Of a DNA stretch of 64,000 nt, positions 1 through 64,000 are shown one piece after another. Each line of letters opens with the position of its first letter. The first letter of the stretch is position 1. The stretch is from Brockia lithotrophica. Its GTDB lineage: Bacteria; Bacillota; Bacilli; Thermicanales; DSM-22653. Under the pieces are notes generated by a model. The model was given only the letters and a program-made list of their open reading frames with translations. It searched no databases and was not told the DNA's origin. The position numbers and the translations under genes were made by a program. The stretch is taken from positions 1-64,000 of the forward strand of contig PEBW01000005.1 in assembly GCA_003050565.1 (NCBI GenBank), written 5' to 3'.

Positions 1-556
1 CCGGTTCCGAAGGTACATCCACAAACGTCTCCGAAATCGACTTCCCGGGCGTCACGTACTTGCTCTGCACCGCCCGGAACGACTGCTTCAAGTTCCCGTT
101 CGTGTCGTAGTCCTCCCGATACAGCACAGCCTTGAAAATTCCCGCATCGTCCCGCGCCGTAAAGCTCAGACGAATCCCTTCCCCAAGCTTCGCCTCCCTC
201 GCGCTCGCCGCAAACGACGTCACCGAGGGAATGGAAACCGAAGAAACCGATCCAACAGGTTCGGTATACCAGCCGGCAATGTATCCCGTGGTCCCCGTGC
301 TCAGCTTCACGTAGTACCAAGACCCATCAGCCCGAAGTACGGGGACAACCGTACCTTGCCGAAGACCGCCGATAATGCGGTAATTCGTTCCGGGACCGGA
401 ACGAACGTTGAGGTAATCGGCGGTCACCTTGACCTGAGAAGGAACCCCGGCCGCGTGAACGTCGGTAGACGAAGGACCTCCTACGTAACTGGAAATCACA
501 AGCGCAGGAACGACCAACCAGCTTTTCCGTCTGCGGTTGCCCTTCCCCTTGGACAT
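1..556 (-). CDS. secreted SH3b-domain protein, partial
   Basis: The reading frame opens at an ATG at 556 behind GGGAGG and stays open to the left window edge, so the C-terminus is missing. The first 35 or so residues are a basic start, a hydrophobic core (WLVVPALVISSYVGG) and a VHA-AG signal-peptidase-like site, so the protein is probably exported. Residues about 42-100 form a bacterial SH3 domain, with the typical VTADYLNVRSGPGTNY opening and a GYIAGWY ending. The rest looks like a beta-rich domain. SH3b domains usually bind cell-wall peptides and are often joined to hydrolases. The catalytic part, if there is one, lies outside the window. It is transcribed away from everything else here. 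Confidence 0.75.
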   Translation of the reverse strand, partial: MSKGKGNRRRKSWLVVPALVISSYVGGPSSTDVHAAGVPSQVKVTADYLNVRSGPGTNYRIIGGLRQGTVVPVLRADGSWYYVKLSTGTTGYIAGWYTEPVGSVSSVSIPSVTSFAASAREAKLGEGIRLSFTARDDAGIFKAVLYREDYDTNGNLKQSFRAVQSKYVTPGKSISETFVDVPSEP

Positions 557-1167
557 CTCCTCTGCCTCCCAAGGATCTTTCAAGCTTTTCTCTCGCTTTC
601 TCGCGTTTCCCAGACGGGGCCATGGAGATAATTCGCCGTGGAGTATCTTTTTACCTTCCGGAGAGCACGAATTGAGGAGAAGCCAGAGACACGACACCTA
701 GGGCCTAGGGAGCCAGTGTTCTTTCCCACGCGAACACAAGGTAGTACGCGGTGGAAGCGAAGCGGATTCCTCCCCAGACGGATACGAAGAAACTCGCATC
801 GGAGTCTGCTCTTTGTAGAAGTTCTCTCCTTCATTGTATCTGGCGTTTTCTAAAAGAGTCCATAGGTACTTCCCCCTACAACTTCGAGGATTCTACTACC
901 CACCAAAACAATTATTTTTCTACATAAACTATACACAATATTTTGAATTTTATTGAACAAATTTCCCGCCAATCTTGGAGGCCAGATAAACCGTTGACCT
1001 CCTCTTTGAGCGGACGAAGTTTCTCATCGGGCACGCGCAAACGCGAAAAAATTTTTGGCAAAGCGAGGAGGCTTGGGAAAATATCAAGAAAAAACCGGAC
1101 GAAGAGGAAGAATAACAAAAATTTCCGGGCGAAAGCCCGGATTTTTTATTTCTTTCGGATGCTTTTT
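557..1167. other. intergenic region without a convincing gene
   Basis: About 610 bases between the divergent SH3b gene and the end of rtcB. The part from 890 to 1160 is AT-richer. Apart from the rtcB terminator I see no supported coding sequence. A 68-residue minus-strand frame at 912-1118 has no convincing start signal. The SH3b promoter must lie here, but I could not pin one down. Confidence 0.5.
1115..1141 (-). terminator. terminator after rtcB
   Basis: Six-pair stem CCGGGC/GCCCGG (1125-1130 with 1135-1140) and a GAAA loop. On the minus strand it is followed by AAATTTTTG. A T-run on the other side means it could also work on the plus strand. It sits 27 bases beyond the rtcB stop. Confidence 0.75.
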
Positions 1168-2397
1168 CTAGTCCTTATAAGGATCGACGTCTCCGGGGCC
1201 TGCCATGACGACGACGAGCGGCCGCAGGCGATGGAGAATTTCGATCGTGGGAGCCTGGGCGGCGAGCACTTCTTCGAGCGGACGATATACCTGCGGCGCT
1301 TCGTCCACGTCGCCCCCGCGGAGGATCACGCCGCGGCGCCTGAGAACCTCGAGCATTTCCTCCCGCCGGATCCGTCCCGGTTGGATAACCTTTCCTTTTC
1401 GGATCTTTCCTTTAGCTTCCGAGCGGCTCATGACGCGACCCGCACCGTGCACGGTGGAGTAGAGAGCGGAACGCTGGAGCTCTACCACTTCCGGATCCTC
1501 GGAAACGGCTCCGCGGAGGATCACGGAAAGATCACCCATGCTCCCGCCCACGAAGCTCCGCTGGCCGGGCCACGCCGGTGTAGCACCCTTGCGCACGACG
1601 ACGAGCTCGCGGCCGTCGTGGACTTCCCGCCAGGCGAAGTTGTGGTGGTTGTGGACGAGGTCGAGCTCTCTCCCGCCCAAGATGCCCACAACCTTGCGCG
1701 CCACCCATTCGCGTCCCGCGTAGGCGTACTCGCCCGCCAGGGTCATGAGCGCCCAGTATCTTTGCCCGAGTTCCGTGCGGAGGTCGAGAAGGGCGAGGTG
1801 TTCGGATACGGGCTCTCCCCACTTCTTCCCGGCGGTGAGGGAAAGGAAGCCCTGGGCAATCGTGTGACCGAGCCCCCTCGATCCGAAGTGAACGCCGACC
1901 CAAATTCGCCGTTCTTCGTCGGCAAAGACGTCCACGTAGTGGTTTCCGCCGCCTACCGTCCCGAGCTGCGCCCGCGCCTTTTCGCGCAGCTCTTCCCGCT
2001 CCGGCCGGGGCGCGGGAATCGCTTCCCAAGCCTCGGACTTGAAAAGAGGATGATCCACGGGAGCGTCTGAAGCTTTGTTCGTTCGACCGAGACCGAACGA
2101 AATCGTCGCCTGAATCTCATCTGCGATCTCTTCGAGGTGATCTTCCACATCCTCCAGGCGAAGATCTGTGAGAATCGCCGCGTTGCCGCAGGCGATGTCG
2201 AATCCCACACCCGCCACGCTCACGGCGTTTTCAAAGGCCGCGACACCGCCTATGGGCATCACGTATCCCACGTGGCCGTCCGCCATGAGCGCACCCCGAA
2301 CGGCGTGCCGCGCGACGTATTCGATCTGCCCGAGGGTCGCCTCGTCGTGCCGCCCGAAGACAAATACCCTCTCGGGGGCTGCCCGACGGAAAGACAT
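1168..2397 (-). CDS. rtcB: RtcB-family RNA ligase
   Basis: The 409-residue product carries the RtcB signatures in order: MADGHVGYVMPIGG near residue 38, GVGFDIACGN with the metal-binding Cys near 70, GGGNHYVD, VHFGSRGLGH, HNHHNFA, the VGGSMGD loop, and STVHGAGR, whose His is the guanylylated residue in characterised RtcB. The family is a GTP- and Mn-dependent ligase that joins RNA ends with 2',3'-cyclic phosphate or 3'-phosphate to 5'-OH ends. The length is somewhat below the 470-480 residues of archaeal RtcB and fits the shorter bacterial branch. The ATG at 2397 follows GGGGAGGG. No rtcA, archease or rtcR neighbour is seen, so a role in RNA repair is inferred from family only. Confidence 0.93.
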   Translation of the reverse strand: MSFRRAAPERVFVFGRHDEATLGQIEYVARHAVRGALMADGHVGYVMPIGGVAAFENAVSVAGVGFDIACGNAAILTDLRLEDVEDHLEEIADEIQATISFGLGRTNKASDAPVDHPLFKSEAWEAIPAPRPEREELREKARAQLGTVGGGNHYVDVFADEERRIWVGVHFGSRGLGHTIAQGFLSLTAGKKWGEPVSEHLALLDLRTELGQRYWALMTLAGEYAYAGREWVARKVVGILGGRELDLVHNHHNFAWREVHDGRELVVVRKGATPAWPGQRSFVGGSMGDLSVILRGAVSEDPEVVELQRSALYSTVHGAGRVMSRSEAKGKIRKGKVIQPGRIRREEMLEVLRRRGVILRGGDVDEAPQVYRPLEEVLAAQAPTIEILHRLRPLVVVMAGPGDVDPYKD

Positions 2398-2440
2398 TTT
2401 CTTTTTCCCTCCCCTACGGCTTTATCATAACATCGCCGTT

Positions 2441-2754
2441 TTCGCCCCTGACCTCCTCCCCGGATCGAAATCCGGGGAGCTTGCATCGTCATCTGAACGT
2501 CCCGATGCGGCACCACCTCCCGAAGCGCCTGATGGATCACGGCCGAGGGGAGATCGCCGGCGAGGTACGCCCCCGCCGTCCGGCTGGTGAGTTCCTTTCG
2601 GCCTCCCGGCGGCGACGAGGTTGTTGGCGAAGGCCATCGTGCGTTCCACGAGTTCCCGATACCGCAAAGTCAAACGCCAATTTATCCGGAACATGTGCAC
2701 CCGCCAAGACCCCCTCCGAAAAAGATGTGTAACGTAGGGGCGAGGGGGGAGCAT
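2441..2754 (-). pseudogene. decayed IS605-type tnpB remnant
   Basis: On the minus strand a stretch reading RYRELVERTMAFANNLVAA continues only after a frame change into KELTSRTAGAYLAGDLPSAV and IHQALREV. This resembles an N-terminal part of TnpB/OrfB proteins, which typically have a helix followed by a 'LPSALxxxxxREV' stretch. It runs almost at once into a GC hairpin of the kind found at IS605-family ends (2458-2477), so most of tnpB would be deleted. The assignment rests on remembered motif similarity and is tentative. Nothing here looks functional. Confidence 0.4.
2450..2477. repeat. IS605-like end hairpin, copy 1
   Basis: GACCTCCTCCCC leads into the stem CCCCGGA-TCGAAA-TCCGGGG. The same GACCTCCTCCC lead followed by a hairpin recurs at 13989 and 28908. 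Such sequences are typical of subterminal hairpins of IS200/IS605-family elements in Firmicutes. Confidence 0.5.
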
Positions 2755-2756
2755 GG

Positions 2757-3188
2757 ATGAGAAAAAAGTTCAGGAAACCGCGATCCCGGGCTACGTGTCG
2801 TCGACCACGGGTTTGGCCCACAATCGTCTGGAACGTCATGCCGCCGTTTTGTTTGGGTCCCGCATTTCACGAAGAGCTCTTTCCCAACGTGACCGTCACG
2901 TACGAACGACAGGAACTTCTCGCCCAGCGAACCGCTCTCGACACGATGTACTCCTACGCCGTCGTGAACCGAGGAGAAGCCCCCGTACTCGCGCAAGTGG
3001 AGATCAGTCCGGACGGTGTGCATTACGCTCCTGACGAATCGATGTCCATCCAACCTCATGCCACCGGGGTTCTTGTCCCCAAACGCTACCTGCGCTACAC
3101 GCGTCTCGTTTTGCGCACCCCGCAGGCTGCACAGGTGAGTTTGGTCGACGTCTACTTCCAGGCGCAGACGCGCGTTCAGCCCAACTGA
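2757..3188 (+). CDS. small surface-type protein, DUF6385-like
   Basis: The 143-residue product shares its C-terminal half with the next gene: a 'YSYAVVNRGEAPVLAQVEIS' block, PDGVHY, then LVPKRYLRYTRLVLR and DVYFQAQT at the end. From memory this matches DUF6385, a small beta-sandwich-like family found in Bacillales next to glycosyltransferases. The function is unknown. The start is uncertain. The ATG at 2757 follows GAGGGGGGAGC but gives an Arg-rich N-terminus. Met28 (2838) is an alternative start, and an overlapping frame from ATG 2753 could mean an old frameshift. No signal peptide is seen. It heads a plus-strand cluster with a homologue and two glycosyltransferases. Confidence 0.6.
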   Translation: MRKKFRKPRSRATCRRPRVWPTIVWNVMPPFCLGPAFHEELFPNVTVTYERQELLAQRTALDTMYSYAVVNRGEAPVLAQVEISPDGVHYAPDESMSIQPHATGVLVPKRYLRYTRLVLRTPQAAQVSLVDVYFQAQTRVQPN

Positions 3189-3284
3189 GCCTTCGCACCC
3201 AAGACCATGAAGGGAGACACGGTCATTCTGGTAAGGACGGGAAAATAGAGACTTGGGACTTCATCACACAGGGGGTAAAGTGCT

Positions 3285-3959
3285 ATGCCAAACTACTCCG
3301 TCTTTAACCTTCAGCCGGAAGAACTCAAAATTCTCGTCTACGGGGCTCACAGCACAGGACCTAAGCCGCTCCTCGTGGACGACACGGGTCAACTCCACGT
3401 CGCAAGCGTCACGGTGACCGCTGAAACCATCGAAGCAATCCTCGGGGGTACGCTCGACGCCGTCCTCGGCACCACGGTCTCCGCAGGTACGCTCGACGCC
3501 GTCCTCGGCACCACGGTCTCCGCAGGTACGCTCGACGCCGTCCTCGGCACCACGGTCTCCGCAGGTACGCTCGACGCCGTCCTCGGCACCACGGTCTCCG
3601 CAGGTACGCTCGATGCCGTTGGGCAGATCCTGTACAAAAGTTTCTTCGAACAAAGCTTCCTTAACGTCGTAACCGGAGACACCCTCACGCCGCTTCCGGC
3701 GATCACGACCGGTGTACTCGGCCTCTCGAGTTTCTTTATCTACAATGCAGGGACCAACGGCGCTCTCGCCCAGGTGCAAATCAGCGCCGACGGCGTGAAC
3801 TGGTTCCCGGACGTGGTACCCACTGCCCCGATCATCGGCGGAACTGTGAGCGTACTCGTGCCTACTCGCTTTCTCAAGTACACTCGCATCGCCTACCAAT
3901 CTGCCGTCGCCGGTCTTCCTACCACGCTTGACATATACTTCAACGCCCAGGGAACATGA
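3285..3959 (+). CDS. DUF6385-like protein with tandem repeat
   Basis: The 224-residue product has three parts. Residues 1-55 are a short N-terminal domain (MPNYSVFNLQPEELKILVYG). Residues about 55-112 hold four perfect copies and one partial copy of a 13-residue repeat, GTLDAVLGTTVSA. The C-terminal 110 residues are homologous to the previous protein, with VQISADGVNWFPD, LVPTRFLKYTRIAYQS and DIYFNAQG. The repeat is rich in Thr, Ser, Gly and Ala and could be a stalk or an O-glycosylation target. That is an inference, supported only by the two glycosyltransferase genes directly downstream. The ATG at 3285 follows AGGGGGTAAAG. There is no signal peptide, so a spore-surface or non-classically exported protein is possible. 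Confidence 0.65.
   Translation: MPNYSVFNLQPEELKILVYGAHSTGPKPLLVDDTGQLHVASVTVTAETIEAILGGTLDAVLGTTVSAGTLDAVLGTTVSAGTLDAVLGTTVSAGTLDAVLGTTVSAGTLDAVGQILYKSFFEQSFLNVVTGDTLTPLPAITTGVLGLSSFFIYNAGTNGALAQVQISADGVNWFPDVVPTAPIIGGTVSVLVPTRFLKYTRIAYQSAVAGLPTTLDIYFNAQGT
3447..3620 (+). repeat. 39-bp perfect tandem repeat, 4.5 copies
   Basis: Units start at 3447, 3486, 3525 and 3564 and are identical base for base. A partial fifth unit (3603-3620) differs at one base. The period is 13 codons, so copy-number changes keep the frame. Confidence 0.97.
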
Positions 3960-4007
3960 CCACCGTTCTCCTTTCCTCCCGATCGCCGTAGCCTACCCCA
4001 AACGTAG

Positions 4008-4036
4008 CCCCGTGCTGTTTCCCGGCACGGGGTTTT
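4008..4036 (+). terminator. terminator after the DUF6385-like genes
   Basis: Eight-pair stem CCCCGTGC/GCACGGGG (4008-4015 with 4025-4032), a 9-base loop, then TTTT. The tail is short, so read-through into the downstream glycosyltransferase genes is likely. Confidence 0.6.
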
Positions 4037-4116
4037 CCGTACCGAGGAGGGTGCCCGCCGGAGCTTCTATCTCCGAGATCAGACGACCGGCACGGGGTTT
4101 TCCGTACCGAGGAGGG
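4022..4116 (+). repeat. 30-bp direct repeat with ribosome-binding site
   Basis: Exact 30-base copies at 4022-4051 and 4087-4116, spaced 65 bases apart. Each holds the right arm and T-tail of the terminator plus a GAGGAGGG Shine-Dalgarno sequence. Only the second copy is followed by a start codon (ATG 4123). Confidence 0.9.
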
Positions 4117-4122
4117 ACGGAA

Positions 4123-5478
4123 ATGGACGAAGGTGTTCGATTGTCCGAAGTTCCCAAACGAGAAGCGTTCCTTCTTTCCGTGGCAATGATCGTCCGAGAC
4201 GAGGCGGAAAAACTGCCCCGCGCCCTTACGAGCGTTCGCGACTTCGCAGACGAAATCGTGGTGGTCGACACGGGATCCGCGGACGACACGTCGGAAATTG
4301 CCGCCGCCCACGGCGCCCAAGTGTTTTCCTTCCCCTGGCGGGGAAGCTTTGCAGAGGCGCGAAACGCCTCCCTTGAACGCTGCAGGGGAAGGTGGATCCT
4401 CGTGTTGGATGCGGACGAGTGGCTCACGACCGAATCCGGTCCCGCCCTCCGCGAACTCCTCGAACGAGAAAAACGAACGCCCTGCTGCGAAGCTTACCAG
4501 GTGCGCATCGTAAACCTCGTAGCCGACGCCATGGGCGAGCCCCGTCGTCTCGCTCACTTCGCCGTTCGGCTTTTCCGGAACAACCCCGCCTACCGCTTCA
4601 CCGGACGCGTACACGAGCAAATCCTCCCCTCCATCCTGCAGCACGCTTCTTCCCGCCATTCGTACGTCGTCGGTACCGCTCCGATAGAACTTCTCCACGA
4701 TGGCTACAAACACGTGGCAAAGGACAAGGTGATGCGCAACCTCGAACTTCTCGAACGCGAGTGGGCGGAAGATCCCGCCAATCCTTTTACCGCATACAAC
4801 CTAGGCGTTGAATACCTGCGCCTCAAAGACACGGAACGGGCAGTGGAGTTCCTGGAACGGTCGATCGCCCTCTCCCCGCCGCGCATGGCCTATCTCCCCC
4901 TCGCCTACCGCTACCTCGCCCACGCGTATGCCTCGAAAGGGGATCTTTCCAACGCCCTGAAAGCGGCGACGCGGGGAACGGAAACCTTCCCCGACGCACC
5001 GGACCTCTGGCACCTCAGGGGAGATCTCGCCTGGCGGGCGAAAGACGTGCCCGCGGCCCGTCAAGCCTACCTTGCGGCTTACGCCTTGGGCAATCCTCCC
5101 CCCGGGTATCCTCACGAAGAAGGTCTGGGCACTTACCGAACGGCGTTCGCCCTCGGGCGACTCAACGAAGAAGAAGGAAACGCTGAAGGAGCCGTCACCT
5201 GGTACATGCGCGCCTTACGACACCGCTCCAACGACGCAAAAGTCCTTGCCGCCCTCTTTCGACTCGTTGCCCGTACGTGGGGCGAAGAAGCCCTCCCGCG
5301 CTTCGTCCTCACCCACCTCCGAGCACAGGACGAAGACGCGTGGGAATTCCTCGTACGTCTCCTCAAGCTCCTCGGCCACACCCGTCAAGCCCAAGCCTTA
5401 CGCCGCGAACTTCGCAAAAGGGAAGTTAAAACGGCCGAAAAAGGGGGCTCGGGAAAGCCCGAAAACAGCGTGCCGTAG
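4123..5478 (+). CDS. GT2 glycosyltransferase with TPR repeats
   Basis: The 451-residue product has an N-terminal family 2 glycosyltransferase domain: LSVAMIVRDEAEKLPRALTS near residue 18, DEIVVVDTGSADDT for the nucleotide sugar, and the DxD-like LDADEW. It continues with Glu- and Ala-rich helical repeats typical of TPR from about residue 220 onwards. This architecture belongs to a group of inverting transferases that includes SunS-type protein glycosyltransferases. The frame stays open back to 3928, but that would overlap the previous gene. The ATG at 4123 follows GGAGGG and makes the better start. It is followed after 41 bases by a second, larger transferase of the same kind. A role in modifying the upstream DUF6385-like proteins is inferred from position only. 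Confidence 0.8.
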   Translation: MDEGVRLSEVPKREAFLLSVAMIVRDEAEKLPRALTSVRDFADEIVVVDTGSADDTSEIAAAHGAQVFSFPWRGSFAEARNASLERCRGRWILVLDADEWLTTESGPALRELLEREKRTPCCEAYQVRIVNLVADAMGEPRRLAHFAVRLFRNNPAYRFTGRVHEQILPSILQHASSRHSYVVGTAPIELLHDGYKHVAKDKVMRNLELLEREWAEDPANPFTAYNLGVEYLRLKDTERAVEFLERSIALSPPRMAYLPLAYRYLAHAYASKGDLSNALKAATRGTETFPDAPDLWHLRGDLAWRAKDVPAARQAYLAAYALGNPPPGYPHEEGLGTYRTAFALGRLNEEEGNAEGAVTWYMRALRHRSNDAKVLAALFRLVARTWGEEALPRFVLTHLRAQDEDAWEFLVRLLKLLGHTRQAQALRRELRKREVKTAEKGGSGKPENSVP

Positions 5479-5519
5479 AGGACTTCGGAAACGACGTCGA
5501 AAGCAAAGGGGGATCCGCC

Positions 5520-8333
5520 TTGCCGCTTGCGTCCCAAAGTCCTCCCCGCCTTTCCCTCGTGATGATCGTCCGCGACGAAGCCGAGCTCGTTGCCGAGGCG
5601 ATCCGCTCGGCACTTCCGTACGTAGATGAGGTCGTCGTCGGAGACACCGGGTCCACCGACGCGACGCCGGAGATCGCCGCTTCCTTCGGAGCGCGCGTCG
5701 TCACCCTTCCCTGGGAAGACGACTTTTCTCAGGCGCGCAACCGAGCCTTGGCGTACGCTCGGGGCGATTGGATTTTGAGCCTCGACGCCGACGAGCGAAT
5801 TCGTGAAGGCGATCCAGATGCCCTGCGGCGCACGCTCGCCCGGCGAGATCTCTGGGGAGGGATCGTGCGCATCTATCACCGCCTCGATCCTCCATCGGCA
5901 GGTGCGTGGGACAACGTTTTGCGCCTCTTTCGCAACGATCCGCGCGTGATTTTCGAAGGTCGCATTCACGAAACGGTCGATGCTTCGCTTGCCCGGATTC
6001 CCGACACGAAGGTCCTTCCCGTACCCCTTGTCGTCGAGCACCTGGGCTATCTCGATGCAGTTGTCCGCAAAAAAACGAAAACAGAACGCAACCTCCGCCT
6101 CCTCGAAATCGCCCTGGCCGAACGCCCCCTCGATCCGCGCCTGCACTACGCTCTTGGCACGGAGTGGTTTGCCCTCGGGCGGTATGCGGAGGCCGAACGC
6201 GCCTTCCGCAAGGCCCTCGAACTCCTCGAAGGAGAACCCTCCTATCTCCCCGATCTCGCCCTCAAGTTCCTCTTCACGCTCTTCGCCGAGGGGAAGACGG
6301 AAGAATCCCACGAGTGGGCCCGGCGCTTTCTCGAGCGATTTCCCGATTTCCCCACCCTCTGGGAGATGTACGCCCAGCTCCTCCTCCGGCACGGAAAAGC
6401 AGAAGAAGCCGTACGCGCCGCCCGCGCGGCTCTCGCTTTGGGTCCTAAAACCGCCTACGCCATCCCAGAAGGATCCGGGAGTTTCCTTGCCTACTCCCTG
6501 CTCGCCCAAGCTCACGCGCGTCTTGGTAACGCGGAGGAAGCACTGGCGGCAAGCCGCGCCGCAAGAGAAGCATATGCGACAGCAACCGAACGAAACGGCG
6601 GCCCCGCATCTCTTTCCGCCGAACTCTTCGCCCTGCCTTTCCTCCTTCGCATCCTCGAACAAAACTCCGAAAGCTCGGCCCTCTTCCTCGGAACTTCGCC
6701 CATCCTGTACCAATCCCTGTACGCAGTACTTCGCGAACTCAGCACTGCAGGTGTCCTCACTCCGCCGCTTCTCTTTCGTCCGCTCGTGGGCCAAAAGCTC
6801 ACTTCAAAAGTACCCTCTGCCCGTGTGGCCGTGGTGAGCGACGGAAGGCGAGAACTCTCCTCCGAAGACCTGCGGCGGGAGATCGAGAACATCCTAAACG
6901 CCGGAGTAGAAACCGTGTACGTCGTGGAGCCCTTTTCCGAATACTCGGGACCGAGGATCCACCTCACCGCGCTTGCCACATGGGAAACCTCGCGAATAGA
7001 CGTGACCCCTCCTCCTCTCCCGCCCCAGTCCGTGACAAAACCCTCCGCCCGGGCTTCCTCGGGGAACACGGGCATCCGGAATTTCGTACACGTGTACCGC
7101 ATCTCTCGGCCGCCATCCTTCGCTCCGATTCCCCCGGACTCTCTTTGGGAAAATTGTCCTGAAGCTACCGCCACGTACGTCCCCGAAGAATTTTTGACAA
7201 CCAAAGACCGACAAGCCGCAGAGCCCGATCGCCGGGGAACCGAGAGGTCAACGGGATGTGGTGTCCCGCGCTCGCCTCTCACCATCGGCTACGTACTTCC
7301 CCACCACGCGCCGACGGGAGGGCTCAAAGTCCTCCTCGACCACATGCGCCTCTTGCGCCGCCTGGGCCACCGCGTAATCGCCTTCTATCCGGGAGACGGC
7401 GAGCGTCCGGCGCTCCCTCCTTGGTATCCCTTCACAGCTGAAGAAAAACCCGAAGAAGTCTACCTCGACCCCCGACGCTCCCTACCCGAACAGCTCGACG
7501 ACCACGACCTCGACGTCGCCGTCCTCGGGTGGCTGGAACACCTCGTCGGCGCGGAGAACGCGCGCACTCCCCTCCTGTACCTGGAACAAGGACACCCTTG
7601 GCTCTTTCAGGATATCCCTCCCGCTTACGACCACCGCGTGCGCCTTTCGCTTTTGCAGTTCTACCGAACGCCCGTGCTCCTCGCAACCGTTTCTCCCTTT
7701 CTCCAAGACATCCTCCGTAAGCGCTACGGCCGCAAGAGTGCCCTCGTCCCCAACGGCGTCGACACAGACCGCTTCCGGCCGAACGAAGAAATCCGGAGCG
7801 CAAACGACCCCCCCACCGTTCTCCTCGTCGGCTCCCCCCATCGTCCCTTTAAGGGAACAGACGTGGCCCTGCGCGTCCTCGACCGTTTGTGGCAGGAAGG
7901 CCTGCGCTTTCGCCTTCTCTGGATCAGCCCCGACCCTTTTCGCATTCTCTACGCCCCCTACCCCGCCGAGATCGTCGTCGATCCGCCGCAGGAGAAGCTT
8001 CCGCACCTGTACCAAAGTGCCGACGTTCTTTTGTTCCCCTCCTGGTACGAAGGTTTTGCCCTTCCCCCGCTCGAAGCGATGGCCTCCGGCGTCGCCGTCG
8101 TGGCAAGCGAGTGCGGAGGAATCCGAACCTACGCGCGAACGGGAGAAAATGCCCTCCTCGCACCTCCGGGAGACGCAGAAACGCTTGCCGCGTACGTGAA
8201 GAGGCTCTTGCGCGACGCACCCCTTCGCTCTCGCCTCATCCGGGCCGGACGCGCAACGGCGCGCGCCTTCGACCTCCGCCGCACGATCCACCGACTTGAG
8301 ACCGTCCTTCGCTGCGTAGCAAGAAAGAAGTAA
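5520..8333 (+). CDS. bifunctional GT2-TPR-GT4 glycosyltransferase
   Basis: The 937-residue fusion protein has three parts. Residues 1 to about 200 are a family 2 glycosyltransferase similar to the previous gene (LVMIVRDEAELVAEAI, VVVGDTGSTDAT, LSLDADERI). Residues about 200-370 are TPR-like helices. A poorly conserved linker reaches about residue 585. Residues about 590-937 are a family 4 transferase (IGYVLPHHAPTGGLKVLLD, VGSPHRPFKGTDVAL, and the nucleotide-sugar motif SWYEGFALPPLEAMASG). Two sugar transfers by one chain are likely. The start is TTG at 5520 behind AAAGGGGGGA. It appears cotranscribed with the upstream glycosyltransferase. The acceptor is unknown, and a surface protein glycan is an inference. 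Confidence 0.82.
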   Translation: MPLASQSPPRLSLVMIVRDEAELVAEAIRSALPYVDEVVVGDTGSTDATPEIAASFGARVVTLPWEDDFSQARNRALAYARGDWILSLDADERIREGDPDALRRTLARRDLWGGIVRIYHRLDPPSAGAWDNVLRLFRNDPRVIFEGRIHETVDASLARIPDTKVLPVPLVVEHLGYLDAVVRKKTKTERNLRLLEIALAERPLDPRLHYALGTEWFALGRYAEAERAFRKALELLEGEPSYLPDLALKFLFTLFAEGKTEESHEWARRFLERFPDFPTLWEMYAQLLLRHGKAEEAVRAARAALALGPKTAYAIPEGSGSFLAYSLLAQAHARLGNAEEALAASRAAREAYATATERNGGPASLSAELFALPFLLRILEQNSESSALFLGTSPILYQSLYAVLRELSTAGVLTPPLLFRPLVGQKLTSKVPSARVAVVSDGRRELSSEDLRREIENILNAGVETVYVVEPFSEYSGPRIHLTALATWETSRIDVTPPPLPPQSVTKPSARASSGNTGIRNFVHVYRISRPPSFAPIPPDSLWENCPEATATYVPEEFLTTKDRQAAEPDRRGTERSTGCGVPRSPLTIGYVLPHHAPTGGLKVLLDHMRLLRRLGHRVIAFYPGDGERPALPPWYPFTAEEKPEEVYLDPRRSLPEQLDDHDLDVAVLGWLEHLVGAENARTPLLYLEQGHPWLFQDIPPAYDHRVRLSLLQFYRTPVLLATVSPFLQDILRKRYGRKSALVPNGVDTDRFRPNEEIRSANDPPTVLLVGSPHRPFKGTDVALRVLDRLWQEGLRFRLLWISPDPFRILYAPYPAEIVVDPPQEKLPHLYQSADVLLFPSWYEGFALPPLEAMASGVAVVASECGGIRTYARTGENALLAPPGDAETLAAYVKRLLRDAPLRSRLIRAGRATARAFDLRRTIHRLETVLRCVARKK

Positions 8334-8448
8334 ACCGTGCGCGTGCGACTTCCGACAAGATTCCGTCGTGCACTCCCGGATACATACCGAGAGGTGCGTG
8401 GCCCCGAGGAGGAACGTGGGGGGGCGTCCTCGGTGCGGCGTGGGTTAC

Positions 8449-10227
8449 CTAATCCTTAGGCCGCGCGCGCAGAACGCGGGCGCGGTTGATCGCCGCCGCG
8501 ACTTCGTAAGGCCGGGGAAACACGAGGTCACCCGTGGGAGTTTCTCCGGGAAGGAAAAGGCCGTCGACACCCTTCTCTTTCCGCAACGCTTCGAGGGCCG
8601 TGAGAAAATCCCTCAGCTCGACCCATCCCTCCCCCGCGGTTTTGCGCGACCTGCCCGTTTCCCGTAGGGGAAGGTACGCGAGGAATTCTTCCAGACGGGC
8701 GAGGATGTGCGCCACGGCCCGCGTCTGTCCCTCGTCGACGAGCTGCTCCACCGCCGCGAGGTCGATCGTTTCGCGTCCGAAGCGGATCTCCCGAAGACCT
8801 TCCGCGCGGACGCGTTCCCGCTCCTCCCGCCGGAACGATGCGACGTGAAATACGCGCGGCCGAGGAGGAACGAGAGGCGAAACCTCTTCCGGATTGCGCC
8901 GGGAAGGAATGCGCCGCACGACCTCCCGGGCTTCCGCCGTCGCCTCCAACGCGCGGTAGCGGTCCATGCGGATCACCGTGTCGGCGACATCTAGGTAGTC
9001 ACCCACGCCGCCCACGACCAGAATCGTCGACATCCCTAAAACCCGGTGAACTTCGCGGATGCGATCGACCAGGGGAGTGATCGGTTCGGAAGACTTGGGC
9101 ACGAGCGCCTGCATGCGTGCGTCGCGGACGAGAAAGTTCGTCGCACTCGTATCTTCGTCCATGAGGATAAGGCGCGCTCCCGCCTCCCAAGCTTCCACCA
9201 GATTTGCCGCTTGGGACGTACTTCCGCTTGCCGAAGCGCTCGAAAAGCAGCGCGTATCCGCGCCCCCGGGAAGCTCGCCGATAAAGGCGTGGATGTCTAC
9301 GCCGACAACGGACCGACGGTCTTCGGCCCGGACTTTCACGGCATCCCGTAGCGTGACGACGTACTCACGCCCATCTCCGGGGATGTGGTCGTACACGCCG
9401 AGCTCGAGGGCCCGGAGGAGCGTGCTCTTTCCGTGGTAGCCGCCGCCGACGATGAGGGTGACGCCGCGGGGAATGGCCATCCCCGTGATCTCCCCTGCGT
9501 GCGGCAGGCGTACCGCAACACGCCTTTCCGGAGGACTTGTGAACGCGACCGCGCGCTCGCTTGGCATTGGAGCATCGGAAGCCCCCGAAAGCCGCGGCAA
9601 GATGCTCCCGTCGGCTACAAAAGCAACCCAGCCCCGTTCCTCGAGAAGCGCGCGCAACGCGGCTTGGTCCTCCGCGACGGCAACGTGTCGCTCGAGAGCC
9701 TCTTGGTCCTCCGCATGAAATCTTAGGGCGTGGGCGACGACCTGCGGGATCTGGACGAAAAAGAGTTCCTGCGCCGCCCCGCCGTCGATCGTCCGCCCGC
9801 GGGCGGGAAGGCCTACCGCGAAACGTGCCTCCAGGTAGGGTCCGCCGGGAGACCGGTCGAGGACAACGGCGGAGCGTTCGAGGATCTCTTGGCCGGGAGC
9901 GACGGCAAAGATCTGACCCCCGGTGCCCGTCCCGGTACGTTTCGAAAACATCCGTGCGGCGCGAAAGAGCTTGCGGGCGAGAAAATCGCAAAGCGCAACT
10001 TGCGCGACGCGACTTGCCCAGCTCCAGGAAGGAAATCCGGCGTCTTCGAGACGAAGCCGAACGCGGATCCGGGAAGGTGGAGCGAAGGGATCCCCTTGTA
10101 CGTGATCGATAAAGAGATCAAAATCCGCAAAGCGATAGACGCCTTCCAGGTCGCGATAGGCTTTGTAGCCTCTTCCGTCGATGCGGCGTAGACGTTCGCG
10201 AAGGTCTTTCGCCGTCAGAACGCGCAT
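8449..10227 (-). CDS. predicted ABC-class ATPase (PF09818 type)
   Basis: About 592 residues. The N-terminus (LRRIDGRGYKAYRDLEG, FIDHVQGDPFAPPS) and the central blocks match the widespread but uncharacterised 'ABC_ATPase' family. Walker A is GGGYHGKST near residue 255. The signature-like block is SGSTSQAANLVEA, and Walker B is ARLILMDEDTSATNFL. There are no membrane helices, so it is a soluble ATPase of unknown role, not a transporter. The ATG at 10227 (MRVLTAKDL) has AAAAGGG and GGAGG upstream. Further upstream TTG and ATG codons in the same frame have poorer spacing. It stands alone, with its 5' end near an AT-rich junction. Confidence 0.85.
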   Translation of the reverse strand: MRVLTAKDLRERLRRIDGRGYKAYRDLEGVYRFADFDLFIDHVQGDPFAPPSRIRVRLRLEDAGFPSWSWASRVAQVALCDFLARKLFRAARMFSKRTGTGTGGQIFAVAPGQEILERSAVVLDRSPGGPYLEARFAVGLPARGRTIDGGAAQELFFVQIPQVVAHALRFHAEDQEALERHVAVAEDQAALRALLEERGWVAFVADGSILPRLSGASDAPMPSERAVAFTSPPERRVAVRLPHAGEITGMAIPRGVTLIVGGGYHGKSTLLRALELGVYDHIPGDGREYVVTLRDAVKVRAEDRRSVVGVDIHAFIGELPGGADTRCFSSASASGSTSQAANLVEAWEAGARLILMDEDTSATNFLVRDARMQALVPKSSEPITPLVDRIREVHRVLGMSTILVVGGVGDYLDVADTVIRMDRYRALEATAEAREVVRRIPSRRNPEEVSPLVPPRPRVFHVASFRREERERVRAEGLREIRFGRETIDLAAVEQLVDEGQTRAVAHILARLEEFLAYLPLRETGRSRKTAGEGWVELRDFLTALEALRKEKGVDGLFLPGETPTGDLVFPRPYEVAAAINRARVLRARPKD

Positions 10228-10269
10228 TTCCCTTTTTGTCATCCTCCGCCGCAATTCGATATTTATTTA

Positions 10270-11169
10270 TTATTTATTTAAAATTCTATTTAATAAAACA
10301 AAAAACACGCGCGGGTCTTCTTTAAAAATTTTTATAGATTTAAGCAATCTTTTTCTCTTTATCATAGATATGAAACGGTAGTAATTAGCAAGTCTAATAT
10401 ACCTTATTAGACTTTCTCGTTCTTTTTGGCTCATACGCGGATCGGATAATATTTTTTGGATGTATTCTATACTATCCTTATTAAGTTCTTCTTTTTCATC
10501 GTAAACTTTAGTTTGTATTGAATTAGAATGCACGCGATATGCGTACCCGGCCTGTGGATAAAGAATAAACTTAGCTCCGTTTAACATAAGTTCTACAATT
10601 AAAACAAAATCTTCGCGTATAACTAAATTTTCGTTGTATTTGATTGATTTTTCTTTTATAAACTTAGTCCTAAAAATCGGTTTTAGAGATCCTAAATCAT
10701 AGTTTATAAAAAACGACAAATCGATTTCACGTGGAGAATCTATGACAATGCCTAATATTTCTTTAAATTTAGATAAATAACGTGTATCCCCATCTTTAAA
10801 AACATACAGATCATCCGCCACGATATCCGCGCCGTACCCTTCACCTACTGCAATAAGCAGCTCGAGGCGATCTTTACGAAAAAAGAAATCGTCGGCGTCT
10901 AAAATCGCTAGCCAGTCCCCCCGAGCCTCGCGAAGACCGAGGTTCCGCGCCGCGCTCGGTCCACGGTTGACCTCATTTCGCAAAAGACGCACGCGCCCGT
11001 CTTCGGCGGCGATCCTCCGTACGACCTCGGCAGTGCCGTCCTTCGATCCGTCGTCGATTACGAGAATCTCGAGATCGCTTAGCGTCTGAACCTGCACGGA
11101 ACGGATCGCCTGTTCGATCGTTCGTTCGGCATTCCAGGCGGGAACGATCACACTGGCGCGTGTGCGCAC
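10270..11169 (-). CDS. GT2 glycosyltransferase, compositionally chimeric
   Basis: The 299-residue product has a classical GT-A N-terminal half: SVIVPAWNAERTIEQAIRSV, LEILVIDDGSKDGT, GPSAARNLGL and the catalytic ILDADD near residue 95. The C-terminal 190 residues are variable and would set acceptor specificity. The GTG at 11169 follows GGAGGG. The 5' third is as GC-rich as its neighbours. From about 10,860 down to 10,270 the gene is strongly AT-rich, with many A/T-ending codons. The break falls near the conserved DADD segment, as expected if a foreign 3' part was joined by recombination in the conserved domain. The sugar and acceptor are unknown. Confidence 0.85.
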   Translation of the reverse strand: MRTRASVIVPAWNAERTIEQAIRSVQVQTLSDLEILVIDDGSKDGTAEVVRRIAAEDGRVRLLRNEVNRGPSAARNLGLREARGDWLAILDADDFFFRKDRLELLIAVGEGYGADIVADDLYVFKDGDTRYLSKFKEILGIVIDSPREIDLSFFINYDLGSLKPIFRTKFIKEKSIKYNENLVIREDFVLIVELMLNGAKFILYPQAGYAYRVHSNSIQTKVYDEKEELNKDSIEYIQKILSDPRMSQKERESLIRYIRLANYYRFISMIKRKRLLKSIKIFKEDPRVFFVLLNRILNK

Positions 11170-11491
11170 GAAAATCCCTCCACGCGTTTTTTCAAGTTGC
11201 AATCCTTAAAAATCACGGGAAAGGGCGGCCGAGCTCCCGAACATCGGCGAGGATCTCCATGCAGGGCCACCGTACGAATCCCATACAAGAGTCCCACCAT
11301 AGGGAAGAGCACGCCGGTGCGTTCGCCGCTGGCGAGTATACCCTTTTCGAGACGTCCGTTCAACCTCCTGTGTAACTTTCGAAAGCCAGGTGGTACGATG
11401 GTTTCGAGAGGCTCTCTGCGCCTCCGAATCACGCGTCCGAACGTTCCCCGGGAAGCGTGCGGACGAACAAGAGCGAGGGTGCGCCTACGCC

Positions 11492-12859
11492 ATGAGCTGC
11501 AAAAGGAAAGACACCCTTTTCATCGTCACCAGCGGGTTCGGCGACGGCCACAGACGGGTCGCAGAGGTACTCGCGCTCGCCCTCCGCAAAGCCGACCCCG
11601 GACGGCCCGTGCGCATCGTGGACCTCTATGCAACGCTCACCCCGCAGCTGTACCCCTTGGCCCTTCGCTGGTACCGCCTCACGCTCCGAAGGGCACCCGA
11701 AATCTTGGGAGCTACGTACTCCTGGAGTGCCCAAATCCGTGCAAAAGAACAAAGACCTTCAGAGGCGCGCCTTCGTCTTCCCCCTCTGCCCGTCTCCTTG
11801 CCGCGCATCCCCGCAATTCCCAGAAGGCGCAGAAACGGTAAAGCCGATCGAAGCGCTCCCCTGCGCATCCGCCTTCGGCTCCCCAAGCTCTACTTCCCCG
11901 TGCACCTGCACATCCCCGATTTTCGCGAGAGAACCTTGTCCTTTCACCCTTCCGCTGCCCTCGCCCACGCATTTGCCGCAATCTTCGACGATGCGACACC
12001 CGGAACGGTCGTCGCTACCGCGCCCATTCCCCTCCTTTTGTTGAGCGAGTGGAAACGTCGACAAGGTCTATCCTTTCCCCTCGTCTACCTGGCAACGGAC
12101 TTCATCCCACACCCGGTAGTGGCGAGAGAAGAAGTCGACCTCTACTTCGTGGCGCACGACGAGGCGCAGACCCACCTCGTCGCCCTAGGAGTCCCACCGG
12201 AACGCATCCGCGTTACGGGGATCCCCGTGCACCCCGCCTTCGTCCGAGCCTCGACCGTACGACTGAAGCGCCTTGCGCGCCGTCGGAAGTCGGACCCGCT
12301 CTGCCTCCTCGTCGCCGGAGGGGGATGGGGACTCGTAACCGGCGCCGAAGCGCTCATCCGTGAATTCCTCTCCTCCCCGCGGTTTTCTTCTGCTTTAGAT
12401 CGCCGCAACGGAAATCCCGGTCCCTTCCTGCACGTGTTGGTTCTCGGGGGAAAAAACCCGCACATCGCCCGCAAAACCGTCGACCGCCTGACCCACCCGG
12501 CAATCGTGTGGAAAGTTCTCCCGTACCTCGAACCGAGTCAGGTCGCCGCCCTTCTGGCGACCGTGGACGGCTTTCTCACGAAGCCGGGCGGGATCTCCTT
12601 GGCCGAAGCGCTCGCGGTGGGCGTGCCGATGTTCCTCCTTCCGCCGTTTCCGGGCCCCGAAGAAGAAAACGCCCGCTTTCTCACAAAGGCAGACCTCGCC
12701 CGGTCCGGGGGAGGAGAACACTTCCTCGACTGGCTTCGCGGCATATCCGACCCGCACGTGCAAAAGGACGTCGCGGGACGACAGCACGCCGCGATTTCCC
12801 CTCACGCCGCCGAGCGCGTCGTGCGCGAACTTCGCAGATTCCTCGGAGACGAAGCGTAA
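11492..12859 (+). CDS. MGDG synthase/UgtP-like glycolipid glycosyltransferase
   Basis: About 455 residues from the ATG at 11492 (MSCKRKDTLFIVTSGFGDGH). The N-terminal domain has the SGFGDGHRRVAEVLALAL pattern of monogalactosyldiacylglycerol synthases. The C-terminal domain has the GT28/MurG-like donor site (GFLTKPGGISLAEALAVGVP, FPGPEEENARFL). In Firmicutes such enzymes put glucose on diacylglycerol to make glycolipids and the lipoteichoic-acid anchor. A basic, Pro/Arg-rich insertion near residues 85-120 is unusual. The RBS is only a distant GAGGG, so the start is not certain. It is divergent from the chimeric glycosyltransferase and separated from it by about 320 bases with no clear gene. 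Confidence 0.8.
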   Translation: MSCKRKDTLFIVTSGFGDGHRRVAEVLALALRKADPGRPVRIVDLYATLTPQLYPLALRWYRLTLRRAPEILGATYSWSAQIRAKEQRPSEARLRLPPLPVSLPRIPAIPRRRRNGKADRSAPLRIRLRLPKLYFPVHLHIPDFRERTLSFHPSAALAHAFAAIFDDATPGTVVATAPIPLLLLSEWKRRQGLSFPLVYLATDFIPHPVVAREEVDLYFVAHDEAQTHLVALGVPPERIRVTGIPVHPAFVRASTVRLKRLARRRKSDPLCLLVAGGGWGLVTGAEALIREFLSSPRFSSALDRRNGNPGPFLHVLVLGGKNPHIARKTVDRLTHPAIVWKVLPYLEPSQVAALLATVDGFLTKPGGISLAEALAVGVPMFLLPPFPGPEEENARFLTKADLARSGGGEHFLDWLRGISDPHVQKDVAGRQHAAISPHAAERVVRELRRFLGDEA

Positions 12860-12875
12860 AGCCCGAGGGAGAACA

Positions 12876-13061
12876 TCACGCGGAATGCCACGCCTTCGCC
12901 GGCAAGGCTCGGATCGCGAAACGCGGAAACCCATCCGGCCAATCCGCCCCTCCGAGGTTTTCGTCCAAGTACCGAAGGAGCATCTCCGCACGAGCGGGTC
13001 CGGCGTACGTCCGCGAGAGGGCGCGCACGGCTTCCGCGTATCGATCTACCGAGGTTCCCAT
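12876..13061 (-). CDS. small hypothetical protein, 61 residues
   Basis: ATG at 13061 with GGGGGCGGAG eight bases upstream. The product starts MGTSVDRYAEAVRALSRTY and ends with RFAIRALPAKAWHSA. It is mostly helical with an Arg/Ala-rich start and an acidic middle (RYLDENLGGADWPDG). It faces the end of the glycolipid transferase (17-base gap) and is divergent from the CPBP protease gene, filling what would otherwise be an empty 270-base gap. I recognise no family. Confidence 0.4.
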   Translation of the reverse strand: MGTSVDRYAEAVRALSRTYAGPARAEMLLRYLDENLGGADWPDGFPRFAIRALPAKAWHSA

Positions 13062-13130
13062 TTCTCGCTCCGCCCCCTTCCTTACCCAATTGTACCGCTC
13101 CGCCGCACGGGCGACGAAAGGAGGTACACC

Positions 13131-13970
13131 ATGCGCACCCCCGAGGTCCGCCCGGAAACCCTGCTCTTTTCGCCCGTCCTCGTGTTCCTCTTCGGCGGCG
13201 TCGGGCTCCTTCTCCTCGTTGGGGCTCCCGGGACTCTCGAACGCCTCTCCCCACCCCCGCCTCGGGAACTCGCCCGCGCCGTGGTATACTTTCTCCCCTA
13301 CGCCCTCGGCGTGCTCGCCTTTCTCGCGCTCCACGACCGCTTCGGAGCCAAGGTATCCTTCGTCGTCGACGAGGCGGTGGAGGTCCTCCTTTCGTTTGGA
13401 CCCGCGTATCTCGTGCTATTTCTGTCCCTGGCCGCCTTGGGGGAAGAGCTGCTCTTTCGCGGTTTCTTGCAGGAGGGGGCCCTCCGCCTCATTCGGGTTT
13501 TCTCCTCCGGAGGGTCGGGAGCGCAAACGGTCGCCTGGGCGATTTTCGTGACCGCCACCACATTCGCCTTCATCCACCTTCGCTACCGCGTCTATCCGGC
13601 GGCTTACGTCGCCGTCTTCCTCATCGGTCTCTTTTTGGGCTGGAGCTACGCCGTAAGTCGAAACCTCTGGGTTCCCGCGATCCTCCACGCCCTCTGGAAC
13701 GCCGGCGAGCTCGCCTTGTACGTCGCCTGGCGAAAACGTGAACCCGTCGATCCCCGCGCCCGAAAGGACGTAATCTGGATCCCCCTCGTACCCGATGCCC
13801 CCGACGACGAAAGCCCGGGCAAACGTCCACAAACACGCCCGGGCCTCTCGTATGGGGCAAGCGTCCTTCTCGTAGGCATTTTGGGAGCCGCGTTCATATG
13901 GTTTGCCTCAGACGCCTTTCCCGAACTCCTCCGACCGGGGATTTTGGACGCCCCCCTCTTTTCGCCATAA
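13131..13970 (+). CDS. CPBP-family intramembrane metalloprotease
   Basis: The 279-residue membrane protein carries the CPBP/Abi (CAAX-protease-like) motifs: EELLFRGFLQ with the Glu-Glu pair near residue 105, FAFIHLRY with the second metal ligand, and HALWNAGE with the third. Eight or so hydrophobic segments are visible, including one at the extreme C-terminus after a hydrophilic loop (DAPDDESPGKRPQTRPG). Family members act as membrane-embedded proteases, for example in prenyl-protein processing or bacteriocin immunity. The substrate here is unknown. The ATG at 13131 has a near-perfect AAAGGAGGT and is preferred over the open frame reaching back to 12885. Confidence 0.85.
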   Translation: MRTPEVRPETLLFSPVLVFLFGGVGLLLLVGAPGTLERLSPPPPRELARAVVYFLPYALGVLAFLALHDRFGAKVSFVVDEAVEVLLSFGPAYLVLFLSLAALGEELLFRGFLQEGALRLIRVFSSGGSGAQTVAWAIFVTATTFAFIHLRYRVYPAAYVAVFLIGLFLGWSYAVSRNLWVPAILHALWNAGELALYVAWRKREPVDPRARKDVIWIPLVPDAPDDESPGKRPQTRPGLSYGASVLLVGILGAAFIWFASDAFPELLRPGILDAPLFSP

Positions 13971-13988
13971 ACCTCGGAAGTTCGCTTG

Positions 13989-14016
13989 ACCTCCTCCCCG
14001 AAATGAATTCCGGGGA
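13989..14016. repeat. IS605-like end hairpin, copy 2
   Basis: GACCTCCTCCCCG, a short AT loop and CGGGG, with the same lead sequence as the copies at 2450 and 28908. No transposase frame is left beside it. It lies between the CPBP protease gene and the wzz terminator. Confidence 0.45.
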
Positions 14017-14130
14017 TGAAGCCGGCGGGTTCTGTAACAACCTTCGCTTTATCGAGCAACTCTTCGGCGACCTCGCGGGTCAGACTTTTGCGAGGGGCGG
14101 GGGTATGCGGGCAAAAAGCGCGCATGCCTC

Positions 14131-14157
14131 GAAAAAAGCCGGCTTGCGCCGGCTTCT
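14131..14157 (-). terminator. terminator at the end of the polysaccharide operon
   Basis: Perfect 8-pair stem AAGCCGGC/GCCGGCTT (14137-14144 with 14149-14156), TTGC loop, followed on the minus strand by TTTTTTC. It lies about 50 bases beyond the wzz-like stop. Confidence 0.85.
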
Positions 14158-14208
14158 GTCGAGCGCCTTTTTCTTTCGATTTGCGCCTCGCGTACCTTTT
14201 TACGCGCT

Positions 14209-15048
14209 TTACGCTTCCAAATACCTTCGTATTTCTACGGCTAGGGCGAGAAAGACACCCAGGAAAAAGCCGAAAATCGCCCCCGCTCCGGCATAGACCT
14301 CGGGTCTTCTCGAAGATGCGGACAGCGGGGGAGACGTTTCCAAGACCTCGGGGCGGACGACCCCCCCGAGTTTAAGGTCGATATCCTGAATTCTGTTCGC
14401 CAAGTCCAAGAGCAGAGCTTCTTCGCGAAGCACGTACTCCGAAAGCCGAGCAAGGGCGAGTTCTCGTTCTAACCCCCCGCTTCCCGACGCCTCCAGGTTG
14501 TGAAGCGCCTGGCGATTTCGTTCGAGGCTCGAAGCAACTGCAGTTTGTAGGTTTACCAACGCTTGTTTCGTAGACTCCAGGTTCCCCAAAGAGCGCTCCA
14601 CCTCGTCCTTTGCCCGCGAAAGGTACGCATTCGCAACGGCTGTACACGCCTTTTGGGCGAGGTCGGAATTCTGCGCTGTCACGGTGAACTTTACGGACGT
14701 TTCGTTTACGGGAGAAGCATCTACCATCCTGCGGAGATCTTGCACCGAGGGAAGCGAAGGATCCTGGCGGGCGACTTCCTTTAGGAAATCCTCGCTTGCG
14801 GCGATGAATTTAGAATTGCGGGGGTCCGTGTACACGCCTTCCGCTTTCTTGCCGAGGTAAAGAACGGTCTCGCACGTGAAACTCGGTTTCTTGAAGTACG
14901 TCAATAGAAAACCTACTAACCCAAACACAATCGTAAGAGCGAGGATCGGAAACTTCCACTTCCACAGCGCGGAAAACACGTCGAGACCAAGAGCCGAATT
15001 TCCCGCACGAGAAGCCGAATTTGCGTCCCGGGTGGACTCCATCGACAC
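14209..15048 (-). CDS. Wzz-like polysaccharide chain-length determinant
   Basis: The 279-residue product has two membrane helices (about 33-52 and 252-272) around a large external segment with coiled-coil-like Glu/Ala/Leu stretches. This is the Wzz/CapA layout. Wzz proteins set the chain length of polysaccharides polymerised by Wzy. No tyrosine-kinase domain is attached. It is the last gene of the minus-strand polysaccharide cluster and is followed by a terminator. The start is GTG 15048 or ATG 15042, both close to GGAGGAG. Confidence 0.8.
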   Translation of the reverse strand: MSMESTRDANSASRAGNSALGLDVFSALWKWKFPILALTIVFGLVGFLLTYFKKPSFTCETVLYLGKKAEGVYTDPRNSKFIAASEDFLKEVARQDPSLPSVQDLRRMVDASPVNETSVKFTVTAQNSDLAQKACTAVANAYLSRAKDEVERSLGNLESTKQALVNLQTAVASSLERNRQALHNLEASGSGGLERELALARLSEYVLREEALLLDLANRIQDIDLKLGGVVRPEVLETSPPLSASSRRPEVYAGAGAIFGFFLGVFLALAVEIRRYLEA

Positions 15049-15146
15049 GCGCTCCTCCGTTTTTCCGATGTTCGTACCAAGCTACGCGAAATTGTACCAC
15101 GCCCTCTGCGGAAAACCAAGTGCCGATCCGGAGAACCTTCGAACGC

Positions 15147-17033
15147 CTAGGTCTGAGACTTCCTGCGCGGCGTGTATTCGATGCGGAAGGCGATGTTGGG
15201 GAAGGATCTGGGGAGCATGAGGAAGTGGTGGACCATAAAACCGGTCGAAAGGCGTTCCCGCCAGGAGGACAGCGGCCAACCCAAGTGGACGACGAACGCC
15301 TTGTCGGGAAACCTCTTTTCCAGGTGCCTTAGAAGCGCCTCCATTTCTGCGACTACGCCCCACATCTGGGAGTACGGCAGCACGAAGTGGTTCTCCCCGC
15401 GACGACGGGGTGGCCGCAACCGTTGCAGGGCAAAGGTCACGTAGACATGCCCCGGTTCTCGTCCGACGCTTTCGCGCGGGCGTGCGAAGTGGAGGTGTAC
15501 GGTGTCGCCGCCCATCTTCTCGATATAGCGTTCGAGTTCCTCTACGGTGTGAAAGGACGACTCGTAGGCGAGGTCGGGGTTGCGGAAGAAGCGCGCCGCA
15601 AGCATTCCCAGGACGATCATCACAAGCGAAGTTCCCGCCCAAAGCGCCGTCCCGTGAACCTTGTGGGCGGCCACGTAGACGAACGCCGCGGCAAAGACGA
15701 GGACGAGAAAGACGTTCTTTGCCACCCCCGTGCGATAAGCGCGCATGCGCGAGTACCCTTCGGAGATGCGGTAGGTCACGAGCGCGAGGAGGTTGAGGAC
15801 GAAACTCGCGAGAAGCCCGATGGCGAACATGTCGGCGACGAGATTTGCCGAACCGTTGGTAATCAAGATGAGAACGGTAAACGTCGCCGCGAGGAAGAGG
15901 ACGATCCCCTGATGCACCCCGGCACGGTTCGTCCGGAGGAGAAAGGCCAGGCCGTAACGCTCGGCGATCGCCGTGAGAAGCTCCGTGCCTCCGACAAACG
16001 CCGTATTCATGGCAAAGGCCAGGGCGAGTGCGGCGGCCAGGGCCATCACGACGCCGTATGCTTCCCCGCCCACCTGGACGGCGTAGGTCACCACCAATCC
16101 CTCTACGTGCGCGCCGGGATCGGGTACGTGGGCCAGAGCGAGGACGCCCACCCCCGGAATGAGGATCCCGTTCAAAACGACGAGAAAGAGGTACGCCTTG
16201 CGAATTTCCCGCCAGTTCTCTACGAGCTTTTGCGTCTGAAGGACCGTCTCAATTCCGGAATAGGCGAGAATCGTGGAGCCCACGCCTACCATAGCGTAAC
16301 CCAAAGCGCCGAGTACGCCGGAACCCGTCAGGTGAACGACCGGATCGCGAAACCCGCGCACGAGAACCTCCGTAGCGCGGGCGTCGAGGCCGGTAAGACC
16401 AAGGGCGATTCCGGCGACAAGGGCATACCCGAGAAAGAGAAACACGCCGAACGTCGTCCAGACGTTGGAACGAATTCCCAAGATGTTGAGAAGCGCAAGA
16501 AACCAAACAATCCCCAGTTCGAGGGGGATCTTGAAACCCTCCCAGATGGGGAAGACAGATGCGGCGTTCTCCACGGCGCTGATCGCCGAGAGCGCCGCCA
16601 TGTTGATGTAGTCCACGAGAATCGAGGCGACGGCGATGAGGGACAGCGTGCGGCCAAAGACGAGGTAGGTGATCGTGTACACGCCCCCGCCCCGATGGCC
16701 AAGACCCTCGAGAATCTCCGCGATTTCCGTCATGGAAAAGGCGTACAACGCGATGATCCCGGAGGTGAGCACGAGGAAGAACATCGCATCGTATCCGATG
16801 TAGCGGTACGCCTCTCCGGGCCCGTAAAAGACGCTCGCCAAGAGGTCCATCATGGCGATTGCCGAAACGCCGACGAACCCGACGTACGTACGGCCGCCTT
16901 TCTGATACGTGACGCCGCGGTGCACCGCGAGGAACCCCATGACGAGAGTAAAGGCCAGTAGAAGGGCAACGAGGAGAACTGCGGACGACGTAAGCAAGTG
17001 CTGCGCCTCCCGCGCAACGGGCGGAGATCTCAT
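15147..17033 (-). CDS. APC-superfamily permease with C-terminal soluble domain
   Basis: The 628-residue product has about 12 hydrophobic segments in its first 485 residues. Helix-break motifs typical of APC amino-acid/cation transporters are visible (VSAIAMMDLLASVFYGPGEA near residue 57, ILAYSGIETVLQTQKLV in the middle). The last 135 or so residues form a soluble, probably cytoplasmic domain (ESSFHTVEELERYIEKMGG onwards) that many APC members lack. The substrate cannot be told from the sequence. It sits between the Wzz-like and WbaP-like genes with short gaps, an odd place for a permease, so it may only share the transcript. The RBS is weak (ACGGCGG before ATG). Confidence 0.8.
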   Translation of the reverse strand: MRSPPVAREAQHLLTSSAVLLVALLLAFTLVMGFLAVHRGVTYQKGGRTYVGFVGVSAIAMMDLLASVFYGPGEAYRYIGYDAMFFLVLTSGIIALYAFSMTEIAEILEGLGHRGGGVYTITYLVFGRTLSLIAVASILVDYINMAALSAISAVENAASVFPIWEGFKIPLELGIVWFLALLNILGIRSNVWTTFGVFLFLGYALVAGIALGLTGLDARATEVLVRGFRDPVVHLTGSGVLGALGYAMVGVGSTILAYSGIETVLQTQKLVENWREIRKAYLFLVVLNGILIPGVGVLALAHVPDPGAHVEGLVVTYAVQVGGEAYGVVMALAAALALAFAMNTAFVGGTELLTAIAERYGLAFLLRTNRAGVHQGIVLFLAATFTVLILITNGSANLVADMFAIGLLASFVLNLLALVTYRISEGYSRMRAYRTGVAKNVFLVLVFAAAFVYVAAHKVHGTALWAGTSLVMIVLGMLAARFFRNPDLAYESSFHTVEELERYIEKMGGDTVHLHFARPRESVGREPGHVYVTFALQRLRPPRRRGENHFVLPYSQMWGVVAEMEALLRHLEKRFPDKAFVVHLGWPLSSWRERLSTGFMVHHFLMLPRSFPNIAFRIEYTPRRKSQT

Positions 17034-17056
17034 CCGCCGTATTGTTACCGCGATAC

Positions 17057-18499
17057 CTAGTACGCGCCCTTTCCTCGGATAACCACGAGAAACGTGAGGG
17101 CCAGAATGTACAGATCAAGCCACAGAGACCAATTCCGAATGTAATAGGTGTCTAAGACCTTCTGCTTTTCGACGTCCCCGTCGCTCCGCGCCGAAACCTG
17201 CCAAAGACCCGTCATCCCCGGGAGCACGCTGCGCCGGAGAACCCGGAATTCCTCGTCGAAGACTTCGAGATGGTAAAAGGGAAACGGCCGGGGTCCCACT
17301 AGGCTCATATCCCCTCGCACGACGTTCCAAAGTTGGGGAAGCTCGTCCAGGCTCGTCCTCCGCAAAAAGTGACCGATCCCCGGCAGGATGCGCGGGTCGT
17401 GCTTGAGCTTAAAGTACCGGTTCCACTCCTCTTGCGCTTCCGGAGAACTTTCCAGGTATTTCTGAAGACGTTCCCGGGCGTCGGGGTACATCGTGCGCAG
17501 CTTCCACACGCGAATCGTACGACCCCCGAGTCCCTCTCTTTCCTGGACGAAAAAGGGGTTCCCCGGACTTACCAAGAAAACGAGTGCCGCGAGAAAAAGG
17601 ACGATCGGGAGGCTGACGAGAAAGAGAATCCCCCCAAAGGTTAGGTCCATCGCCCGCTTGATGATCCGATTTCTCCGATCGAGGAGGTTTTTCTGGATCT
17701 CCAGCGCCATCGTTCCCCCGAGATCGCGTGTCGCAACCCAGAGGCTCTGAAAGCCATCCCGCTCTTCTACGAGAAGGACACGCGCATAGCGGAGCGCAGA
17801 CAGATGCGACAAGACTTTTTCGCGCTCCTCGGGAAAGTACGCGACAATCGCCGTATTCACGCCGTTAAGCACGTTTTGCGCGTAAGGGGCGGCGTCCAAA
17901 GAAGCCGCCTGAACGGGCACGTACCCGAGGTCTTGAAATTCCAAGATCCGTTGGAGTACCGAGGCTCGGGCGGCATCCTTTCCGAAGACAACCACAGGTG
18001 TCCCCCAGAGATTCGTCTTGCGCAAGAGAGAGCGGAGAACGGCGTCCCCTATAGGGATGAGGACAAGAGAAAACGCGTAGGTGAGAAGGAGGATCCCCCG
18101 GGAAGATGCTTCGCGCCGAACGAGAAATTCCCAAAAAATGAGAACGCCGAAAGTAAGAGTCGTAACCAGCGTTCGCCTGCGCAAACGCTCCACGGGATGA
18201 AGGCCGTACCCCGGATACAAACCCGCGAAGGCGTAGGCAAAGGGCATCGCTACCACGCCGTACAAAAGCTGGACGTACTGTTCCGGACCGATGACGTTGG
18301 GCAACCACCGAAGTACGTACAATCGTATCCACACCGAAGTGTACATGGAAAATAATAAAATCAATAAATCTGTAATAAAAAACAACGAAAATACCACATA
18401 TGGCGATACGATTTTATTCGCGTATTTTTTTCTGATACCCAACTCCACTTCATTTTGTGAAATCACACGTAAAGGCGAAGATCCGTTTACAGCGGACAT
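17057..18499 (-). CDS. WbaP-like undecaprenyl-phosphate sugar phosphotransferase
   Basis: The 480-residue product has four N-terminal membrane helices (first: [20 protein letters not shown]), a Rossmann-like middle and a C-terminal bacterial sugar transferase domain from about residue 285. That domain has [51 protein letters not shown] and MSLVGPRP, and ends [15 protein letters not shown]. Such enzymes load the first sugar-1-phosphate onto undecaprenyl phosphate. The open frame extends to 18586, but the ATG at 18499, two bases after the fcl stop, is the likely start. Bases around 18340-18430 are AT-rich compared with the rest of the gene. It is in one run with fcl and gmd. Confidence 0.88.
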
Positions 18500-18501
18500 T
18501 C

Positions 18502-19443
18502 CTATCGCCTCGCCATCATGCGATTGGATACGTACCACTCGTATGTCTGGCGAATCCCTTCGCGCAGGGAAATTTTGGGGCGCCAACCCAACGCGGTGAG
18601 CTTACTCACATCCAGAAGCTTCCTTGGGGTGCCGTCCGGTTTGCTCGTGTCGTAGACGATCCGTCCTCTAAACCCCACGACGTCTGCGATGAGCTCCGCC
18701 AACTCCGAAATCCGGATGTCTTCGCCTACACCGACGTTGATGATCTCGCCGTCGTCGTAATTCCGCATGAGGAACAGCGCGGCATCCGCCAAGTCGTCGA
18801 CGTGAAGGAATTCCCTTCGCGGCGTCCCCGTACCCCAGACCACCACCTCTTGTGCGCCGCTTTCCTTTGCCTCCGCAAACTTCCGGATAAGCGCCGCCAA
18901 AACGTGAGAGGTCTCCAGGTCGAAGTTATCTCCCGGACCATACAAATTTGTCGGCATGAGACTGATCGCATTAAACCCGTACTGCCTTCGATAACTCTGG
19001 CACATAATTATACCGGAAATCTTGGCGATTGCATAAGGTTCATTGGTTGGTTCTAGTTTTCCGGATAAAAGATACTCTTCCTTAATAGGTTGGGGAGCGT
19101 ATTTGGGATATATGCAACTGCTACCAAGAAAGAGAAGCTTCTTCACTCCACTTCGATATGCTGCATCGATCACGTTTGTCTGGATCAAAAGATTATCACG
19201 GATAAAATCCGCCGGGTATGTACTATTCGCAAGAATTCCTCCTACTTTGGCTGCAGCTAAGAACACGTATTCCGGTCTTTCCCGAGCAAAGAAATCGTAC
19301 ACCTGCTGTTGATTTGTGAGATCGAGCTCGGACCGGCTCCGCACGACGACGTTCGTGTATCCTTCCGCTTTCAGCTTCCGGTAAATTGCGGAACCTACGA
19401 GACCTCTGTGTCCGGCTACGTAGATCTTGCTCGTCTTATCCAC
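18502..19443 (-). CDS. fcl: GDP-L-fucose synthase
   Basis: The 313-residue SDR-type enzyme has the NADP site [33 protein letters not shown] (catalytic Ser/Cys region) and the YxxxK pair [10 protein letters not shown]. It ends with the family's [14 protein letters not shown]. It converts GDP-4-keto-6-deoxymannose, made by the upstream gmd product, to GDP-L-fucose by epimerisation and reduction. GTG 19443 follows AGGGGG and overlaps the gmd stop by eight bases. The open frame starts further upstream inside gmd, but the GTG gives the normal family length. The part around 18950-19300 is somewhat AT-richer than its flanks. Confidence 0.92.
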
Positions 19444-20485
19444 GTTCCATAACCCCCTGCAAGACGATTTTATGCCCGGCATCCAGAAGCGTTTTTTCCC
19501 TTCGGGCGAGTTCGAGGTCGTGTTCTACCATACGGATTACGAGTTCTTGAAACGTCACCCTCGGACGCCACCCGAGCTTCTCACGTGCCTTTCGAGGATC
19601 GCCGAGCAAAAAGTCCACCTCTGCGGGCCGAAAATACCGCGGATCGATCTCTACGTAGTCGCGCCAATCCAACCCAACGGCTCCGAAGGCAGCCTCCACA
19701 AATTCGCGCACGGAATGGGACTCTCCCGTGGCGATCACGTAGTCGTCGGGCTCTTCCTGCTGCAACATGAGCCACATCGCCTCCACGTAATCCGGCGCAT
19801 ACCCCCAATCGCGACGCGCCTCGAGGTTCCCCAGATAGAGCTTGCGTTGAAGTCCTACCTTGATCCGTCCAACTGCCCGCGTGATCTTGCGCGTCACAAA
19901 CGTCTCCCCGCGCCGTTCCGATTCGTGGTTGAAGAGAATGCCGTTTGCGATGAACATGCCGTACGCTTCGCGGTAGTTTACGGCATACCAGTAGGCCGCG
20001 ACTTTCGAAACCGCATAGGGGCTTCGAGGATGAAAGGGGGTAGACTCCGACTGCGGGGGAGGGGCAGAACCGAACATTTCCGAAGACCCCGCCTGATAGA
20101 CGCGCACTTCCCGCCCCGTCTCTTCCCTGTGCAGACGCACGGCTTCCAAAAGGCGAAGCGTTCCCAGGGCGACGATGTTCGCCGTATACTCCGGCTGCTC
20201 AAAGGATACCTTGACGTGGGATTGGGCGGCGAGATTGTATACCTCGTCCGGCCGGATTTTGTCCAATAGGCGCTTGAGACCAATGCCGTCCGTCATGTCC
20301 CCGTAGTGCAAAAAGAGCCTCGCCTCGGGATCGTGGGGATCCCGGTACAAATGATCGATCCGCGAAGTACTAAAGGTGCTCGAGCGGCGGATGATCCCGT
20401 GAACCTCGTACCCCTTGTTCAGGAGAAATTCCGCGAGATACGACCCGTCCTGACCCGTGATACCCGTGATCAAGGCCTTTTTCAT
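19436..20485 (-). CDS. gmd: GDP-mannose 4,6-dehydratase
   Basis: The 349-residue product begins [20 protein letters not shown], the typical Gmd NADP site. It has [15 protein letters not shown], the catalytic SSEMFG with [10 protein letters not shown] (YxxxK), and [16 protein letters not shown]. It makes GDP-4-keto-6-deoxymannose for the overlapping fcl. The start at ATG 20485 has GGGGTGA at good spacing. A GTG three codons upstream is an alternative. GDP-mannose must come from genes outside the window, since no manC-like gene is present. Confidence 0.95.
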
Positions 20486-20503
20486 CTCCGTCACCCCGCA
20501 TGC

Positions 20504-21286
20504 TCAAGTCGTGTCATAGCGACGCACGCCGATAAGCTGTAGAGCGGCAAGCGCGACAAACCTCGGATTGTGCTTTGCATACCTCTTCCAAAGCCTTCGC
20601 GGCTCCATGAGCAGACGAAACAACCACTCGAGCCCCATGCGCTGCATCCACGGAGGTGCTTGACGAACCCGTCCGGCGTGAAAATCAAAGGCAGCCCCAA
20701 CCCCCACCATCACCGCATCGATCTTTCCCTTGTGGTTGGCCATCCAACGCTCTTGCTTCGGACAGCCCAGACCGACGAAGAGGATCTTCGCTCCGCTTTC
20801 GCGAATAGAACGAACCACCTCCTCTTCTTCCTGCGCGCTGAGCTCCCGATAGGGCGGGGAGTGCGCATAGACGACCCGAAGCCCAGTATAGCGCCGCCGC
20901 AGATTATTTACAAGATTTTCTAAGACTTCGGGACTCGATCCGTAAAATCCGACGGGAATCCCCTTTTCCGCCGCAGCCTCCAATACGCGGAGGGTGAGCT
21001 CCGGGCCGTACACGCGCTCCTGACCCTTCTTTCCCAAAAGACGCAACATCCAGACCAAGGGCATACCGTCGGGGGTCACGAGGTCGGAATCGTTTACCAA
21101 CCGACGAAATCTCGGGTCGTCGTACGCCTCCATGACCATGTGGACGTTGGCAACGCAGACGTAGCGACTCTCCCCTCTTTCGGCCCAAGCGAGAATTTTC
21201 GACGTGGCATCTTCGTAACTCGTAGGGTCTACGCGCATGCCGAGGATGTGGATTTCGCCCGCGCTCCGATTTGTCCCGTTTGGCAC
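20504..21286 (-). CDS. WecG/TagA/CpsF-family glycosyltransferase
   Basis: The 260-residue product has the family blocks in order: VANVHMVMEAYDDPRFRRLV, SDLVTPDGMPLVWMLRLLG, VGFYGSSPEVLENLV and LFVGLGCPKQERWMA. The known members transfer ManNAc (TagA) or ManNAcA (WecG) onto lipid-linked GlcNAc. The exact sugar here is open. GTG 21286 lies just after the upstream gene's stop, with AGGAAG close by, and removes an Arg/Ser-rich out-of-family extension. Short intergenic distances on both sides place it in the polysaccharide operon. Confidence 0.88.
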   Translation of the reverse strand: MPNGTNRSAGEIHILGMRVDPTSYEDATSKILAWAERGESRYVCVANVHMVMEAYDDPRFRRLVNDSDLVTPDGMPLVWMLRLLGKKGQERVYGPELTLRVLEAAAEKGIPVGFYGSSPEVLENLVNNLRRRYTGLRVVYAHSPPYRELSAQEEEEVVRSIRESGAKILFVGLGCPKQERWMANHKGKIDAVMVGVGAAFDFHAGRVRQAPPWMQRMGLEWLFRLLMEPRRLWKRYAKHNPRFVALAALQLIGVRRYDTT

Positions 21287-21290
21287 CTTC

Positions 21291-22457
21291 CTAACGCCCC
21301 CTTTCCTCCAAAACTCCCCGGTAGATGGCCATGAGTTGCTCGTAGTTTTTCTCCGCCGTATACTTTGCCTCGTACTCCGCTCGAGCCTCGCGACGCATGC
21401 GCTCGAGCTCCCGAGGACGGCCGAGGAGCCACTCCACCTTGGCGGCCAAATCCTCGGGATCACCCGGCCGAAAGTGAAGCCCCGTTCGTCCGTGGGAAAT
21501 TATCTCCCCTGCGGCCCCGATGTCCGAGGCAATCACGGGAGTCCCCTTGGCAAACACCTCTGCAAACACACGTGGAAAATTTTCGTACCCCTCACTTGGA
21601 AACACCAAGAACATCGCCTCTCCCATGAGTGCGTAGACCTCTTCCGGAGGCATACGCCCCAGCCACTCTACACCTCGGATTTTTTGCGATGCCTTGCTCA
21701 CCTCTTCGGCAAGCGGTCCATCTCCTACGATTTTAAGGGGTATACGTCCACCCAAAAGTTCCCAAGCTTTGAGGAGCGTCTGGATCCCCTTTTCCGGAGA
21801 AAGTCTCCCTACGAAAAGCGCATAGCCACCTCTTCCCTCTCCCGGACCCGGATCGGGATACACGAAGTTCGGCTTGACGACGATCTTTTCGGGCGGAATA
21901 CCGCCCTCTATGAATTTTTTCCGGGCAAACTCCGTTAGGGCGATAAACCTGTCTACGAGATTCCAAGTACCGATAGCCCGGTGCACCGTAAGCATCCCCG
22001 CCACTACGGAACTGGCCAACCTGCTTTCACGGTAACACCCGTGGATAACCCCGCGCCAAGGAAGCCGCCCGAGGCACGCCTCACAAACCTGCCCCTTCCG
22101 GAAGAAAAGGGCGTTTACGCAAAAAAGGCGATAGTTGTGCAGTGTCATCACCAACGGGACCCCTTCCGCCTTGAGCGCATGAAATACGGCAGGAGAAGCC
22201 AGAGGAAAGGTATTGTGGACGTGAACCAAGGATGGCGTATGCTTGCGGACGCTCTCCCGAACCCGACGATAGGCATCGCGGTTCCAAAAAGTTATTTGAG
22301 CCTGTTGCAAAGCAGAAAAGTTGTCAAGATCACGGTTGTGAAAGAAGAGTTCTACTACCTCATTTCCTTTTTCCCTTAAAAGAGACGACTCAGATTCATA
22401 GACTAAATCCTCACCGCCAGGTTTCTGATAATATGTGTGTATTATTATTACTCTCAT
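21291..22457 (-). CDS. GT4 glycosyltransferase
   Basis: The 388-residue GT-B enzyme has an N-terminal IHTYYQKPGGEDLVYESE and HVHNTFPLASPAVF with HNYRLFC (acceptor side), a Cys-containing loop (CEACLGRLPWRGVIHGC), and a C-terminal donor domain with LFVGRLSPEKGIQTLLKAW and PSEGYENFPRVFAEVFAKG. The ATG overlaps the upstream gene's stop as ATGA, and GGAGG lies 11 bases before it. Composition falls from GC-rich at the 3' end to AT-richer at the 5' end, so this gene spans the right border of the AT-rich core. Donor and acceptor sugars are unknown. Confidence 0.88.
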   Translation of the reverse strand: MRVIIIHTYYQKPGGEDLVYESESSLLREKGNEVVELFFHNRDLDNFSALQQAQITFWNRDAYRRVRESVRKHTPSLVHVHNTFPLASPAVFHALKAEGVPLVMTLHNYRLFCVNALFFRKGQVCEACLGRLPWRGVIHGCYRESRLASSVVAGMLTVHRAIGTWNLVDRFIALTEFARKKFIEGGIPPEKIVVKPNFVYPDPGPGEGRGGYALFVGRLSPEKGIQTLLKAWELLGGRIPLKIVGDGPLAEEVSKASQKIRGVEWLGRMPPEEVYALMGEAMFLVFPSEGYENFPRVFAEVFAKGTPVIASDIGAAGEIISHGRTGLHFRPGDPEDLAAKVEWLLGRPRELERMRREARAEYEAKYTAEKNYEQLMAIYRGVLEERGR

Positions 22458-23587
22458 TTAGAAACATGCCTCCGAATGTCTTCAGCTATCATATTAGCAA
22501 CTACTTCACATGGTATGATCTTAGATATATCGGGCGGCGCAATTTTCCCAGTAACCGCACGCTCCATAGCAGAGTCAAAACTTTCCGGAATTAGAGGGTC
22601 AAACGTATTTTCTGGTGGTACGATCTCTGATGTACATCCTGCATATATCGAAGAAATCACCGGCAATCCAGATAACATGGCTTCGTTTACCACTAAACCC
22701 CAAACATCCTCCAGAGTAGGAAAGACGAGTACATCCGCACTTCTGTACACCGCCGGCATTTCCTCCGGTCTTCTTGGAGGAAAAAAATGGACATTATGTA
22801 GCCCAAGCGAATAAGCTTTTGCCTCAAGCCTCTCTTTCTCCGGTCCGCTTCCCACCAACACCAAGGTAAAAATAAAACCTTTTTTTTGTAACCTTGCCGC
22901 ACTTTCTAGAAGCAAGTCCACCCCTTTTCGCCCTATAAGCTGCCCTGCGTAAAGGAGCACCGGGCGAGGAGTAAGAGAAAAAGCAGGCAAAGAATGGTTT
23001 TTGAAAATATTTTCATCGACACAATTTTGTATTTGTAATATTTTATCATTAGGGATACCAAGGCTAAAAAGATACTCAGTTGATGTCGAGCCGTAGCTGA
23101 TCCATCTGGGAACTAAACGGGCAAAAAGTTTTCTCAAAACGCGCTTTACAATACCAATGTTACGCTCCGTATGAAGCGTTCCACCCCACCACACCCAAAC
23201 GGGCTTGCGAAAAAGAAAACCGTAAAGAAGAGCCATTAGGCTCCGAAAACCCATTTCGTTGCTGATAATTGCATCGGGCGCAAACCGGATCAGATCTTGT
23301 AGATATCCGGGATTTAGGTGAAGATACCATCGGTCAAACAATCCGTCTCGATGTCGCCGAGGAATGGCGAGGGTAATTCCCCATACCCTTTTGACAGTCA
23401 AACCCTCTAATTCATTTTCAACTCCTCTCCAGGTACTTCGGTTCTTCTCGATTCCTGAAACAAAAACACCTACATCAAAATGCTCAGCTAAAGTGCGATA
23501 AATTTTTACCCTGTAAGGAGCAACAATGTTCACCAGGAGTGCCACTCTTATAGAACTTCGGAAGTTTTTCTTGCTTTTAGCAATCAT
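22454..23587 (-). CDS. GT4 glycosyltransferase, AT-rich
   Basis: The 377-residue product has VALLVNIVAPYRVKIYRTL at the start and LLYAGQLIGRKGVDLLLESA plus VFPTLEDVWGLVVNEAMLSG in the donor domain. The last carries the family 4 Glu pair in slightly altered form. It shares the ATGA overlap with the next gene. Base composition is well below that of the flanking sugar-nucleotide genes, as for the two genes upstream of it, which suggests they moved together. The specificity cannot be told. Confidence 0.85.
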   Translation of the reverse strand: MIAKSKKNFRSSIRVALLVNIVAPYRVKIYRTLAEHFDVGVFVSGIEKNRSTWRGVENELEGLTVKRVWGITLAIPRRHRDGLFDRWYLHLNPGYLQDLIRFAPDAIISNEMGFRSLMALLYGFLFRKPVWVWWGGTLHTERNIGIVKRVLRKLFARLVPRWISYGSTSTEYLFSLGIPNDKILQIQNCVDENIFKNHSLPAFSLTPRPVLLYAGQLIGRKGVDLLLESAARLQKKGFIFTLVLVGSGPEKERLEAKAYSLGLHNVHFFPPRRPEEMPAVYRSADVLVFPTLEDVWGLVVNEAMLSGLPVISSIYAGCTSEIVPPENTFDPLIPESFDSAMERAVTGKIAPPDISKIIPCEVVANMIAEDIRRHVSK

Positions 23588-23601
23588 GTTATCCTCCTCG
23601 A

Positions 23602-24861
23602 CTATTTTAGGCTTGATTTATTGAATATAAGCTCAAAGTCCTGTTTTTTATTTTTTAATAATGCAATATGCGAAAGAAATATACCAATCAAAGCTCCATG
23701 TAACGTCATTACAAAGACATAGAATCCGACGTTATCGGTCATAAATAGCAACAATAAAACTACTGTAGAGGCCCAGATTGCGCGTGACCATCTTTGTAAG
23801 AAAGGACTCGGGCTTTGGACGGCAATCAGCTTTGAGTTAAAAAGAAGTTTTACGTAAAAAATGATAAATGTTATCAAACCAACAGCTCCATAATCATGGA
23901 AAATCCTAAGGTACTCGTTGTGTGGATGGGCAAACCGTTCGTTGTGAGTTAAATAAAAAGCATATGCTGAAGCCGTTCCCGGACCAAACCCAAAAAAGGG
24001 TTGTTCTAACGCATGGTGGAAAAGGTCCGGCCAAACCGCAGAGCGTCCCTGGGTTAAAATTGTAGCTTCCGGACTGTCATCAAAGACTGCCAATCCAGCA
24101 TTTAACAAAGCTAATGCTCGGGTTCCTGCAGGGGTGTGGATAAAAACCGCGCTAAAAATTACAAGTACAAAAACCGAGAAAATAACAACGCGCCATGTTT
24201 TGGGTTGTGTCATGCGAAAATTCAACAAGTAAGTAGAAATAAGGGCTAAAATAATTGCCACATTAGCCATACGAGATCCTGATAAACCAATGCTAAAGAT
24301 TGTGAAAAAAGCCCACACCCATTTCATGTGTGATCTAGGTTCAAGAAAATGAATGGCTGCTCCCAACACGGCAATTTCTGACGCTAAAGAGCGAGTAGGG
24401 TTAGTTAAAAGAATCGGTATTAAAATAACGAAAACCACTCGAAGCCATTGCACCAACTTTGGTACGAAATATGGATTCAAAGTCGAATGAACACCCACTA
24501 AAAAGATAACAAGTCCATACAAAACCCATGTAAGAAACTGCTGAATTCCAGAAAGTAAATCAGTTATGTTAAAATTATTGTTTGAATCGCCTAATATTGA
24601 TAGTGCCAATAATAAGATCCCATGCAGCACAAGTAGGAGCCAGTAGTGAATCTGTGTTCCAGTGCTTACAAAAAATCTGTACAGGACATGGAATTTTAAA
24701 GAAGCATATGCGAAAATGGCTCCAACCGATCCTAGTAACAAAGCTAGGGTCCAAATGCCCGAAAATGAAATTATACTAAAATTTATCCGGGTTAGAGGCT
24801 CTCCAAATAACCAATAAATCCCTAGAGACCATATCAAAGGTGATAAAATAGAGAGATTCAT
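23602..24861 (-). CDS. O-antigen ligase/polymerase-like membrane protein (Wzy/WaaL)
   Basis: About 419 residues with 10-12 hydrophobic helices. A periplasmic-type loop contains TQGRSAVWPDLFHHAL, FGFGPGTASAYAFYL and HPHNEYLRIFHDYGAVGL, the Arg, Gly-rich and His motifs of the Wzy_C/O-antigen-ligase family. In this locus a Wzy polymerase or a ligase to the cell wall is equally possible. The ATG at 24861 follows GAGGAAG and is preferred over an ATG four codons earlier. It is the most 5' gene before a 500-base AT-rich gap. Confidence 0.8.
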   Translation of the reverse strand: MNLSILSPLIWSLGIYWLFGEPLTRINFSIISFSGIWTLALLLGSVGAIFAYASLKFHVLYRFFVSTGTQIHYWLLLVLHGILLLALSILGDSNNNFNITDLLSGIQQFLTWVLYGLVIFLVGVHSTLNPYFVPKLVQWLRVVFVILIPILLTNPTRSLASEIAVLGAAIHFLEPRSHMKWVWAFFTIFSIGLSGSRMANVAIILALISTYLLNFRMTQPKTWRVVIFSVFVLVIFSAVFIHTPAGTRALALLNAGLAVFDDSPEATILTQGRSAVWPDLFHHALEQPFFGFGPGTASAYAFYLTHNERFAHPHNEYLRIFHDYGAVGLITFIIFYVKLLFNSKLIAVQSPSPFLQRWSRAIWASTVVLLLLFMTDNVGFYVFVMTLHGALIGIFLSHIALLKNKKQDFELIFNKSSLK

Positions 24862-25371
24862 TTTCTTCCTCATTCCTTCGTTTTCTTTTTGATATGGAAG
24901 AACAGATATGGATTATTGTATTTTCCAGAAATCTTATGATACATCGCATTTAGACACGCTCCTAGATGGCAGGTGAGAAAACTCCTTCGTTTGCCTCTGC
25001 TTAGAATCATCACCTAGAAGATGACGAAAAACGAATGATGAATTGAGAAAGAGTATCCAGTAAGTTCCTTGTGTATTAATGCACTTTTGTTCACTATGTT
25101 TTTTTCAGTTTTTTTCGTGTTCATTGAATCGAAATGTTTTTAAATCCAATGAACAAACTGTTTATATAGCCCAACAAAAGTACATATAGAATAAACTGAT
25201 CTCCGTCTGTGGTTACTTGTGTCATGTTATCCGCATTCATGCTCCTCCAAAGCGGTAAAAAAAGCTCCGCTTAATAGTGTTATCATTATAGAATAATATA
25301 ATTTTTCTGTGTGCGCATGCAATTTTCGTCATCAAACATCAACTCTCTTTTTAAAAAATATTAATATTTAT
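24862..25371. other. AT-rich gap inside the polysaccharide locus
   Basis: About 510 bases without a supported gene, strongly AT-rich. It holds the inverted repeat listed separately and several T-runs. It could contain the promoter for the downstream genes or be the scar of a lost gene. I could not recognise a decayed frame in it. Confidence 0.6.
25118..25155. repeat. 9-bp inverted repeat TGTTCATTG/CAATGAACA
   Basis: Arms at 25118-25126 and 25147-25155 with a 20-base AT spacer, near the middle of the gene-free gap. It may be an operator, a transcript hairpin or a former element end. Confidence 0.5.
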
Positions 25372-26280
25372 TTATCTGTACTCTTCGTATCTAAAACCAA
25401 AAACCCCTATAAAATTACCTATGCCTGCAGCTGTTCTTTGCAACGATTTTATAGATTTTTCTGGTCTAAAAGATATGTAAAATATAAACGACAAAATGCC
25501 CAATGTTATATGTACAATTGATTTAGATAATCGCGCTATTATTGTTTTAAAGCTAGGATGCAAATACAATTCAACTGCGGAAGTCGTTGTTCCTGCACGG
25601 AATGATCTGCGTAATAACCACCAAATGCTCATTCTTTCTTTCGGCACCCATTCTTCTATAATTGCATCATCAGACCACACAATTTTTTTATTAATAAGAT
25701 GTATTTTTTTAAACAAAAAAGTATCTTCTCCACCTGTTAAATTAAAATTATAATCAAACGGCGGCGAAAACATTTCTAGAACATTTTTTCTTATTAAAAC
25801 ATTACCTGTTCTAGCCATATCTATTTTTTCCCCTGTATTAAATCTCGGCCTCTCAAAAAAACGACCCTTTACAACCCATTCTGGCGGAGTCACCTTAAAT
25901 CTTGGAATTACAGGTCCGCTCACTACATCGGCATCATATTTTTGTTGTACGTGCAACAACTCATCAAGCCAATTTTTGCTTACTATCTCATCGTCATCAA
26001 CAATTGCTACAAAATCAACATCTCCTGCAAGCTCAATTGTTTTGTTTCTTGCGTATGCCAACCCTTTTTTCGGTTCTATTGCATAAATAATCGGAAATTT
26101 GGTATATTTGACTGCGTTTTCTACAACATCTTTTGCGCTGCCTTCTGCATCGTTATCTACTATTACTATTTTAATATCTGGCGCGTCTACTTTTTTAAAT
26201 TCGAGGTTGGATATCGACTTCAAAAGGTCTTCGAGCATATCAGGACGTTTGTACGTGGCAATGCATATCGCGACGCGCAT
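25372..26280 (-). CDS. GT2 glycosyltransferase, AT-rich
   Basis: The 302-residue GT-A enzyme has VAICIATYKRPDMLEDLLKS, IKIVIVDNDAEGSA, PKKGLAYARNKTIEL and the metal-binding VAIVDDDEIV near residue 95. It continues with NLTGGEDTFLFKKI (catalytic base region) and a hydrophobic C-terminal stretch (IVHITLGILSFIFYISF) that may touch the membrane. The codons are A/T-rich throughout, unlike the UDP-xylose synthase gene 17 bases upstream. No strong terminator is seen after it before the gap. Confidence 0.87.
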   Translation of the reverse strand: MRVAICIATYKRPDMLEDLLKSISNLEFKKVDAPDIKIVIVDNDAEGSAKDVVENAVKYTKFPIIYAIEPKKGLAYARNKTIELAGDVDFVAIVDDDEIVSKNWLDELLHVQQKYDADVVSGPVIPRFKVTPPEWVVKGRFFERPRFNTGEKIDMARTGNVLIRKNVLEMFSPPFDYNFNLTGGEDTFLFKKIHLINKKIVWSDDAIIEEWVPKERMSIWWLLRRSFRAGTTTSAVELYLHPSFKTIIARLSKSIVHITLGILSFIFYISFRPEKSIKSLQRTAAGIGNFIGVFGFRYEEYR

Positions 26281-26297
26281 GTACTTCCTACCTTCCT

Positions 26298-27242
26298 TTA
26301 CCTCTCGGAATGAAAAACTATGTCTCTAAAATACTGAATCGTACGTATGATTCCGTCTCGGACAAATACCGTGGGTTCCCAATTCAGAAGCTCTTTTGCA
26401 AGCCGTATGTCCGGCCGCCTCTGCTGCGGGTCATCCTCCGGAAGATCTTGAAAGAGGACGGGCGAATCGCTCCCCGTGAGTTCTCTTACCAGGTGCGCCA
26501 GCTCGAGCACCCGGTATTCTTCCGGATTCCCCAGATTTACAGGATAAGGATATTCCACGTCCATCAGCCGCCAGATTCCCTCAATTAGGTCGTCGATGTA
26601 GCAAAAGCTGCGCGTCTGGCTCCCGTCGCCGTACACGGTAATCGGCTCGCCTCTAAGGGCCTGAACGATGAAGTTGCTCACCACGCGACCGTCCGCAGGG
26701 TCCATCCCCGGCCCGTACGTGTTGAAGATCCGCACGATGCGCACGGACAGACCCCGCGCCCTGTGGTACGCCATCGTGAGCGTTTCCGCGTAGCGCTTGC
26801 TCTCGTCGTAGACGGAGCGCGGACCGATCGGGTTCACGTTTCCCCAATAGGTTTCCGGCTGGGGATGGACGAGGGGATCGCCGTAGACCTCGCTCGTAGA
26901 TGCGAGAAAAAACTTTGCCCCCTTTTCTAGGGCGAGGTCGAGGAGGTGCCTCGTCCCCTCCCCGTTGATGAGGATCGTCTCTACGGGGCGTTCCATGTAG
27001 CGGGGAGGGGATGCCGGCGAGGCGAAGTGCATCACCCAATCCAACGGACCTTCGATGTCCAAAGGCTTGCTGGCGTCGGCCTCGATCAAGGTAAACCTCG
27101 AAAAGGATTGGAGGCGCCGGACGTTCCTCCTCTGTCCGGTGGAGAAGTTGTCCACGCCTACGACTTCGTGCCCTTCACGCAAGAGGCGCTCGGCCAGATG
27201 ACTTCCGATAAACCCTGCGCTTCCGACCAGGAGGATTCTCAA
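26298..27242 (-). CDS. UDP-glucuronate decarboxylase (UDP-xylose synthase)
   Basis: The 314-residue SDR enzyme has RILLVGSAGFIGSHLAERLL, HFASPASPPRYMERPVETI, STSEVYGDPLVHPQPETYWG and the YDESKRYAET active site (YxxxK). These are the distinguishing blocks of UXS rather than of UDP-glucose epimerase. It would turn UDP-glucuronate from the upstream ugd product into UDP-xylose. It starts with TTG overlapping the ugd stop (TTGA), so the two are translationally coupled. The gene is GC-rich, in contrast to the next gene. Confidence 0.92.
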   Translation of the reverse strand: MRILLVGSAGFIGSHLAERLLREGHEVVGVDNFSTGQRRNVRRLQSFSRFTLIEADASKPLDIEGPLDWVMHFASPASPPRYMERPVETILINGEGTRHLLDLALEKGAKFFLASTSEVYGDPLVHPQPETYWGNVNPIGPRSVYDESKRYAETLTMAYHRARGLSVRIVRIFNTYGPGMDPADGRVVSNFIVQALRGEPITVYGDGSQTRSFCYIDDLIEGIWRLMDVEYPYPVNLGNPEEYRVLELAHLVRELTGSDSPVLFQDLPEDDPQQRRPDIRLAKELLNWEPTVFVRDGIIRTIQYFRDIVFHSER

Positions 27243-28642
27243 CGAAACTCAGCCACCTTCTCGAAGACGGGAGAATGGGAAGGAACGCCAAACCCAACGT
27301 ACCGCAAGCCCGCCTCTTGCACAACCTTACCCGGTAGGGCATTCCGCCCGTCGATGAGGACGGGCGTGCGCATCGCACGGGCAATCGCGGACCAATCGAG
27401 TTCGGTAAACTCCTTCCACTCCGTGACGAGGACGAGGGCATCCGCTCCCCGGGCGACGTCCAGGACGCTCTTGCGGTAGTCGACGTTGAGATCCCATTCC
27501 CTCTGCGCCCGCGGGATGGCGACGGGATCGTATGCCCGGACGAACGCACCTCTTTCCAGGAGTTCTCGGGCTATATCGTAGGCGGGAGCGTCCCGCAGGT
27601 CGTCCGTGTTTGGCTTAAAGGAAAGCCCCAAAAGGCCTATCGTCTTTCCTTTGACGATCTTGAGCTCCCCTAGAAGCTTCTCGACGACCTTCCGTCTCTG
27701 GGCAAAGTTCACCTCGCGCGCCGCGGCGACGATGGGCATCCTGAGGCCGTACTCTTCGCCCGTGGCGAGAATCGCCGCGGTATCTTTGGGAAAGCAGCTT
27801 CCGCCCCAACCTACACCCGCCTGAAGGAAGCTTGGTCCGATTCTCCGGTCGAGGCCGATGCCTTGCGCCACGTCGCGAATGTCCGCCCCGACCTTCTCGG
27901 CCAGCGCCGCGATTTCGTTGATGAAGCTGATCTTGAGCGCGAGGAAGGCGTTTGCCGCGTACTTTACGAGCTCGGCGGTGGCCGTGTCCGTTTCCACGTA
28001 GGGAATCGTGTTCACGTGCGCCGGACGCGGTACATCCTCGGGCGGAGGAAAATCTTGGGCGACGAGGGGAGCGTAAAGTTCGCGCAGGATTTCCCGCGCT
28101 CGGGGTTCATCCGCGCCGACGACGATGCGGTCCGGGTAGAGGCTGTCGTATACTGCCGATCCTTCGCGCAGAAACTCGGGGTTGGAAGCCACGGCAAAGC
28201 GTCCTTTCGCCTCCCCGTGTACCTCGGAAAAGCTCCGTCGAATGTGCGCTTCCACCCAATTCCCGCTGCCGATGGGAACCGTGGACTTGTTGATCACGAG
28301 CGTAAAGCGGTCCACGTTCAAGTTCCGTCCGATTTCCCGCGCCGCCGCTTCGACGTACCGGAGATCGGGCCTGCCGTCGGGTGCGGAAGGCGTCCCTACG
28401 GCGATAAACACCACCTCCGCCCGGGGGATCACCTCGCTGTAGTCGGTCGTAAAGTGCATGCGCGACTTGTTGAGCGCGATGAGTTCGTCAAGATGAGGTT
28501 CGTAAAAGGGGGCCTTTCCCCGGGCGAGTTGTTCAATACGTCGGTCGTCGATGTCGACACCGTACACGCGATGTCCGATGTGGGCGAGCGTCGCCGCGGT
28601 CGTGACACCGACGTACCCCATCCCTACGATAGCTACGTCCAC
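27239..28642 (-). CDS. ugd: UDP-glucose 6-dehydrogenase
   Basis: The 467-residue product begins VDVAIVGMGYVGVTTAATL (NAD site). It has VGTPSAPDGRPDLRYVEAA, SNPEFLREGSAVYD, KYAANAFLALKISFINEI and the catalytic Cys in GWGGSCFPKDTAAI, and then LSFKPNTDDLRDAPA. It oxidises UDP-glucose to UDP-glucuronate, the substrate of the overlapping UXS. GTG 28642 lies eight bases after GGAGG and removes an unlikely N-terminal extension. It is the first gene of the minus-strand polysaccharide run. Confidence 0.94.
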   Translation of the reverse strand: MDVAIVGMGYVGVTTAATLAHIGHRVYGVDIDDRRIEQLARGKAPFYEPHLDELIALNKSRMHFTTDYSEVIPRAEVVFIAVGTPSAPDGRPDLRYVEAAAREIGRNLNVDRFTLVINKSTVPIGSGNWVEAHIRRSFSEVHGEAKGRFAVASNPEFLREGSAVYDSLYPDRIVVGADEPRAREILRELYAPLVAQDFPPPEDVPRPAHVNTIPYVETDTATAELVKYAANAFLALKISFINEIAALAEKVGADIRDVAQGIGLDRRIGPSFLQAGVGWGGSCFPKDTAAILATGEEYGLRMPIVAAAREVNFAQRRKVVEKLLGELKIVKGKTIGLLGLSFKPNTDDLRDAPAYDIARELLERGAFVRAYDPVAIPRAQREWDLNVDYRKSVLDVARGADALVLVTEWKEFTELDWSAIARAMRTPVLIDGRNALPGKVVQEAGLRYVGFGVPSHSPVFEKVAEFR

Positions 28643-29104
28643 CGCTCCTACCTCCGATCTCTGGAAAAACGTGAACATATCCCTCCCGGAGTTCGGCGAA
28701 AAAGAGTACGACAATGAATCCGTGTCTCATTCTACTACCCAGTCCTATCTGTGTAAAGGGGAAGGCACCGCACTTTCTGTGAAGAATGGGTAAATATGAC
28801 AGAATAATTAGTACTTTATTGCAACAACTCGATTTCCGCCGGTCCAAGCCACGTACTTCAACTTGCCCAAGAGGACGACTTCCCTCGGGTCTCCCTCTTT
28901 TTAGGGTGACCTCCTCCCATCCTTGAAAGGGTTGGCTTTCCCGACGGTTTCTCGTGAGCCTACTCTACCCCAACTTTGCCCAAAAGAACAAGGGACCGTA
29001 TTCCTACTTTTTCGCAAAGGCTCCATATCGCGTTTTGGCGCGTGGAAAAAAGCCTTTCTCCGGAGTTTCGTCGCAGCTTCGCCCCGGGAGAACCCTTTAC
29101 CCTA
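28643..29104. other. intergenic region before ugd
   Basis: About 460 bases. It holds the third IS605-like hairpin (28907-28945) and presumably the promoter of the ugd-uxs run. I see no supported gene. The small plus-strand frames near 28923-29156 lack ribosome-binding sites. Confidence 0.55.
28907..28945. repeat. IS605-like end hairpin, copy 3
   Basis: TGACCTCCTCCC followed by ATCCTTGAAAGGGTTGG, an imperfect stem with the same lead sequence as the copies at 2450 and 13989. Confidence 0.45.
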
Positions 29105-29818
29105 TCACCTCTTCCGTTTGTGCAGGATCCCCAAGAAGTGTCCCTTGAGCGGATGAATGCGCGCCAAAAGCGGATACAGAACGGGAAGCCAGTCGGAACG
29201 GAGGCGGCGGGCGAGCGGCGGGAGCAAGGTCGCGGGACGAAGGTCCGCGTGCGCTTCGGGGAAAAGATCCCGGATCTTGGAGCGCGTCAAAGGACGGACC
29301 TTTCGGTTGAACGGATTCGGGTAGCGGAGGTCGTACCAAACCACCGCGCCGTCGGGCTTCAGGACGTACCAGATCTTTTGGGCGACGGCGCGGGCGAGTC
29401 GGTCGTCGAGGATCGAGCTGAACACGGTAAAGGCGAAAACGAGGTCAAAACTCTCGGGCGGGAAAGGAGCCTCGGCGGCATTCCCGACGTAAAAGGTGAT
29501 GTGGGGGTAGCGCTCGCGCGCCCGGGCGATGCGTTCGGGCAGGAGGTCGATGCCGACGAGGTTTTCCGGTCGGGCACCCCACTCGGCAACGCGGGCGAGG
29601 GTACCTCCCGTCCCGCAGCCGACGTCCAAAATGCGAAACGGGGTAAGCGGCCAAAATCCGTGTTCTCGGAGCATCTGCTTGAGGAGGCTTTCCCTCTCTT
29701 CCACGATGGCGCGATTTCCGGGATTGTCCGGAGACCACTTTCCCGCACATCCCAGGTCGCGGTCGTACTCTTCGTACGCTAAGCGAATCCGTCGCGCTTC
29801 GCGCTCAAAGGACTCCAC
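29105..29818 (-). CDS. class I SAM-dependent methyltransferase
   Basis: The 237-residue product has FRILDVGCGTGGTLARVAEW (SAM motif I) near residue 63, NLVGIDLLPERIARAR (motif II) and NAAEAPFPPESFDLVFAFTV (motif IV region), then WYVLKPDGAVVWYDLR. The C-terminal 50 residues are basic. GTG 29818 sits nine bases after GGGGAGG. The frame is open further upstream without such a site. The location beside the polysaccharide locus suggests a sugar or lipid substrate, but the sequence does not show one. Confidence 0.82.
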   Translation of the reverse strand: MESFEREARRIRLAYEEYDRDLGCAGKWSPDNPGNRAIVEERESLLKQMLREHGFWPLTPFRILDVGCGTGGTLARVAEWGARPENLVGIDLLPERIARARERYPHITFYVGNAAEAPFPPESFDLVFAFTVFSSILDDRLARAVAQKIWYVLKPDGAVVWYDLRYPNPFNRKVRPLTRSKIRDLFPEAHADLRPATLLPPLARRLRSDWLPVLYPLLARIHPLKGHFLGILHKRKR

Positions 29819-30121
29819 GGAATCGTGCCTCCCCAGGCGGAAAAATCCTACATGAAACCGATAAGGGCAGAAAATTACCAACGCATGCCCCGGGCATCAT
29901 TTTACGCGTTGCCCGTAACCGTGTCCAGCGAAAAAATCTAGTAAGACTCCTCATCTCCTCGCGCTCCACCGTCTCGAGCAGACATCTCCGGTTGATCGAG
30001 AAGCGTTCCGCGCGAGAGATGCGGCGTGCTCGGCCGTCACGGCTTCCGTTGCAATCGCCTCGACGAGTTCGGATACGCAAAAACCGCCCCTCTCGTCGTG
30101 ACGGAGGGGCGGCGCGCCTAT
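29819..30121. other. intergenic region, terminator only
   Basis: About 300 bases between the methyltransferase start and the LCP gene end. Apart from the LCP terminator nothing is recognised. Confidence 0.55.
30079..30112 (-). terminator. terminator after the LCP gene
   Basis: Nine-pair stem CCGCCCCTC/GAGGGGCGG (30084-30092 with 30104-30112), 11-base loop, followed on the minus strand by TTTTTG. Confidence 0.85.
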
Positions 30122-31126
30122 TCAAGGGGTGTTTCCCGTGGATGACTTCGTCTGGGATTTTCCCTCGGCTTGGGCGGAAGCAAGAATACCGAGGTGCTCG
30201 CGCAAAGTCGCGGTCACGCGCTCGTAACTTTCGGGCTTCACCTTTTGGTAGGAAACGTTGTTCAGCCAGAGAGGCTCGAGGTCGAAGGCGAGTTCGTGGA
30301 CGTTGTCCATGGAACTCCGGTAGTCCCGAATGAGGCGCTGCATCTCTTCGTAGGTGAGGTTTGTCTTCATGTTCTTCCCGGCGACGTTCAGAAATTCGTC
30401 GAGCTTGAGGATCATCTCGGGGCGGGAGGCCTTCTGCAGGATCGCCTGCAGGACCTGGCGCTCCCGCGCGTTTCTCCCGATGTCTCCTTCGGGATCCCAG
30501 TAGCGCATGCGGATGTACCCGAGCGCCATCTCACCGTTTTCCAGCTGGATGGGTCCCTTGCGGTACACGTAGCCCGGCTTGTAGTACCCGGGATCCGTCC
30601 ACTCTACCGGATTATCCACCGTGATCCCGCCGATGAGGTCTACGAGATCGGCGAATCCCTGGAAGTTGATCGCGATGTAGTAGTCGACGGGCAAGCCCAA
30701 AAAGTTCTCCACCGTTTCCACGGAACCCGTGGGACCGCCGTAGGCGTAGGCGTGGTTGATCTTATCGAGCGTTCCGCTCCGCTTCCCCACCCCCTTGAGG
30801 GGAACCCGAATGTCGCGTTGAATCGAAAGGATGTACATCGACCGCTCTTGGGGGTTTAAGGTTACGTACAGGATGGCGTCGCTTCGACCGGGATCCCCAC
30901 TCTCCGGACGTTCGTCGACGCCGAGGAGGAGGAGGGAGATCGGCTTGAGCTGCCCTAGATCGACCTTATCCTCGCGTTTCGGCGGCTCCGTGCGCTTTAC
31001 TTCTTCGTAGATCGAATCGGCGGTCACCGCCGCCTTGTGAAAAAGGTAGGCGACGTACGCAAACACCCCCACGAGGAATATCCCCACCGCCGACCCGCCG
31101 TAGAGCAACACCCGTTTCCATCGCAT
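30122..31126 (-). CDS. LytR-CpsA-Psr (LCP) family cell-wall ligase
   Basis: The 334-residue type II membrane protein has one N-terminal helix (VLLYGGSAVGIFLVGVFAYVA). Its LCP domain has ISLLLLGVDERPESGDPGRSD, the Arg-rich SIQRDIRVPL, KINHAYAYGG, YYIAINFQGFADLVDLIGGI and RMRYWDPEGDIGRNARERQ. LCP enzymes move undecaprenyl-linked teichoic acids or capsular polysaccharides onto peptidoglycan. Its position upstream of the polysaccharide locus suggests it attaches that polymer. It is a single-gene unit ending in a strong terminator. The C-terminus is a short Ser/Thr/Lys-rich tail. Confidence 0.92.
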   Translation of the reverse strand: MRWKRVLLYGGSAVGIFLVGVFAYVAYLFHKAAVTADSIYEEVKRTEPPKREDKVDLGQLKPISLLLLGVDERPESGDPGRSDAILYVTLNPQERSMYILSIQRDIRVPLKGVGKRSGTLDKINHAYAYGGPTGSVETVENFLGLPVDYYIAINFQGFADLVDLIGGITVDNPVEWTDPGYYKPGYVYRKGPIQLENGEMALGYIRMRYWDPEGDIGRNARERQVLQAILQKASRPEMILKLDEFLNVAGKNMKTNLTYEEMQRLIRDYRSSMDNVHELAFDLEPLWLNNVSYQKVKPESYERVTATLREHLGILASAQAEGKSQTKSSTGNTP

Positions 31127-31625
31127 GAACCTCTTCCCCTCCCGTAGCTGTTCTGCGCCCCGCTCTGCTCATTTCCCTACCCTAAACACCTCAAGACTCT
31201 CTCCGCAGTTCGGCTGTCCAAAGGAGCCGTCTCTTTCTCCGGCAGTTTGGTGCGCGTTCGCCCAGATCCCTCAGATCCGACGAAAAACTCGCGTCCGGAC
31301 TTTTACCGCGTGTGGAGCAGCCCGATCAACCGCCCTTCCGTTCGACCGTCGTCCGCTCTCCAGACGTCCGCCCCCGCGTACCGACGGGGAATCAAAGCGT
31401 TTTTTAAAGGCAAAATCTTCACGGGAAATTCTCTCAGGGGAGAACGACGCGTGTCATCTTTTCCCATGACCCCCGGACATGCACCTTTTCAGTTTACCCG
31501 CAAGATATGGACGGAGCAAGTAGGAAAAACATACCACACACAAACCGCCCCGCGTAAAGGTACGGGGCGGTTTTTTCTGCGAGGATTCCTTTCGTGCACG
31601 AAAACCCGAAGGCCCGTCGGAACGG
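31127..31625. other. intergenic region between LCP gene and argH
   Basis: About 500 bases. It contains the terminator at 31543-31576 and should hold the LCP promoter. No supported gene is seen. The plus-strand frame at 31247-31867 runs antisense into argH and has no RBS. Confidence 0.55.
31543..31576. terminator. bidirectional terminator after argH
   Basis: Eight-pair stem CCGCCCCG/CGGGGCGG (31545-31552 with 31563-31570). It is followed by TTTTTT on the plus strand and by only TTTG on the minus strand. It is placed to end argGH transcription, although the better T-run faces the other way. Confidence 0.65.
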
Positions 31626-33128
31626 CTACCTTCCGGGTTCTCCTCCCCTTTCCCCGCCCTCCGCAAAGGCGCGGAGGACGTCCGATACGGTGCGCCCGAG
31701 GGGCTCTTCCTCGAGGATCCGGCGCGCAAGAGCGATCTGCTCCGCCACGGCCTCCGACGCGGGGCCGCCGAAGAGCTTCCGCCCTGCGACCGCAGACTCG
31801 GGCGACAAAAGCTCCAGATCTTCGGGGCGAAATGCCGCGTGGTGGCGGAGGAGTTCCTCCGGCGTGAGGTCGCGCAGGGACTTCCCGGCGGCGAACGCGT
31901 AGGCGACGAGACGGCCCACGGCTTCGTGCGCCTCGCGAAAAGGAACGCCGCGCAAGGCCAGGGCCTCTGCGAGGTCCGTGGCGCAAAGCAGCGGATCGTC
32001 GGCGGCGCGGCGCATCGCGTCCGCGCGAAAGGAGAGACTTCGGAGAAGCGGCGCGGTCACTTCGAGACCCGCGAGGACCGTGTCCACGGCGTCGAAGAGG
32101 GCTTCTTTGTCCTCCTGAAGGTCCTTGTTGTAGGCGAGGGGGAGCCCCTTGAGCACGGTGAGGAGGGCAACGAGGTCGCCGACGACGCGCCCCGTCTTTC
32201 CGCGCAGGAGTTCGGGAACGTCAGGGTTCTTTTTTTGCGGCATCATACTCGAACCCGTAGCAAAGGCGTCGTCGAGCTCCACGAAGGCGAACTCCTGGGA
32301 GGACCAGAGGATGAGCTCCTCGGCAAGGCGGGAGAGGTGAACTGCGATGAGGGAAAGGGCGAAGACGAATTCGAGGACGAAGTCGCGATCGGACACGGCG
32401 TCGAGGCTGTTGGGGTAGACGGCCGAGAGGCCGAGTTCGGCGGCGGTGAAGAAACGGTCGAAGGGGAAGCGGCTTCCCGCGAGCGCTCCCGCGCCGAGAG
32501 GCGACCAGGAGGCCCGGCGGTCGAGGTCCACGAGCCGCTCGGCATCCCGCGAAAACATCCAGAAGTACGCGAGGAGATGGTGGGCGAGCGTTACCGGTTG
32601 CGCCCGCTGGAGGTGCGTGTAGCCCGGGAGGACGACGTCACGGTGGGCGTCGGCGAGGTCGAGGAGGGCACGGCGTACGTCCGTGAGCATGCTGCGGGCG
32701 CGCGCGGCCTCGTCGCGGACGTAGAGGTGGAGGTCGGTCGCCACTTGATCGTTGCGGCTGCGCCCAGTGTGGAGCTTTCCCGCCACGGGTCCCACGCGTT
32801 CGCGGAGGAGGCGTTCGACCCACATGTGCACGTCTTCGTCCGCGTAGGTCCAGCGGACCTCGCCCCTCCGGATGGAGGCCTCGATCTCCCGCAGTCCTTC
32901 TTCGAGTAGGCGCGCCTCCTCTGCCGTGAGGAGACCGGTCCGCGCGAGCATGCGCACGTGGGCAATCGATCCGCGGATGTCTTGCGAAGCGAGGCGGACG
33001 TCGAAGGGGATGGAAGCGGTGTAGCGCTCGACGACTTCCGCCGTGCGCTTGGCGAAACGTCCGCCCCAAAGTTTTCCCGAAGCACCTGTGAACCGGGGGT
33101 CAAGGGAGCCCTCGTGTTCGTTGTGCAC
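31626..33128 (-). CDS. argH: argininosuccinate lyase
   Basis: The 500-residue product has KLWGGRFAKRTAEVVERY at the start, the catalytic loop GSSMMPQKKNPDVPELLRGK with the fumarase-family signature, HTGRSRNDQVATDLHLYVRD and GYTHLQRAQPVTLAHHLLAY. It splits argininosuccinate to arginine and fumarate in the last step of the pathway. GTG 33128 follows GGAGG with eight bases spacing. It lies 30 bases after argG and shares its promoter. It is slightly longer than the usual 460-470 residues because of a C-terminal extension. Confidence 0.96.
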   Translation of the reverse strand: MHNEHEGSLDPRFTGASGKLWGGRFAKRTAEVVERYTASIPFDVRLASQDIRGSIAHVRMLARTGLLTAEEARLLEEGLREIEASIRRGEVRWTYADEDVHMWVERLLRERVGPVAGKLHTGRSRNDQVATDLHLYVRDEAARARSMLTDVRRALLDLADAHRDVVLPGYTHLQRAQPVTLAHHLLAYFWMFSRDAERLVDLDRRASWSPLGAGALAGSRFPFDRFFTAAELGLSAVYPNSLDAVSDRDFVLEFVFALSLIAVHLSRLAEELILWSSQEFAFVELDDAFATGSSMMPQKKNPDVPELLRGKTGRVVGDLVALLTVLKGLPLAYNKDLQEDKEALFDAVDTVLAGLEVTAPLLRSLSFRADAMRRAADDPLLCATDLAEALALRGVPFREAHEAVGRLVAYAFAAGKSLRDLTPEELLRHHAAFRPEDLELLSPESAVAGRKLFGGPASEAVAEQIALARRILEEEPLGRTVSDVLRAFAEGGERGGEPGR

Positions 33129-33158
33129 CGCTCGACCTCCTCTTCCGGATCCCCGCAC

Positions 33159-34472
33159 TTACCCTTCGGAAACGGGAAAAGGAGGACGTTCCTGCGCGTG
33201 GAACGTCCCGCCGGCGACGGGGTTCAGGCTGCGGAAGAGTTCCGTAGGAAGTCCCCAGAGCTTGAGGAAGCCCTCCGCCGCCCGGTGGTCGAAGAGGTCC
33301 CCCGTCTGGTACGTGGCGAGATCGTGGCGGTAAAGGCTCTTTGCCGCCCGGCGCCCCGTGACGACGATGTTGCCTTTGTAAAGCTTTACGCGCACGTCCC
33401 CCGTCACGGGCTTCTGCGTGGCGGCAAAAAAGGCGTCGTACGCCTCCCGCAGCGGGGAGTACCAGAGGCCGTCGTACACGAGGCGCGTCCATGCGAATTC
33501 GAGTACCGGTTTCACGTGAAGGACCTCGCGCGGGAGGACGAGCGCTTCCAGAGCGCGGTGGGCTTCGATGAGGATGAGGGCGGCCGGCGCCTCGTATACC
33601 TCCCGCGACTTGATCCCCACGAGGCGGTCCTCGATCATGTCGATGCGGCCGACGCCGTGGCGTCCCCCGACTTCGTTGAGCGTCGTGATGAGGGTAACGA
33701 GGTCCATCGTCTCGCCGCCTAGGGCCACGGGACGTCCTTCCGCAAAGGTGAGGACGAGTTCCTCCGGTACGTCCGGCGCCTCCTCGGGAGCCACGGTCCA
33801 GAGAAAGGCGTCTTCCGGCGGCGCCGCCCAAGGATCTTCGAGCGCCCCCGCCTCGATCGCCCGTCCCCACAGGTTCTGGTCGATGGAGTACGGGCTTTCC
33901 TGCGTGACCGGAACGGGGATCCCGTGGGCGCGAGCGTACTCGATTTCCGCGTCGCGTGTGAGCCCCCACTCCCGCACCGGGGCGTACACCTGGAGTTCGG
34001 GGGCAAGGGCCTTCATCCCGAGCTCGAGCCGGACCTGGTCGTTCCCCTTGCCCGTAGAGCCGTGGGCTACGGCACGGGCCCCGACCTCGCGGGCAACGCG
34101 GACGACCTCCCGCGCGATGAGCGGACGCGAAAGCGCGGACGCCAGGGGGTACTTGCCTTGGTACAGAGCGTTCGCCCAGAGGGCGCGCAGGATGTATTCT
34201 TCTGCGAATTCGGCGCGGACGTCCTTGACCACCGCTTGGACCGCGCCGACCTTGATCGCCTTAGCCCGTACGGCCTCGAGGTCTTTGGCCTCGCCTACGT
34301 CGAGCGTTACGGTGACCACGCGAAAGCCGTACTTTTCTTCCAACCACTTGATGGCCACGGAGGTGTCGAGCCCTCCGGAGTACGCGAGGACGAGGAGCGG
34401 GCGTTCGCCGCCCGCGTGCTCCGCCCCCGGAGGTCGGCTTCCCACACCGCCCGCAAGCTCTGCTCCGTGCAT
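33159..34472 (-). CDS. argG: argininosuccinate synthase
   Basis: The 437-residue product has the PP-loop LVLAYSGGLDTSVAIKWLEE near residue 30, VAHGSTGKGNDQVRLELG and ESPYSIDQNLWGRAIEAG. It joins citrulline and aspartate using ATP. ATG 34472 follows a GGGAG site. The first 27 residues (MHGAELAGGVGSRPPGAEHA) are a low-complexity addition in front of the normal start. The promoter with the ArgR-like box lies just upstream. It is cotranscribed with argH. Confidence 0.96.
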   Translation of the reverse strand: MHGAELAGGVGSRPPGAEHAGGERPLLVLAYSGGLDTSVAIKWLEEKYGFRVVTVTLDVGEAKDLEAVRAKAIKVGAVQAVVKDVRAEFAEEYILRALWANALYQGKYPLASALSRPLIAREVVRVAREVGARAVAHGSTGKGNDQVRLELGMKALAPELQVYAPVREWGLTRDAEIEYARAHGIPVPVTQESPYSIDQNLWGRAIEAGALEDPWAAPPEDAFLWTVAPEEAPDVPEELVLTFAEGRPVALGGETMDLVTLITTLNEVGGRHGVGRIDMIEDRLVGIKSREVYEAPAALILIEAHRALEALVLPREVLHVKPVLEFAWTRLVYDGLWYSPLREAYDAFFAATQKPVTGDVRVKLYKGNIVVTGRRAAKSLYRHDLATYQTGDLFDHRAAEGFLKLWGLPTELFRSLNPVAGGTFHAQERPPFPVSEG

Positions 34473-34518
34473 CGGCTCTCCCTCTCTTCCTCGGCGATTC
34501 TCCCGTTTCGCGGCTGTA

Positions 34519-34570
34519 AATAAATATGCGTATTCATGGATAAGTATACACAAACGGCGCGCAGATGCAA
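34519..34570 (-). promoter_or_regulatory. argG promoter with ArgR-like box
   Basis: Minus strand: TTGCAT (34565-34570), 16-base spacer, TATACT (34543-34548), then CATGAATACGCATATTTATT over the likely start point. That matches the ArgR/AhrC box pattern of two TGAAT/ATTCA-like halves, the second one imperfect. Repression by arginine is expected. Confidence 0.65.
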
Positions 34571-34583
34571 GGCGCGCGGGGAC

Positions 34584-34675
34584 GTCGGGCAACCTGCTTT
34601 TACCTCACTGAGCGCAGAGCAGGATGGACAGGCGTCGCCCGCCGGCGAGAAGTCGGGCAACATGCTTTTACCTCA

Positions 34676-34677
<2 letters not shown>
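34584..34677. repeat. 26-bp direct repeat between argF and argG
   Basis: Copies at 34584-34609 and 34652-34677 differ at one base, with a 68-base period. The second copy includes the end of argF, so the intergenic region appears to have grown by duplication of the argF stop region. Confidence 0.9.
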
Positions 34678-35644
<967 letters not shown>

Positions 35645-35669
35645 CGCGGACCCTCCTCTCTTGCGTTTG

Positions 35670-35704
35670 ATTATACATGCCTTCGGATATTTATTCAAAC
35701 GAAT
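35670..35704 (-). promoter_or_regulatory. argF promoter with ArgR-like box
   Basis: Minus strand: TTGAAT (35693-35698), 17-base spacer, TATAAT (35670-35675). A TTTGAATAAATATCC box overlaps the -35 element and spacer, similar to the boxes before argG and argC. Confidence 0.65.
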
Positions 35705-35849
35705 ACCCCGCCGCGGTTCTCTTTTTTTCATTCTAGCGCACGGCGGCGGTGGCGTCACACCGACCGCCGAGGGGCCGGGCGCTCTGTCGAATAGGAGGGC
35801 TGACGGGTCGACGGGGATCCGAGCGTGCGCCCTGCCCGGAGCGAACGGG

Positions 35850-37478
35850 TCAGACGAGGCGCCGGCGGACGGCGCCGCTCAGGGCATCCGTCAGGGAGAC
35901 GAGGACGACGATTCCCAGAAGGATGATCCCCGCGCGCTCCCAGGCGTGGCTCTGAAGGGCGAAGAGGAGCGGCGCTCCGATTCCCCCTGCGCCTACGACG
36001 CCCACGACGGTCGCCGCGCGCATGTTGATCTCGAAACGATAGATCGCGTAGGAGAGGAGCTCCGGCAAGACCTGAGGGAAGATCGCCCAACGAAAAACCC
36101 CGAGTCCGTCGGCACCCGCCGCCCGGAGCGCCTCCACGGGTCCCATGTCCATCGCCTCCACGGCCTCTCCGTAGAGCTTGGCGAGCATGCCGATGGAGTG
36201 AACGCCGACGGCCAGGATCCCCGCATAGGCACCCGGACCGACCCCCACCATGAAGACGATCGCGAGCATGAGTTCCGGAAACGTGCGCACGGCGGAAAGG
36301 AATACTTTGGTCCCCGCGGCAAAGGGTGCGGGCGTGACGTTCCGCGCCGCCCAAAAGCCGAAAGGAAGCGCGAGGACGGCGGCGAGGAGCGTGCCCAGGT
36401 AGGCGATCTCCACGCTCTCCCAGAGGGCTACGAGGAGTTCCGGAGCGTACGACCACTCGGGACGGAAAATCCCGGCAAGGATCCGTCCGGCCATCTGAGC
36501 CCCCACGGAGAACCCTTTCGTGTTCAGGTCGATCCCCCAAAACGACCAGACGAGGGCGGCCGCGACGCCCAGAAAGGCGATGGGGCCACGAAACCGACGG
36601 AACACTCCTCCCAGTTGAGACGGGGCGGCAGGAGATTCGCCCTCCGTGAGGCGCCGCCTAAGATACTGGCTCGTCCACTCGATGAGGAGGACGGCGAGGA
36701 AGACGAGGAGGAGAATGGCCGAGGCACGGTCGTACTGCAGGAGGTTCAGGGCGGCCTTGAGGGGGACGCCGATTCCTCCGGCGCCGACGAGCCCGAGGAC
36801 GGTGGATACGCGGACGTTGATCTCGAACACGTACAGGACGTAGGAGAGGTACTGGGGCAAGATCTGGGGCAGGACGGCGTAAACCGCTGCCACCGCGGGC
36901 GTCGCGCCTGCGGCGTAGAGCGCCTCCGCAGGTCCCATGTCCGCGGCCTCGATCGTCTCGCTCGTGAGCTTTGCCACGATGCCGAAGGAGAAAAAGATGA
37001 GGGCGAGGATCCCCGAAAGGGCCCCGATGCCGAAGACGGCGACGAAGAGGGCGGCAAAGAGGAGGTCGGGGATCGTGCGGACGAGGTTCATGAACCCGCG
37101 CGTCACCCACAACGCACCCCGGTGGGTCACAAAGTTCCGCGCCGCCAAGAAGGCGTAGCCTAAGGCGAGGAGCGAGCCGATGAGGGTGCCGGCGACGGCC
37201 ATCTGGATCGTCTCTGCGAGGGCGGGAACGTAGCGGGCGATGTCGGCAAAGTCGGGAGAGAAAAAGGCGACGAACAGTCGCCCCATGTAGGGAAATCCTT
37301 GCACGAGGGCGGAAAGGGAAACTTGGGTGTCCGCGGCGGTATACGCGGCGAGACCGACGAGCGCGACGAAAAGCGCGGTGTTCCGCAGGCGTACCCCCGC
37401 GTCTTTGGGAGGAGCAGAAAGCGAAACCGGGAGGGCGTCCGGGGGAACGTTCTCGGATCGGCGGGTAGGGTCAGCCAC
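35850..37478 (-). CDS. phnE: phosphonate/phosphite ABC permease, fused double PhnE
   Basis: The 542-residue membrane protein is made of two tandem PhnE-type permease domains (about 1-265 and 290-542). Each has its own EAA loop: [20 protein letters not shown] in the first and [20 protein letters not shown] in the second. Each also has matching [20 protein letters not shown] blocks near its end. In most bacteria two separate PhnE chains or one homodimer form the channel, so one chain could serve both half-sites here. GTG 37478 overlaps the phnC stop and follows GGGGAGG. It works with phnC and phnD to import phosphonate, phosphite or a related compound. Confidence 0.9.
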
Positions 37479-38280
37479 GGGCGACGACCTCCCCGGTCCG
37501 CATGTCCTCGCGCGTGAGCGGGCGTCCGTAGATGTGTTCGAACACCTCGTCCGTCGCCTGAGAGACGGGGCCGTCGAAGACGACCTTCCCGGCCCGCAGA
37601 CCGAGGATGCGGTCGGCGTAGCGGCGGGCAAGGTCCACGAAGTGGAGGTTCACGAGCACGGTGATCCCGAATTCGCGGTTGATGCGTCGCAGATCGTCCA
37701 TGATCACCTCGGCGGTCACGGGGTCGAGGCTCGCCACCGGCTCGTCCGCTAGGATAAGGCGCGGTTCCTGGGCGAGGGCGCGGGCGACGGCGACGCGTTG
37801 CTGCTGCCCGCCGGAGAGTTGGTCGGCGCGTACGTAGGCCTTGTCCGCGAGTTGAACGCGCTCGAGGGCTCCCATGGCGATCGCCACGTCTTCCCTGGGA
37901 AAGAGGCCCAGAAGGACGCGCCACGTGGGGTGATAGGCGACGCGCCCCGCGAGGACGTTTTGCAGGACCGTGAGGCGCTTCACGAGGTTGAAGTTTTGAA
38001 ACACCATGCCGATGTCCCGGCGCATGCGCCGGAGCTCCGCAGGGGTCGCCCGCGTCACGGAACGTCCGGCAAAGAAGATCTCCCCCGCGCTGATCTCGAT
38101 CAGGCGGTTGACTGCCCGGAGGAAGGTCGTCTTCCCCGCCCCGCTCAACCCGACGACGGCGACGAATTCTCCGGGGTAGATTGCAACGCTTACGTCGTCT
38201 AAGCCCATGGCGCCCGTAGGGTATACCTTGCGCACGCGGTCGAAGACGACGAGCGGCTCGCGCGACGAAGGGGTGCCCAT
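37471..38280 (-). CDS. phnC: phosphonate ABC transporter ATP-binding protein
   Basis: The 269-residue ATPase has Walker [18 protein letters not shown] near residue 40, the Q-loop region [22 protein letters not shown] typical of PhnC, the signature [15 protein letters not shown] and Walker [17 protein letters not shown] 38280 follows GGGAGAGAAGG. The long upstream open frame crosses a terminator hairpin and is not used. It overlaps phnE by eight bases. Confidence 0.94.
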
Positions 38281-38371
38281 AAACCTTCTCTCCCTCCCCC
38301 ATGACCTCTCGGAAGCGCCCGGGAGAACTCTCCGGGCATGCCGGGGAAAACTCCCACCTTCAAGATATCCC

Positions 38372-38403
38372 AAAAAAAGTGCAGGCGCGTTCTGCGCCTG
38401 CAC
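38372..38403 (-). terminator. internal terminator between phnD and phnC
   Basis: Perfect 10-pair stem GTGCAGGCGC/GCGCCTGCAC (38379-38388 with 38394-38403), GTTCT loop, then TTTTTTT on the minus strand. It lies after phnD and before phnC in the direction of transcription and would favour surplus of the binding protein. Confidence 0.9.
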
Positions 38404-38529
38404 GCCCCAAGCCGTTCCTTCCGGCACGCAAAGGAGCCCCGCCTCACGGGCATCTCGGGCGCCGCCCTTTTTCGAAAGCCCCTCGGGCACCGCCGGGGAA
38501 GGCCTCGCGTCGGCACCTGCCCCGCCTAC

Positions 38530-39402
38530 CTACTTCAACTTGATGTCCATGAGCTTCATGGTGGAGCGCACGACGTCGAAGTCGGAGTCCTTTCCCTCCG
38601 CGTAGCCGTCGTGGGAGTAGATTTCCTTGATGACCTTCTTTCCTTGCTCGTCCTTGGCAACGTCCAGGAAAGCCTGCTTGATCTTGTCCTTCCACTCCTG
38701 CGGGAGGCTACTCCGCACGGAAATCGTATCGTTGGGGATGTCCGGCGAGTAGGCCAGGATTCGCGTCTTCTCCATGACGCTCGGCTCCGACTTGGCCACG
38801 ATGGAGCGCGCGTCGTCGAAGCTCACCGCGGCGTCGACGTCGCCCCGGAGGAGGGCCATGATCGCCTTGTCGTGGCCGCCGGCGAACGTGCCCTGGACGT
38901 CCTTTTCCGGATCGATGCCCTTTTCCTTGAGCATCGCCGCGGGGTAAATGTACCCCGACGTGGAGTTCGGGTCGACCCAGGCGATCTTCTTGCCCTTGAG
39001 GTCTTCGAGCTTCTGGATCGGCGAATCCTTGGGGACGACGAACTGCGAGCGGTAAGTCTTGCTTCCGTTGCGCTCGGCGAGGAGGATTACGTCGGCATAG
39101 CCCTTGTCCTTCGCCACGACGTACCCCACGGGGTTGAGGAAGCCGATGTCTACTTTCTTGGCGCCCATAGCCTCGATGACGCCGTTGTAGTCCGTACCTA
39201 CAAAGACCTCCACCGGTACGCCCAACTTCTGGCTGAGCAGGTCGGCAAGGGGCTTGGCCTTGGCCTGGAGGTTTTCGGCCTCCTGCGAGGGTACGAAGCC
39301 GACCACGAGCTTGTCCACCTTACCACTGCTCCCCTGTCCGCCGCACGCGGCAAGACCTACCGCGACAAAAGCAGCGAGGAGGAAGAACACAACCCGCTTC
39401 AT
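38530..39402 (-). CDS. phnD: phosphonate/phosphite-binding lipoprotein
   Basis: The 290-residue product has a lipoprotein signal (hydrophobic FFLLAAFVAVG and lipobox LAAC at residues 17-20) and a PhnD-type periplasmic binding domain: LVVGFVPSQEAENLQAKAKP, DIGFLNPVGYVVAKDKGYAD, AWVDPNSTSGYIYPA and DVDAAVSFDDARS. It captures the ligand for PhnC-PhnE at the cell surface. The exact ligand (phosphonate, phosphite or another oxyanion) cannot be told. It is the first gene of the phnD-phnC-phnE run. Its ribosome-binding region is duplicated in tandem. No phn C-P lyase genes are present. Confidence 0.93.
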   Translation of the reverse strand: MKRVVFFLLAAFVAVGLAACGGQGSSGKVDKLVVGFVPSQEAENLQAKAKPLADLLSQKLGVPVEVFVGTDYNGVIEAMGAKKVDIGFLNPVGYVVAKDKGYADVILLAERNGSKTYRSQFVVPKDSPIQKLEDLKGKKIAWVDPNSTSGYIYPAAMLKEKGIDPEKDVQGTFAGGHDKAIMALLRGDVDAAVSFDDARSIVAKSEPSVMEKTRILAYSPDIPNDTISVRSSLPQEWKDKIKQAFLDVAKDEQGKKVIKEIYSHDGYAEGKDSDFDVVRSTMKLMDIKLK

Positions 39403-39403
39403 A

Positions 39404-39439
39404 ATCCTTTGTCCCCCTTTTATCCTTTGTCCCCCTTTT
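39404..39439 (-). repeat. 18-bp tandem duplication of the phnD ribosome-binding site
   Basis: Two identical units (39404-39421 and 39422-39439), each AAAAGGGGGACAAAGGAT on the minus strand. Both hold a Shine-Dalgarno sequence. The inner copy is at proper distance from the ATG. Confidence 0.9.
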
Positions 39440-39641
39440 GGTCGACCTTGCGGTCCGTCGGCCGTGCCCCCTACCCGCCGCGAAGAGGTCGGCGCTTCGG
39501 CTGTAGGAAGGCTCCGACCCCTTTAGCCGAACCGCATCCATGGTACCAAATTCGAAACCGGTCGAACCAGACCCTTTTGTGAAATTTGTGTAAAGGTTTT
39601 CTAAAAACTATGTAAAAGAAGGAAAACGCCCTGGCCACGGG

Positions 39642-39670
39642 TTGGGCGGAATACGACGAAGCGGTATAAT
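39642..39670 (+). promoter_or_regulatory. promoter of the HAD hydrolase gene
   Basis: TTGGGC (39642-39647), 17-base spacer, perfect TATAAT (39665-39670), 27 bases before the GTG start. Confidence 0.6.
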
Positions 39671-39697
39671 GGCACTAGCGAAAGGGGTTGGGAAATC

Positions 39698-40606
39698 GTG
39701 GCACGGCAGAACGACACCCCGGAACGTCCACGTCGCCTCGCACCGACCTTCTGCGTGTGGGAAAAGCGGCTTCTCGTCTTCGACCTCGACGGCACGCTCT
39801 ACGAGGGAACGGAGCATTTCGACTACTATGCACGGGAGATCGGACGATACCTGGCCGAAGACGTCCGCTCCGCCTACGAACGCGACTATGCGAACTCGCG
39901 AAGCGGGCGGGGCCCGGTGAAGTTCGGCGACGTGTACGACTACGCCAAAGACGTCCTCTACCGGAGGGAAGAGGGCGGCGAGAGGTACCGGGCCTTTCGC
40001 TGGGACGGAACGCCCCTCGACGACGTCGTCCCCGCATCCGCCTTCGCGGCGCAGGACAAGCGCTACGTCCCCGTGGGGGACGGCTGGTGGCTCCCCCTCG
40101 TGATCGCCCTTCACTACGGGGTAGACGTCCCCGCCCTGGAAAAGGCCTTTCTCGCGACGCGGGCGTACATGCAGTCCCCCGCCTACCACCTCCCGGAAAA
40201 CCCGCGCCTCAAACGGTTTTTCGAACGGTTCAAGGAACGCGGTGGCGCACTCGCCCTCCTCACGAACAGCCCGGAAGAGGACAGCCGGGCCATCCTCCGG
40301 AAAATCGGAGTTCTCGAGTACTTCGACGACCTCGTCTTTTGGGCGGAAAAACCGCAAAAGACGACGGAGCACATGATGCGTCTCCTCGAGCGCTTTGCCG
40401 TGTCCCCGGAACTCGCCGCGAGCATCGGAGACAACCTCGTAAACGACATCGTCCCGGCCAAACGCCTGGGCATGCACACGGTGCTCGTAGACCCGCACAA
40501 CATCGCCGAAGGGCACGAAGCTGACCTCGTCGTTCCCCACCTCACGGCCTTTCTCGACCTCGCCTGTGAGAGGGAGTCCTACGGGGAGCGGGCGTCCCAC
40601 GGCTGA
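39698..40606 (+). CDS. HAD-superfamily hydrolase
   Basis: The 302-residue product has HAD motif I LLVFDLDGTLYEG near residue 27, motif II LALLTNSPEED, Lys in EKPQKTTEHM (motif III) and motif IV SIGDNLVNDIVPAKRLG. The large cap between motifs I and II contains several Trp and Tyr residues (RAFRWDGTPLDDV, DGWWLPL). The family contains small-molecule phosphatases. The substrate is not evident. GTG 39698 follows AAAGGGG and a good promoter. It is an isolated plus-strand gene between phnD and carB, ending at a shared hairpin. Confidence 0.85.
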   Translation: MARQNDTPERPRRLAPTFCVWEKRLLVFDLDGTLYEGTEHFDYYAREIGRYLAEDVRSAYERDYANSRSGRGPVKFGDVYDYAKDVLYRREEGGERYRAFRWDGTPLDDVVPASAFAAQDKRYVPVGDGWWLPLVIALHYGVDVPALEKAFLATRAYMQSPAYHLPENPRLKRFFERFKERGGALALLTNSPEEDSRAILRKIGVLEYFDDLVFWAEKPQKTTEHMMRLLERFAVSPELAASIGDNLVNDIVPAKRLGMHTVLVDPHNIAEGHEADLVVPHLTAFLDLACERESYGERASHG

Positions 40607-40674
40607 GGTGACGATGCGGCGAAGGAGAGACGCGTCCCGCCCCTTACTCCGACGAAGTCCAAAGAAAAACCCAA

Positions 40675-40705
40675 ACGCCGCGGGGCCATGTCGTCCCCGC
40701 GGCGT
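40675..40705. terminator. shared terminator of HAD gene and carB
   Basis: Eleven-pair stem ACGCCGCGGGG/CCCCGCGGCGT with a 9-base loop. It is followed on the minus strand by TTTGGGTTTTTC, so it fits carB better. The plus-strand tail is poor in T. Confidence 0.7.
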
Positions 40706-40734
40706 CGTCTTGTCGATCCAGGCCCGATGTCATC

Positions 40735-43700
40735 CTAGACCCTGCGCGCTTCCGAGGGCTCGCCCGCATCCGGGCGCACGCCCAAGGCGTAGTCCTCCAG
40801 CGGGGCGACGAAGTCGGGGTCCACGGCGGGATTTAGGGCGGCGACGAGGCTCGCGTAGAGGAGATCGGGGTGGAGGAAGACGGGGACGCCGTAAAGCGTG
40901 GCGAGGCGGACGATCTCGTGGTGGACGGTGAGGAAGCGCATGTCGTCCGGCCAAGGGGCGTACAGGAAGGCCACTTCGCCGCGGATGAGCTCCAAGGCGG
41001 TTTCCCAGGCGAGGCGACGGAAACCCACCGCCTCCGCGGCGCGCCCCCGTTCACCGCCGGTTCGGGGAGGGTTAGCGGCTTCGACGGGGACATCCGCGTC
41101 GGCTGCGTCGAGAAGCCAGAGAGGAATCCCCTTCTCGGAGAGCTCCCGGTACATCTCCCGCCAACGCCGGACATCGGAGACGAGCGGAGAAGAGAGACCG
41201 TAGGGACCGCTCGCGTTGCCCGGTCGCGTCTCGAGTCCGCGGTGGGGGAGGTCGAGAAAGATGCCGCCCTTGAGGAGGGTCTTTCCGATGGGGTAGGCCT
41301 TGGCCAGGGCTTCGTAGGCCGTGCGCCCGAAGACAAGGGCTTCGCCCGTAGAGGTCATCTCGGGGCCAAGGTGGACGAAGGCTCCCCGGATCTTGCGGTG
41401 GGAAAACACCGGCACCTTGAGAGAAACGGGGCGCGCCAGGGGATCCGGGGAATCCTTGCCGCGCTCCGATGTTTCCGGAGAATCCCCGCCAACGCGGCCC
41501 CGTGAACGGGCGAGGGAACCCCCTCCCGCGAAACCGGCCGGCGGGGAACAGTCTTCTCCCTCGGGATGGGCGCCGCGCACGATGGCGTGAACCGCTGCCT
41601 TTAGGTACGACGTACCGCGCACCTTGCCGGCAATGGGAAGGGTGCGGCTTACCCGGGGGTTGACCTCGAGCACGTACACGTCGTGCCCGTCGTAGACGAA
41701 CTGGATGTTCATCGCCCCGCGGTAGCCGAGGGCGCGAACGATCCGGACGGCGATTTCCCGCGCCCTACGTCCCACCTCTTCCGGGAGGTCGGGTGCGGGG
41801 AAAAAGGCGTGGCTGTCGCCCGAGTGCACGCCAGAACCTTCGATGTGGCGGAACACGCCCGGCACGAGCACTTCCCAACCGTCCGTGACGAGGTCGATCT
41901 CGAACTCGATTCCGTCGAGGAAGCGATCTAGGAGGAGCCCTTCTCCCGTGGCCTCGAGAAGGGCTTCCGCACCCCGTTCCCTCAGGTCGCGTACGTACGC
42001 CACCACGTCTCTCGCGTTCCGGAGGACGCGCATCGCCTCGCCGCCGATGACGAAGGAAGGACGTACGAGGAGGGGAAACCCGAGCTCGAGGGCCGCCGCT
42101 TCGAGTTCGTCGAGGCGAAACACACGACGACCTTCCGCGTGGGGGATCCCCAGGGTGTCGAGAAACCGGTAGAACTCCTCCCGCCCTTCCGTCGTCGTGA
42201 GCACCTCCAGGTTCACGTCGGCGACGGGAGCCCCTTCCCGAAGGAGGGGTAGGGCGAGATTGAGCGAGGTCTGCCCGCCGAACTGGGCGAGGATCACCTC
42301 GGGACGTTCGCGGCGCACGACCTCCCAGACGTCTTCCACGGTGAGAGGAGCGATGTACAGCCGATCCACGACGCTCGCGTCCGTGCTCACGGTCTCCGGG
42401 TTGTTGTTCACCACCACCGGAGCGTAGCCGAGCGCCTGGAGTCCCCAAAGGGCGTGAACGGAAGCGTAGTCGAACTCGATTCCTTGCCCGATGCGGATGG
42501 GGCCCGAACCGAGAACGAGCCCCACGGGCGGGCGTGAGGACGCGTCTTTTCGACCTGCCGCTTCCACCCCTCGGTCGGCAAGCAAGGGATCCGAGGAAGA
42601 CCCGGCGGCCGCCCCAGGATGCGCCCCCGGCGGGCGGGTGACGTCGATTCCGAGCTCGCGGGCAAACGACGCGTAGGTGAAGTAGAAGTACGGGCGCGCG
42701 ATCTCGCCTACCGCCTCCTCCCCACGAACGGGACGCGTGTCCAGCGGCCGCACGTCCGGGAGAATCCCCCACTCCGCGCGCAGGCGGCGGAGCTCCGCCT
42801 CCGCCATCCCGACCGACTTCGCGAGGTAGGCGTCGGACAAACCGAGGGCTTTGGCGCGGGCGAGGTTCTCCCGCGTGAGGCGGGCCCGCCCTTCACGGCT
42901 CCAAGCCTCTTCTTCCCGGACGATCCGTTCCACGGCTCGGAGGAAGAGGGGATCGATCGCCGTGAGGCGGGCCAGTTCTTCCACGGCCATCCCCCGACGA
43001 ATCGCTTCCGCGAGGACGAAGAGGCGACGGTCCGTAGGACGGACGAGTTCTTCGCGGACCGCGGCATCCGAGAGCTCCGCGAATCGCGAATTCGTGAGGG
43101 AAAACGCGCCGATCTCCAGAGAGCGAACTCCCTTCGCCAGCGCGGCCTCGAAGCTCTCGTCGATCGCGAGAACCTCCCCCGTGGCCTTCATCGTCGTACC
43201 CAAGGAACGGTCCGCGTCGGGGAACTTGTCGAAGGCGAAGCGCGGCACCTTGAGCACGACCTGGCCCCGCAGGACAGGCGGGTCGGCGAGGCTCACGCCC
43301 CGAAGCATGGGGTGCGGGAGTTCGCGTAGGGTGTACCCGAGGGAGAGCTTGGTCGTCGCCCACGCGATGGGATATCCCGTCGCCTTGGAAGCCAGCGCGC
43401 TCGAGCGGCTCACGCGCGGGTTGATCTCGATCACGCGGTATTCTCGCCGCTCCGGGTGGTAGGCGAACTGGATGTTTGCGCCGCCGACGAGGCCCACGGC
43501 GCGGTAGATCCGCGTCGCCGCCTGCGCCATGCGCGCGAGATCCTCGGGCGGGACGGTAAAGGCGGGGGCGACGACGACGGAGTCGCCCGTGTGGATGCCC
43601 ATGGGGTCGACGTTTTCCATCGCCGTGACGATGAGCACCTCGTCCGCGACGTCCCGAAGGCCCTCGAACTCGATTTCCTTCCACCCGACGATGCTTTCCT

Positions 43701-44319
43701 CGACCAGAACTTGGTGAATCGGGCTCAAGGCGAGGGCCGTCTCCAACCTCTCCTCGAGCTCCCGCACGTCGTGGGCGATCCCGCTCCCTTCACCTCCCAA
43801 GGTAAACGCCGGCCGCAAGATGAGGGGAAAGCCCACTTCCCGCGCAAAGGCGAGACCCTCGGCGACCGACTGAACGGTTGCCGATCGGGGCACGGGTTCG
43901 CCGATGGCGTGCATGAGCTCGCGAAAGGCCTCGCGGTCCTCGCCACGGGCGATCCCCTCGATGTCCGTCCCGAGGATGCGGACGCCGAGGCGGCGCAAGC
44001 TCCCGCGCTTGTGGAGCGCCAAGGCGAGGTTGAGACCCACCTGCCCCCCGAGGTTCGCCAAAATGCCGTCGGGACGCTCTCGTTCGAGGATGGCCTCGAC
44101 GACCGAAGGGGTGAGCGGCTCCATGTAGAGGCGATGCGAGAGGGCGGGATCGGTCATGAGCGTGGCCGGGTTGTTGTTGAGGAGCACGACTTCGATGCCT
44201 TCGTCGCGAAGGGCGAGGCATGCCTGCGTCCCCGAATAGTCGAATTCCGCCGCCTGACCGATGACGATGGGGCCGGATCCGATGACGAGCACCTTGCGGA
44301 TGGACGTATCGCGCGGCAC
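40735..44319 (-). CDS. carB: carbamoyl-phosphate synthase large chain
   Basis: About 1194 residues. The first half begins RKVLVIGSGPIVIGQAAEFD, and the second begins VGLVLGSGPIRIGQGIEFDY near residue 575. Both have the ATP-grasp blocks (ILRPAFTLGGEGSGIA, LLVRPSFVIGGEAMRVL) and EINPRVSRSSALASKATGYP / EVNPRVSRTLPIAGKVRG. A C-terminal regulatory domain follows. It is over 100 residues longer than usual. Low-complexity inserts lie between the halves (GAHPGAAAGSSSDPLLADRG) and near residue 940 (AGGGSLARSRGRVGGDSPET). GTG 44319 follows GGGAGGGAGGG. It lies 189 bases after argD, with no carA in between or elsewhere in the window. Confidence 0.95.
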   Translation of the reverse strand: MPRDTSIRKVLVIGSGPIVIGQAAEFDYSGTQACLALRDEGIEVVLLNNNPATLMTDPALSHRLYMEPLTPSVVEAILERERPDGILANLGGQVGLNLALALHKRGSLRRLGVRILGTDIEGIARGEDREAFRELMHAIGEPVPRSATVQSVAEGLAFAREVGFPLILRPAFTLGGEGSGIAHDVRELEERLETALALSPIHQVLVEESIVGWKEIEFEGLRDVADEVLIVTAMENVDPMGIHTGDSVVVAPAFTVPPEDLARMAQAATRIYRAVGLVGGANIQFAYHPERREYRVIEINPRVSRSSALASKATGYPIAWATTKLSLGYTLRELPHPMLRGVSLADPPVLRGQVVLKVPRFAFDKFPDADRSLGTTMKATGEVLAIDESFEAALAKGVRSLEIGAFSLTNSRFAELSDAAVREELVRPTDRRLFVLAEAIRRGMAVEELARLTAIDPLFLRAVERIVREEEAWSREGRARLTRENLARAKALGLSDAYLAKSVGMAEAELRRLRAEWGILPDVRPLDTRPVRGEEAVGEIARPYFYFTYASFARELGIDVTRPPGAHPGAAAGSSSDPLLADRGVEAAGRKDASSRPPVGLVLGSGPIRIGQGIEFDYASVHALWGLQALGYAPVVVNNNPETVSTDASVVDRLYIAPLTVEDVWEVVRRERPEVILAQFGGQTSLNLALPLLREGAPVADVNLEVLTTTEGREEFYRFLDTLGIPHAEGRRVFRLDELEAAALELGFPLLVRPSFVIGGEAMRVLRNARDVVAYVRDLRERGAEALLEATGEGLLLDRFLDGIEFEIDLVTDGWEVLVPGVFRHIEGSGVHSGDSHAFFPAPDLPEEVGRRAREIAVRIVRALGYRGAMNIQFVYDGHDVYVLEVNPRVSRTLPIAGKVRGTSYLKAAVHAIVRGAHPEGEDCSPPAGFAGGGSLARSRGRVGGDSPETSERGKDSPDPLARPVSLKVPVFSHRKIRGAFVHLGPEMTSTGEALVFGRTAYEALAKAYPIGKTLLKGGIFLDLPHRGLETRPGNASGPYGLSSPLVSDVRRWREMYRELSEKGIPLWLLDAADADVPVEAANPPRTGGERGRAAEAVGFRRLAWETALELIRGEVAFLYAPWPDDMRFLTVHHEIVRLATLYGVPVFLHPDLLYASLVAALNPAVDPDFVAPLEDYALGVRPDAGEPSEARRV

Positions 44320-44508
44320 GGGTCTACCCTCCCTCCCTACACCGCCGCAGAGACCCGGATACGGTCGGCCGAACGCAAACTTCGGACACGCGCAGCGCCC
44401 GGGCACCTGTCACCCGGGCGATGTCGCGGGCGAAGGCAGGGCGGCGAAGCGCTCCAAACCCCACCTGCAAAAGGCGAGGTCCACGCCGAAAAACCGTTCG
44501 TCGCGCCC

Positions 44509-45711
44509 TCAACCGCCCAGGCGGCGGAGCACGCCTCGGAGCGCCGCGAGGAAGAAATCGATCTCCCCTTCCCCGGCGACAAGCGGTGGGAGCACGCGCA
44601 CCACCGTCTCCCCCGCGGTGAGGACGAGCACCGCCTCTTCTTCCCGCAGGCGATCGACAACCTCTCCCACGGGGCGGCCGAAGTCAAGCCCGAGAAGCCA
44701 CCCGCGCCCGCGCACGACGAAGCGCCCGTCCTCGCGGGCGATTTCCTCGAGGCCGCGGCGGAGGCGTTCCGCCCGCCGTTGAGAGTCCGCGAGAAAGGCG
44801 GGGTCAGCTACGACCTCGAGCGTGACGAGGGCGGCCGTCGCGGCGAGTGGTCCGCCGCCGAAGGTCGAGCCATGGCTCCCCGGGGTAAAGGCTTCGGCGA
44901 AAGGCTCGCGCGCAAGCATCGCCGCCACGGGAAATCCCGACCCCAATCCCTTGGCGCTCGTGAGGATGTCGGGGGTGAAGCCGTAAGCTTCGTATGCCCA
45001 CAAGGGTCCCGTCCGGCCGACGCCCGTCTGCACCTCGTCGACGATCACGGGAACCCCGTGCGGGCGCACGCGCGCGAGCAGGGACTGCACCCATCCCGGA
45101 TCCGCGGGGTAAACTCCGCCCTCCCCCTGGACGAGCTCCAGGATCACCGCATACGTCCGTTCCGGGACGATCTCCTCAAGTGCATCCAAATCATTATAGG
45201 GGAGAAAACGTACATTCGACCAGAGGGGAGTGTAGCCTTCGTGAAACGCGGGGCGGCCCGTGACGGAAAGCGCCCCGATCGTCCTTCCGTGGAAGGAGCG
45301 GGAAAAGGCTACGAACTCTCCCTCGCCCTCGCGCAGGCCGCGCGCGAGGAAGGCGTGCCGCCGCGCCAACTTGAGGGCGGCTTCTACGACTTCCGTCCCC
45401 GAATTCGCGAAAAACACGGCACCGGGAAAGGTGAGCGCCACGAGCCGTTCGGCCAAACGCTCCCCGGGTTCGTTCCAAAAGAGGTTGGAGACGTGCCAGA
45501 CGCGCCCGAGCTGCTCCTCAAGCGCCCGGCGCACGGGTGGCGGGACGTGCCCGAGGTTGAGCACGGCCACGCCGGAGGTGAAGTCGAGGTAGCGCCTCCC
45601 CCGGTCGTCCCACACGTACACGCCCTCGCCTCTGACGATGCGCACGGGATAGCGGCGGTACACGGGGAGGAAGGGCGCGGGTGAGAAGGACCACACGTCG
45701 TTTTCGTTCAC
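44509..45711 (-). CDS. argD: acetylornithine aminotransferase
   Basis: The 400-residue class III aminotransferase has FANSGTEVVEAALKLAR (PLP phosphate contact), FSRSFHGRTIGALSVTG, IVDEVQTGVGRTG and the PLP-binding Lys in LTSAKGLGSGFP. It converts N-acetylglutamate semialdehyde to N-acetylornithine. GTG 45711 overlaps the argB stop (GTGA). A much longer open frame continues through argB but is not used. It is in line with argC-argJ-argB. Confidence 0.95.
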   Translation of the reverse strand: MNENDVWSFSPAPFLPVYRRYPVRIVRGEGVYVWDDRGRRYLDFTSGVAVLNLGHVPPPVRRALEEQLGRVWHVSNLFWNEPGERLAERLVALTFPGAVFFANSGTEVVEAALKLARRHAFLARGLREGEGEFVAFSRSFHGRTIGALSVTGRPAFHEGYTPLWSNVRFLPYNDLDALEEIVPERTYAVILELVQGEGGVYPADPGWVQSLLARVRPHGVPVIVDEVQTGVGRTGPLWAYEAYGFTPDILTSAKGLGSGFPVAAMLAREPFAEAFTPGSHGSTFGGGPLAATAALVTLEVVADPAFLADSQRRAERLRRGLEEIAREDGRFVVRGRGWLLGLDFGRPVGEVVDRLREEEAVLVLTAGETVVRVLPPLVAGEGEIDFFLAALRGVLRRLGG

Positions 45712-46571
45712 CGGCCTTCCCCCGCCTTCGGGTACGGAGTTTCCGAACAGACGGCTTCGGGGACGATCCTCGTCCCCACGGATTCTCCCGCAAGGAGCGC
45801 GGTAAGGGCGTCGGGGTCGCGTCCGGAGAGGATGACCGCCCAAGGAGCACCTCCCGCAATGGCGCGGAGCGCGGCCTCCACCTTGGGCACCATACCCCCC
45901 TTGAGGACGCCCGAAGCGCCGAGCGCGCGGACGTCTTCCGGCGTGAGTTCGGAGAGGAGGCGGCCTCCGGCGAGGATCCCCGGGACATCCGTCGCGAGCA
46001 CTACCGGGGCCCCGAGGGCTTCGGCGATCGCCCCCGCCGCCTCGTCGGCGTTCACGTTGTAGGCTTTCCCGTCCTCCCCTACGCTCACGGGCGAAAGGAC
46101 GGGAACGAAGCCCGCCGCCCACAGAGCCTCGAGCGGAGCGAGGGAGACGCGCACGACGTGGCCGACGCGCCCGAGGCTCGGGTTCGGGTGGCGTCGAACC
46201 TTGAGGAGTTCGCCGTCGGTACCGCTCAGGCCGACGGCGGAAATGCCGAAGCGGGCGAGGTGGCGGACGAGCTCCTTGTTCACGAGCCCGCTCAACACCA
46301 TTTCCACGAGGGGGATCGTCGCCTCGTCCGTGACGCGGAGGCCGCCGAGCGACTTCGGCGTACCGCCCAGCGCCTCGAGCCACGTGTCGATCGCCTTTCC
46401 CCCGCCATGCACGAGGACCAGACGCACGCCCGCACGCGCGAGACGTGCGAGGGCGGTAAACCAGGTGTCCGGCACCTCGGCGAGGGCGCTTCCGCCGAGC
46501 TTGACGACGAGTGCCGAAGGAAAGACGCCTTTTCCCGGAGCTTGCTCCTTTCGCTCTTGCACGAAGACCAC
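45708..46571 (-). CDS. argB: acetylglutamate kinase
   Basis: The 287-residue amino-acid kinase has ALVVKLGGSAL near residue 20, LVLVHGGGKAIDTWLEALG, the acetylglutamate loop GLRVTDE and NVNADEAAGAIAEALGAPV, and then LKGGMVPKVEAALRAI. It phosphorylates N-acetylglutamate. The first 17 residues exceed the usual N-terminus. Starts at GTG 46571 or the GTG three codons later are both possible. It overlaps argD by four bases. Confidence 0.95.
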   Translation of the reverse strand: MVFVQERKEQAPGKGVFPSALVVKLGGSALAEVPDTWFTALARLARAGVRLVLVHGGGKAIDTWLEALGGTPKSLGGLRVTDEATIPLVEMVLSGLVNKELVRHLARFGISAVGLSGTDGELLKVRRHPNPSLGRVGHVVRVSLAPLEALWAAGFVPVLSPVSVGEDGKAYNVNADEAAGAIAEALGAPVVLATDVPGILAGGRLLSELTPEDVRALGASGVLKGGMVPKVEAALRAIAGGAPWAVILSGRDPDALTALLAGESVGTRIVPEAVCSETPYPKAGEGR

Positions 46572-46620
46572 CTCGCCCCACCTCGCTTCGCGGGAATCTC
46601 CCGTCCCGTGAACTCGTGCG

Positions 46621-47958
46621 TCACGTGCGGTAGTGGGCGTTGATCCGCACGTAGTCTTCCGTAAGGTCGCAACCCCAAGCCTCGGCGACGCCCGAACCGT
46701 CCTCGAGGTGAACGTCTACGAGCACGTACTCCTCCCTCAGGCGTTCGGCCGCCGCCGCCTCGTCGAAGGGAAGCGGCATCCCCCGCGCGAGAACGGGGAT
46801 CCCCTGAAGAACGACGGATAGCCCTTCCGGCGAGAAGGGAATTCCGCTCGCCCCCAGGGCGGAGGCGATGCGCCCCCAGTTCGGGTCGGCGCCGTAGATC
46901 GCCGCCTTCACGAGGGAAGACCGGACCACGGCCCGGGCGAGCTCTCCGGCAGAAACTTCGTCCCGCGCACCGTCCACCCGGACGTGGAGGAGCTTTGTCG
47001 CCCCTTCGCCGTCCTCCGCGATGGCACGAGCCAGCTCTCGCGCGACGTAGAAGAGCGCCGAACGAAAGCGGCTCCAGTCGGGGTGAGACGGTTCAAGCGG
47101 CCGGTTCCCCGCCAGGCCGTTGGCGAGGATGAGCGCCATGTCGTTCGTGCTCGTGTCGCCGTCGACGCTTATCCGGTTGAACGTGCGGGCGCTCACCTCG
47201 CGAAAGAGGTCCTCCAGGCTCGGTCCGTCCACGTCGGCATCCGTGGTGAAAAAGGCGAGCATCGTCGCCATGTTCGGGTGGATCATTCCCGAACCCTTTG
47301 CCGTCCCGGCTACGGTCACCTCGACCCCGTCTACGACCAGGGTGGCGGCCGCCTGTTTCGTGCGCGTGTCCGTCGTGAGGATGGCCCGGGCGAAGGCCCC
47401 CTCGTCCCCCTCGGCGAGCGGAAGTCCCGCGAGGGCGCTTTCGATCCGCTCCATGGGAAGGGGAACGCCGATCACCCCCGTGGACGCCACGGCCACGTGT
47501 TCCGGCGAGGTGCCGATGCGTTCGGCAAAGAGGGCTTGCATCCGCCGGGCGTCGGTAAGCCCCCGCTCACCCGTAATCGCATTGGCATTTCCGGAATTCA
47601 CGATCACGCCCCGGAGCACGCCACCGCTCCGGGCGATCGCCTCTCGCGTGACGAGAAGCGGAGCCGCGGGGAACGCGTGCCGGGTGTACACCGCAGCCGC
47701 CCGCGCGGGGACCTCGGACACGATCCACCCGAGGTCCGGGCGCCGCCGCTTGATTCCCGCGTGGACGCCGCCGGCGCGAAAACCGCGGGGAGCAGCCACC
47801 CCCCGTTCCCGCGTGCACCGCTCGAGCACGCCGGAAACGGGGTACCCCAGGCGGGCGAGCCACGCTTCCTCACCCGCCCCGCACGACGAAAGGAGATCGG
47901 ACCTTTCCGCCGGAGATGACGACCGGGCTGCACCGCCGACTTTTGAACCTTCCTGCAC
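46621..47958 (-). CDS. argJ: glutamate/ornithine N-acetyltransferase
   Basis: The 445-residue product has GFRAGGVHAGIKRRRPDLGW at the start of the domain, VNSGNANAITGERG and the self-cleavage site KGSGMIHPNMATML. Cleavage there before the Thr yields the alpha and beta chains. NRISVDGDTSTNDMALILAN and GADPNWGRIASALG follow. The enzyme recycles the acetyl group from acetylornithine to glutamate. The first 50 residues, rich in Ser, Arg and Gly, are beyond the family's usual length. GTG 47958 follows GGAGGGG. It lies 25 bases after argC. Confidence 0.95.
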   Translation of the reverse strand: MQEGSKVGGAARSSSPAERSDLLSSCGAGEEAWLARLGYPVSGVLERCTRERGVAAPRGFRAGGVHAGIKRRRPDLGWIVSEVPARAAAVYTRHAFPAAPLLVTREAIARSGGVLRGVIVNSGNANAITGERGLTDARRMQALFAERIGTSPEHVAVASTGVIGVPLPMERIESALAGLPLAEGDEGAFARAILTTDTRTKQAAATLVVDGVEVTVAGTAKGSGMIHPNMATMLAFFTTDADVDGPSLEDLFREVSARTFNRISVDGDTSTNDMALILANGLAGNRPLEPSHPDWSRFRSALFYVARELARAIAEDGEGATKLLHVRVDGARDEVSAGELARAVVRSSLVKAAIYGADPNWGRIASALGASGIPFSPEGLSVVLQGIPVLARGMPLPFDEAAAAERLREEYVLVDVHLEDGSGVAEAWGCDLTEDYVRINAHYRT

Positions 47959-47983
47959 GTCGCTTCCCCTCCTTGCGCCCGCC

Positions 47984-49003
47984 TCACGGATAAAGGGGGC
48001 GCCCGTCGAGCCCCGCCGTCTCCGGAAGCCCGAAGCGTAGGTTCATGTTTTGCACGGCCTGTCCCGCCGCACCCTTGACGAGGTTGTCGATGGCGGCCAT
48101 GACCACCGCCCGCCGCCCGTCGGCGGTCGCGGTCAGCCCGATGTCCACGAAGTTGCTCCCCTGCACCGCCTTCGTCTCGGGATACACCCCCGGGCGGAGG
48201 AGGCGGACGAAGGGGCGCCCGGCGTACGTCTGCCGGTAGAGTTCGAAAAGGTCGTTCGTCGTCATCGGCTCCACGAGGTCGCCGTACGCCGTCACGAGGA
48301 TCCCCCGCGTCATGGGAACGAGATGGGGGACAAAGCTCACCGGCCCCGCACCGAGGTACACCTCGATCTCCGCCCCGTGCCGATGCACGAGGACGTTGTA
48401 GGGACGGACGTTTTCGTTGACTTCCGCGAAGTGCGTGGCGAGGGAGGGGGAGCGCCCCGCCCCCGAAACCCCCGTCTTGGCGTCGACGATCGCCGAACCG
48501 GGGCGCAAAAGCCCGGCCTTTGCGAGGGGGAGGAGGGCGAGGAGGGCCGCCGTGGGAAAGCAGCCGGGGTTCGCCACAAGCCTCGCCCGGAAGAGCTCCG
48601 GCGGGGCAAACTCTGCAAGCCCGTACACGGCCTCCTCGAGGAGGGAGCGCGGTGCCGCAGGCATGCGGTAAAAACGCTCATACACCGAGCCGTCGCGGAA
48701 GCGGAAGTCCCCGGAAAGGTCGACGATCACCGCCGGTCGTCCGATCCAGCGGGTCACGAGCTCGCGCGAAGCTCCGTGCGGGGTGGCGAGAAAGAGCACG
48801 TCGAGCTCCCTCTCCTCCAGCGCTTCGAGGGGAAAAAGGGGAAGGTCCGCGTCGCGCCACGCCGCGTACACCTCGCCCAACCCCCTGTCCGCTTGCGATT
48901 CGGAAAAGAGGCGGAGTTCGCCCACGTGCGGGTGCGAGGAGAGGAGACGGACGAGCTCTGCCCCCCCATAACCCGTACCGACGACACCGACCCGAAGTCC
49001 CAC
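47984..49003 (-). CDS. argC: N-acetyl-gamma-glutamyl-phosphate reductase
   Basis: The 339-residue product has VGVVGTGYGGAELVRLLSSH (NADP site), FLATPHGASRELV, ANPGCFPTAALLALLPLA with the catalytic Cys, and HRHGAEIEVYLG. The GTG at 49003 follows GAGGAGGTGGGGGGA. The long upstream frame covers the promoter. It is the first gene of argC-argJ-argB-argD-carB, and an ArgR-like promoter lies 96 bases upstream. Confidence 0.95.
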   Translation of the reverse strand: MGLRVGVVGTGYGGAELVRLLSSHPHVGELRLFSESQADRGLGEVYAAWRDADLPLFPLEALEERELDVLFLATPHGASRELVTRWIGRPAVIVDLSGDFRFRDGSVYERFYRMPAAPRSLLEEAVYGLAEFAPPELFRARLVANPGCFPTAALLALLPLAKAGLLRPGSAIVDAKTGVSGAGRSPSLATHFAEVNENVRPYNVLVHRHGAEIEVYLGAGPVSFVPHLVPMTRGILVTAYGDLVEPMTTNDLFELYRQTYAGRPFVRLLRPGVYPETKAVQGSNFVDIGLTATADGRRAVVMAAIDNLVKGAAGQAVQNMNLRFGLPETAGLDGRPLYP

Positions 49004-49098
49004 TCCCCCCACCTCCTCGCGGCCGTACCTCGCCTGCGGGGACGAGAAAAACCCTCCGTTGCTCCTTCCGACCCCACAAGCCCTTCTCTTGGTCAGTA

Positions 49099-49128
49099 AG
49101 TATACGACTTCTCGCATAAATATGCAAT
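49099..49128 (-). promoter_or_regulatory. argC promoter with ArgR-like box
   Basis: Minus strand: TTGCAT (49122-49127), 17-base spacer, TATACT (49099-49104). A palindromic box TTGCATATTTATGCGA covers the -35 element and half the spacer, so a bound ArgR would block polymerase. Confidence 0.7.
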
Positions 49129-49253
49129 AGGGTCGCCCCGCTCCGTGGACGCGTTTTCCAAATAGAGAAATGCCGGGCCCGGGGCCCGGCGCACGGGTAT
49201 CGCGGCACAAGGCACGCGAGAAAGCGTGCCGGAACGACTTCCCGCGAGCGGAG

Positions 49254-49343
49254 TCACACGGTGCGCATGGCGACCACGAGGAGGACGTAGACGATCACCG
49301 CAAAGGAAAACAGGGTGACGGCGTAGGCTCCTTCCGGTGTCAC
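49254..49343 (-). CDS. 29-residue single-helix membrane protein
   Basis: GTG 49343 stands seven bases after a strong AAGGGAGGGG. The product starts VTPEGAYAVTLF, has a hydrophobic stretch of about 19 residues (ALFVLY-type core FSFAVIVYVLLVVA) and ends MRTV. The size and layout resemble small respiratory-complex or stress membrane peptides, but I cannot assign a family. It lies in the 460-base gap between argC and a gene downstream of gerQ. Confidence 0.45.
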   Translation of the reverse strand: MTPEGAYAVTLFSFAVIVYVLLVVAMRTV

Positions 49344-49464
49344 GGCGGACCCCTCCCTTCTGGCGCAAAACACGCGGCGTACTTCCGTCCCACGTGTATG
49401 CGCGCGGAGGAAAAAGGGCACCGCAAACGCCCGCCCGCCGGCCCCTACGCCTCGCCTTGCCCGC

Positions 49465-50001
49465 TCAGGGCGTGCTCAGGTCGTGAAGGAGGGAAGCGAA
49501 CTCATCGATCGTCCGACCGTCGAATTCGCTAAACCCGTACCCCTCCAAGGCGACGAGCCGCCTGCAGACCACGGGGTACAGGCCCTGCCACCCCCCGACG
49601 AGGGTGAAGGCGTCGCGGCGAGGCGGTAACCGGCGCAAAAAGAAGACGTAGCGGCCGGGAGCGAAAGGTCCGGGAAAGCGGGGGGTCAGAGGATCCTCGG
49701 CGGGGGGACGCGGTTCGAGTCCGGGGCTGAACAGGGCGAGGACGGGGGACAACGCCCCTTCGGTGGCAGGGAAGAAGCACCGCTCGAGGTAGAGGGGCTG
49801 CTCCGACACGACGAGCTGACGACCGGCGACCCACCGCGGGAGGGTGTGACGGCGGACGCCCCCGTCGAGATCCCCGAGGAGGACGCACGAACTTCGCCGC
49901 AGGAGGTCGCGGGCATCCCGAGCCTCCGGAACAAACCCCCGATCCCAGGGGTACGGAGGCAAGACGGGAACGCCCGCTCCGCAAAGGGAGAAAAAGCCCA
50001 T
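49465..50001 (-). CDS. hypothetical protein downstream of gerQ
   Basis: The 178-residue soluble protein has no recognised domain. It is rich in Arg, Pro and aromatic residues (LPPYPWDRGFVPEARDARDL, GRYVFFLRRLPPRRDAFTLV) and has several Cys. ATG 50001 is four bases after the gerQ stop, with GAGGAAAG inside the gerQ end, so it is most likely translated with gerQ. A role in the spore coat or in germination is inferred from position only. Confidence 0.6.
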   Translation of the reverse strand: MGFFSLCGAGVPVLPPYPWDRGFVPEARDARDLLRRSSCVLLGDLDGGVRRHTLPRWVAGRQLVVSEQPLYLERCFFPATEGALSPVLALFSPGLEPRPPAEDPLTPRFPGPFAPGRYVFFLRRLPPRRDAFTLVGGWQGLYPVVCRRLVALEGYGFSEFDGRTIDEFASLLHDLSTP

Positions 50002-50005
50002 CGCT

Positions 50006-50551
50006 TCACTTGCTTTCCTCGATGTAGTACTGCACGTAGGGAGGTACGCGCGGAGCGACAAAGCGGATCGGTTCGTCGAATTCCACCCAGTCTACGTTCA
50101 CCATGAGGAGGAGGTAGCGCTTGCCCGTGTCGGGATCGCTCAAGATGAGGAAGTCCCGTCCCGCCGTCTGGATGACCCCGCGGACGACTTTCGCCGGCCA
50201 CTCCGGGTTACTTTGGTACGTGAGGTAGACGGTCGCCGTCTTTCCCTTGTTAAAGCGGAGGATGTTCTCCACGTAGGATTGTTCGGCAATGAGCTGTTCC
50301 TCGGTCATGGGAACGCCGGGAATCCAGGCCCCGGAAGGAGGAACCCCGTACTGCACGTAGGCTCCGTAGGGATAGGGGTACGGAACGTACGGATACGCAG
50401 GCGCTTGGCGCGCCGCCTGCCCGCCCGGAGCGGGTTTGGCTTCCCTTGCCGCACTCATCGGATCCAAGCCCGTCGATCCCCACGCATCGGGACCGCCAAA
50501 GCCCGCCACGGAAAAGGCTCCGTCGACTTCCTGCATCTCCCAAAAGCTCAT
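50006..50551 (-). CDS. gerQ: spore coat protein GerQ
   Basis: The 181-residue product has a Pro/Tyr/Gly-rich middle (YPYVPYPYPYGAYVQYGVPP). It ends in the GerQ domain: EQSYVENILRFNKGKTATVY, VVRGVIQTAGRDFLILSDPD and TGKRYLLLMVNVDWVEFDEP. In Bacillus GerQ anchors the cortex lytic enzyme CwlJ in the inner coat and is cross-linked through N-terminal lysines by a transglutaminase. This N-terminus (MSFWEMQEVDGAFSV) has no such lysines. ATG 50551 follows GGGAGGA. It lies directly downstream of cwlJ. Confidence 0.92.
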   Translation of the reverse strand: MSFWEMQEVDGAFSVAGFGGPDAWGSTGLDPMSAAREAKPAPGGQAARQAPAYPYVPYPYPYGAYVQYGVPPSGAWIPGVPMTEEQLIAEQSYVENILRFNKGKTATVYLTYQSNPEWPAKVVRGVIQTAGRDFLILSDPDTGKRYLLLMVNVDWVEFDEPIRFVAPRVPPYVQYYIEESK

Positions 50552-50603
50552 CGCCGCATTCCTCCCACGGTTTCGCATTTTGGACCGGTGCGGATTTTTG
50601 GCC

Positions 50604-51032
50604 TTACCTCTTGTAGACTCCCGGACAACTCGCGTACGTCGGGTGATAGAAGCAGTGGCTCTTGTACCGCCCCGCGTTCCACTGCCCGTACCACCGGGGG
50701 GGACATCCGCCCCAGGGTTTAAAGAACCACAGGCTGTACGTCGCGGGCCAGAAACGTTCGCCGTTCACCACGCGTTGGGCCAGCTGGATCTCGCTCCAAC
50801 GGGCGCGTTGGTAAAAGTACCCCTTGCGCACGGCTTCGAAGCCTCCGGGGCTCTGGAAGATCACCTGCGTTAGAGTGCGAATATTTCGGAAATCGAGGCA
50901 ATTCCCGCGCAGTCGGTTTACGGCGACGTTTCCGACCAGGAGCATGCCGAGCCGACCCTCAGACTCAGCCTCCGCGCGCATGAGCCGTGCAAGGAGCTGA
51001 ATTTCGTTCCAAGTTGCGCGGACGACGGGCAC
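50604..51032 (-). CDS. cwlJ: spore cortex-lytic enzyme CwlJ
   Basis: The 142-residue SleB/CwlJ-type hydrolase has the catalytic-Glu block LMRAEAESEGRLGMLLVGNV near residue 18, NVAVNRLRGNCLDF, IFQSPGGFEAV and the ending SHCFYHPTYASC. It has no signal peptide, like CwlJ and unlike SleB, and has the same length as B. subtilis CwlJ by memory. It starts cortex breakdown during germination, notably in response to Ca-dipicolinate. GTG 51032 follows GGAAGGGGGGA. The frame is open to 51152, but the extension has no family match. It needs the neighbouring GerQ for localisation. Confidence 0.9.
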   Translation of the reverse strand: MPVVRATWNEIQLLARLMRAEAESEGRLGMLLVGNVAVNRLRGNCLDFRNIRTLTQVIFQSPGGFEAVRKGYFYQRARWSEIQLAQRVVNGERFWPATYSLWFFKPWGGCPPRWYGQWNAGRYKSHCFYHPTYASCPGVYKR

Positions 51033-51334
51033 CGGCTTCCCCCCTTCCTCCGCTCCCATCCCTATGCGCGTATCCCGGAAGGGGTACGTGTCCCGGTTGT
51101 AGACGATGGCCCAGGTCGCTGCGCGGAGAGCGGCCAACGCACCGAAGCGCACATCCCGCAGCCGGGGACGTTGGCCGAGAGGATTTCTCCGCCCGTTCGT
51201 TCAACGATCGCCCGGGCGACGGAGAGGGAATCGGTACACATCCTCCCCCGGGCGCATAAGGATGACGTGTAGGGTGGGTGTTTGCCGACTCCCGGGCAGG
51301 TTGCCCGGCCCCGCGGAGGAAAGGAGGTTTTCCC

Positions 51335-51706
51335 ATGCCCCTGCGGCGCGAACACGTCGAGCCCTTTGTCGGAAAGCCCGTCGTCGTCGATACGGATGAC
51401 GATACGCGCTACATCGGGATCGTGGAAAAGGTGACCGACGACACGCTGTATTTGATCCCCATGCGCGAGCCGATCCGTCTCGGCCGGAACTTCCGAATCC
51501 CGAACCCCGTCTCGCCGTCGGCGGCTTCCCCGTGGCCGACGCCTCAGACGCCCGACCCCGCTTTTGCCGTGGTTCCGACGTCTTTGGGCTTTCCCCCGGG
51601 GCAGGCGCCCGCTCCGTCCCCGGGTGGGACGCCGCCCAACGTGCACATGGCGTCCATTGCCCTCCCTCTGTACGCCCTCCTCGCCATTAGCCTCCTTTGG
51701 ATCTGA
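51335..51706 (+). CDS. hypothetical protein with C-terminal membrane helix
   Basis: The 123-residue product has a strong AAGGAGG seven bases before ATG 51335. Residues 1-50 look like a small beta-barrel (VGKPVVVDTDDDTRYIGIVE, DDTLYLIPMREP). A Pro-rich linker follows (PSAASPWPTPQTPDPAF). The last 20 residues are a hydrophobic helix (MASIALPLYALLAISLLWI). It is divergent from cwlJ. A spore-surface or sporulation role is possible from position, but no family is recognised. Confidence 0.65.
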   Translation: MPLRREHVEPFVGKPVVVDTDDDTRYIGIVEKVTDDTLYLIPMREPIRLGRNFRIPNPVSPSAASPWPTPQTPDPAFAVVPTSLGFPPGQAPAPSPGGTPPNVHMASIALPLYALLAISLLWI

Positions 51707-51746
51707 GATTCCCCTACCGTTTTTCCAAACGCCTCGGCGTCCGGAA

Positions 51747-51765
51747 CCGGCTTTCTCAAAGCCGG
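51747..51765 (+). other. small perfect hairpin
   Basis: CCGGCTTT-CTC-AAAGCCGG, an 8-pair stem 40 bases after the preceding stop, with no T-run. Its role is uncertain. Confidence 0.4.
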
Positions 51766-51822
51766 GGAGTGGGGGCACAAGCTCCGGTACGAAGCACCTT
51801 ACCCCGGTGGGAGGACCGCTTG

Positions 51823-51851
51823 GGCCGCGCCGTGCGCGGCCTCTTTCCTCT
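51823..51851 (+). terminator. terminator before the kinase genes
   Basis: GGCCGCGC-CGT-GCGCGGCC followed by TCTTTCCTCTT on the plus strand. Confidence 0.55.
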
Positions 51852-51975
51852 TCGGCCCTCCCCGGTCCGGTGCGGAACGCCCCGCCCACGCCTTGTCCCC
51901 CCCGGGGCTTCTCGGTAGAATGGAGCCAAGGCTCTTGTGCACAGTGCAGAACCCCGCGGAGCAGGAGTGGACCCC

Positions 51976-52689
51976 ATGTCGCACGCGCACGCGCTTCCCC
52001 CAAACATCGTTCCCGCACCTCGCACCTCGGCCCCCGAAGAGCCCCCGGTTGTGCAAACGTTTGTAGCCGTGGAAGGGCCCATCGGCGTGGGAAAGACGAG
52101 CCTCGCCTCCTTAATCCACGAGGAGTTCGGCTACCACCTCCTCCTGGAGACGGTTGCGGACAACCCCCTCTTGCCCCTCTTTTACCGCGACCGACAGCGC
52201 TGGGCCCTGCACATCGAGACGTTTTTCCTCGTCGACCGCATGGAGCAGCTCGAGCGCACGCGCGAGCTCCTTCCGCATACACCGGTGGTGAGCGACTACC
52301 ACATCTTGAAAAACCTCATCTTTTCCCGGGAAAACCTCCCCCCGCGTACGTACGCAAAGTACGAGACGCTCTACCGGATCTACACGGAGGACCTCCCCCG
52401 CCCCAACGTGATCGTCTACCTCCGCGCCAGCCTTGCCACCTTGCAGTACCGCATCGCTCTGCGCGGTCGGGAGTACGAAAAAGACATGGACCCCGCCTAC
52501 CTCGAGCGCATCCGCCTCGCGTACGAAGCCTACTTCGCCGACGCGCCCAAGCGCCACCCGGAAGCCAAGATCCTCACCTTCGACGGCGACCGCTTGGACT
52601 TCGTCCACGACCCCGAGGCGCACCGCTTTGTCATGGCGGAACTCGAAAAGCACCTCCCTCGGCCGCTGGGACGGGAGGTGCGGCGATGA
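51976..52689 (+). CDS. deoxyguanosine kinase-type deoxynucleoside kinase
   Basis: The 237-residue dNK-family enzyme has the P-loop EGPIGVGKTSLASLIHEEFG near residue 35, VSDYHILKNLIFSRENL (the DR/S-like catalytic segment, here with Asp-Tyr-His) and the lid-like REYEKDMDPAYLERI. It phosphorylates purine deoxynucleosides for salvage. The first 30 residues (MSHAHALPPNIVPAP) are an extra tail. ATG 51976 follows CAGGAG. An in-frame GTG at 51937 is an alternative. It overlaps the next kinase gene by four bases, as in the dgk-dck pairs of Bacillus. Confidence 0.88.
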   Translation: MSHAHALPPNIVPAPRTSAPEEPPVVQTFVAVEGPIGVGKTSLASLIHEEFGYHLLLETVADNPLLPLFYRDRQRWALHIETFFLVDRMEQLERTRELLPHTPVVSDYHILKNLIFSRENLPPRTYAKYETLYRIYTEDLPRPNVIVYLRASLATLQYRIALRGREYEKDMDPAYLERIRLAYEAYFADAPKRHPEAKILTFDGDRLDFVHDPEAHRFVMAELEKHLPRPLGREVRR

Positions 52690-53300
52690 TGTTTCTCGCC
52701 GTATCCGGTATGGTCGGCGTCGGCAAGACAACCCTCGCCACGGCACTTGCGGAACGGCTCGGCTACGCTTTGATCAGCGAGCGCGGCTCGACGAACCCCT
52801 ACCTCGACGACTACTACGCGGACTTCCGACGCTGGAGCTTCAACGTTCAGGTGTTCTTCCTCGCCGAACGCTTTCGCGGGCAACTCCGCGTCCTCCGCGA
52901 GCGCACGCCCCACGTCCAGGACCGGACGATCTACGAAGACGCGGAGATTTTCGCGCGCCTCCACTTCGAGCTGGGGAACATGGACGCCCGCGACTACGCC
53001 ACCTACCGTCTCCTCTACGAAACCCTCCTCGACGCTCCGGCCTTTCCCCACCCCGACCTCGTGCTCTACCTCACGGGGGACTTCGAAGACATCTACCGCC
53101 GGATCCGCACGCGCGGTCGCCCCGCGGAGCTCAAAACCCCGCGCTCCTACTGGTGGGAACTGTACCGGCGCTACGAAGCGTGGATCGCGGGCTTCCGCCG
53201 TGCGCCCGTGTTGCGCGTGTCGATCGCGAGCTACGACGTCTACGAAGGCCGCGGGATCGACGACCTCGTAGAGCAAATCCGCGCCCTGGAGGTTGGCTAG
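52686..53300 (+). CDS. deoxyadenosine/deoxycytidine kinase
   Basis: The 204-residue product has the P-loop VSGMVGVGKTTLATALAERL near residue 7, VQDRTIYEDAEIFARLHFEL (catalytic DR segment of dAK/dCK) and RIRTRGRPAELKTPRSYWWE in the lid region. It starts with ATGATG overlapping the upstream stop. Together with the preceding gene it covers salvage of purine and cytosine deoxynucleosides. The large upstream frame that reaches back to 51564 is not used. Confidence 0.9.
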   Translation: MMFLAVSGMVGVGKTTLATALAERLGYALISERGSTNPYLDDYYADFRRWSFNVQVFFLAERFRGQLRVLRERTPHVQDRTIYEDAEIFARLHFELGNMDARDYATYRLLYETLLDAPAFPHPDLVLYLTGDFEDIYRRIRTRGRPAELKTPRSYWWELYRRYEAWIAGFRRAPVLRVSIASYDVYEGRGIDDLVEQIRALEVG

Positions 53301-54038
53301 ATGCCGCCCGAAGCACATCGCCGGACGCCTTACATGGAACTCATCGCCCGGCTCGGCGCCCCGGATGCCCACCCCGGCGGGGCGCCCGCGAGCCGGGCGT
53401 TTGTGTCTTTCGTCCGGCGGCTCGTCCCTCCCGGCGCCCGCGTCCTCGAAGTGGGTGCCGGGGCGGGGAAGACGGCCGCCCGTCTCGCCCGCCTGGGTTA
53501 CTGCGTGGTCGCCGTCGAACGCGAACCTGCCTTTCTCCCTATCCTCCGCCGACGCGCCGAACGCCGGCCGAAGTTCACCGTCGTCTGCGCCGACGCCGTG
53601 CGCCTCCCCTTTCCCGACGCGTCCTTTGACGCCATCGTCGCCGAATCCGTCCTTCTCTTCCTCCCCCCGAGAGCCCTGCGGGAGCTTCGCCGCGTCCTTC
53701 GGCCCGGCGGGAGGCTCTTCGCCCTCGAACTCGCCGCACGCAAGCCCTTCCCTCCCGCCCTCCGCCGGGCGTGGCACGCCTTTTACGGCGTTCCCGGCGT
53801 TCCCACCGCGGGCGCCTGGCGGCGCCGCCTCGTACGGATCGGCTTCCCGCCGACCCTCTCCCTCGCCGTCGTTCCCCTCGAACGGCTCCTCGCGCTCCCT
53901 CAAACCCCTCCCCCGCCCCCCCGCAGTGCGCGCGAGGCGCACCTTTTCGCGGAGCACAACCGCCTCTTTCTCCCGCTTCTTTCCGACCTCTACCTCCTGC
54001 GCATCGTCGCACCTCGCCCAGAAGCTCCGCCGACGTAG
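53301..54038 (+). CDS. class I SAM-dependent methyltransferase
   Basis: The 245-residue product has motif I VLEVGAGAGKTAARLARLG near residue 49, VVAVEREPAFLPILRRRA, CADAVRLPFPDASFDAIVAE and RVLRPGGRLFALELAARKPF. The C-terminal half is Arg/Pro/Leu-rich and could hold the substrate. ATG 53301 directly follows the upstream stop, with GGAGG at the right distance, so it is the third gene of the kinase operon. The substrate is unknown. A short 6-pair GC hairpin (54051-54071) lies between it and the converging GH13 gene. Confidence 0.82.
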   Translation: MPPEAHRRTPYMELIARLGAPDAHPGGAPASRAFVSFVRRLVPPGARVLEVGAGAGKTAARLARLGYCVVAVEREPAFLPILRRRAERRPKFTVVCADAVRLPFPDASFDAIVAESVLLFLPPRALRELRRVLRPGGRLFALELAARKPFPPALRRAWHAFYGVPGVPTAGAWRRRLVRIGFPPTLSLAVVPLERLLALPQTPPPPPRSAREAHLFAEHNRLFLPLLSDLYLLRIVAPRPEAPPT

Positions 54039-54080
54039 GAAATCCTTGCGCCCGCCTAACGAACGGGCGGGTCCCCACGC

Positions 54081-56048
54081 TCAAGCTCCGCCCAGGACGT
54101 AGACGCGCGCCTCGTAGGGGTCGAGAGAGAGGATCGCACGCCCCAAGCGCGCCGCGCGCCCGAGGCACGTTTCCGCAGCGAAAAATTCGCAGGATCCCTC
54201 TCCGCCCCAAAACCCCGGGGAACGCGCCGCGCTCCCCCGGGGAAGGCGCGCGCCCCAGAGGACTCCGTGCTCGAAAACCCCGGAGGACGAAACGGACCCT
54301 CCCGCCGGCCGGGAACAAAAGACGGGTTCGGGGTCGTGCGCCGCAAGCCACGCCGGAACGAACACCTCGGCGGCAGCAGGGCTTAGATTCACGAGGACGA
54401 GGAGCGTCCCCGGACGCGCGACGAGGGAGGTGCGGAAAGAAGGCTTCCTCTCGCCTTCTTCCGAGGAAGGGCCCACATCCGCCCCGTTTGAGGCAAACCG
54501 CTCCGCCAAAACGGCAGGGCGCAGGTAGGCGAACACCTCGGGAGGGGCTTCCCCGCCCACGTCCTCCAGCGGGACAAAGGGACCATACGCGGCGGCCGGG
54601 AAGGCGCGGCGGAGCCCGATGAGCGCCCGCGTCGCGGCGAGGAGCGAACCCGGATCGGCGAGCTGGCGTGCGACGTGGAGTTCCTCCGCGCGCGGATGGG
54701 GAGAAATCCACGGGATTCCCCGCGTGAACCCTCCCGCCGGTCCGTCCGTCCACGGTATGGGAACCCGGGCGTTGTCCCGACTACGCCGCCCGAGGAGCGC
54801 CAGAATCTCCCCTTCCGCCATCCCCGCTTCGCGGAAGAAACGTGCGGCGTTTCGCGACTCGACGTCGCGATAGTCGTCGAGGGAAGAAAAGCCCGCGTTG
54901 GGAAGCCCGAGCTCCTCCCCCTGGTAGAGGAACGGAGTGCCGTAGGCGGTGAAGAGGAGGACGTGCAGGGCGACGGCTCCTGCCGCGCGGTAGGCATCGT
55001 CGCGAACGTAGCGCGAGGCGGGGCGGGGCTGGTCGTGGTTACCGAGGTAGGGCGCCCACCACCCGCGGCCCGAAAGACCCTTCTGCCAACGCGTCCAGAT
55101 CTCCTTAAACCGGCCGACGTCAAGCGGGAGGGGTCGCCACTTGTTCCCCTCTTCCCCGTCAAAGGAGACGTGATCGAAGGAGATCACCATGTCCAAGATG
55201 GGGGCCTCGGGGCGCGTCCAGCGCAGCGCCTCCGCAAGGGTGACGCCCGGCGTCTCTCCGATCATCACCGCCTCGGGGTTTTGCGCCTTTACCGCGCGGT
55301 ACAGTTCGCCGACGTAACGTTCGACCTTCTCGCGGTCGAGGAGGTCGAGGTTGTACGCGTACGCGGAGCCGGGCTCCGGACGGCCGTCCGGAAGGCCCCA
55401 AGGTTTTCCGATGAAGTTGATCACGTCGAGCCGAAATCCCCCGACGCCTCGGACGAGCCACGTGCGGGCGATGTCCGCGAGCGCCTGCCGCACCGGCGGA
55501 TGGTCCCAGTTCAGGTCGGGCTGCTTTCGGTCGAAGAGGTGCAGGTAGTACGCCTGCGCCTGCTCGTCCCACGTCCAAGCCGAACCGCCGAAAAAGGACC
55601 CCCAGTTGTTGGGCGGGCGGCGTTCCCCGCCTTCCCCGCGGATCCCCGGGTGGAAGTAGTAGAAGTCGCGAAACGGGCTTCGGGGGTCCAGGCGTGCCGC
55701 CTGAAACCACGGGTGTTCGTCCGAGGTGTGGTTGAACACGAGGTCGAGGACGAGCCGAATCCCACGTGCCCGCAGCGCATCCCGCAGCGCGTACAGGTCG
55801 TCCAGCGTGCCAAACGCAGGGTGCACGGAGAGGTAGTCCGCCACGTCGTACCCGTTGTCCGCCCAAGGGGAAGGATAGATGGGCGTGAGCCACACCGCGT
55901 CGACGCCGAGGTGGGCGATGTAGTCGACCTTTGCAAGAATCCCTCGCAGGTCGCCAACGCCGTCCCCGTCGGCGTCGTAGAAGCTCATGGGGTATACCTC
56001 GTACACTACGGCCGAATGCCACCAGGGCGAGTGCGCTCCAAGGGCCAT
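54081..56048 (-). CDS. GH13 alpha-glucosidase, oligo-1,6-glucosidase-like
   Basis: The 655-residue product has the GH13 regions: DLVFNHTSDEHPWF (region I), the nucleophile in VGGFRLDVINFIGKPWG (region II), the acid Glu in MIGETPG (region III) and LGNHDQPRPASRY (region IV). The Val after the nucleophile and the QPDLNWDHP block match oligo-1,6-glucosidase and related enzymes, so alpha-1,6 bonds are the better guess. About 90 more residues than usual lie in the C-terminal domain. No signal peptide is seen, so it acts in the cytoplasm. ATG 56048 follows GGGGGG. A terminator hairpin stands just upstream. Confidence 0.88.
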   Translation of the reverse strand: MALGAHSPWWHSAVVYEVYPMSFYDADGDGVGDLRGILAKVDYIAHLGVDAVWLTPIYPSPWADNGYDVADYLSVHPAFGTLDDLYALRDALRARGIRLVLDLVFNHTSDEHPWFQAARLDPRSPFRDFYYFHPGIRGEGGERRPPNNWGSFFGGSAWTWDEQAQAYYLHLFDRKQPDLNWDHPPVRQALADIARTWLVRGVGGFRLDVINFIGKPWGLPDGRPEPGSAYAYNLDLLDREKVERYVGELYRAVKAQNPEAVMIGETPGVTLAEALRWTRPEAPILDMVISFDHVSFDGEEGNKWRPLPLDVGRFKEIWTRWQKGLSGRGWWAPYLGNHDQPRPASRYVRDDAYRAAGAVALHVLLFTAYGTPFLYQGEELGLPNAGFSSLDDYRDVESRNAARFFREAGMAEGEILALLGRRSRDNARVPIPWTDGPAGGFTRGIPWISPHPRAEELHVARQLADPGSLLAATRALIGLRRAFPAAAYGPFVPLEDVGGEAPPEVFAYLRPAVLAERFASNGADVGPSSEEGERKPSFRTSLVARPGTLLVLVNLSPAAAEVFVPAWLAAHDPEPVFCSRPAGGSVSSSGVFEHGVLWGARLPRGSAARSPGFWGGEGSCEFFAAETCLGRAARLGRAILSLDPYEARVYVLGGA

Positions 56049-56078
56049 TCCCAACCCCCCAGGGAAAGCATGCGCCAC

Positions 56079-56111
56079 AAAAAAGCCTCCCCGTCACGCG
56101 TGCGAGGAGGC
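56079..56111 (-). terminator. terminator/attenuator in front of the GH13 gene
   Basis: GCCTCC/GGAGGC stem (56085-56090 with 56106-56111) with TTTTTT on the minus strand, ending about 30 bases before the GH13 start codon. It could be a backup terminator for the tRNA gene or a leader attenuator of the GH13 gene. Confidence 0.65.
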
Positions 56112-56170
56112 AGCGCCGTCCCCAGAAAATCCTACACCGGCCGGTGAGGCAAAAATTCCCGTCCGACGTG

Positions 56171-56191
56171 AAAAAAGCGGGGTATCCCCGC
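56171..56191 (-). terminator. terminator of tRNA-Leu
   Basis: GCGGGG-TAT-CCCCGC, six pairs, followed on the minus strand by TTTTTT, 16 bases after the tRNA CCA end. Confidence 0.8.
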
Positions 56192-56207
56192 CTACGTTCT
56201 TCGATGG

Positions 56208-56293
56208 TGGTGCGGGTGACAGGAGTCGAACCTGCACGGGGTCTCCCCCACTGGATCCTGAATCCAGCGCGTCTGCCATTCCGCCACACCCGC
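56208..56293 (-). tRNA. tRNA-Leu (anticodon CAG)
   Basis: 86 bases including an encoded CCA. The acceptor stem is GCGGGTG/CACCCGC. The anticodon arm reads CTGGATTCAGGATCCAG with CAG in the loop. There is a long variable arm (GGGGGAGACCCC) as in Leu tRNAs, and the T arm is GCAGGTTCGACTCCTGT. Confidence 0.97.
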
Positions 56294-56376
56294 AGAGAAA
56301 AAGCCTGCGCAGTCCCTATCTTACTCTGCAGGCGAAAAAAACGCAAGAGGACCACCGCGTGCGGGCGTGCCGGGAA

Positions 56377-56790
56377 TCAGCCGGGCGGGATGTGCGCGTC
56401 GGAGCGCCTGGAGTTTGCGCGCGCAGGCGCCCCCAAAATGGAAAGAAGCCGCTTGAGGACTTCCTGGACGACGGGGTGTTCGGCCTCCAGGTGGCAGATG
56501 AGCTCCGCCTGACGGGCCCGATAGTCGAGGCTGCGAACTTGGTCCGCCAATACAAACCCCCGCACGCACACGTCCGGCGGAAGTTCCACGGAAAAGAGGT
56601 AGTAGTCGCGCTTCGTCTGCGTGATGGGGCAGAAGAGCGCAAACCCCGTGATCTTGTGAAACGCGTACTCCGACACGACGATCGCCGGCCGGCGATCGCG
56701 GATTTCCCGCCCCTGCTGGGGGGAGAAATCGAGCCAAACGATATCCCCCTTCTGCGGAATGTAACCGGGGGCCGTATGTCCGTTGTTCAC
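56377..56790 (-). CDS. MazF/PemK-type mRNA interferase toxin
   Basis: The 137-residue product has the PemK-fold blocks: PQKGDIVWLDFSPQQGREIR (residues 12-31), DRRPAIVVSEYAFHKITG, the conserved CPITQTK and VRGFVLADQVRSLDYRAR. MazF family members cut RNA at short sequences and slow growth. The C-terminal 25 residues (GAPARANSRRSDAHIPPG end) are an unusual tail. GTG 56790 lies three bases after the upstream gene's stop, so the two form a toxin-antitoxin-like pair in which the presumed antitoxin comes first. Confidence 0.88.
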   Translation of the reverse strand: MNNGHTAPGYIPQKGDIVWLDFSPQQGREIRDRRPAIVVSEYAFHKITGFALFCPITQTKRDYYLFSVELPPDVCVRGFVLADQVRSLDYRARQAELICHLEAEHPVVQEVLKRLLSILGAPARANSRRSDAHIPPG

Positions 56791-56793
56791 GGA

Positions 56794-57432
56794 TCACCAC
56801 ATCTCTCTTCCCACTGGATTCATCTCCTGCCATACACGTATTTCCAAAAGGTCGTCGGTGTGCATCCGGTGGCGGGAAAGGAGGCACATGAGATAGAAAA
56901 GGCCGGGCGTCGTACACCCCCGAGATAGGAGTTCCGCGAGCTTTTCTTCGAACCGTCTGCGGAGAGACTCCAAGGAGAGTTCTCCCAGGGCTCGGGTGGA
57001 CGAAGGGAAATGCATGCCCGTCATCATGGCCAACACCCCGACCCCAAGGGAAGACCTCTCCGGCGAAAATTCGCGCTCGGCAAAGGGCGGAGGCTGATCC
57101 GCAACGATGTCCTGCAAAAACCCGTCCTCGGCGTCGGGGTGGGTTTCCAGCCATTCGATCACCGCATCGAGGATTTGGCGCTCGTCGAGGGTGAGGTGTT
57201 CCCAGGTCGCACCCGGCAAGGTGTGGATCCAATCCTCGGCGGAAAACTCGTCGCACAGCCCGGGAATGTGCAGCTCACCGCGCACGCGGAAGATGCGCTC
57301 GCGAAAGAGGGGTGACCCCCTCCACGCCAGCGTCCACCCTTGCGCGAAGAGGAGAATCGCCGCGAGCCGCGCTTTCGTTAGCGGCCCCTTCTTCTTCAGT
57401 ATGTACGCCGCCACGTCTCGTACACGAGGCAA
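56794..57432 (-). CDS. Panacea (DUF4065/SocA-like) antitoxin candidate
   Basis: The 212-residue product begins VRDVAAYILKKKGPLTKARL, then AAILLFAQGWTLAWRGSPLF. This is the pattern of the Panacea domain (known members: '..yil.kkg.it.lKLqKLLYFaqgw.La..gkPLF'). It is followed by the LTLDERQILDAVIEWLETH block that closes many such domains. The C-terminal 90 residues are an extra helical part with Met- and Arg-rich stretches. Panacea antitoxins are known to pair with many unrelated toxins. Here the partner would be MazF. The start is TTG 57432 behind GGAGGCGGG. The family call is from memory of the motif and is fairly, not fully, certain. Confidence 0.65.
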   Translation of the reverse strand: MPRVRDVAAYILKKKGPLTKARLAAILLFAQGWTLAWRGSPLFRERIFRVRGELHIPGLCDEFSAEDWIHTLPGATWEHLTLDERQILDAVIEWLETHPDAEDGFLQDIVADQPPPFAEREFSPERSSLGVGVLAMMTGMHFPSSTRALGELSLESLRRRFEEKLAELLSRGCTTPGLFYLMCLLSRHRMHTDDLLEIRVWQEMNPVGREMW

Positions 57433-57763
57433 GGCGCCCGCCTCCTCCGGCGATCTCGGCGTTCATCTCCCGCCCCGACCGCGGGATCCCGCGCCGATAT
57501 GGGCTGCGTAGTCCCTATCCCTCTTTCTCCGGCCGTTCCCGTAGCATACGGGCCCGGCCCGTCCAAGCCAATTCCCTTGTCTTCCATCCTACCAGAGCCT
57601 CAAAAAGAGCACAAGGTTTTTTTCGACGTGCTGCCTTGCCTGGAAGGAAGGCAAAAAAGAAAAGATAAGAAGAGGGGGACCCGGCGCTCGGCGCGAAAAC
57701 GCGCTGACCGAAAAAACCGGCGGACTCCTCCGGAGTCCGCCGGCAAGTTCGCGCTCTCCTCGG
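57433..57763. other. intergenic region between psrC and the antitoxin candidate
   Basis: About 330 bases. It holds the psrC terminator and must hold the promoter of the toxin-antitoxin pair. I see no further gene. Confidence 0.55.
57711..57743 (-). terminator. terminator of the psrABC operon
   Basis: Eleven-pair stem CCGGCGGACTC/GAGTCCGCCGG (57717-57727 with 57733-57743), CTCCG loop, then TTTTTT on the minus strand. Confidence 0.92.
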
Positions 57764-58867
57764 TCACTGCAGGAAGTGAACGAAGTACCCGGCCTCGAGG
57801 ATGAGGTAGCGGAGGAGGAGACCGCCGGCAACGGCCAAAAGGGAGGCGAGCTGTCCCGCGGAGAAGAAGCGGGCACCCCCCTCCTCACCTTCCGCGGGCG
57901 GAGCAGGCGATGCCTCCGGAGCAAGCGTCCCTTGGGAATGCAACGCTCCTTCCGCCGATCCCGCCCAAGCCGGCGCAAAGCGCATGGCGTGCGCGGCGAG
58001 GAGGTGCTTTCGTTCTCTGAGTTCGATGTACAGGGGAACGACGAGCCCGAACAGGACGAGCCCGCCCCAAAACAAAGGGGCGAGGCGCCCCCACATGAGT
58101 TCGGCTACGGCGGCGCGGCCGGCTACGTCTCCGTACCATCCGAAGTAGAGGAGGCAGAAGAGGAGGAAGAGCTCGAGCCCTTTGAGCGAAACCCCCAGGT
58201 TCAAAAAGGGAAGGGTGTGTGCCTCCGCGCGGGAATCCCAGGCCACGGCCGTAAAGAGGGTGACGGCGATACCCGTGGAGAACGCCGAGGTGACGAAGAG
58301 AACCGGGAGGACGGACGTGTTCCAAAGAGGGACCGCGTGCACGTTGCCGATGAGGAGGGCCGTGTACGTAGCCGTCGCCGCGGCCATCACGAGGCCGAGG
58401 AAGTCAAGCCCTGGGCGACCTTCGACGAGCCACCGAAGCCAGCGGGGCGGCCGGGAAAAGAACCGGTCAAGACCCAGGGGCCAACGCTTCTCGCCCCCTT
58501 CCTTCCAGATTTCGGCGAGCGTGACGACGAATCGGTACAGGGCGAGCGGGGTGAACACCGTGAGGATGTACACGCCGATGGCCATGATGGACGTCGGCCG
58601 CCCGATGTAAAGGTAGATGAAGCGCCACGGGTGGAAAAACCCCGCCTCTGCGTCCACCATGAGAAGGACGAGACCGACGATCACGAGCCAAGGGGCGACG
58701 AGGTAGCCAGACCAGCGAATCTTCCGCGCCTCCGGGTAGAGGCGCTGGGCGAGGTACGCCGTAGCGTACGCCCCTGCGCTCATCCCGGCGAGGAAGAGGT
58801 ACAGGGCGATGATGATCCCCCAGATCTGTCCGGGCATGGGCATTTCGTGCGAACCCAAAACGGGCAT
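57764..58867 (-). CDS. psrC: NrfD/PsrC-type membrane subunit
   Basis: The product of about 367 residues has 8-10 membrane helices: WGIIIALYLFLAGMSAGAYA near residue 15, LLMVDAEAGFFHPWRFIYLY, RPTSIMAIGVYILTVFTPLA and LYFGWYGDVAGRAAVAELMW. It matches the NrfD family, which oxidises menaquinol and passes electrons to an iron-sulfur subunit. A Pro/Ala/Glu-rich loop (GTLAPEASPAPPAEGEEGG) lies before the last helix. The start at ATG 58867 is likely, but a GTG four codons upstream with GAGGAAA is also possible. It is the last gene of the operon. Confidence 0.88.
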   Translation of the reverse strand: MPVLGSHEMPMPGQIWGIIIALYLFLAGMSAGAYATAYLAQRLYPEARKIRWSGYLVAPWLVIVGLVLLMVDAEAGFFHPWRFIYLYIGRPTSIMAIGVYILTVFTPLALYRFVVTLAEIWKEGGEKRWPLGLDRFFSRPPRWLRWLVEGRPGLDFLGLVMAAATATYTALLIGNVHAVPLWNTSVLPVLFVTSAFSTGIAVTLFTAVAWDSRAEAHTLPFLNLGVSLKGLELFLLFCLLYFGWYGDVAGRAAVAELMWGRLAPLFWGGLVLFGLVVPLYIELRERKHLLAAHAMRFAPAWAGSAEGALHSQGTLAPEASPAPPAEGEEGGARFFSAGQLASLLAVAGGLLLRYLILEAGYFVHFLQ

Positions 58868-59008
58868 CGTCCTCACCACTCTTTCCTCAGCGTTGTTTTC
58901 CGTCCAACGTCCCACACGTTCCGCCGGAAACGCGAGAGAGAAAGGCAGGTTTCTCCCCGCCCCGCTCTCCCGGAGAAAGGTCCCCCGCACTCACGAAGAG
59001 AAGTCCCT

Positions 59009-59548
59009 TCACCACACGTAGAAGAACTTCGGCTCCGTGCCCAGGTCCGGGCGAAGCGGACGCGCGTGGCGCTCGTTGATCGCCCGCACGAGTTCACCCT
59101 CCGGATCGTCAAGATCGCCAAAAATTCGCGCGTCTCCGATGCACGTCCGCACGCACATCGGCTGCTCGCCTTTGTGGATCTGCTCGAAGCAGAAAACGCA
59201 CTTCACCGGGGTCTTCGTCTCTTCGTCGAGGACGCGGGCGTTGTACGGGCACGAGGTCATGCAGTACTTGCAGCCGATGCAGCGGTGCTCGTCGATGAGG
59301 ACTATCCCCCCGTCCCCGATGTAGCTCGCCCCCGTAGGGCAGTTGTACACGCACGGCGGGTTTTCGCAGTGTTGGCACTGCACGGGAATGTTCAAGAGGG
59401 AGACGTCCGGGAACGTCCCGAATTCCTGTTGGTAGAACTTGATGTAGTGGACTTCCGGTGCGAGCTCGTTCTGCATCTGACAGCCTACCGTGCACGCCAT
59501 ACACCCCGCACAGGCCGTGAGGTCGAGGAGCATGCCGTAGCGGGCCAC
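59009..59548 (-). CDS. psrB: PsrB-type four-cluster ferredoxin subunit
   Basis: The 179-residue product has four [4Fe-4S] motifs: CAGCMACTVGC near residue 14, CQHCENPPCVYNC near 58, CIGCKYCMTSC near 90 and a split CVFC...CVRTC near 117-131. This is the DmsB/PsrB fold that wires the NrfD-type membrane subunit to the molybdoenzyme. GTG 59548 follows GGGAGG and gives the usual VARYGMLLDLTACAGC start. An ATG at 59605 would add 19 residues. Confidence 0.93.
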   Translation of the reverse strand: MARYGMLLDLTACAGCMACTVGCQMQNELAPEVHYIKFYQQEFGTFPDVSLLNIPVQCQHCENPPCVYNCPTGASYIGDGGIVLIDEHRCIGCKYCMTSCPYNARVLDEETKTPVKCVFCFEQIHKGEQPMCVRTCIGDARIFGDLDDPEGELVRAINERHARPLRPDLGTEPKFFYVW

Positions 59549-59605
59549 CGGAAACACCTCCCAATTCGCGCAAAGGTCGAGCTCCCATAAGGCGGGAAGG
59601 GACAT

Positions 59606-61774
59606 CTACACCTTGTGCACGGTCACCGCAAAGTCTTGGACCATGGGTGAACCGGAGATCGGATCCAAACGGTGGGGGACGAGTTCGAAGAAGGAAAAGG
59701 CGAAGTTCTTGCCGGGATTGTCCTTGGCGAGCCCGCCGTAAGGGGCGTAGATGAACACGCACTCGGGATGGATGGCTTCCGTGAGGTGTACACGCGCACG
59801 CCCCTTACCCACCTCGGAGCGCACCTCCACCCAGTCGCCCTCCTTGAGTCCCATGCGCTCCGCAACCCGCCGGTTGATCCACAACCGGTCGCCGGCAAAG
59901 GACTCGGTAAGCGACAAGAGGTAGGGGTTGCGCGTCGTGTTGGTGTGGGAGTGGTAGGCCTGCTTCCCGTTGATCAGGCGAAACTCGCCCTTTGCCGGAT
60001 CGGGCATGACGAGGGGCGGAGTCCACTTCGGTATGGGAGAAAAGCCCGCATCGGCAAAGGCCGTGCTGTAAAACTCCACCTTGCCCGTGGGGGTGGCGAA
60101 CTTGGGAGTTCCCAGAGAGGAGGGCTGGTTGAGCACGACCGTCCCCTTGGCCTTTACTTCCGCCAGGGAAAGCCCCAAAGGCGCGAGCATCGCCTCGTTG
60201 AGCTCGTCGAGGGTGAAGTTGAAGTACTGGCCCACGCCCGCCGCCTCGGCGAGCCCGTTGTAGATCTCCCATGCGGGCTTCGTCTCCGGATGCACCTTAT
60301 CGATCACTTGCTGCCGAAGGGCGACGACGGGCTTCCTCCCGCTAAGCCCCTCCACCATCTCGTCGCGCTCCAGGTAAGTCACCTCGGGCAGGACGTAGTG
60401 GGCGACCTCGGCGGTTTCGCCCAGGAAGGGGTCGATGGCAACGAGGAGCTCGAGCGAGGCATACGCTTTCCGGGCGATCGTGGGATTGTTGTAGTCCATC
60501 ACGGGGTTCCCGTGGGCGACGATGAGGGCTTTGAGATCGCCCGCGAGGATCTTGTCGGGAATCGCCGACGCTACGTCCCCGATGAGCGGCCACTCCGCGT
60601 CGACGCGCGGGAGCGTGGGCTTGGGAGGTTCGGGATGGCGAGCGGGATCGAGGGAGCCGAATTTGGGCGAGCCAAAGAAGGTGAGACCTCCCTCTTTCTG
60701 GTAGTTCCCCAAGAGGGCGTTTACGAGGGCCACGGCGCGCGCCGTGTCTGCGCTGTTTTGGTACTGCGAACCAAAGGCGCCCCGCCAGCTCGGATGGATG
60801 AAGGCGCGCGGCCGATTCTTTCCGAGCCCTCGGGCGATTTCGAGGATCGTCGCCTTCGGTACGCCCGTGATTTCCTCCGCCCACTCCGGCGTGTATCCCT
60901 CCACCTCCTGGGCAAAATGCTCGAACCCGTACCCGTATTCGCGGACAAACTCTACGTCGTAGAGCTCTTCCCGGATGAGCACGTGGGCGAGGGCGAGGAC
61001 GAAAGCGAGGTCGGTACCCGGCCGGATGGGGACCCACTTCGTCGCCATCTGATACGTGTTGTTGACCCGCGGGTCGACGAGGATGATCTGCGCTCCTTTG
61101 CGGCGGGCACGAGAAAGGCTCAGGACTTCGCTCGGGGTAATCCCCTCCGCGAGGTTGCGGCCGATGAAGACCATGTAGCGGGAATTTTCGATGTCCGCAC
61201 CGGGGACGCCGCCCACCGTGTGCTTAAACCCTACGTTGCGCGCGGGGTTGCAAGACGTCCTGTGGGTAAAGACGTTCGGCGACCCGAGCGCGGCCATGAG
61301 CCTCCGCCCGTACCACACGTACATGGGATAGTCGTAGCTTACGTGCCCTACGGAGCGCGGGCCGTACTTCGCGAGGATTTCTCTGAGCCGTTCACCGATC
61401 TCGCGGTAGGCGTCCTCCCAGGAGATCGGGACAAAGCTTCCGTCCGGCTGCCGCTTGAGCGGCTGCGTGACCCGATTTCGGAGATACGGCGTCATGATCA
61501 CACCCTGACCGCGCGCGCACACCTTGCCCTTGCTCTTGGGGTGCTCGGGAATCCCCGTGACGCGCCAGATCCGCCCGTTTTTCGTCTCCACGTAAATCCC
61601 GCAGTGGTTCGAGCACCCGTCGCACAGAGTAGGAACCACGCGTACATCGTCCTTCTCCTCGGCCTGTGCCTTTTGCCACGCCCGGAAAGAAAGCGTTCCC
61701 AAAGACGCGGCCGCGGCGGCTCCTGCCGTGAGCTTGAGAAAGGTACGTCGGGTGAACTTCTCCGTAAGAGCCAC
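59606..61774 (-). CDS. psrA: polysulfide/thiosulfate reductase molybdopterin subunit
   Basis: The 722-residue product has a Tat signal (TRRTFLKLTAGAAAAASL), a [4Fe-4S] site C51-x2-C54-x3-C58-x27-C86, and a likely Mo ligand Cys175 in THRTSCNPARNVGF. MGD-binding blocks of the DMSO-reductase family follow (EGITPSEVLSLSRARRKGAQ, NPVMDYNNPT, SHTNTTRNPYLLS). A Cys rather than Ser or Sec at the Mo position fits PsrA/PhsA enzymes. It would face outside and reduce polysulfide, sulfur or thiosulfate. The exact substrate is not decided by the sequence. GTG 61774 follows GGGGGGGAGAGAC. It is the first gene of psrA-psrB-psrC. Confidence 0.9.
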   Translation of the reverse strand: MALTEKFTRRTFLKLTAGAAAAASLGTLSFRAWQKAQAEEKDDVRVVPTLCDGCSNHCGIYVETKNGRIWRVTGIPEHPKSKGKVCARGQGVIMTPYLRNRVTQPLKRQPDGSFVPISWEDAYREIGERLREILAKYGPRSVGHVSYDYPMYVWYGRRLMAALGSPNVFTHRTSCNPARNVGFKHTVGGVPGADIENSRYMVFIGRNLAEGITPSEVLSLSRARRKGAQIILVDPRVNNTYQMATKWVPIRPGTDLAFVLALAHVLIREELYDVEFVREYGYGFEHFAQEVEGYTPEWAEEITGVPKATILEIARGLGKNRPRAFIHPSWRGAFGSQYQNSADTARAVALVNALLGNYQKEGGLTFFGSPKFGSLDPARHPEPPKPTLPRVDAEWPLIGDVASAIPDKILAGDLKALIVAHGNPVMDYNNPTIARKAYASLELLVAIDPFLGETAEVAHYVLPEVTYLERDEMVEGLSGRKPVVALRQQVIDKVHPETKPAWEIYNGLAEAAGVGQYFNFTLDELNEAMLAPLGLSLAEVKAKGTVVLNQPSSLGTPKFATPTGKVEFYSTAFADAGFSPIPKWTPPLVMPDPAKGEFRLINGKQAYHSHTNTTRNPYLLSLTESFAGDRLWINRRVAERMGLKEGDWVEVRSEVGKGRARVHLTEAIHPECVFIYAPYGGLAKDNPGKNFAFSFFELVPHRLDPISGSPMVQDFAVTVHKV

Positions 61775-62172
61775 GTCTCTCCCCCCCTTGACGGCTTCGC
61801 GCCAAGCTCCGCCTCTCCGAAAATTACCCGAGAATCGAGAATGTGAGCCCTTTCACTTATGAGGCTAGCACACCTCTTTCCGTTCGCCAAGGGAAACCCG
61901 ATAAGGTTCACAAAGAATTCATCTGCCGCCCCGGTATCGAAGAATTCAACGTTGAAAAGAGAAAAACGATGCCTTCGAGGGTACTCGTTCTCCTCCGCGT
62001 CGCGATACAGGCGCCGGCCCCCTCCCGGACAGCCGGAACCATATTAGACCGTCTAGTCTACTCCTGGCACAAGAGGACAAGAGGAATCGTAGGTCCGGCG
62101 GCCCCGCGCGTCATGGACTTGAAACTCGCGTACAAATGGCGGAAGATGGGAACGAACGGGAGGGAAGGACCC
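61775..62172. other. intergenic region between psrA and the GH130 gene
   Basis: About 400 bases between divergent genes, somewhat AT-richer near 61,860-61,960. It should hold both promoters. A short palindrome TAGACCGTCTAGTCTA lies at about 62,045-62,060. No gene is supported. Confidence 0.5.
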
Positions 62173-63111
62173 GTGGGCGCGCGCCCTTTGCTCAAGCTGG
62201 AGAGGCTCAGCGATCGACCGATCCTCGAACCGAGACCGCACATCCCATGGGAGCGGGCGGCGGTGTTCAACGCCGCGGCCGTCCTCCGCGGCGGGTACGT
62301 GCACCTTTTGTACCGGGCAAGCGACAGGCCCTTTTCCCTCGAATCCCCGGAACCCGATCCGGCACGAAAGTTTACCTCCGTGATCGCCTACGCCGTGGGA
62401 GACGGGCTTCGCTTCGAGCGGTTCGACAAACCGGTGCTCCTCCCCCGAGGAGAAGACGAAGCCTGGGGCGTAGAAGATCCCCGGGTGACGGAGATCGAGG
62501 GCGCCTACGCGATGGTCTACACCGCCTTCGGCGGCAAGTCCTGGTTCGACTACCGCCCCAAGATCGCCTTTTCCCGCGACCTCCGCACCTGGGAGGGGCG
62601 GCGGGTGCTCCTCGACGAGGTCAACAAAGACGTCGCCCTCTTCCCCGAGCGAATCCGGGGGCGCTACGCACTCCTCCACCGGCGGCTTCCGCACATCTGG
62701 ATCGCCTTTTCCGCCGACCTCGTCTGCTGGGAGGACCACCGGATCCTCCTCCCCACCGTCCCCGGAACCTGGGAAGGCAAGAAGGTGGGCATCGGAGGGC
62801 CACCGCACAAGACGCGGGAAGGTTGGGTGCTCTTTTACCACGCCGTGGACGAGGCAAACGTCTATCGGCTTGGGGTGGCCTTGCTCGACCGAGAAGACCC
62901 TACGAAGGTCCTCGCGCGCTATCCCTACCCCATTCTCGAACCGGAGCTACCGTGGGAGCGGGAAGGACTCGTCCCCAACGTCGTCTTCAGCTCAGGCTCC
63001 GTGGAAAAGGACGGTATCTACTACGTCTACTACGGAGCGGCGGACACGGTCCTCGGCGTCGCCGCCCAGGCGAGGGACCGGATTGTAGATCAGCTCGCGA
63101 GATTCGCATAA
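62173..63111 (+). CDS. GH130-family beta-mannoside phosphorylase-like protein
   Basis: About 312 residues forming a five-bladed propeller: VFNAAAVLRGGYVHLLYRAS, WGVEDPRVTEIEGAYAMVYT with the catalytic Asp of GH130, RPKIAFSRDLRTWEG, GGPPHKTREGWVLFYHAVD and NVVFSSGSVEKDGIYYVYYG. Family members phosphorolyse beta-1,4- or beta-1,2-linked mannosides, giving mannose-1-phosphate. GTG 62173 follows GGGAGGGAAGG. The frame is open to 61843 but is not needed. Mannose-1-phosphate would be a natural precursor of the GDP-mannose used by gmd, though no link is shown. Confidence 0.85.
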   Translation: MGARPLLKLERLSDRPILEPRPHIPWERAAVFNAAAVLRGGYVHLLYRASDRPFSLESPEPDPARKFTSVIAYAVGDGLRFERFDKPVLLPRGEDEAWGVEDPRVTEIEGAYAMVYTAFGGKSWFDYRPKIAFSRDLRTWEGRRVLLDEVNKDVALFPERIRGRYALLHRRLPHIWIAFSADLVCWEDHRILLPTVPGTWEGKKVGIGGPPHKTREGWVLFYHAVDEANVYRLGVALLDREDPTKVLARYPYPILEPELPWEREGLVPNVVFSSGSVEKDGIYYVYYGAADTVLGVAAQARDRIVDQLARFA

Positions 63112-63180
63112 CCGGGTGGGGCGCCGGGAGGACGGCGGGCATCGGGACCTTCGTCGCCCTGCCTCCCGCGGACCGGACAC

Positions 63181-64000
63181 CTACCTCTCTTCGGCCCGAC
63201 CTTCCGGAACCTGCGACGAAAAGATCTCCGAGGCCGTCGCCTCCAGGTACACGTCGGACGGACGTTCCTTGGCGCGTTTCTTCAAGAGGGCTGCGGCCTC
63301 CGAAAGCATGAGCGGGTCGCTGCGAAGGGGATCCAGGCAGTGGACGAGGACGACGGAGAGGGTGAGGAAGTCTTCGTCGAGCGTGCCCGCCTTGCGCCCC
63401 GCGATCCCCTGGAGGAAGAGCTTGCGTTCGGCGCGGAAGCGGGCAAAGACGAGTTCGACGAAGCGTTCGGCGAACTCCCGCGGAAGGAGGGCGACGAAGT
63501 CGTCCCCCCCGACGTGGCCTACGAACGCCTCGGGAATCACCGTCTCCACTTCACGCAGGACTTCGGCGAGGAAACGGATCACCTCGTCGCCGCGCTGAAA
63601 GCCGAAGCGGTCGTTAAAGCTCTTAAAGCGGTTCAGGTCGATGTAGGCAAAGGAAAACGGCTGTCCGCGGGCGAGGAAATCCGCAAGCGCCCGGTTGATC
63701 AGGTGGTTTCCCGGAAGACCGGTAAGCGGGTTCGTGAGCCGCAAAACCTCGGCCTTCACGTGGGCGAGGTAATCGAGGAGCGAAGCGAGGGAGACGACTC
63801 CCAGCGGTCTCCGGTCTTCGGCGACGACGATCGGATCGCACAGTCGACCTTCCCTCCCGGGTTCGAGGAGGAGGCGCGCCGCCGTATCTACGGGGACGCT
63901 GGGGGCGAGGACGAGGGCGTCGCGCGTGGCGATTTCCCCCGCCTGCTTGCGGATGTAGAGGGAGTATCCGTATTGCGTGGAGAGAAGCCCGTCCAGCCGC
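63181..64000 (-). CDS. CBS-GGDEF signalling protein, partial
   Basis: The frame ends at 63181 and is open to the right window edge, so the N-terminus is missing. The visible 5' part (LVLAPSVPVDTAARLLLEPG, DPIVVAEDRRPLGVVSLASL) looks like a CBS-type domain. The GGDEF domain follows (LTNPLTGLPGNHLINRALAD, FAYIDLNRFKSFNDRFGFQR). The active loop reads VGGDDF, which should allow diguanylate cyclase activity. An RxxD inhibitory site is not seen five residues ahead of it. The last 20 residues are a short acidic tail. It would make cyclic di-GMP, probably in response to a CBS ligand. Confidence 0.82.
   Translation of the reverse strand, partial: RLDGLLSTQYGYSLYIRKQAGEIATRDALVLAPSVPVDTAARLLLEPGREGRLCDPIVVAEDRRPLGVVSLASLLDYLAHVKAEVLRLTNPLTGLPGNHLINRALADFLARGQPFSFAYIDLNRFKSFNDRFGFQRGDEVIRFLAEVLREVETVIPEAFVGHVGGDDFVALLPREFAERFVELVFARFRAERKLFLQGIAGRKAGTLDEDFLTLSVVLVHCLDPLRSDPLMLSEAAALLKKRAKERPSDVYLEATASEIFSSQVPEGRAEER

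Follow-up and report, generated by a model that had tools for sequence, protein, structure and literature searches.

A DUF6385 locus with TPR-linked glycosyltransferases suggests a so far undescribed glycoprotein of the bacterial spore surface

A compact gene cluster of Brockia lithotrophica suggests that bacterial spores carry on their surface a sugar-coated protein that has so far not been described. The operon probably encodes a spore-surface fibre or glycoprotein that is made in the mother cell and O-glycosylated in its cytoplasm; glycosylation, location and assembly are inferred. What is observed is a gene set in conserved order, enzymes homologous to protein glycosyltransferases, a distribution confined to spore formers, a late-sporulation motif in homologues and a predicted jelly roll. 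To our knowledge, spore coating outside the Bacillus cereus and Clostridioides difficile groups is largely unknown. DUF6385 loci bring together concrete candidates for substrate and enzymes in easily grown spore formers (Paenibacillus, Bacillus methanolicus), and the lack of known protein acceptors for spore sugars has been pointed out (PMC7439481). For glycoengineering, they also offer repeat peptides naturally paired with cytoplasmic O-glycosyltransferases of inferred activity.

The B. lithotrophica genome (1.69 Mb) is available in 12 contigs, and the window analysed here is a 64,000-nucleotide stretch of one of them. A sequence-only reading had proposed two small paralogues followed, on the same strand, by a GT2-TPR enzyme and a 937-residue GT2-TPR-GT4 fusion. 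These open reading frames were confirmed, and both small proteins were assigned to DUF6385 by Pfam (PF19912; 2757-3188, E 4e-27, 94.5 bits; 3285-3959, E 3e-26, 91.8 bits), above the gathering cut-off of 26.8 bits. The features of the locus are as follows.

2757..3188, + strand: type-A DUF6385 protein, 143 aa, with a basic N-terminus containing two Cys, no signal peptide and a C-terminal DUF6385 domain (approximately nt 2940-3170)
3285..3959, + strand: type-B DUF6385 protein, 224 aa, with leader, repeat shaft and C-terminal DUF6385 domain
3285..3404, + strand: conserved leader MPNYSVFNLQPEELKILVYG of the type-B protein (family MPNFxxFNxNPDNLRTLIFG), common to type-B proteins of several classes
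3405..3620, + strand: repeat shaft of 13-aa units GTLDAVLGTTVSA (39-bp tandem array 3447-3619), proposed O-glycosylation substrate
3639..3956, + strand: DUF6385 jelly-roll head (model residues 119-224, pLDDT mostly >90)
4123..5478, + strand: GT2-TPR glycosyltransferase, 451 aa, with DTGSxD at 4267, DADE at 4408, HEQ at 4612 and TPRs at approximately 4792-5091
5520..8333, + strand: GT2-TPR-GT4 fusion, 937 aa, with GT2 at 5553-5810 (DADE at 5784), TPRs at approximately 6135-6455 and GT4 at approximately 7326-8255

Tandem Repeats Finder detected the repeat of the type-B gene as a 39-bp unit in 4.4 copies with 99% matches. The repeat described earlier as Thr/Ser-rich is real, with one point of wording: with three Thr and one Ser per 13 residues, about one third of the unit is Thr/Ser, without Pro or Cys, and it is not mucin-like. 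None of the four proteins contains a hydrophobic segment suggesting export or membrane insertion (highest 19-residue Kyte-Doolittle mean 1.48), so that the cytoplasm would be the place where the enzymes encounter their substrate. The ATG at 4123, behind an AGGAGG site, is the probable start of the first enzyme; an alternative, longer ORF starting with TTG at 3928 overlaps the DUF6385 gene. Directly upstream of this enzyme gene, a 29-base element CGGCACGGGGTTTTCCGTACCGAGGAGGG that includes a ribosome-binding site is present in two copies (4023-4051 and 4088-4116), the first of which overlaps a terminator-like hairpin. This arrangement may set the enzyme level below that of the substrate.

The type-B architecture, a leader (MPNFxxFNxNPDNLRTLIFGxD), a repeat shaft and a C-terminal DUF6385 domain, was found across the family. 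Across 67 type-B proteins, shaft length varies between 64 and 719 residues; on average, Thr makes up 25% and Thr+Ser 34%, and Pro and Cys are essentially lacking. In other classes, leader and head are conserved and the shaft is made of very different repeats, for example ITSTGLAITAPANGL, LLATVSNSTAASF, DATDLDIRDLDN...YGNDG or ARIFQSQRSNLQ. The N-terminus of type-A proteins is basic or Cys-containing in the window's class. In other classes, type-A partners may carry a CBM96 domain fused to DUF6385 (8 of 76 scanned DUF6385 proteins), and one type-A protein has a weak SPOCS/SipL-like segment, under the Pfam cut-off. At two loci (L212 and L213), CBM96-DUF6385 partners flank a single GT2-TPR gene and a type-B protein, which represents a minimal three-gene version. 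No paper naming DUF6385 was found in an open-access literature collection.

The sequence-only reading had linked substrate and enzymes by gene order alone. We retrieved 80 named loci with the type-B query. In nearly all of them, two or three GT2-TPR genes of the same strand begin within roughly 100 bases behind a type-B gene, which is usually accompanied by a type-A gene. This co-directional, close-packed order is found in Paenibacillus, Cohnella, Bacillus methanolicus, Kyrpidia, Hydrogenibacillus and Carbobacillus and, combined with different shafts, also outside this class, and its recurrence in nearly all named loci argues that the pairing of substrate and enzyme genes is not due to chance. 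Since this set is biased to Paenibacillus, further sets were tested. Among 24 DUF6385 genomes of the window's class (22 genera), 71 GT2-TPR hits (E<=1e-40) were obtained, of which 45 are no more than 10 kb away from a DUF6385 gene, against 0.43 expected; 19 of these genomes have such a neighbour, and 38 of the best 41 hits fall within this distance. In the other classes of the phylum, a GT2-TPR gene is present in 15 of 20 DUF6385 loci, and five lack one in the stretch read. The outcome that would have refuted the link, homologues occurring mostly without such transferases, was thus reversed, and the cluster is kept in most of the examined spore formers carrying DUF6385. The link is supported; glycosylation itself remains inferred. 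These counts were not corrected for shared ancestry, and ORFs and start codons in the other genomes were set by a simple longest-ORF rule.

The five genomes of this class without a nearby GT2-TPR gene differ in what they carry at the locus. In G217 and G288, a Maf/PseD-like transferase takes its place, and in G037 a double-GT2 enzyme and a TPR protein were found, while the locus of G377 is cut by the contig end. In G041 (L044, 8219-9574), the type-B gene looks frameshifted in the repeat, only the type-A DUF6385 is left and no glycosyltransferase was recognised among the sampled neighbours; the whole system is possibly decaying in this genome. Maf/PseD-like enzymes are present at eight DUF6385 loci; together with a legionaminic-acid-type pathway, they are often found where GT2-TPR genes are absent or supplemented. 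A flagellar role for these loci was considered and rejected, as the sampled flanking genes are not flagellar. In G217, a NeuB/NeuC/LegB/LegC/NeuD/CMP-transferase set, indicative of a legionaminic- or sialic-acid type pathway, lies beside DUF6385. DUF6385 pairs adjoin a Maf/PseD-like transferase and a pathway of this type at L149 (5685-18893), L150 and L158, where they are candidates for the acceptor and transferase of spore nonulosonic acids.

Two further gene sets accompany the operon. Upstream, a divergent pair of unnamed proteins with an MPNxSVFN leader and a ...WWE end was observed at L036 (6736-7872) and 47 other loci, mostly in Paenibacillus; it has an MPNxxxFN leader in common with the type-B proteins. 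The model of this family is jelly-roll-like, without a significant PDB match, and no member was found in the window genome by a search that lacked a positive control. Downstream, an opposite-strand set encoding a GT4, a small GT2 and an unnamed TPR-like protein was seen at L124 (15811-18752, minus strand) and about 50 loci, with conservation in Paenibacillus, Kyrpidia and Bacillus methanolicus. It possibly belongs to the same glycan pathway.

The nearest solved structures to the GT2-TPR profile are GmaR (1e-60) and SunS (3e-43); engineered TPR proteins also match, over the TPR part only. SunS is a peptide S-glycosyltransferase. GmaR adds GlcNAc to flagellin (PMC9638930). Both nearest relatives are protein glycosyltransferases, and sugar transfer by the window enzymes is inferred from them. 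Both window enzymes have the conserved DTGSxD, DADE and HE motifs and meet the criterion of a GT-A fold GT2 domain with a DxD motif followed by TPRs. The score for the NCBIfam SunS equivalog stayed below the cut-off (60 bits against 350), which indicates an enzyme related to SunS and not SunS itself. In a tree of 80 GT2 domains, clades follow gene position in the locus. The window fusion belongs to the third-position clade (groups of 13 and 18 rows, support 98/95 and 99/93) and the first window enzyme is weakly placed near the second-position group; the first-position clade has no window member. By inference, position-fixed clades fit different steps in the making of one glycan.

The window genome encodes SpoIVA and therefore belongs to a spore-forming line. 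In the window's class, SpoIVA was detected in all 50 DUF6385 genomes, compared with 268 of 398 genomes overall, and in the other classes in 36 of 38 (29 of 29 of good quality). This gives 86 of 88 DUF6385 genomes, the two exceptions being only 75-80% complete; here too, shared ancestry was not corrected for. The element CATAnnnTA was then found at -70 to -20 of 30 of 177 DUF6385 genes, about ten-fold above shuffled sequences (mean 3, maximum 9); mirrored or rearranged patterns gave at most 6 and the reverse complement 8. Outside the named loci it precedes 17 of 81 genes. The looser CATAnnnT was present upstream of 52 of 177 DUF6385 genes versus 115 of 1518 other genes (odds ratio 5, p 3e-15). 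Such -10 elements are common to sigmaE and sigmaK (PMC3789822). CATAnnnTA is absent upstream of the window's own genes, including the A gene at -70 to -20, and the full sigmaK pattern with AC at -35 showed no enrichment (3 of 79 only). The pattern GCCGTNNC-N14-18-CATANNNTA was not used as a genome-wide regulon marker because its counts were not above those of the reversed-pattern control; some conserved instances sit upstream of glycosyltransferase genes. Elsewhere in Paenibacillus genomes (L187, L194, L192, L172), a conserved promoter-like GCCGTTTC...CATAgaaTA precedes GT2 genes with a lysine/arginine-rich N-terminus, which are perhaps further spore glycosylation genes.

AlphaFold2 modelled the type-B protein with a confident jelly roll at residues 119-224, and with low confidence in the leader and shaft. 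In the PDB, Foldseek ranked the L-type endospore appendage protein Ena3A first (E 4.7e-5), ahead of Ena1B, Ena2A and Ena1C. The head could accordingly be read as a subunit that stacks, like those of Ena and F-ENA, into a polymeric spore pilus with A as the repeating subunit and B as its anchor or tip, or with these roles swapped, the sugars being mere decoration. F-ENA likewise pairs a short subunit with a long, shaft-bearing partner having the same C-terminal domain (PMC11952670), and the resemblance to F-ENA and F-Anchor keeps an appendage alive as an alternative. We nevertheless consider it unlikely. The window small proteins gave no Pfam match to DUF3992 or DUF4183 up to E 1, and the N-terminus of the window A protein is basic and not evidently hook-like. 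Moreover, non-polymerising jelly rolls match equally well: VIA-align of the head gave Z 11.7 for PBSX XepA, 11.1 for PirA, 10.8 for Ena1B (rmsd 6.2) and 8.0 for the F-BclA head, and GOLD domains also score on a par with the Ena matches. As the jelly roll is a common fold, similarity to Ena is suggestive only. Of the surface or spore appendage proposed earlier, the spore part is supported by distribution, promoter motif and fold (location being inferred), and the choice between an appendage and a nap or crust fibre is undecided.

Two other explanations appear far weaker. The GT2-TPR enzymes might act on another target, such as flagellin or a polysaccharide, and merely neighbour DUF6385, given that their closest solved relative modifies flagellin and that flagellin genes are present in the window genome; but the flagellin lies on a different contig (C8), the linkage to DUF6385 is close over several classes and hardly any of the best GT2-TPR hits lies away from a DUF6385 locus, which makes this very improbable. 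It is equally hard to believe in a vegetative cell-surface or prophage-derived fibre instead of a spore structure. The likeness to the prophage proteins XepA and YomS and the repeats, as in phage fibres, would fit, but there is no signal peptide, DUF6385 is found only alongside sporulation genes and homologues carry the late mother-cell -10 motif. As regards phage origin, a tblastn search against 50,697 phage records gave no match.

For the preferred reading, a cytoplasmically glycosylated spore-surface fibre, we propose the following mechanism. Late in sporulation, the mother cell would make the short (A) and long (B) DUF6385 proteins in its cytoplasm, neither having a signal peptide, with B composed of a flexible leader, a shaft of variable length and a predicted jelly-roll head. 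Soluble GT2-TPR enzymes would dock onto the repeat protein by their TPR superhelix and, with nucleotide sugars as donors, build O-linked glycans on Thr/Ser of the shaft, which the GT4 module of the fusion would probably extend. Attachment of the glycosylated fibre to the coat or exosporium of the engulfed forespore could then fall to the leader and the A protein. That the shaft is read and glycosylated in the cytoplasm of the mother cell, ahead of deposition of the fibre on the forespore, is inferred by analogy with SgtA and FlmG; glycosylation of B, the division of labour between the enzymes and the spore location are likewise inferences. A broader hypothesis, which we put forward tentatively and which may well not hold, is that a class of spore-surface fibres, unnamed until now and spread over the phylum, is defined by DUF6385 and has a common head and leader and interchangeable shafts (at least seven unrelated repeat types). 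Such fibres would be sugar-coated by a locus-encoded enzyme relay, either position-fixed GT2-TPR clades or Maf-like enzymes with legionaminic acid, and CBM96 partners would lock them together or onto the spore. If true, this would fill, in some lineages, the gap left by the unidentified acceptor and transferase of legionaminic acid on spores.

Parts of this system resemble known ones. The GT2-TPR enzymes are homologous to GmaR and SunS, their TPRs may serve as substrate reader as in FlmG, whose TPRs bind the substrate (PMC7591256), and Maf-like enzymes occur at some DUF6385 loci; the known targets of those enzymes, however, are flagellin or a bacteriocin and not spore proteins. In the sps pathway of the Bacillus subtilis spore crust, acceptor and transferase of legionaminic acid have not been identified (PMC7439481), and legionaminic-acid-type biosynthesis adjoins DUF6385 in some genomes. 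With F-ENA/F-Anchor (DUF4183) and Ena (DUF3992), the locus has in common small (here predicted) jelly-roll domains of spore formers and a fold match that is suggestive only and, for F-ENA, the pairing of a short with a long, shaft-bearing protein having the same C-terminal domain, whereas it differs by its Pfam family, its non-collagen repeat shaft and the dedicated glycosyltransferases in the operon. The preferred reading has its analogue in BclA3-SgtA of C. difficile, an exosporium glycoprotein with its O-GlcNAc transferase. SgtA, a GT2-TPR enzyme, modifies Thr of BclA3 repeat peptides with beta-O-GlcNAc, and its gene adjoins bclA3 (PMC7157674) and is sigmaK-dependent (PMC3789822). Both systems combine a GT-A (GT2) domain followed by TPRs with an adjoining gene for a Thr-containing repeat protein, of the spore surface in BclA3, and neither needs membrane export. 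In contrast to BclA3-SgtA, the DUF6385 locus has a repeat that is not GPT, two or three transferases instead of one and an A partner. The collagen-like GXY repeats of BclA are absent from the 13-aa repeat of the window, as is Pro, essentially, from the 67 shafts, and Pfam found no BclA-C (TNF/C1q-like) head in place of DUF6385, the fold of which is only loosely similar to the F-BclA head (Z 8). The DUF6385 system is therefore not a BclA, having no collagen repeat, a different head and several enzymes, but it is inferred to work like BclA3-SgtA.

What the first reader, a model, noticed from the sequence alone, without database searches (positions are those of the whole stretch)
56377..57432. 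Toxin-antitoxin pair: Panacea-like antitoxin with a MazF toxin
A 212-residue protein with the DUF4065/Panacea pattern (VRDVAAYILKKKGPL, FAQGWTLAWRGSPLF) is followed after three bases by a MazF/PemK toxin. MazF is usually paired with a small DNA-binding MazE-type antitoxin. Panacea antitoxins are known to have been swapped onto many toxins, so a Panacea-MazF pair would be a further partner change. The antitoxin candidate also carries a 90-residue extra C-terminal part that might hold toxin specificity. The domain call is from memory, so the novelty is not proven.
Basis: partly seen in the sequence, partly recalled or inferred. Interest (0 to 1): 0.75.

Follow-up and report, generated by a model that had tools for sequence, protein, structure and literature searches.

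The report
Panacea antitoxin with MazE-like toxin-binding tail
Next to an ordinary MazF RNA-cutting toxin, this bacterium lacks the usual MazE antitoxin and instead has a hybrid: a Panacea domain in place of MazE's DNA-binding part, joined to a MazE-type tail predicted to plug the toxin, which makes it a natural test of how antitoxins are built from swappable pieces.

Summary
The two genes are real, at the stated coordinates, 3 nt apart, on the minus strand. The second encodes MazF (PF02452, E 1e-21) with intact catalytic residues, the only one in the genome. The first has no Pfam hit. Its residues 3-96 are nevertheless homologous to Panacea by profile comparison (97.3%, E 2.6e-11), by all eight tblastn hits in plasmids and phages (seven annotated SocA/GepA, one unannotated phage gene that is Panacea by sequence), and by a predicted Panacea-like fold. 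The refinement is at the C-terminus. The protein ends ...NPVGREMW, and the MazE antitoxins beside the nearest MazFs end ...PVGRE[IV]W. This match has a chance of about 2-5 in a million and no equal among 2,627 ORF ends. In the K. pneumoniae MazEF crystal the equivalent last residues enter a MazF pocket beside the active site. So the antitoxin is best read as a chimera: Panacea replaces MazE's AbrB DNA-binding domain and the MazE toxin-plugging tail is kept. A congener has the pair in synteny, and the tail module and MazF are under strong purifying selection. PemK/MazF toxins beside Panacea are already published; a MazE tail on Panacea is not in the main texts I read. New variant of a known kind. 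Toxicity and neutralisation are untested.

The parts
56794..57432 (-). antitoxin gene, 212 aa, Panacea-MazE-tail chimera (P0001)
   Evidence: ORF with TTG start; syntenic homologue P0003, 72% identical, in the congener genome G001
57441..57448 (-). ribosome-binding site GGAGGAGG, 8 nt before the TTG start
   Evidence: sequence; identical in G001
57100..57426 (-). divergent Panacea (DUF4065/SocA) domain, residues 3-111
   Evidence: hhalign 97.3%, E 2.6e-11 over residues 3-96; all plasmid and phage tblastn hits are Panacea/SocA/GepA; AF2 pLDDT about 93 over residues 1-100
56980..57087 (-). fast-evolving, predicted disordered linker, residues 116-151
   Evidence: AF2 pLDDT <50 at 116-150; dN/dS 0.83 for 126-151, with an indel
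56797..56979 (-). conserved C-terminal module, residues 152-212: two predicted helices (154-170, 176-187), then the tail
   Evidence: 84% identical to the congener, dN/dS 0.125; secondary structure
56797..56844 (-). MazE-type toxin-binding tail EIRVWQEMNPVGREMW, residues 197-212
   Evidence: last 7 residues score 18.9 bits on a profile of 37 MazE tails (median 20.1); iid null 2 in 10^6; 0 of 2,627 ORF C-termini; tails listed
56377..56790 (-). MazF/PemK endoribonuclease toxin gene, 137 aa (P0002)
   Evidence: PF02452 E 1e-21; PDB MazF 7dhp E 7e-25; catalytic R34 and T57, RNA-binding P35, D83 and Q84 conserved
57716..57744 (-). intrinsic terminator of the upstream nrfD-type gene, so the pair is probably its own transcription unit
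   Evidence: 13-pair stem followed by T run; conserved in G001

Best explanation
This is a type II toxin-antitoxin operon with a chimeric antitoxin. MazF is an mRNA-cleaving endoribonuclease. The antitoxin gene comes first and its protein has two functional ends. The C-terminal end (residues about 152-212) is a MazE-type neutralising element whose last residues (GREMW) plug the hydrophobic pocket next to the MazF active site, keeping the toxin off while antitoxin is made. The N-terminal end is a divergent Panacea domain that replaced the AbrB/SpoVT DNA-binding domain of ordinary MazE. It probably serves as a folded platform or sensor that decides when the tail lets go, not as the neutraliser. 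SHOWN by sequence: the gene pair, the MazF motifs, Panacea homology, the MazE-type terminal motif, conservation and purifying selection in a second species, absence of any MazE beside it. INFERRED: RNase activity, tail-pocket binding, neutralisation, the sensor role, and common descent (rather than convergence) of the tail with MazE.
For: Tail: the antitoxins next to the closest MazFs in Bacillota and viral contigs end P[VI]GRE[IV]W or close variants, against PVGREMW here and PIGREMW in the congener. Profile score 18.9 bits (16.8 for the congener), MazE median 20.1; chance 2 in 10^6 (iid) or 5 in 10^6 (own composition); 0 of 2,627 ORF C-termini, best 7.3. None of about 100 ordinary Panacea proteins examined has the tail, so it is not a Panacea feature. 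Structure: in the K. pneumoniae MazEF crystal (PMC8086154) a MazE fragment of residues 45-76 forms the complex; its C-terminal loop wraps the MazF dimer and its last residues (Met75, Leu76; sequence GKEML) make hydrophobic contacts, Leu76 with MazF L14, A30, V47, P49 and L81. The equivalents here are L20, A36, F53, P55 and L88, with catalytic R34 and T57. The MazE solved with the closest PDB MazF (7d2n) ends EGREEW. Panacea. Selection: dN/dS 0.125 (residues 152-212) and 0.166 (MazF), against 0.42 (residues 1-125) and 0.83 (linker). Polarity: same-order genome G005 has an ordinary AbrB MazE (tail EGNELF) beside its MazF, 42-44% identical to P0002. Precedent: Panacea joined to a C-terminal Phd-C tail that, fused to SUMO, neutralises Doc without Panacea (PMC10440598).
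Against: The shared motif is short (7 residues, about 16 with the looser EIxxWxE part). Upstream of it the C-terminal module (RRFEEKLAELLSRGC...HRMHTDD) shows no clear alignment to MazE, so convergence cannot be excluded. The P0001 AF2 model leaves the tail disordered, and the tethered P0001-P0002 model did not dock it. Panacea is below Pfam detection and has lost several invariant residues (K25, Y28, the GPV motif, the LTHxExPW motif). Only two genomes have the architecture. No wet evidence.
Confidence: 0.78

Rival explanations
1. Panacea neutralises MazF directly through its globular domain, as in Bartonella choladocola PanA, and the C-terminal motif is incidental or only auxiliary.
For: Panacea alone neutralises some toxins (PMC10440598); PemK toxins beside Panacea are reported (PMC8832971).
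Against: The Panacea half evolves about 3 times faster (dN/dS 0.42) than the C-terminal module (0.125) although MazF is strongly conserved; the terminal motif matches those of the nearest MazF's own antitoxins at 2-5 in 10^6.
Confidence: 0.1
2. The tail arose by convergence: an unrelated C-terminal extension was selected by the MazF pocket to end in GxE-hydrophobic-W. It works like MazE without being derived from it. (This rivals only the origin part of the best explanation, not the mechanism.)
For: No alignable MazE sequence upstream of the last 16 residues; short linear motifs evolve easily.
Against: The heptamer agrees with the commonest MazE form PVGREIW at 6 of 7 positions, including P, V and R, which vary among working MazE tails; the MazF itself belongs to the subfamily whose antitoxins use this tail.
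Confidence: 0.25
3. A decayed or domesticated relic: a defunct TA pair in a small 1.7-Mb genome, with a Panacea domain losing its motifs.
For: Panacea signature residues are partly lost; the linker is nearly neutral (dN/dS 0.83).
Against: Both genes intact in two species; MazF dN/dS 0.166, equal to the neighbouring nrfD-type gene 0.163; catalytic residues intact.
Confidence: 0.06
4. Antitoxin and toxin are also made as one read-through fusion: the only codons between them are one TGA and one sense codon, in the same frame.
For: The TGA and the frame are conserved in both species.
Against: A 3-nt spacing always keeps the frame; MazF has its own GTG start; no read-through signal was identified; a covalent fusion would hide the free C-terminal W that the mechanism needs.
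Confidence: 0.03

Closest known systems
MazEF / ChpS-ChpB / PemIK (E. coli, D. radiodurans 7d2n, K. pneumoniae pKPN7)
   Same: MazF toxin with the same catalytic and pocket residues; antitoxin gene first; antitoxin ends in the same G-x-E-hydrophobic-aromatic tail
   Different: no AbrB/SpoVT DNA-binding domain; the antitoxin is 212 aa instead of about 80, with Panacea at the N-terminus
PanAT systems (Kurata 2022, PMC8832971)
   Same: Panacea antitoxin upstream of a small toxin; PemK/MazF-like toxins are among the known partners
   Different: Panacea here is too divergent for PF13274, and the protein carries a MazE-type tail, not mentioned in the main text
Corynebacterium doosanense DocD6:PanA with Phd-C (Ernits 2023, PMC10440598)
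   Same: architecture: Panacea core plus a C-terminal neutralising tail shared with the classical antitoxin of the same toxin family
   Different: toxin is MazF and tail MazE-like, instead of Doc and Phd; that system is experimentally validated, this one is not

Membership tests
MazF/PemK toxin | PF02452 domain over its whole length | tested here: met
   E 1e-21, positions 2-108 of 109
MazF/PemK toxin | catalytic Arg and Thr, RNA-binding Pro/Asp/Gln | tested here: met
   R34, T57, P35, D83, Q84 align to K. pneumoniae R28, T51, P29, D76, Q77
MazF/PemK toxin | ribonuclease activity and toxicity | not testable with these tools
   needs expression
Panacea (PF13274 SocA/DUF4065) antitoxin | hit to PF13274 above gathering score | tested here: not met
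   no hit at E<=10; none in the genome
Panacea (PF13274 SocA/DUF4065) antitoxin | homology to Panacea proteins by sensitive comparison | tested here: met
   hhalign 97.3%, E 2.6e-11; tblastn hits 4 of 4 in plasmids annotated SocA, 3 of 4 in phages annotated GepA, the fourth unannotated but Panacea by sequence
Panacea (PF13274 SocA/DUF4065) antitoxin | Panacea fold (seven helices, two strands) | tested here: inconclusive
   AF2 residues 1-111 confident with helices and two strands; best viral match E 6e-4 (unnamed), second is a Panacea protein at E 0.024, prob 1.00; the alignment used Panacea rows, so partly circular; no significant PDB match
Panacea (PF13274 SocA/DUF4065) antitoxin | conserved motifs KLQKLxYY, GPV, LTHxExPW | tested here: not met
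   read RLAAILLF, GEL, LQDIVADQPPPF here
MazE antitoxin | N-terminal AbrB/SpoVT (PF04014) DNA-binding domain | tested here: not met
   no PF04014 hit in P0001 nor near the locus
MazE antitoxin | C-terminal G-x-E-hydrophobic-W toxin-binding tail | tested here: met
   PVGREMW, 18.9 bits, chance 2-5 in 10^6
type II TA operon | antitoxin-toxin gene pair, tight spacing, conserved in more than one species | tested here: met
   3-nt gap; syntenic in G001
type II TA operon | direct protein complex that neutralises the toxin | not testable with these tools
   tethered AF2 model did not dock the tail

The most novel reading that the evidence does not exclude
A fourth neutralising element for Panacea antitoxins, 'MazE-C', beside Phd-C, PAD1 and the MqsA zinc-binding domain: MazE's AbrB DNA-binding domain was replaced by Panacea in one Bacillota lineage while the MazF-plugging tail was kept, so that Panacea is the main folded domain left and must supply regulation or sensing.
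Probability: 0.6. Interest if true: 0.6.

Novelty: new variant of a known kind. Interest (0 to 1): 0.5.

Why it matters
It is a clean natural case of antitoxin modularity: the toxin and the toxin-plugging tail look like standard mazEF while the folded domain has been exchanged. The open question about Panacea is whether it neutralises or senses (Ernits et al. 2023 favour sensing). Here the predicted neutraliser is a known linear MazE-type tail whose binding site is solved in relatives, so the Panacea half can be deleted or swapped to ask what it contributes. It also shows that pipelines relying on PF13274 miss divergent Panacea antitoxins, so the counted range of Panacea partners may be too small.

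Tried and rejected
Pfam, NCBIfam and PADLOC scans of P0001 gave nothing; PHROGs gave weak hits to two families that ordinary Panacea proteins hit strongly. PDB sequence search of P0001: nothing. A search with the C-terminal 54 residues in plasmids gave only chance hits. Search for other chimeras: 30 Bacillota Panacea loci and 80 viral Panacea loci showed no adjacent MazF and no such tail (one viral locus, L136, has a MazF ORF more than 1 kb away); 29 Bacillota and 35 viral MazF neighbours with an identifiable upstream ORF all have AbrB-type MazE; profile A3 in 398 phylum and 399 class genomes (overlapping samples) found full-length relatives only in this genus. The phylum-wide MazF family search mainly returned the best-scoring chromosomal type and was not useful for partners. 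A first structure alignment mixing Panacea and MazF rows was misaligned and dropped. The tethered antitoxin-toxin AF2 model (TGA read as W, a computational device only) folded MazF at pLDDT about 97 but left the tail at about 35, so it says nothing on the interface. A hidden MazE gene beside the pair was rejected.

Full report
OBSERVATION. Window 57432-56794 (minus, 212 aa, TTG) and 56790-56377 (minus, 137 aa, GTG) are two genes 3 nt apart. The antitoxin start has GGAGGAGG 8 nt upstream. The upstream nrfD-type gene ends in a strong terminator at 57744-57716 that is also present in the congener, so the pair is probably its own transcription unit; a tRNA-Leu lies just downstream at 56293-56208. 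G000 (1.69 Mb) has no other PemK-family gene and only two AbrB/MazE domains, both on a different contig. The same-genus genome G001 has the pair in the same place, with the same flanking genes.

TOXIN. P0002 is a MazF by Pfam and PDB (best 7dhp/7d28). Its closest relatives in 249 Bacillota genomes are 40-50% identical. Aligned with K. pneumoniae pKPN7 MazF, the catalytic residues R34 and T57, the RNA-binding P35, D83 and Q84, and the antitoxin-tail pocket L20, A36, F53, P55 and L88 are present.

ANTITOXIN, N-TERMINAL HALF. Pfam's Panacea HMM misses it, but every sensitive comparison points to Panacea: 47% identity over residues 1-47 to Arthrobacter and Bifidobacterium proteins that do hit PF13274; 4 of 4 plasmid hits annotated SocA domain; 3 of 4 phage hits annotated GepA-like, the fourth an unannotated ORF with the Panacea sequence; hhalign 97.3%, E 2.6e-11 over residues 3-96. 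AlphaFold2 with Panacea rows gives a confident domain for residues 1-111 and Foldseek finds viral Panacea models. That alignment makes the fold result partly circular, so I rest the claim on sequence. The canonical KLQKLxYY, GPV and LTHxExPW motifs are eroded.

ANTITOXIN, C-TERMINUS. I extracted the ORF upstream of each of the nearest MazF genes. All 29 Bacillota neighbours read and the viral ones for which an upstream ORF was found (35 of 36) are AbrB-type MazE proteins, mostly 77-105 aa, nearly all ending in G-x-E-hydrophobic-W (or F, I, L), most often P-V-G-R-E-[IV]-W. P0001 ends NPVGREMW and its congener NPIGREMW. On a profile of 37 MazE tails (which does not contain P0001) the scores are 18.9 and 16.8 bits, against a MazE median of 20.1; 2 of 10^6 background and 5 of 10^6 own-composition heptamers reach 16.8, and none of 2,627 ORF C-termini (best 7.3) or 270,164 internal heptamers does. 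About 100 ordinary Panacea proteins lack it. A longer but looser match is EIRVWQEMNPVGREMW against EEIDWGEPVGEEIW of L063.

WHY THE TAIL SHOULD NEUTRALISE. In K. pneumoniae MazEF (PMC8086154) MazE residues 45-76 form the complex; the C-terminal loop wraps the MazF dimer and the last residues, M75 and L76 of ...GKEML, make hydrophobic contacts with MazF near the catalytic R28/T51 centre. The MazE solved with the closest PDB MazF ends EGREEW. A review gives the general rule for MazE: AbrB N-terminus for DNA, disordered C-terminus for toxin (PMC4803016). The AF2 model shows the P0001 tail disordered on its own, as expected for such an element but not specific to it.

SELECTION. Between the two species dN/dS is 0.125 for residues 152-212, 0.166 for MazF and 0.163 for the neighbouring nrfD-type gene, but 0.42 for residues 1-125 and 0.83 for residues 126-151. 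The part predicted to touch MazF is thus as constrained as MazF.

ORIGIN. Same-order genome G005 has an ordinary AbrB MazE beside its MazF. Full-length relatives of P0001 were found only in this genus in two overlapping samples of about 400 Bacillota genomes each. The likely event is replacement of MazE's DNA-binding domain by Panacea in this lineage, with the tail kept; convergent evolution of the tail is the main alternative.

COMPARISON WITH WHAT IS KNOWN. Kurata et al. 2022 (PMC8832971) report PemK toxins beside Panacea and two validated PanATs with MazF-like toxins by HHpred, so the partner choice is not new. Ernits et al. 2023 (PMC10440598) show Panacea joined to Phd-C, PAD1 and the MqsA zinc-binding domain, with neutralisation by the attached element, and propose Panacea as a sensor. 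The locus here fits that scheme with a MazE-type element, which the main texts do not mention. Their supplementary tables could not be read, so priority is not proven.

VERDICT. A probable, well-conserved TA pair with a chimeric Panacea-MazE-tail antitoxin: new variant of a known kind. Working mechanism 0.78; toxicity, complex formation and sensing are inferred, not shown.

Noticed in passing
window 56788-56799: Antitoxin and toxin are in one reading frame, separated only by TGA and one sense codon (TGG TGA TCC GTG); TGA and frame are the same in the congener. Possibly trivial from the 3-nt gap.
   Followed up: partly
window 57402-57480: The leader and first 18 codons of the antitoxin gene are almost identical between the two species while flanks diverge, and hold an inverted repeat TGTACG-N11-CGTACA (57424-57402): a possible operator or RNA element, but such a repeat is not rare by chance.
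   Followed up: no
L003 5450-5911, L005 5447-5968, L045 1947-2483: Unannotated proteins directly downstream of Panacea genes in Arthrobacter, Bifidobacterium and a phage contig share an ending like FxxVWWDxxHxxxP; the two tested have no Pfam hit. Candidate Panacea-neutralised toxins.
   Followed up: no
window 59009-59605 and 57764-58990: A 4Fe-4S protein and an NrfD-type membrane protein in a row, as in polysulfide/molybdopterin reductase operons; identified by eye only.
   Followed up: no
own genome G000 (all contigs): The genome has no second PemK-family gene, so it seems to lack the chromosomal EndoA-type mazF of other Bacillota, where 223 of 249 sampled genomes have a PemK-family hit.
   Followed up: partly
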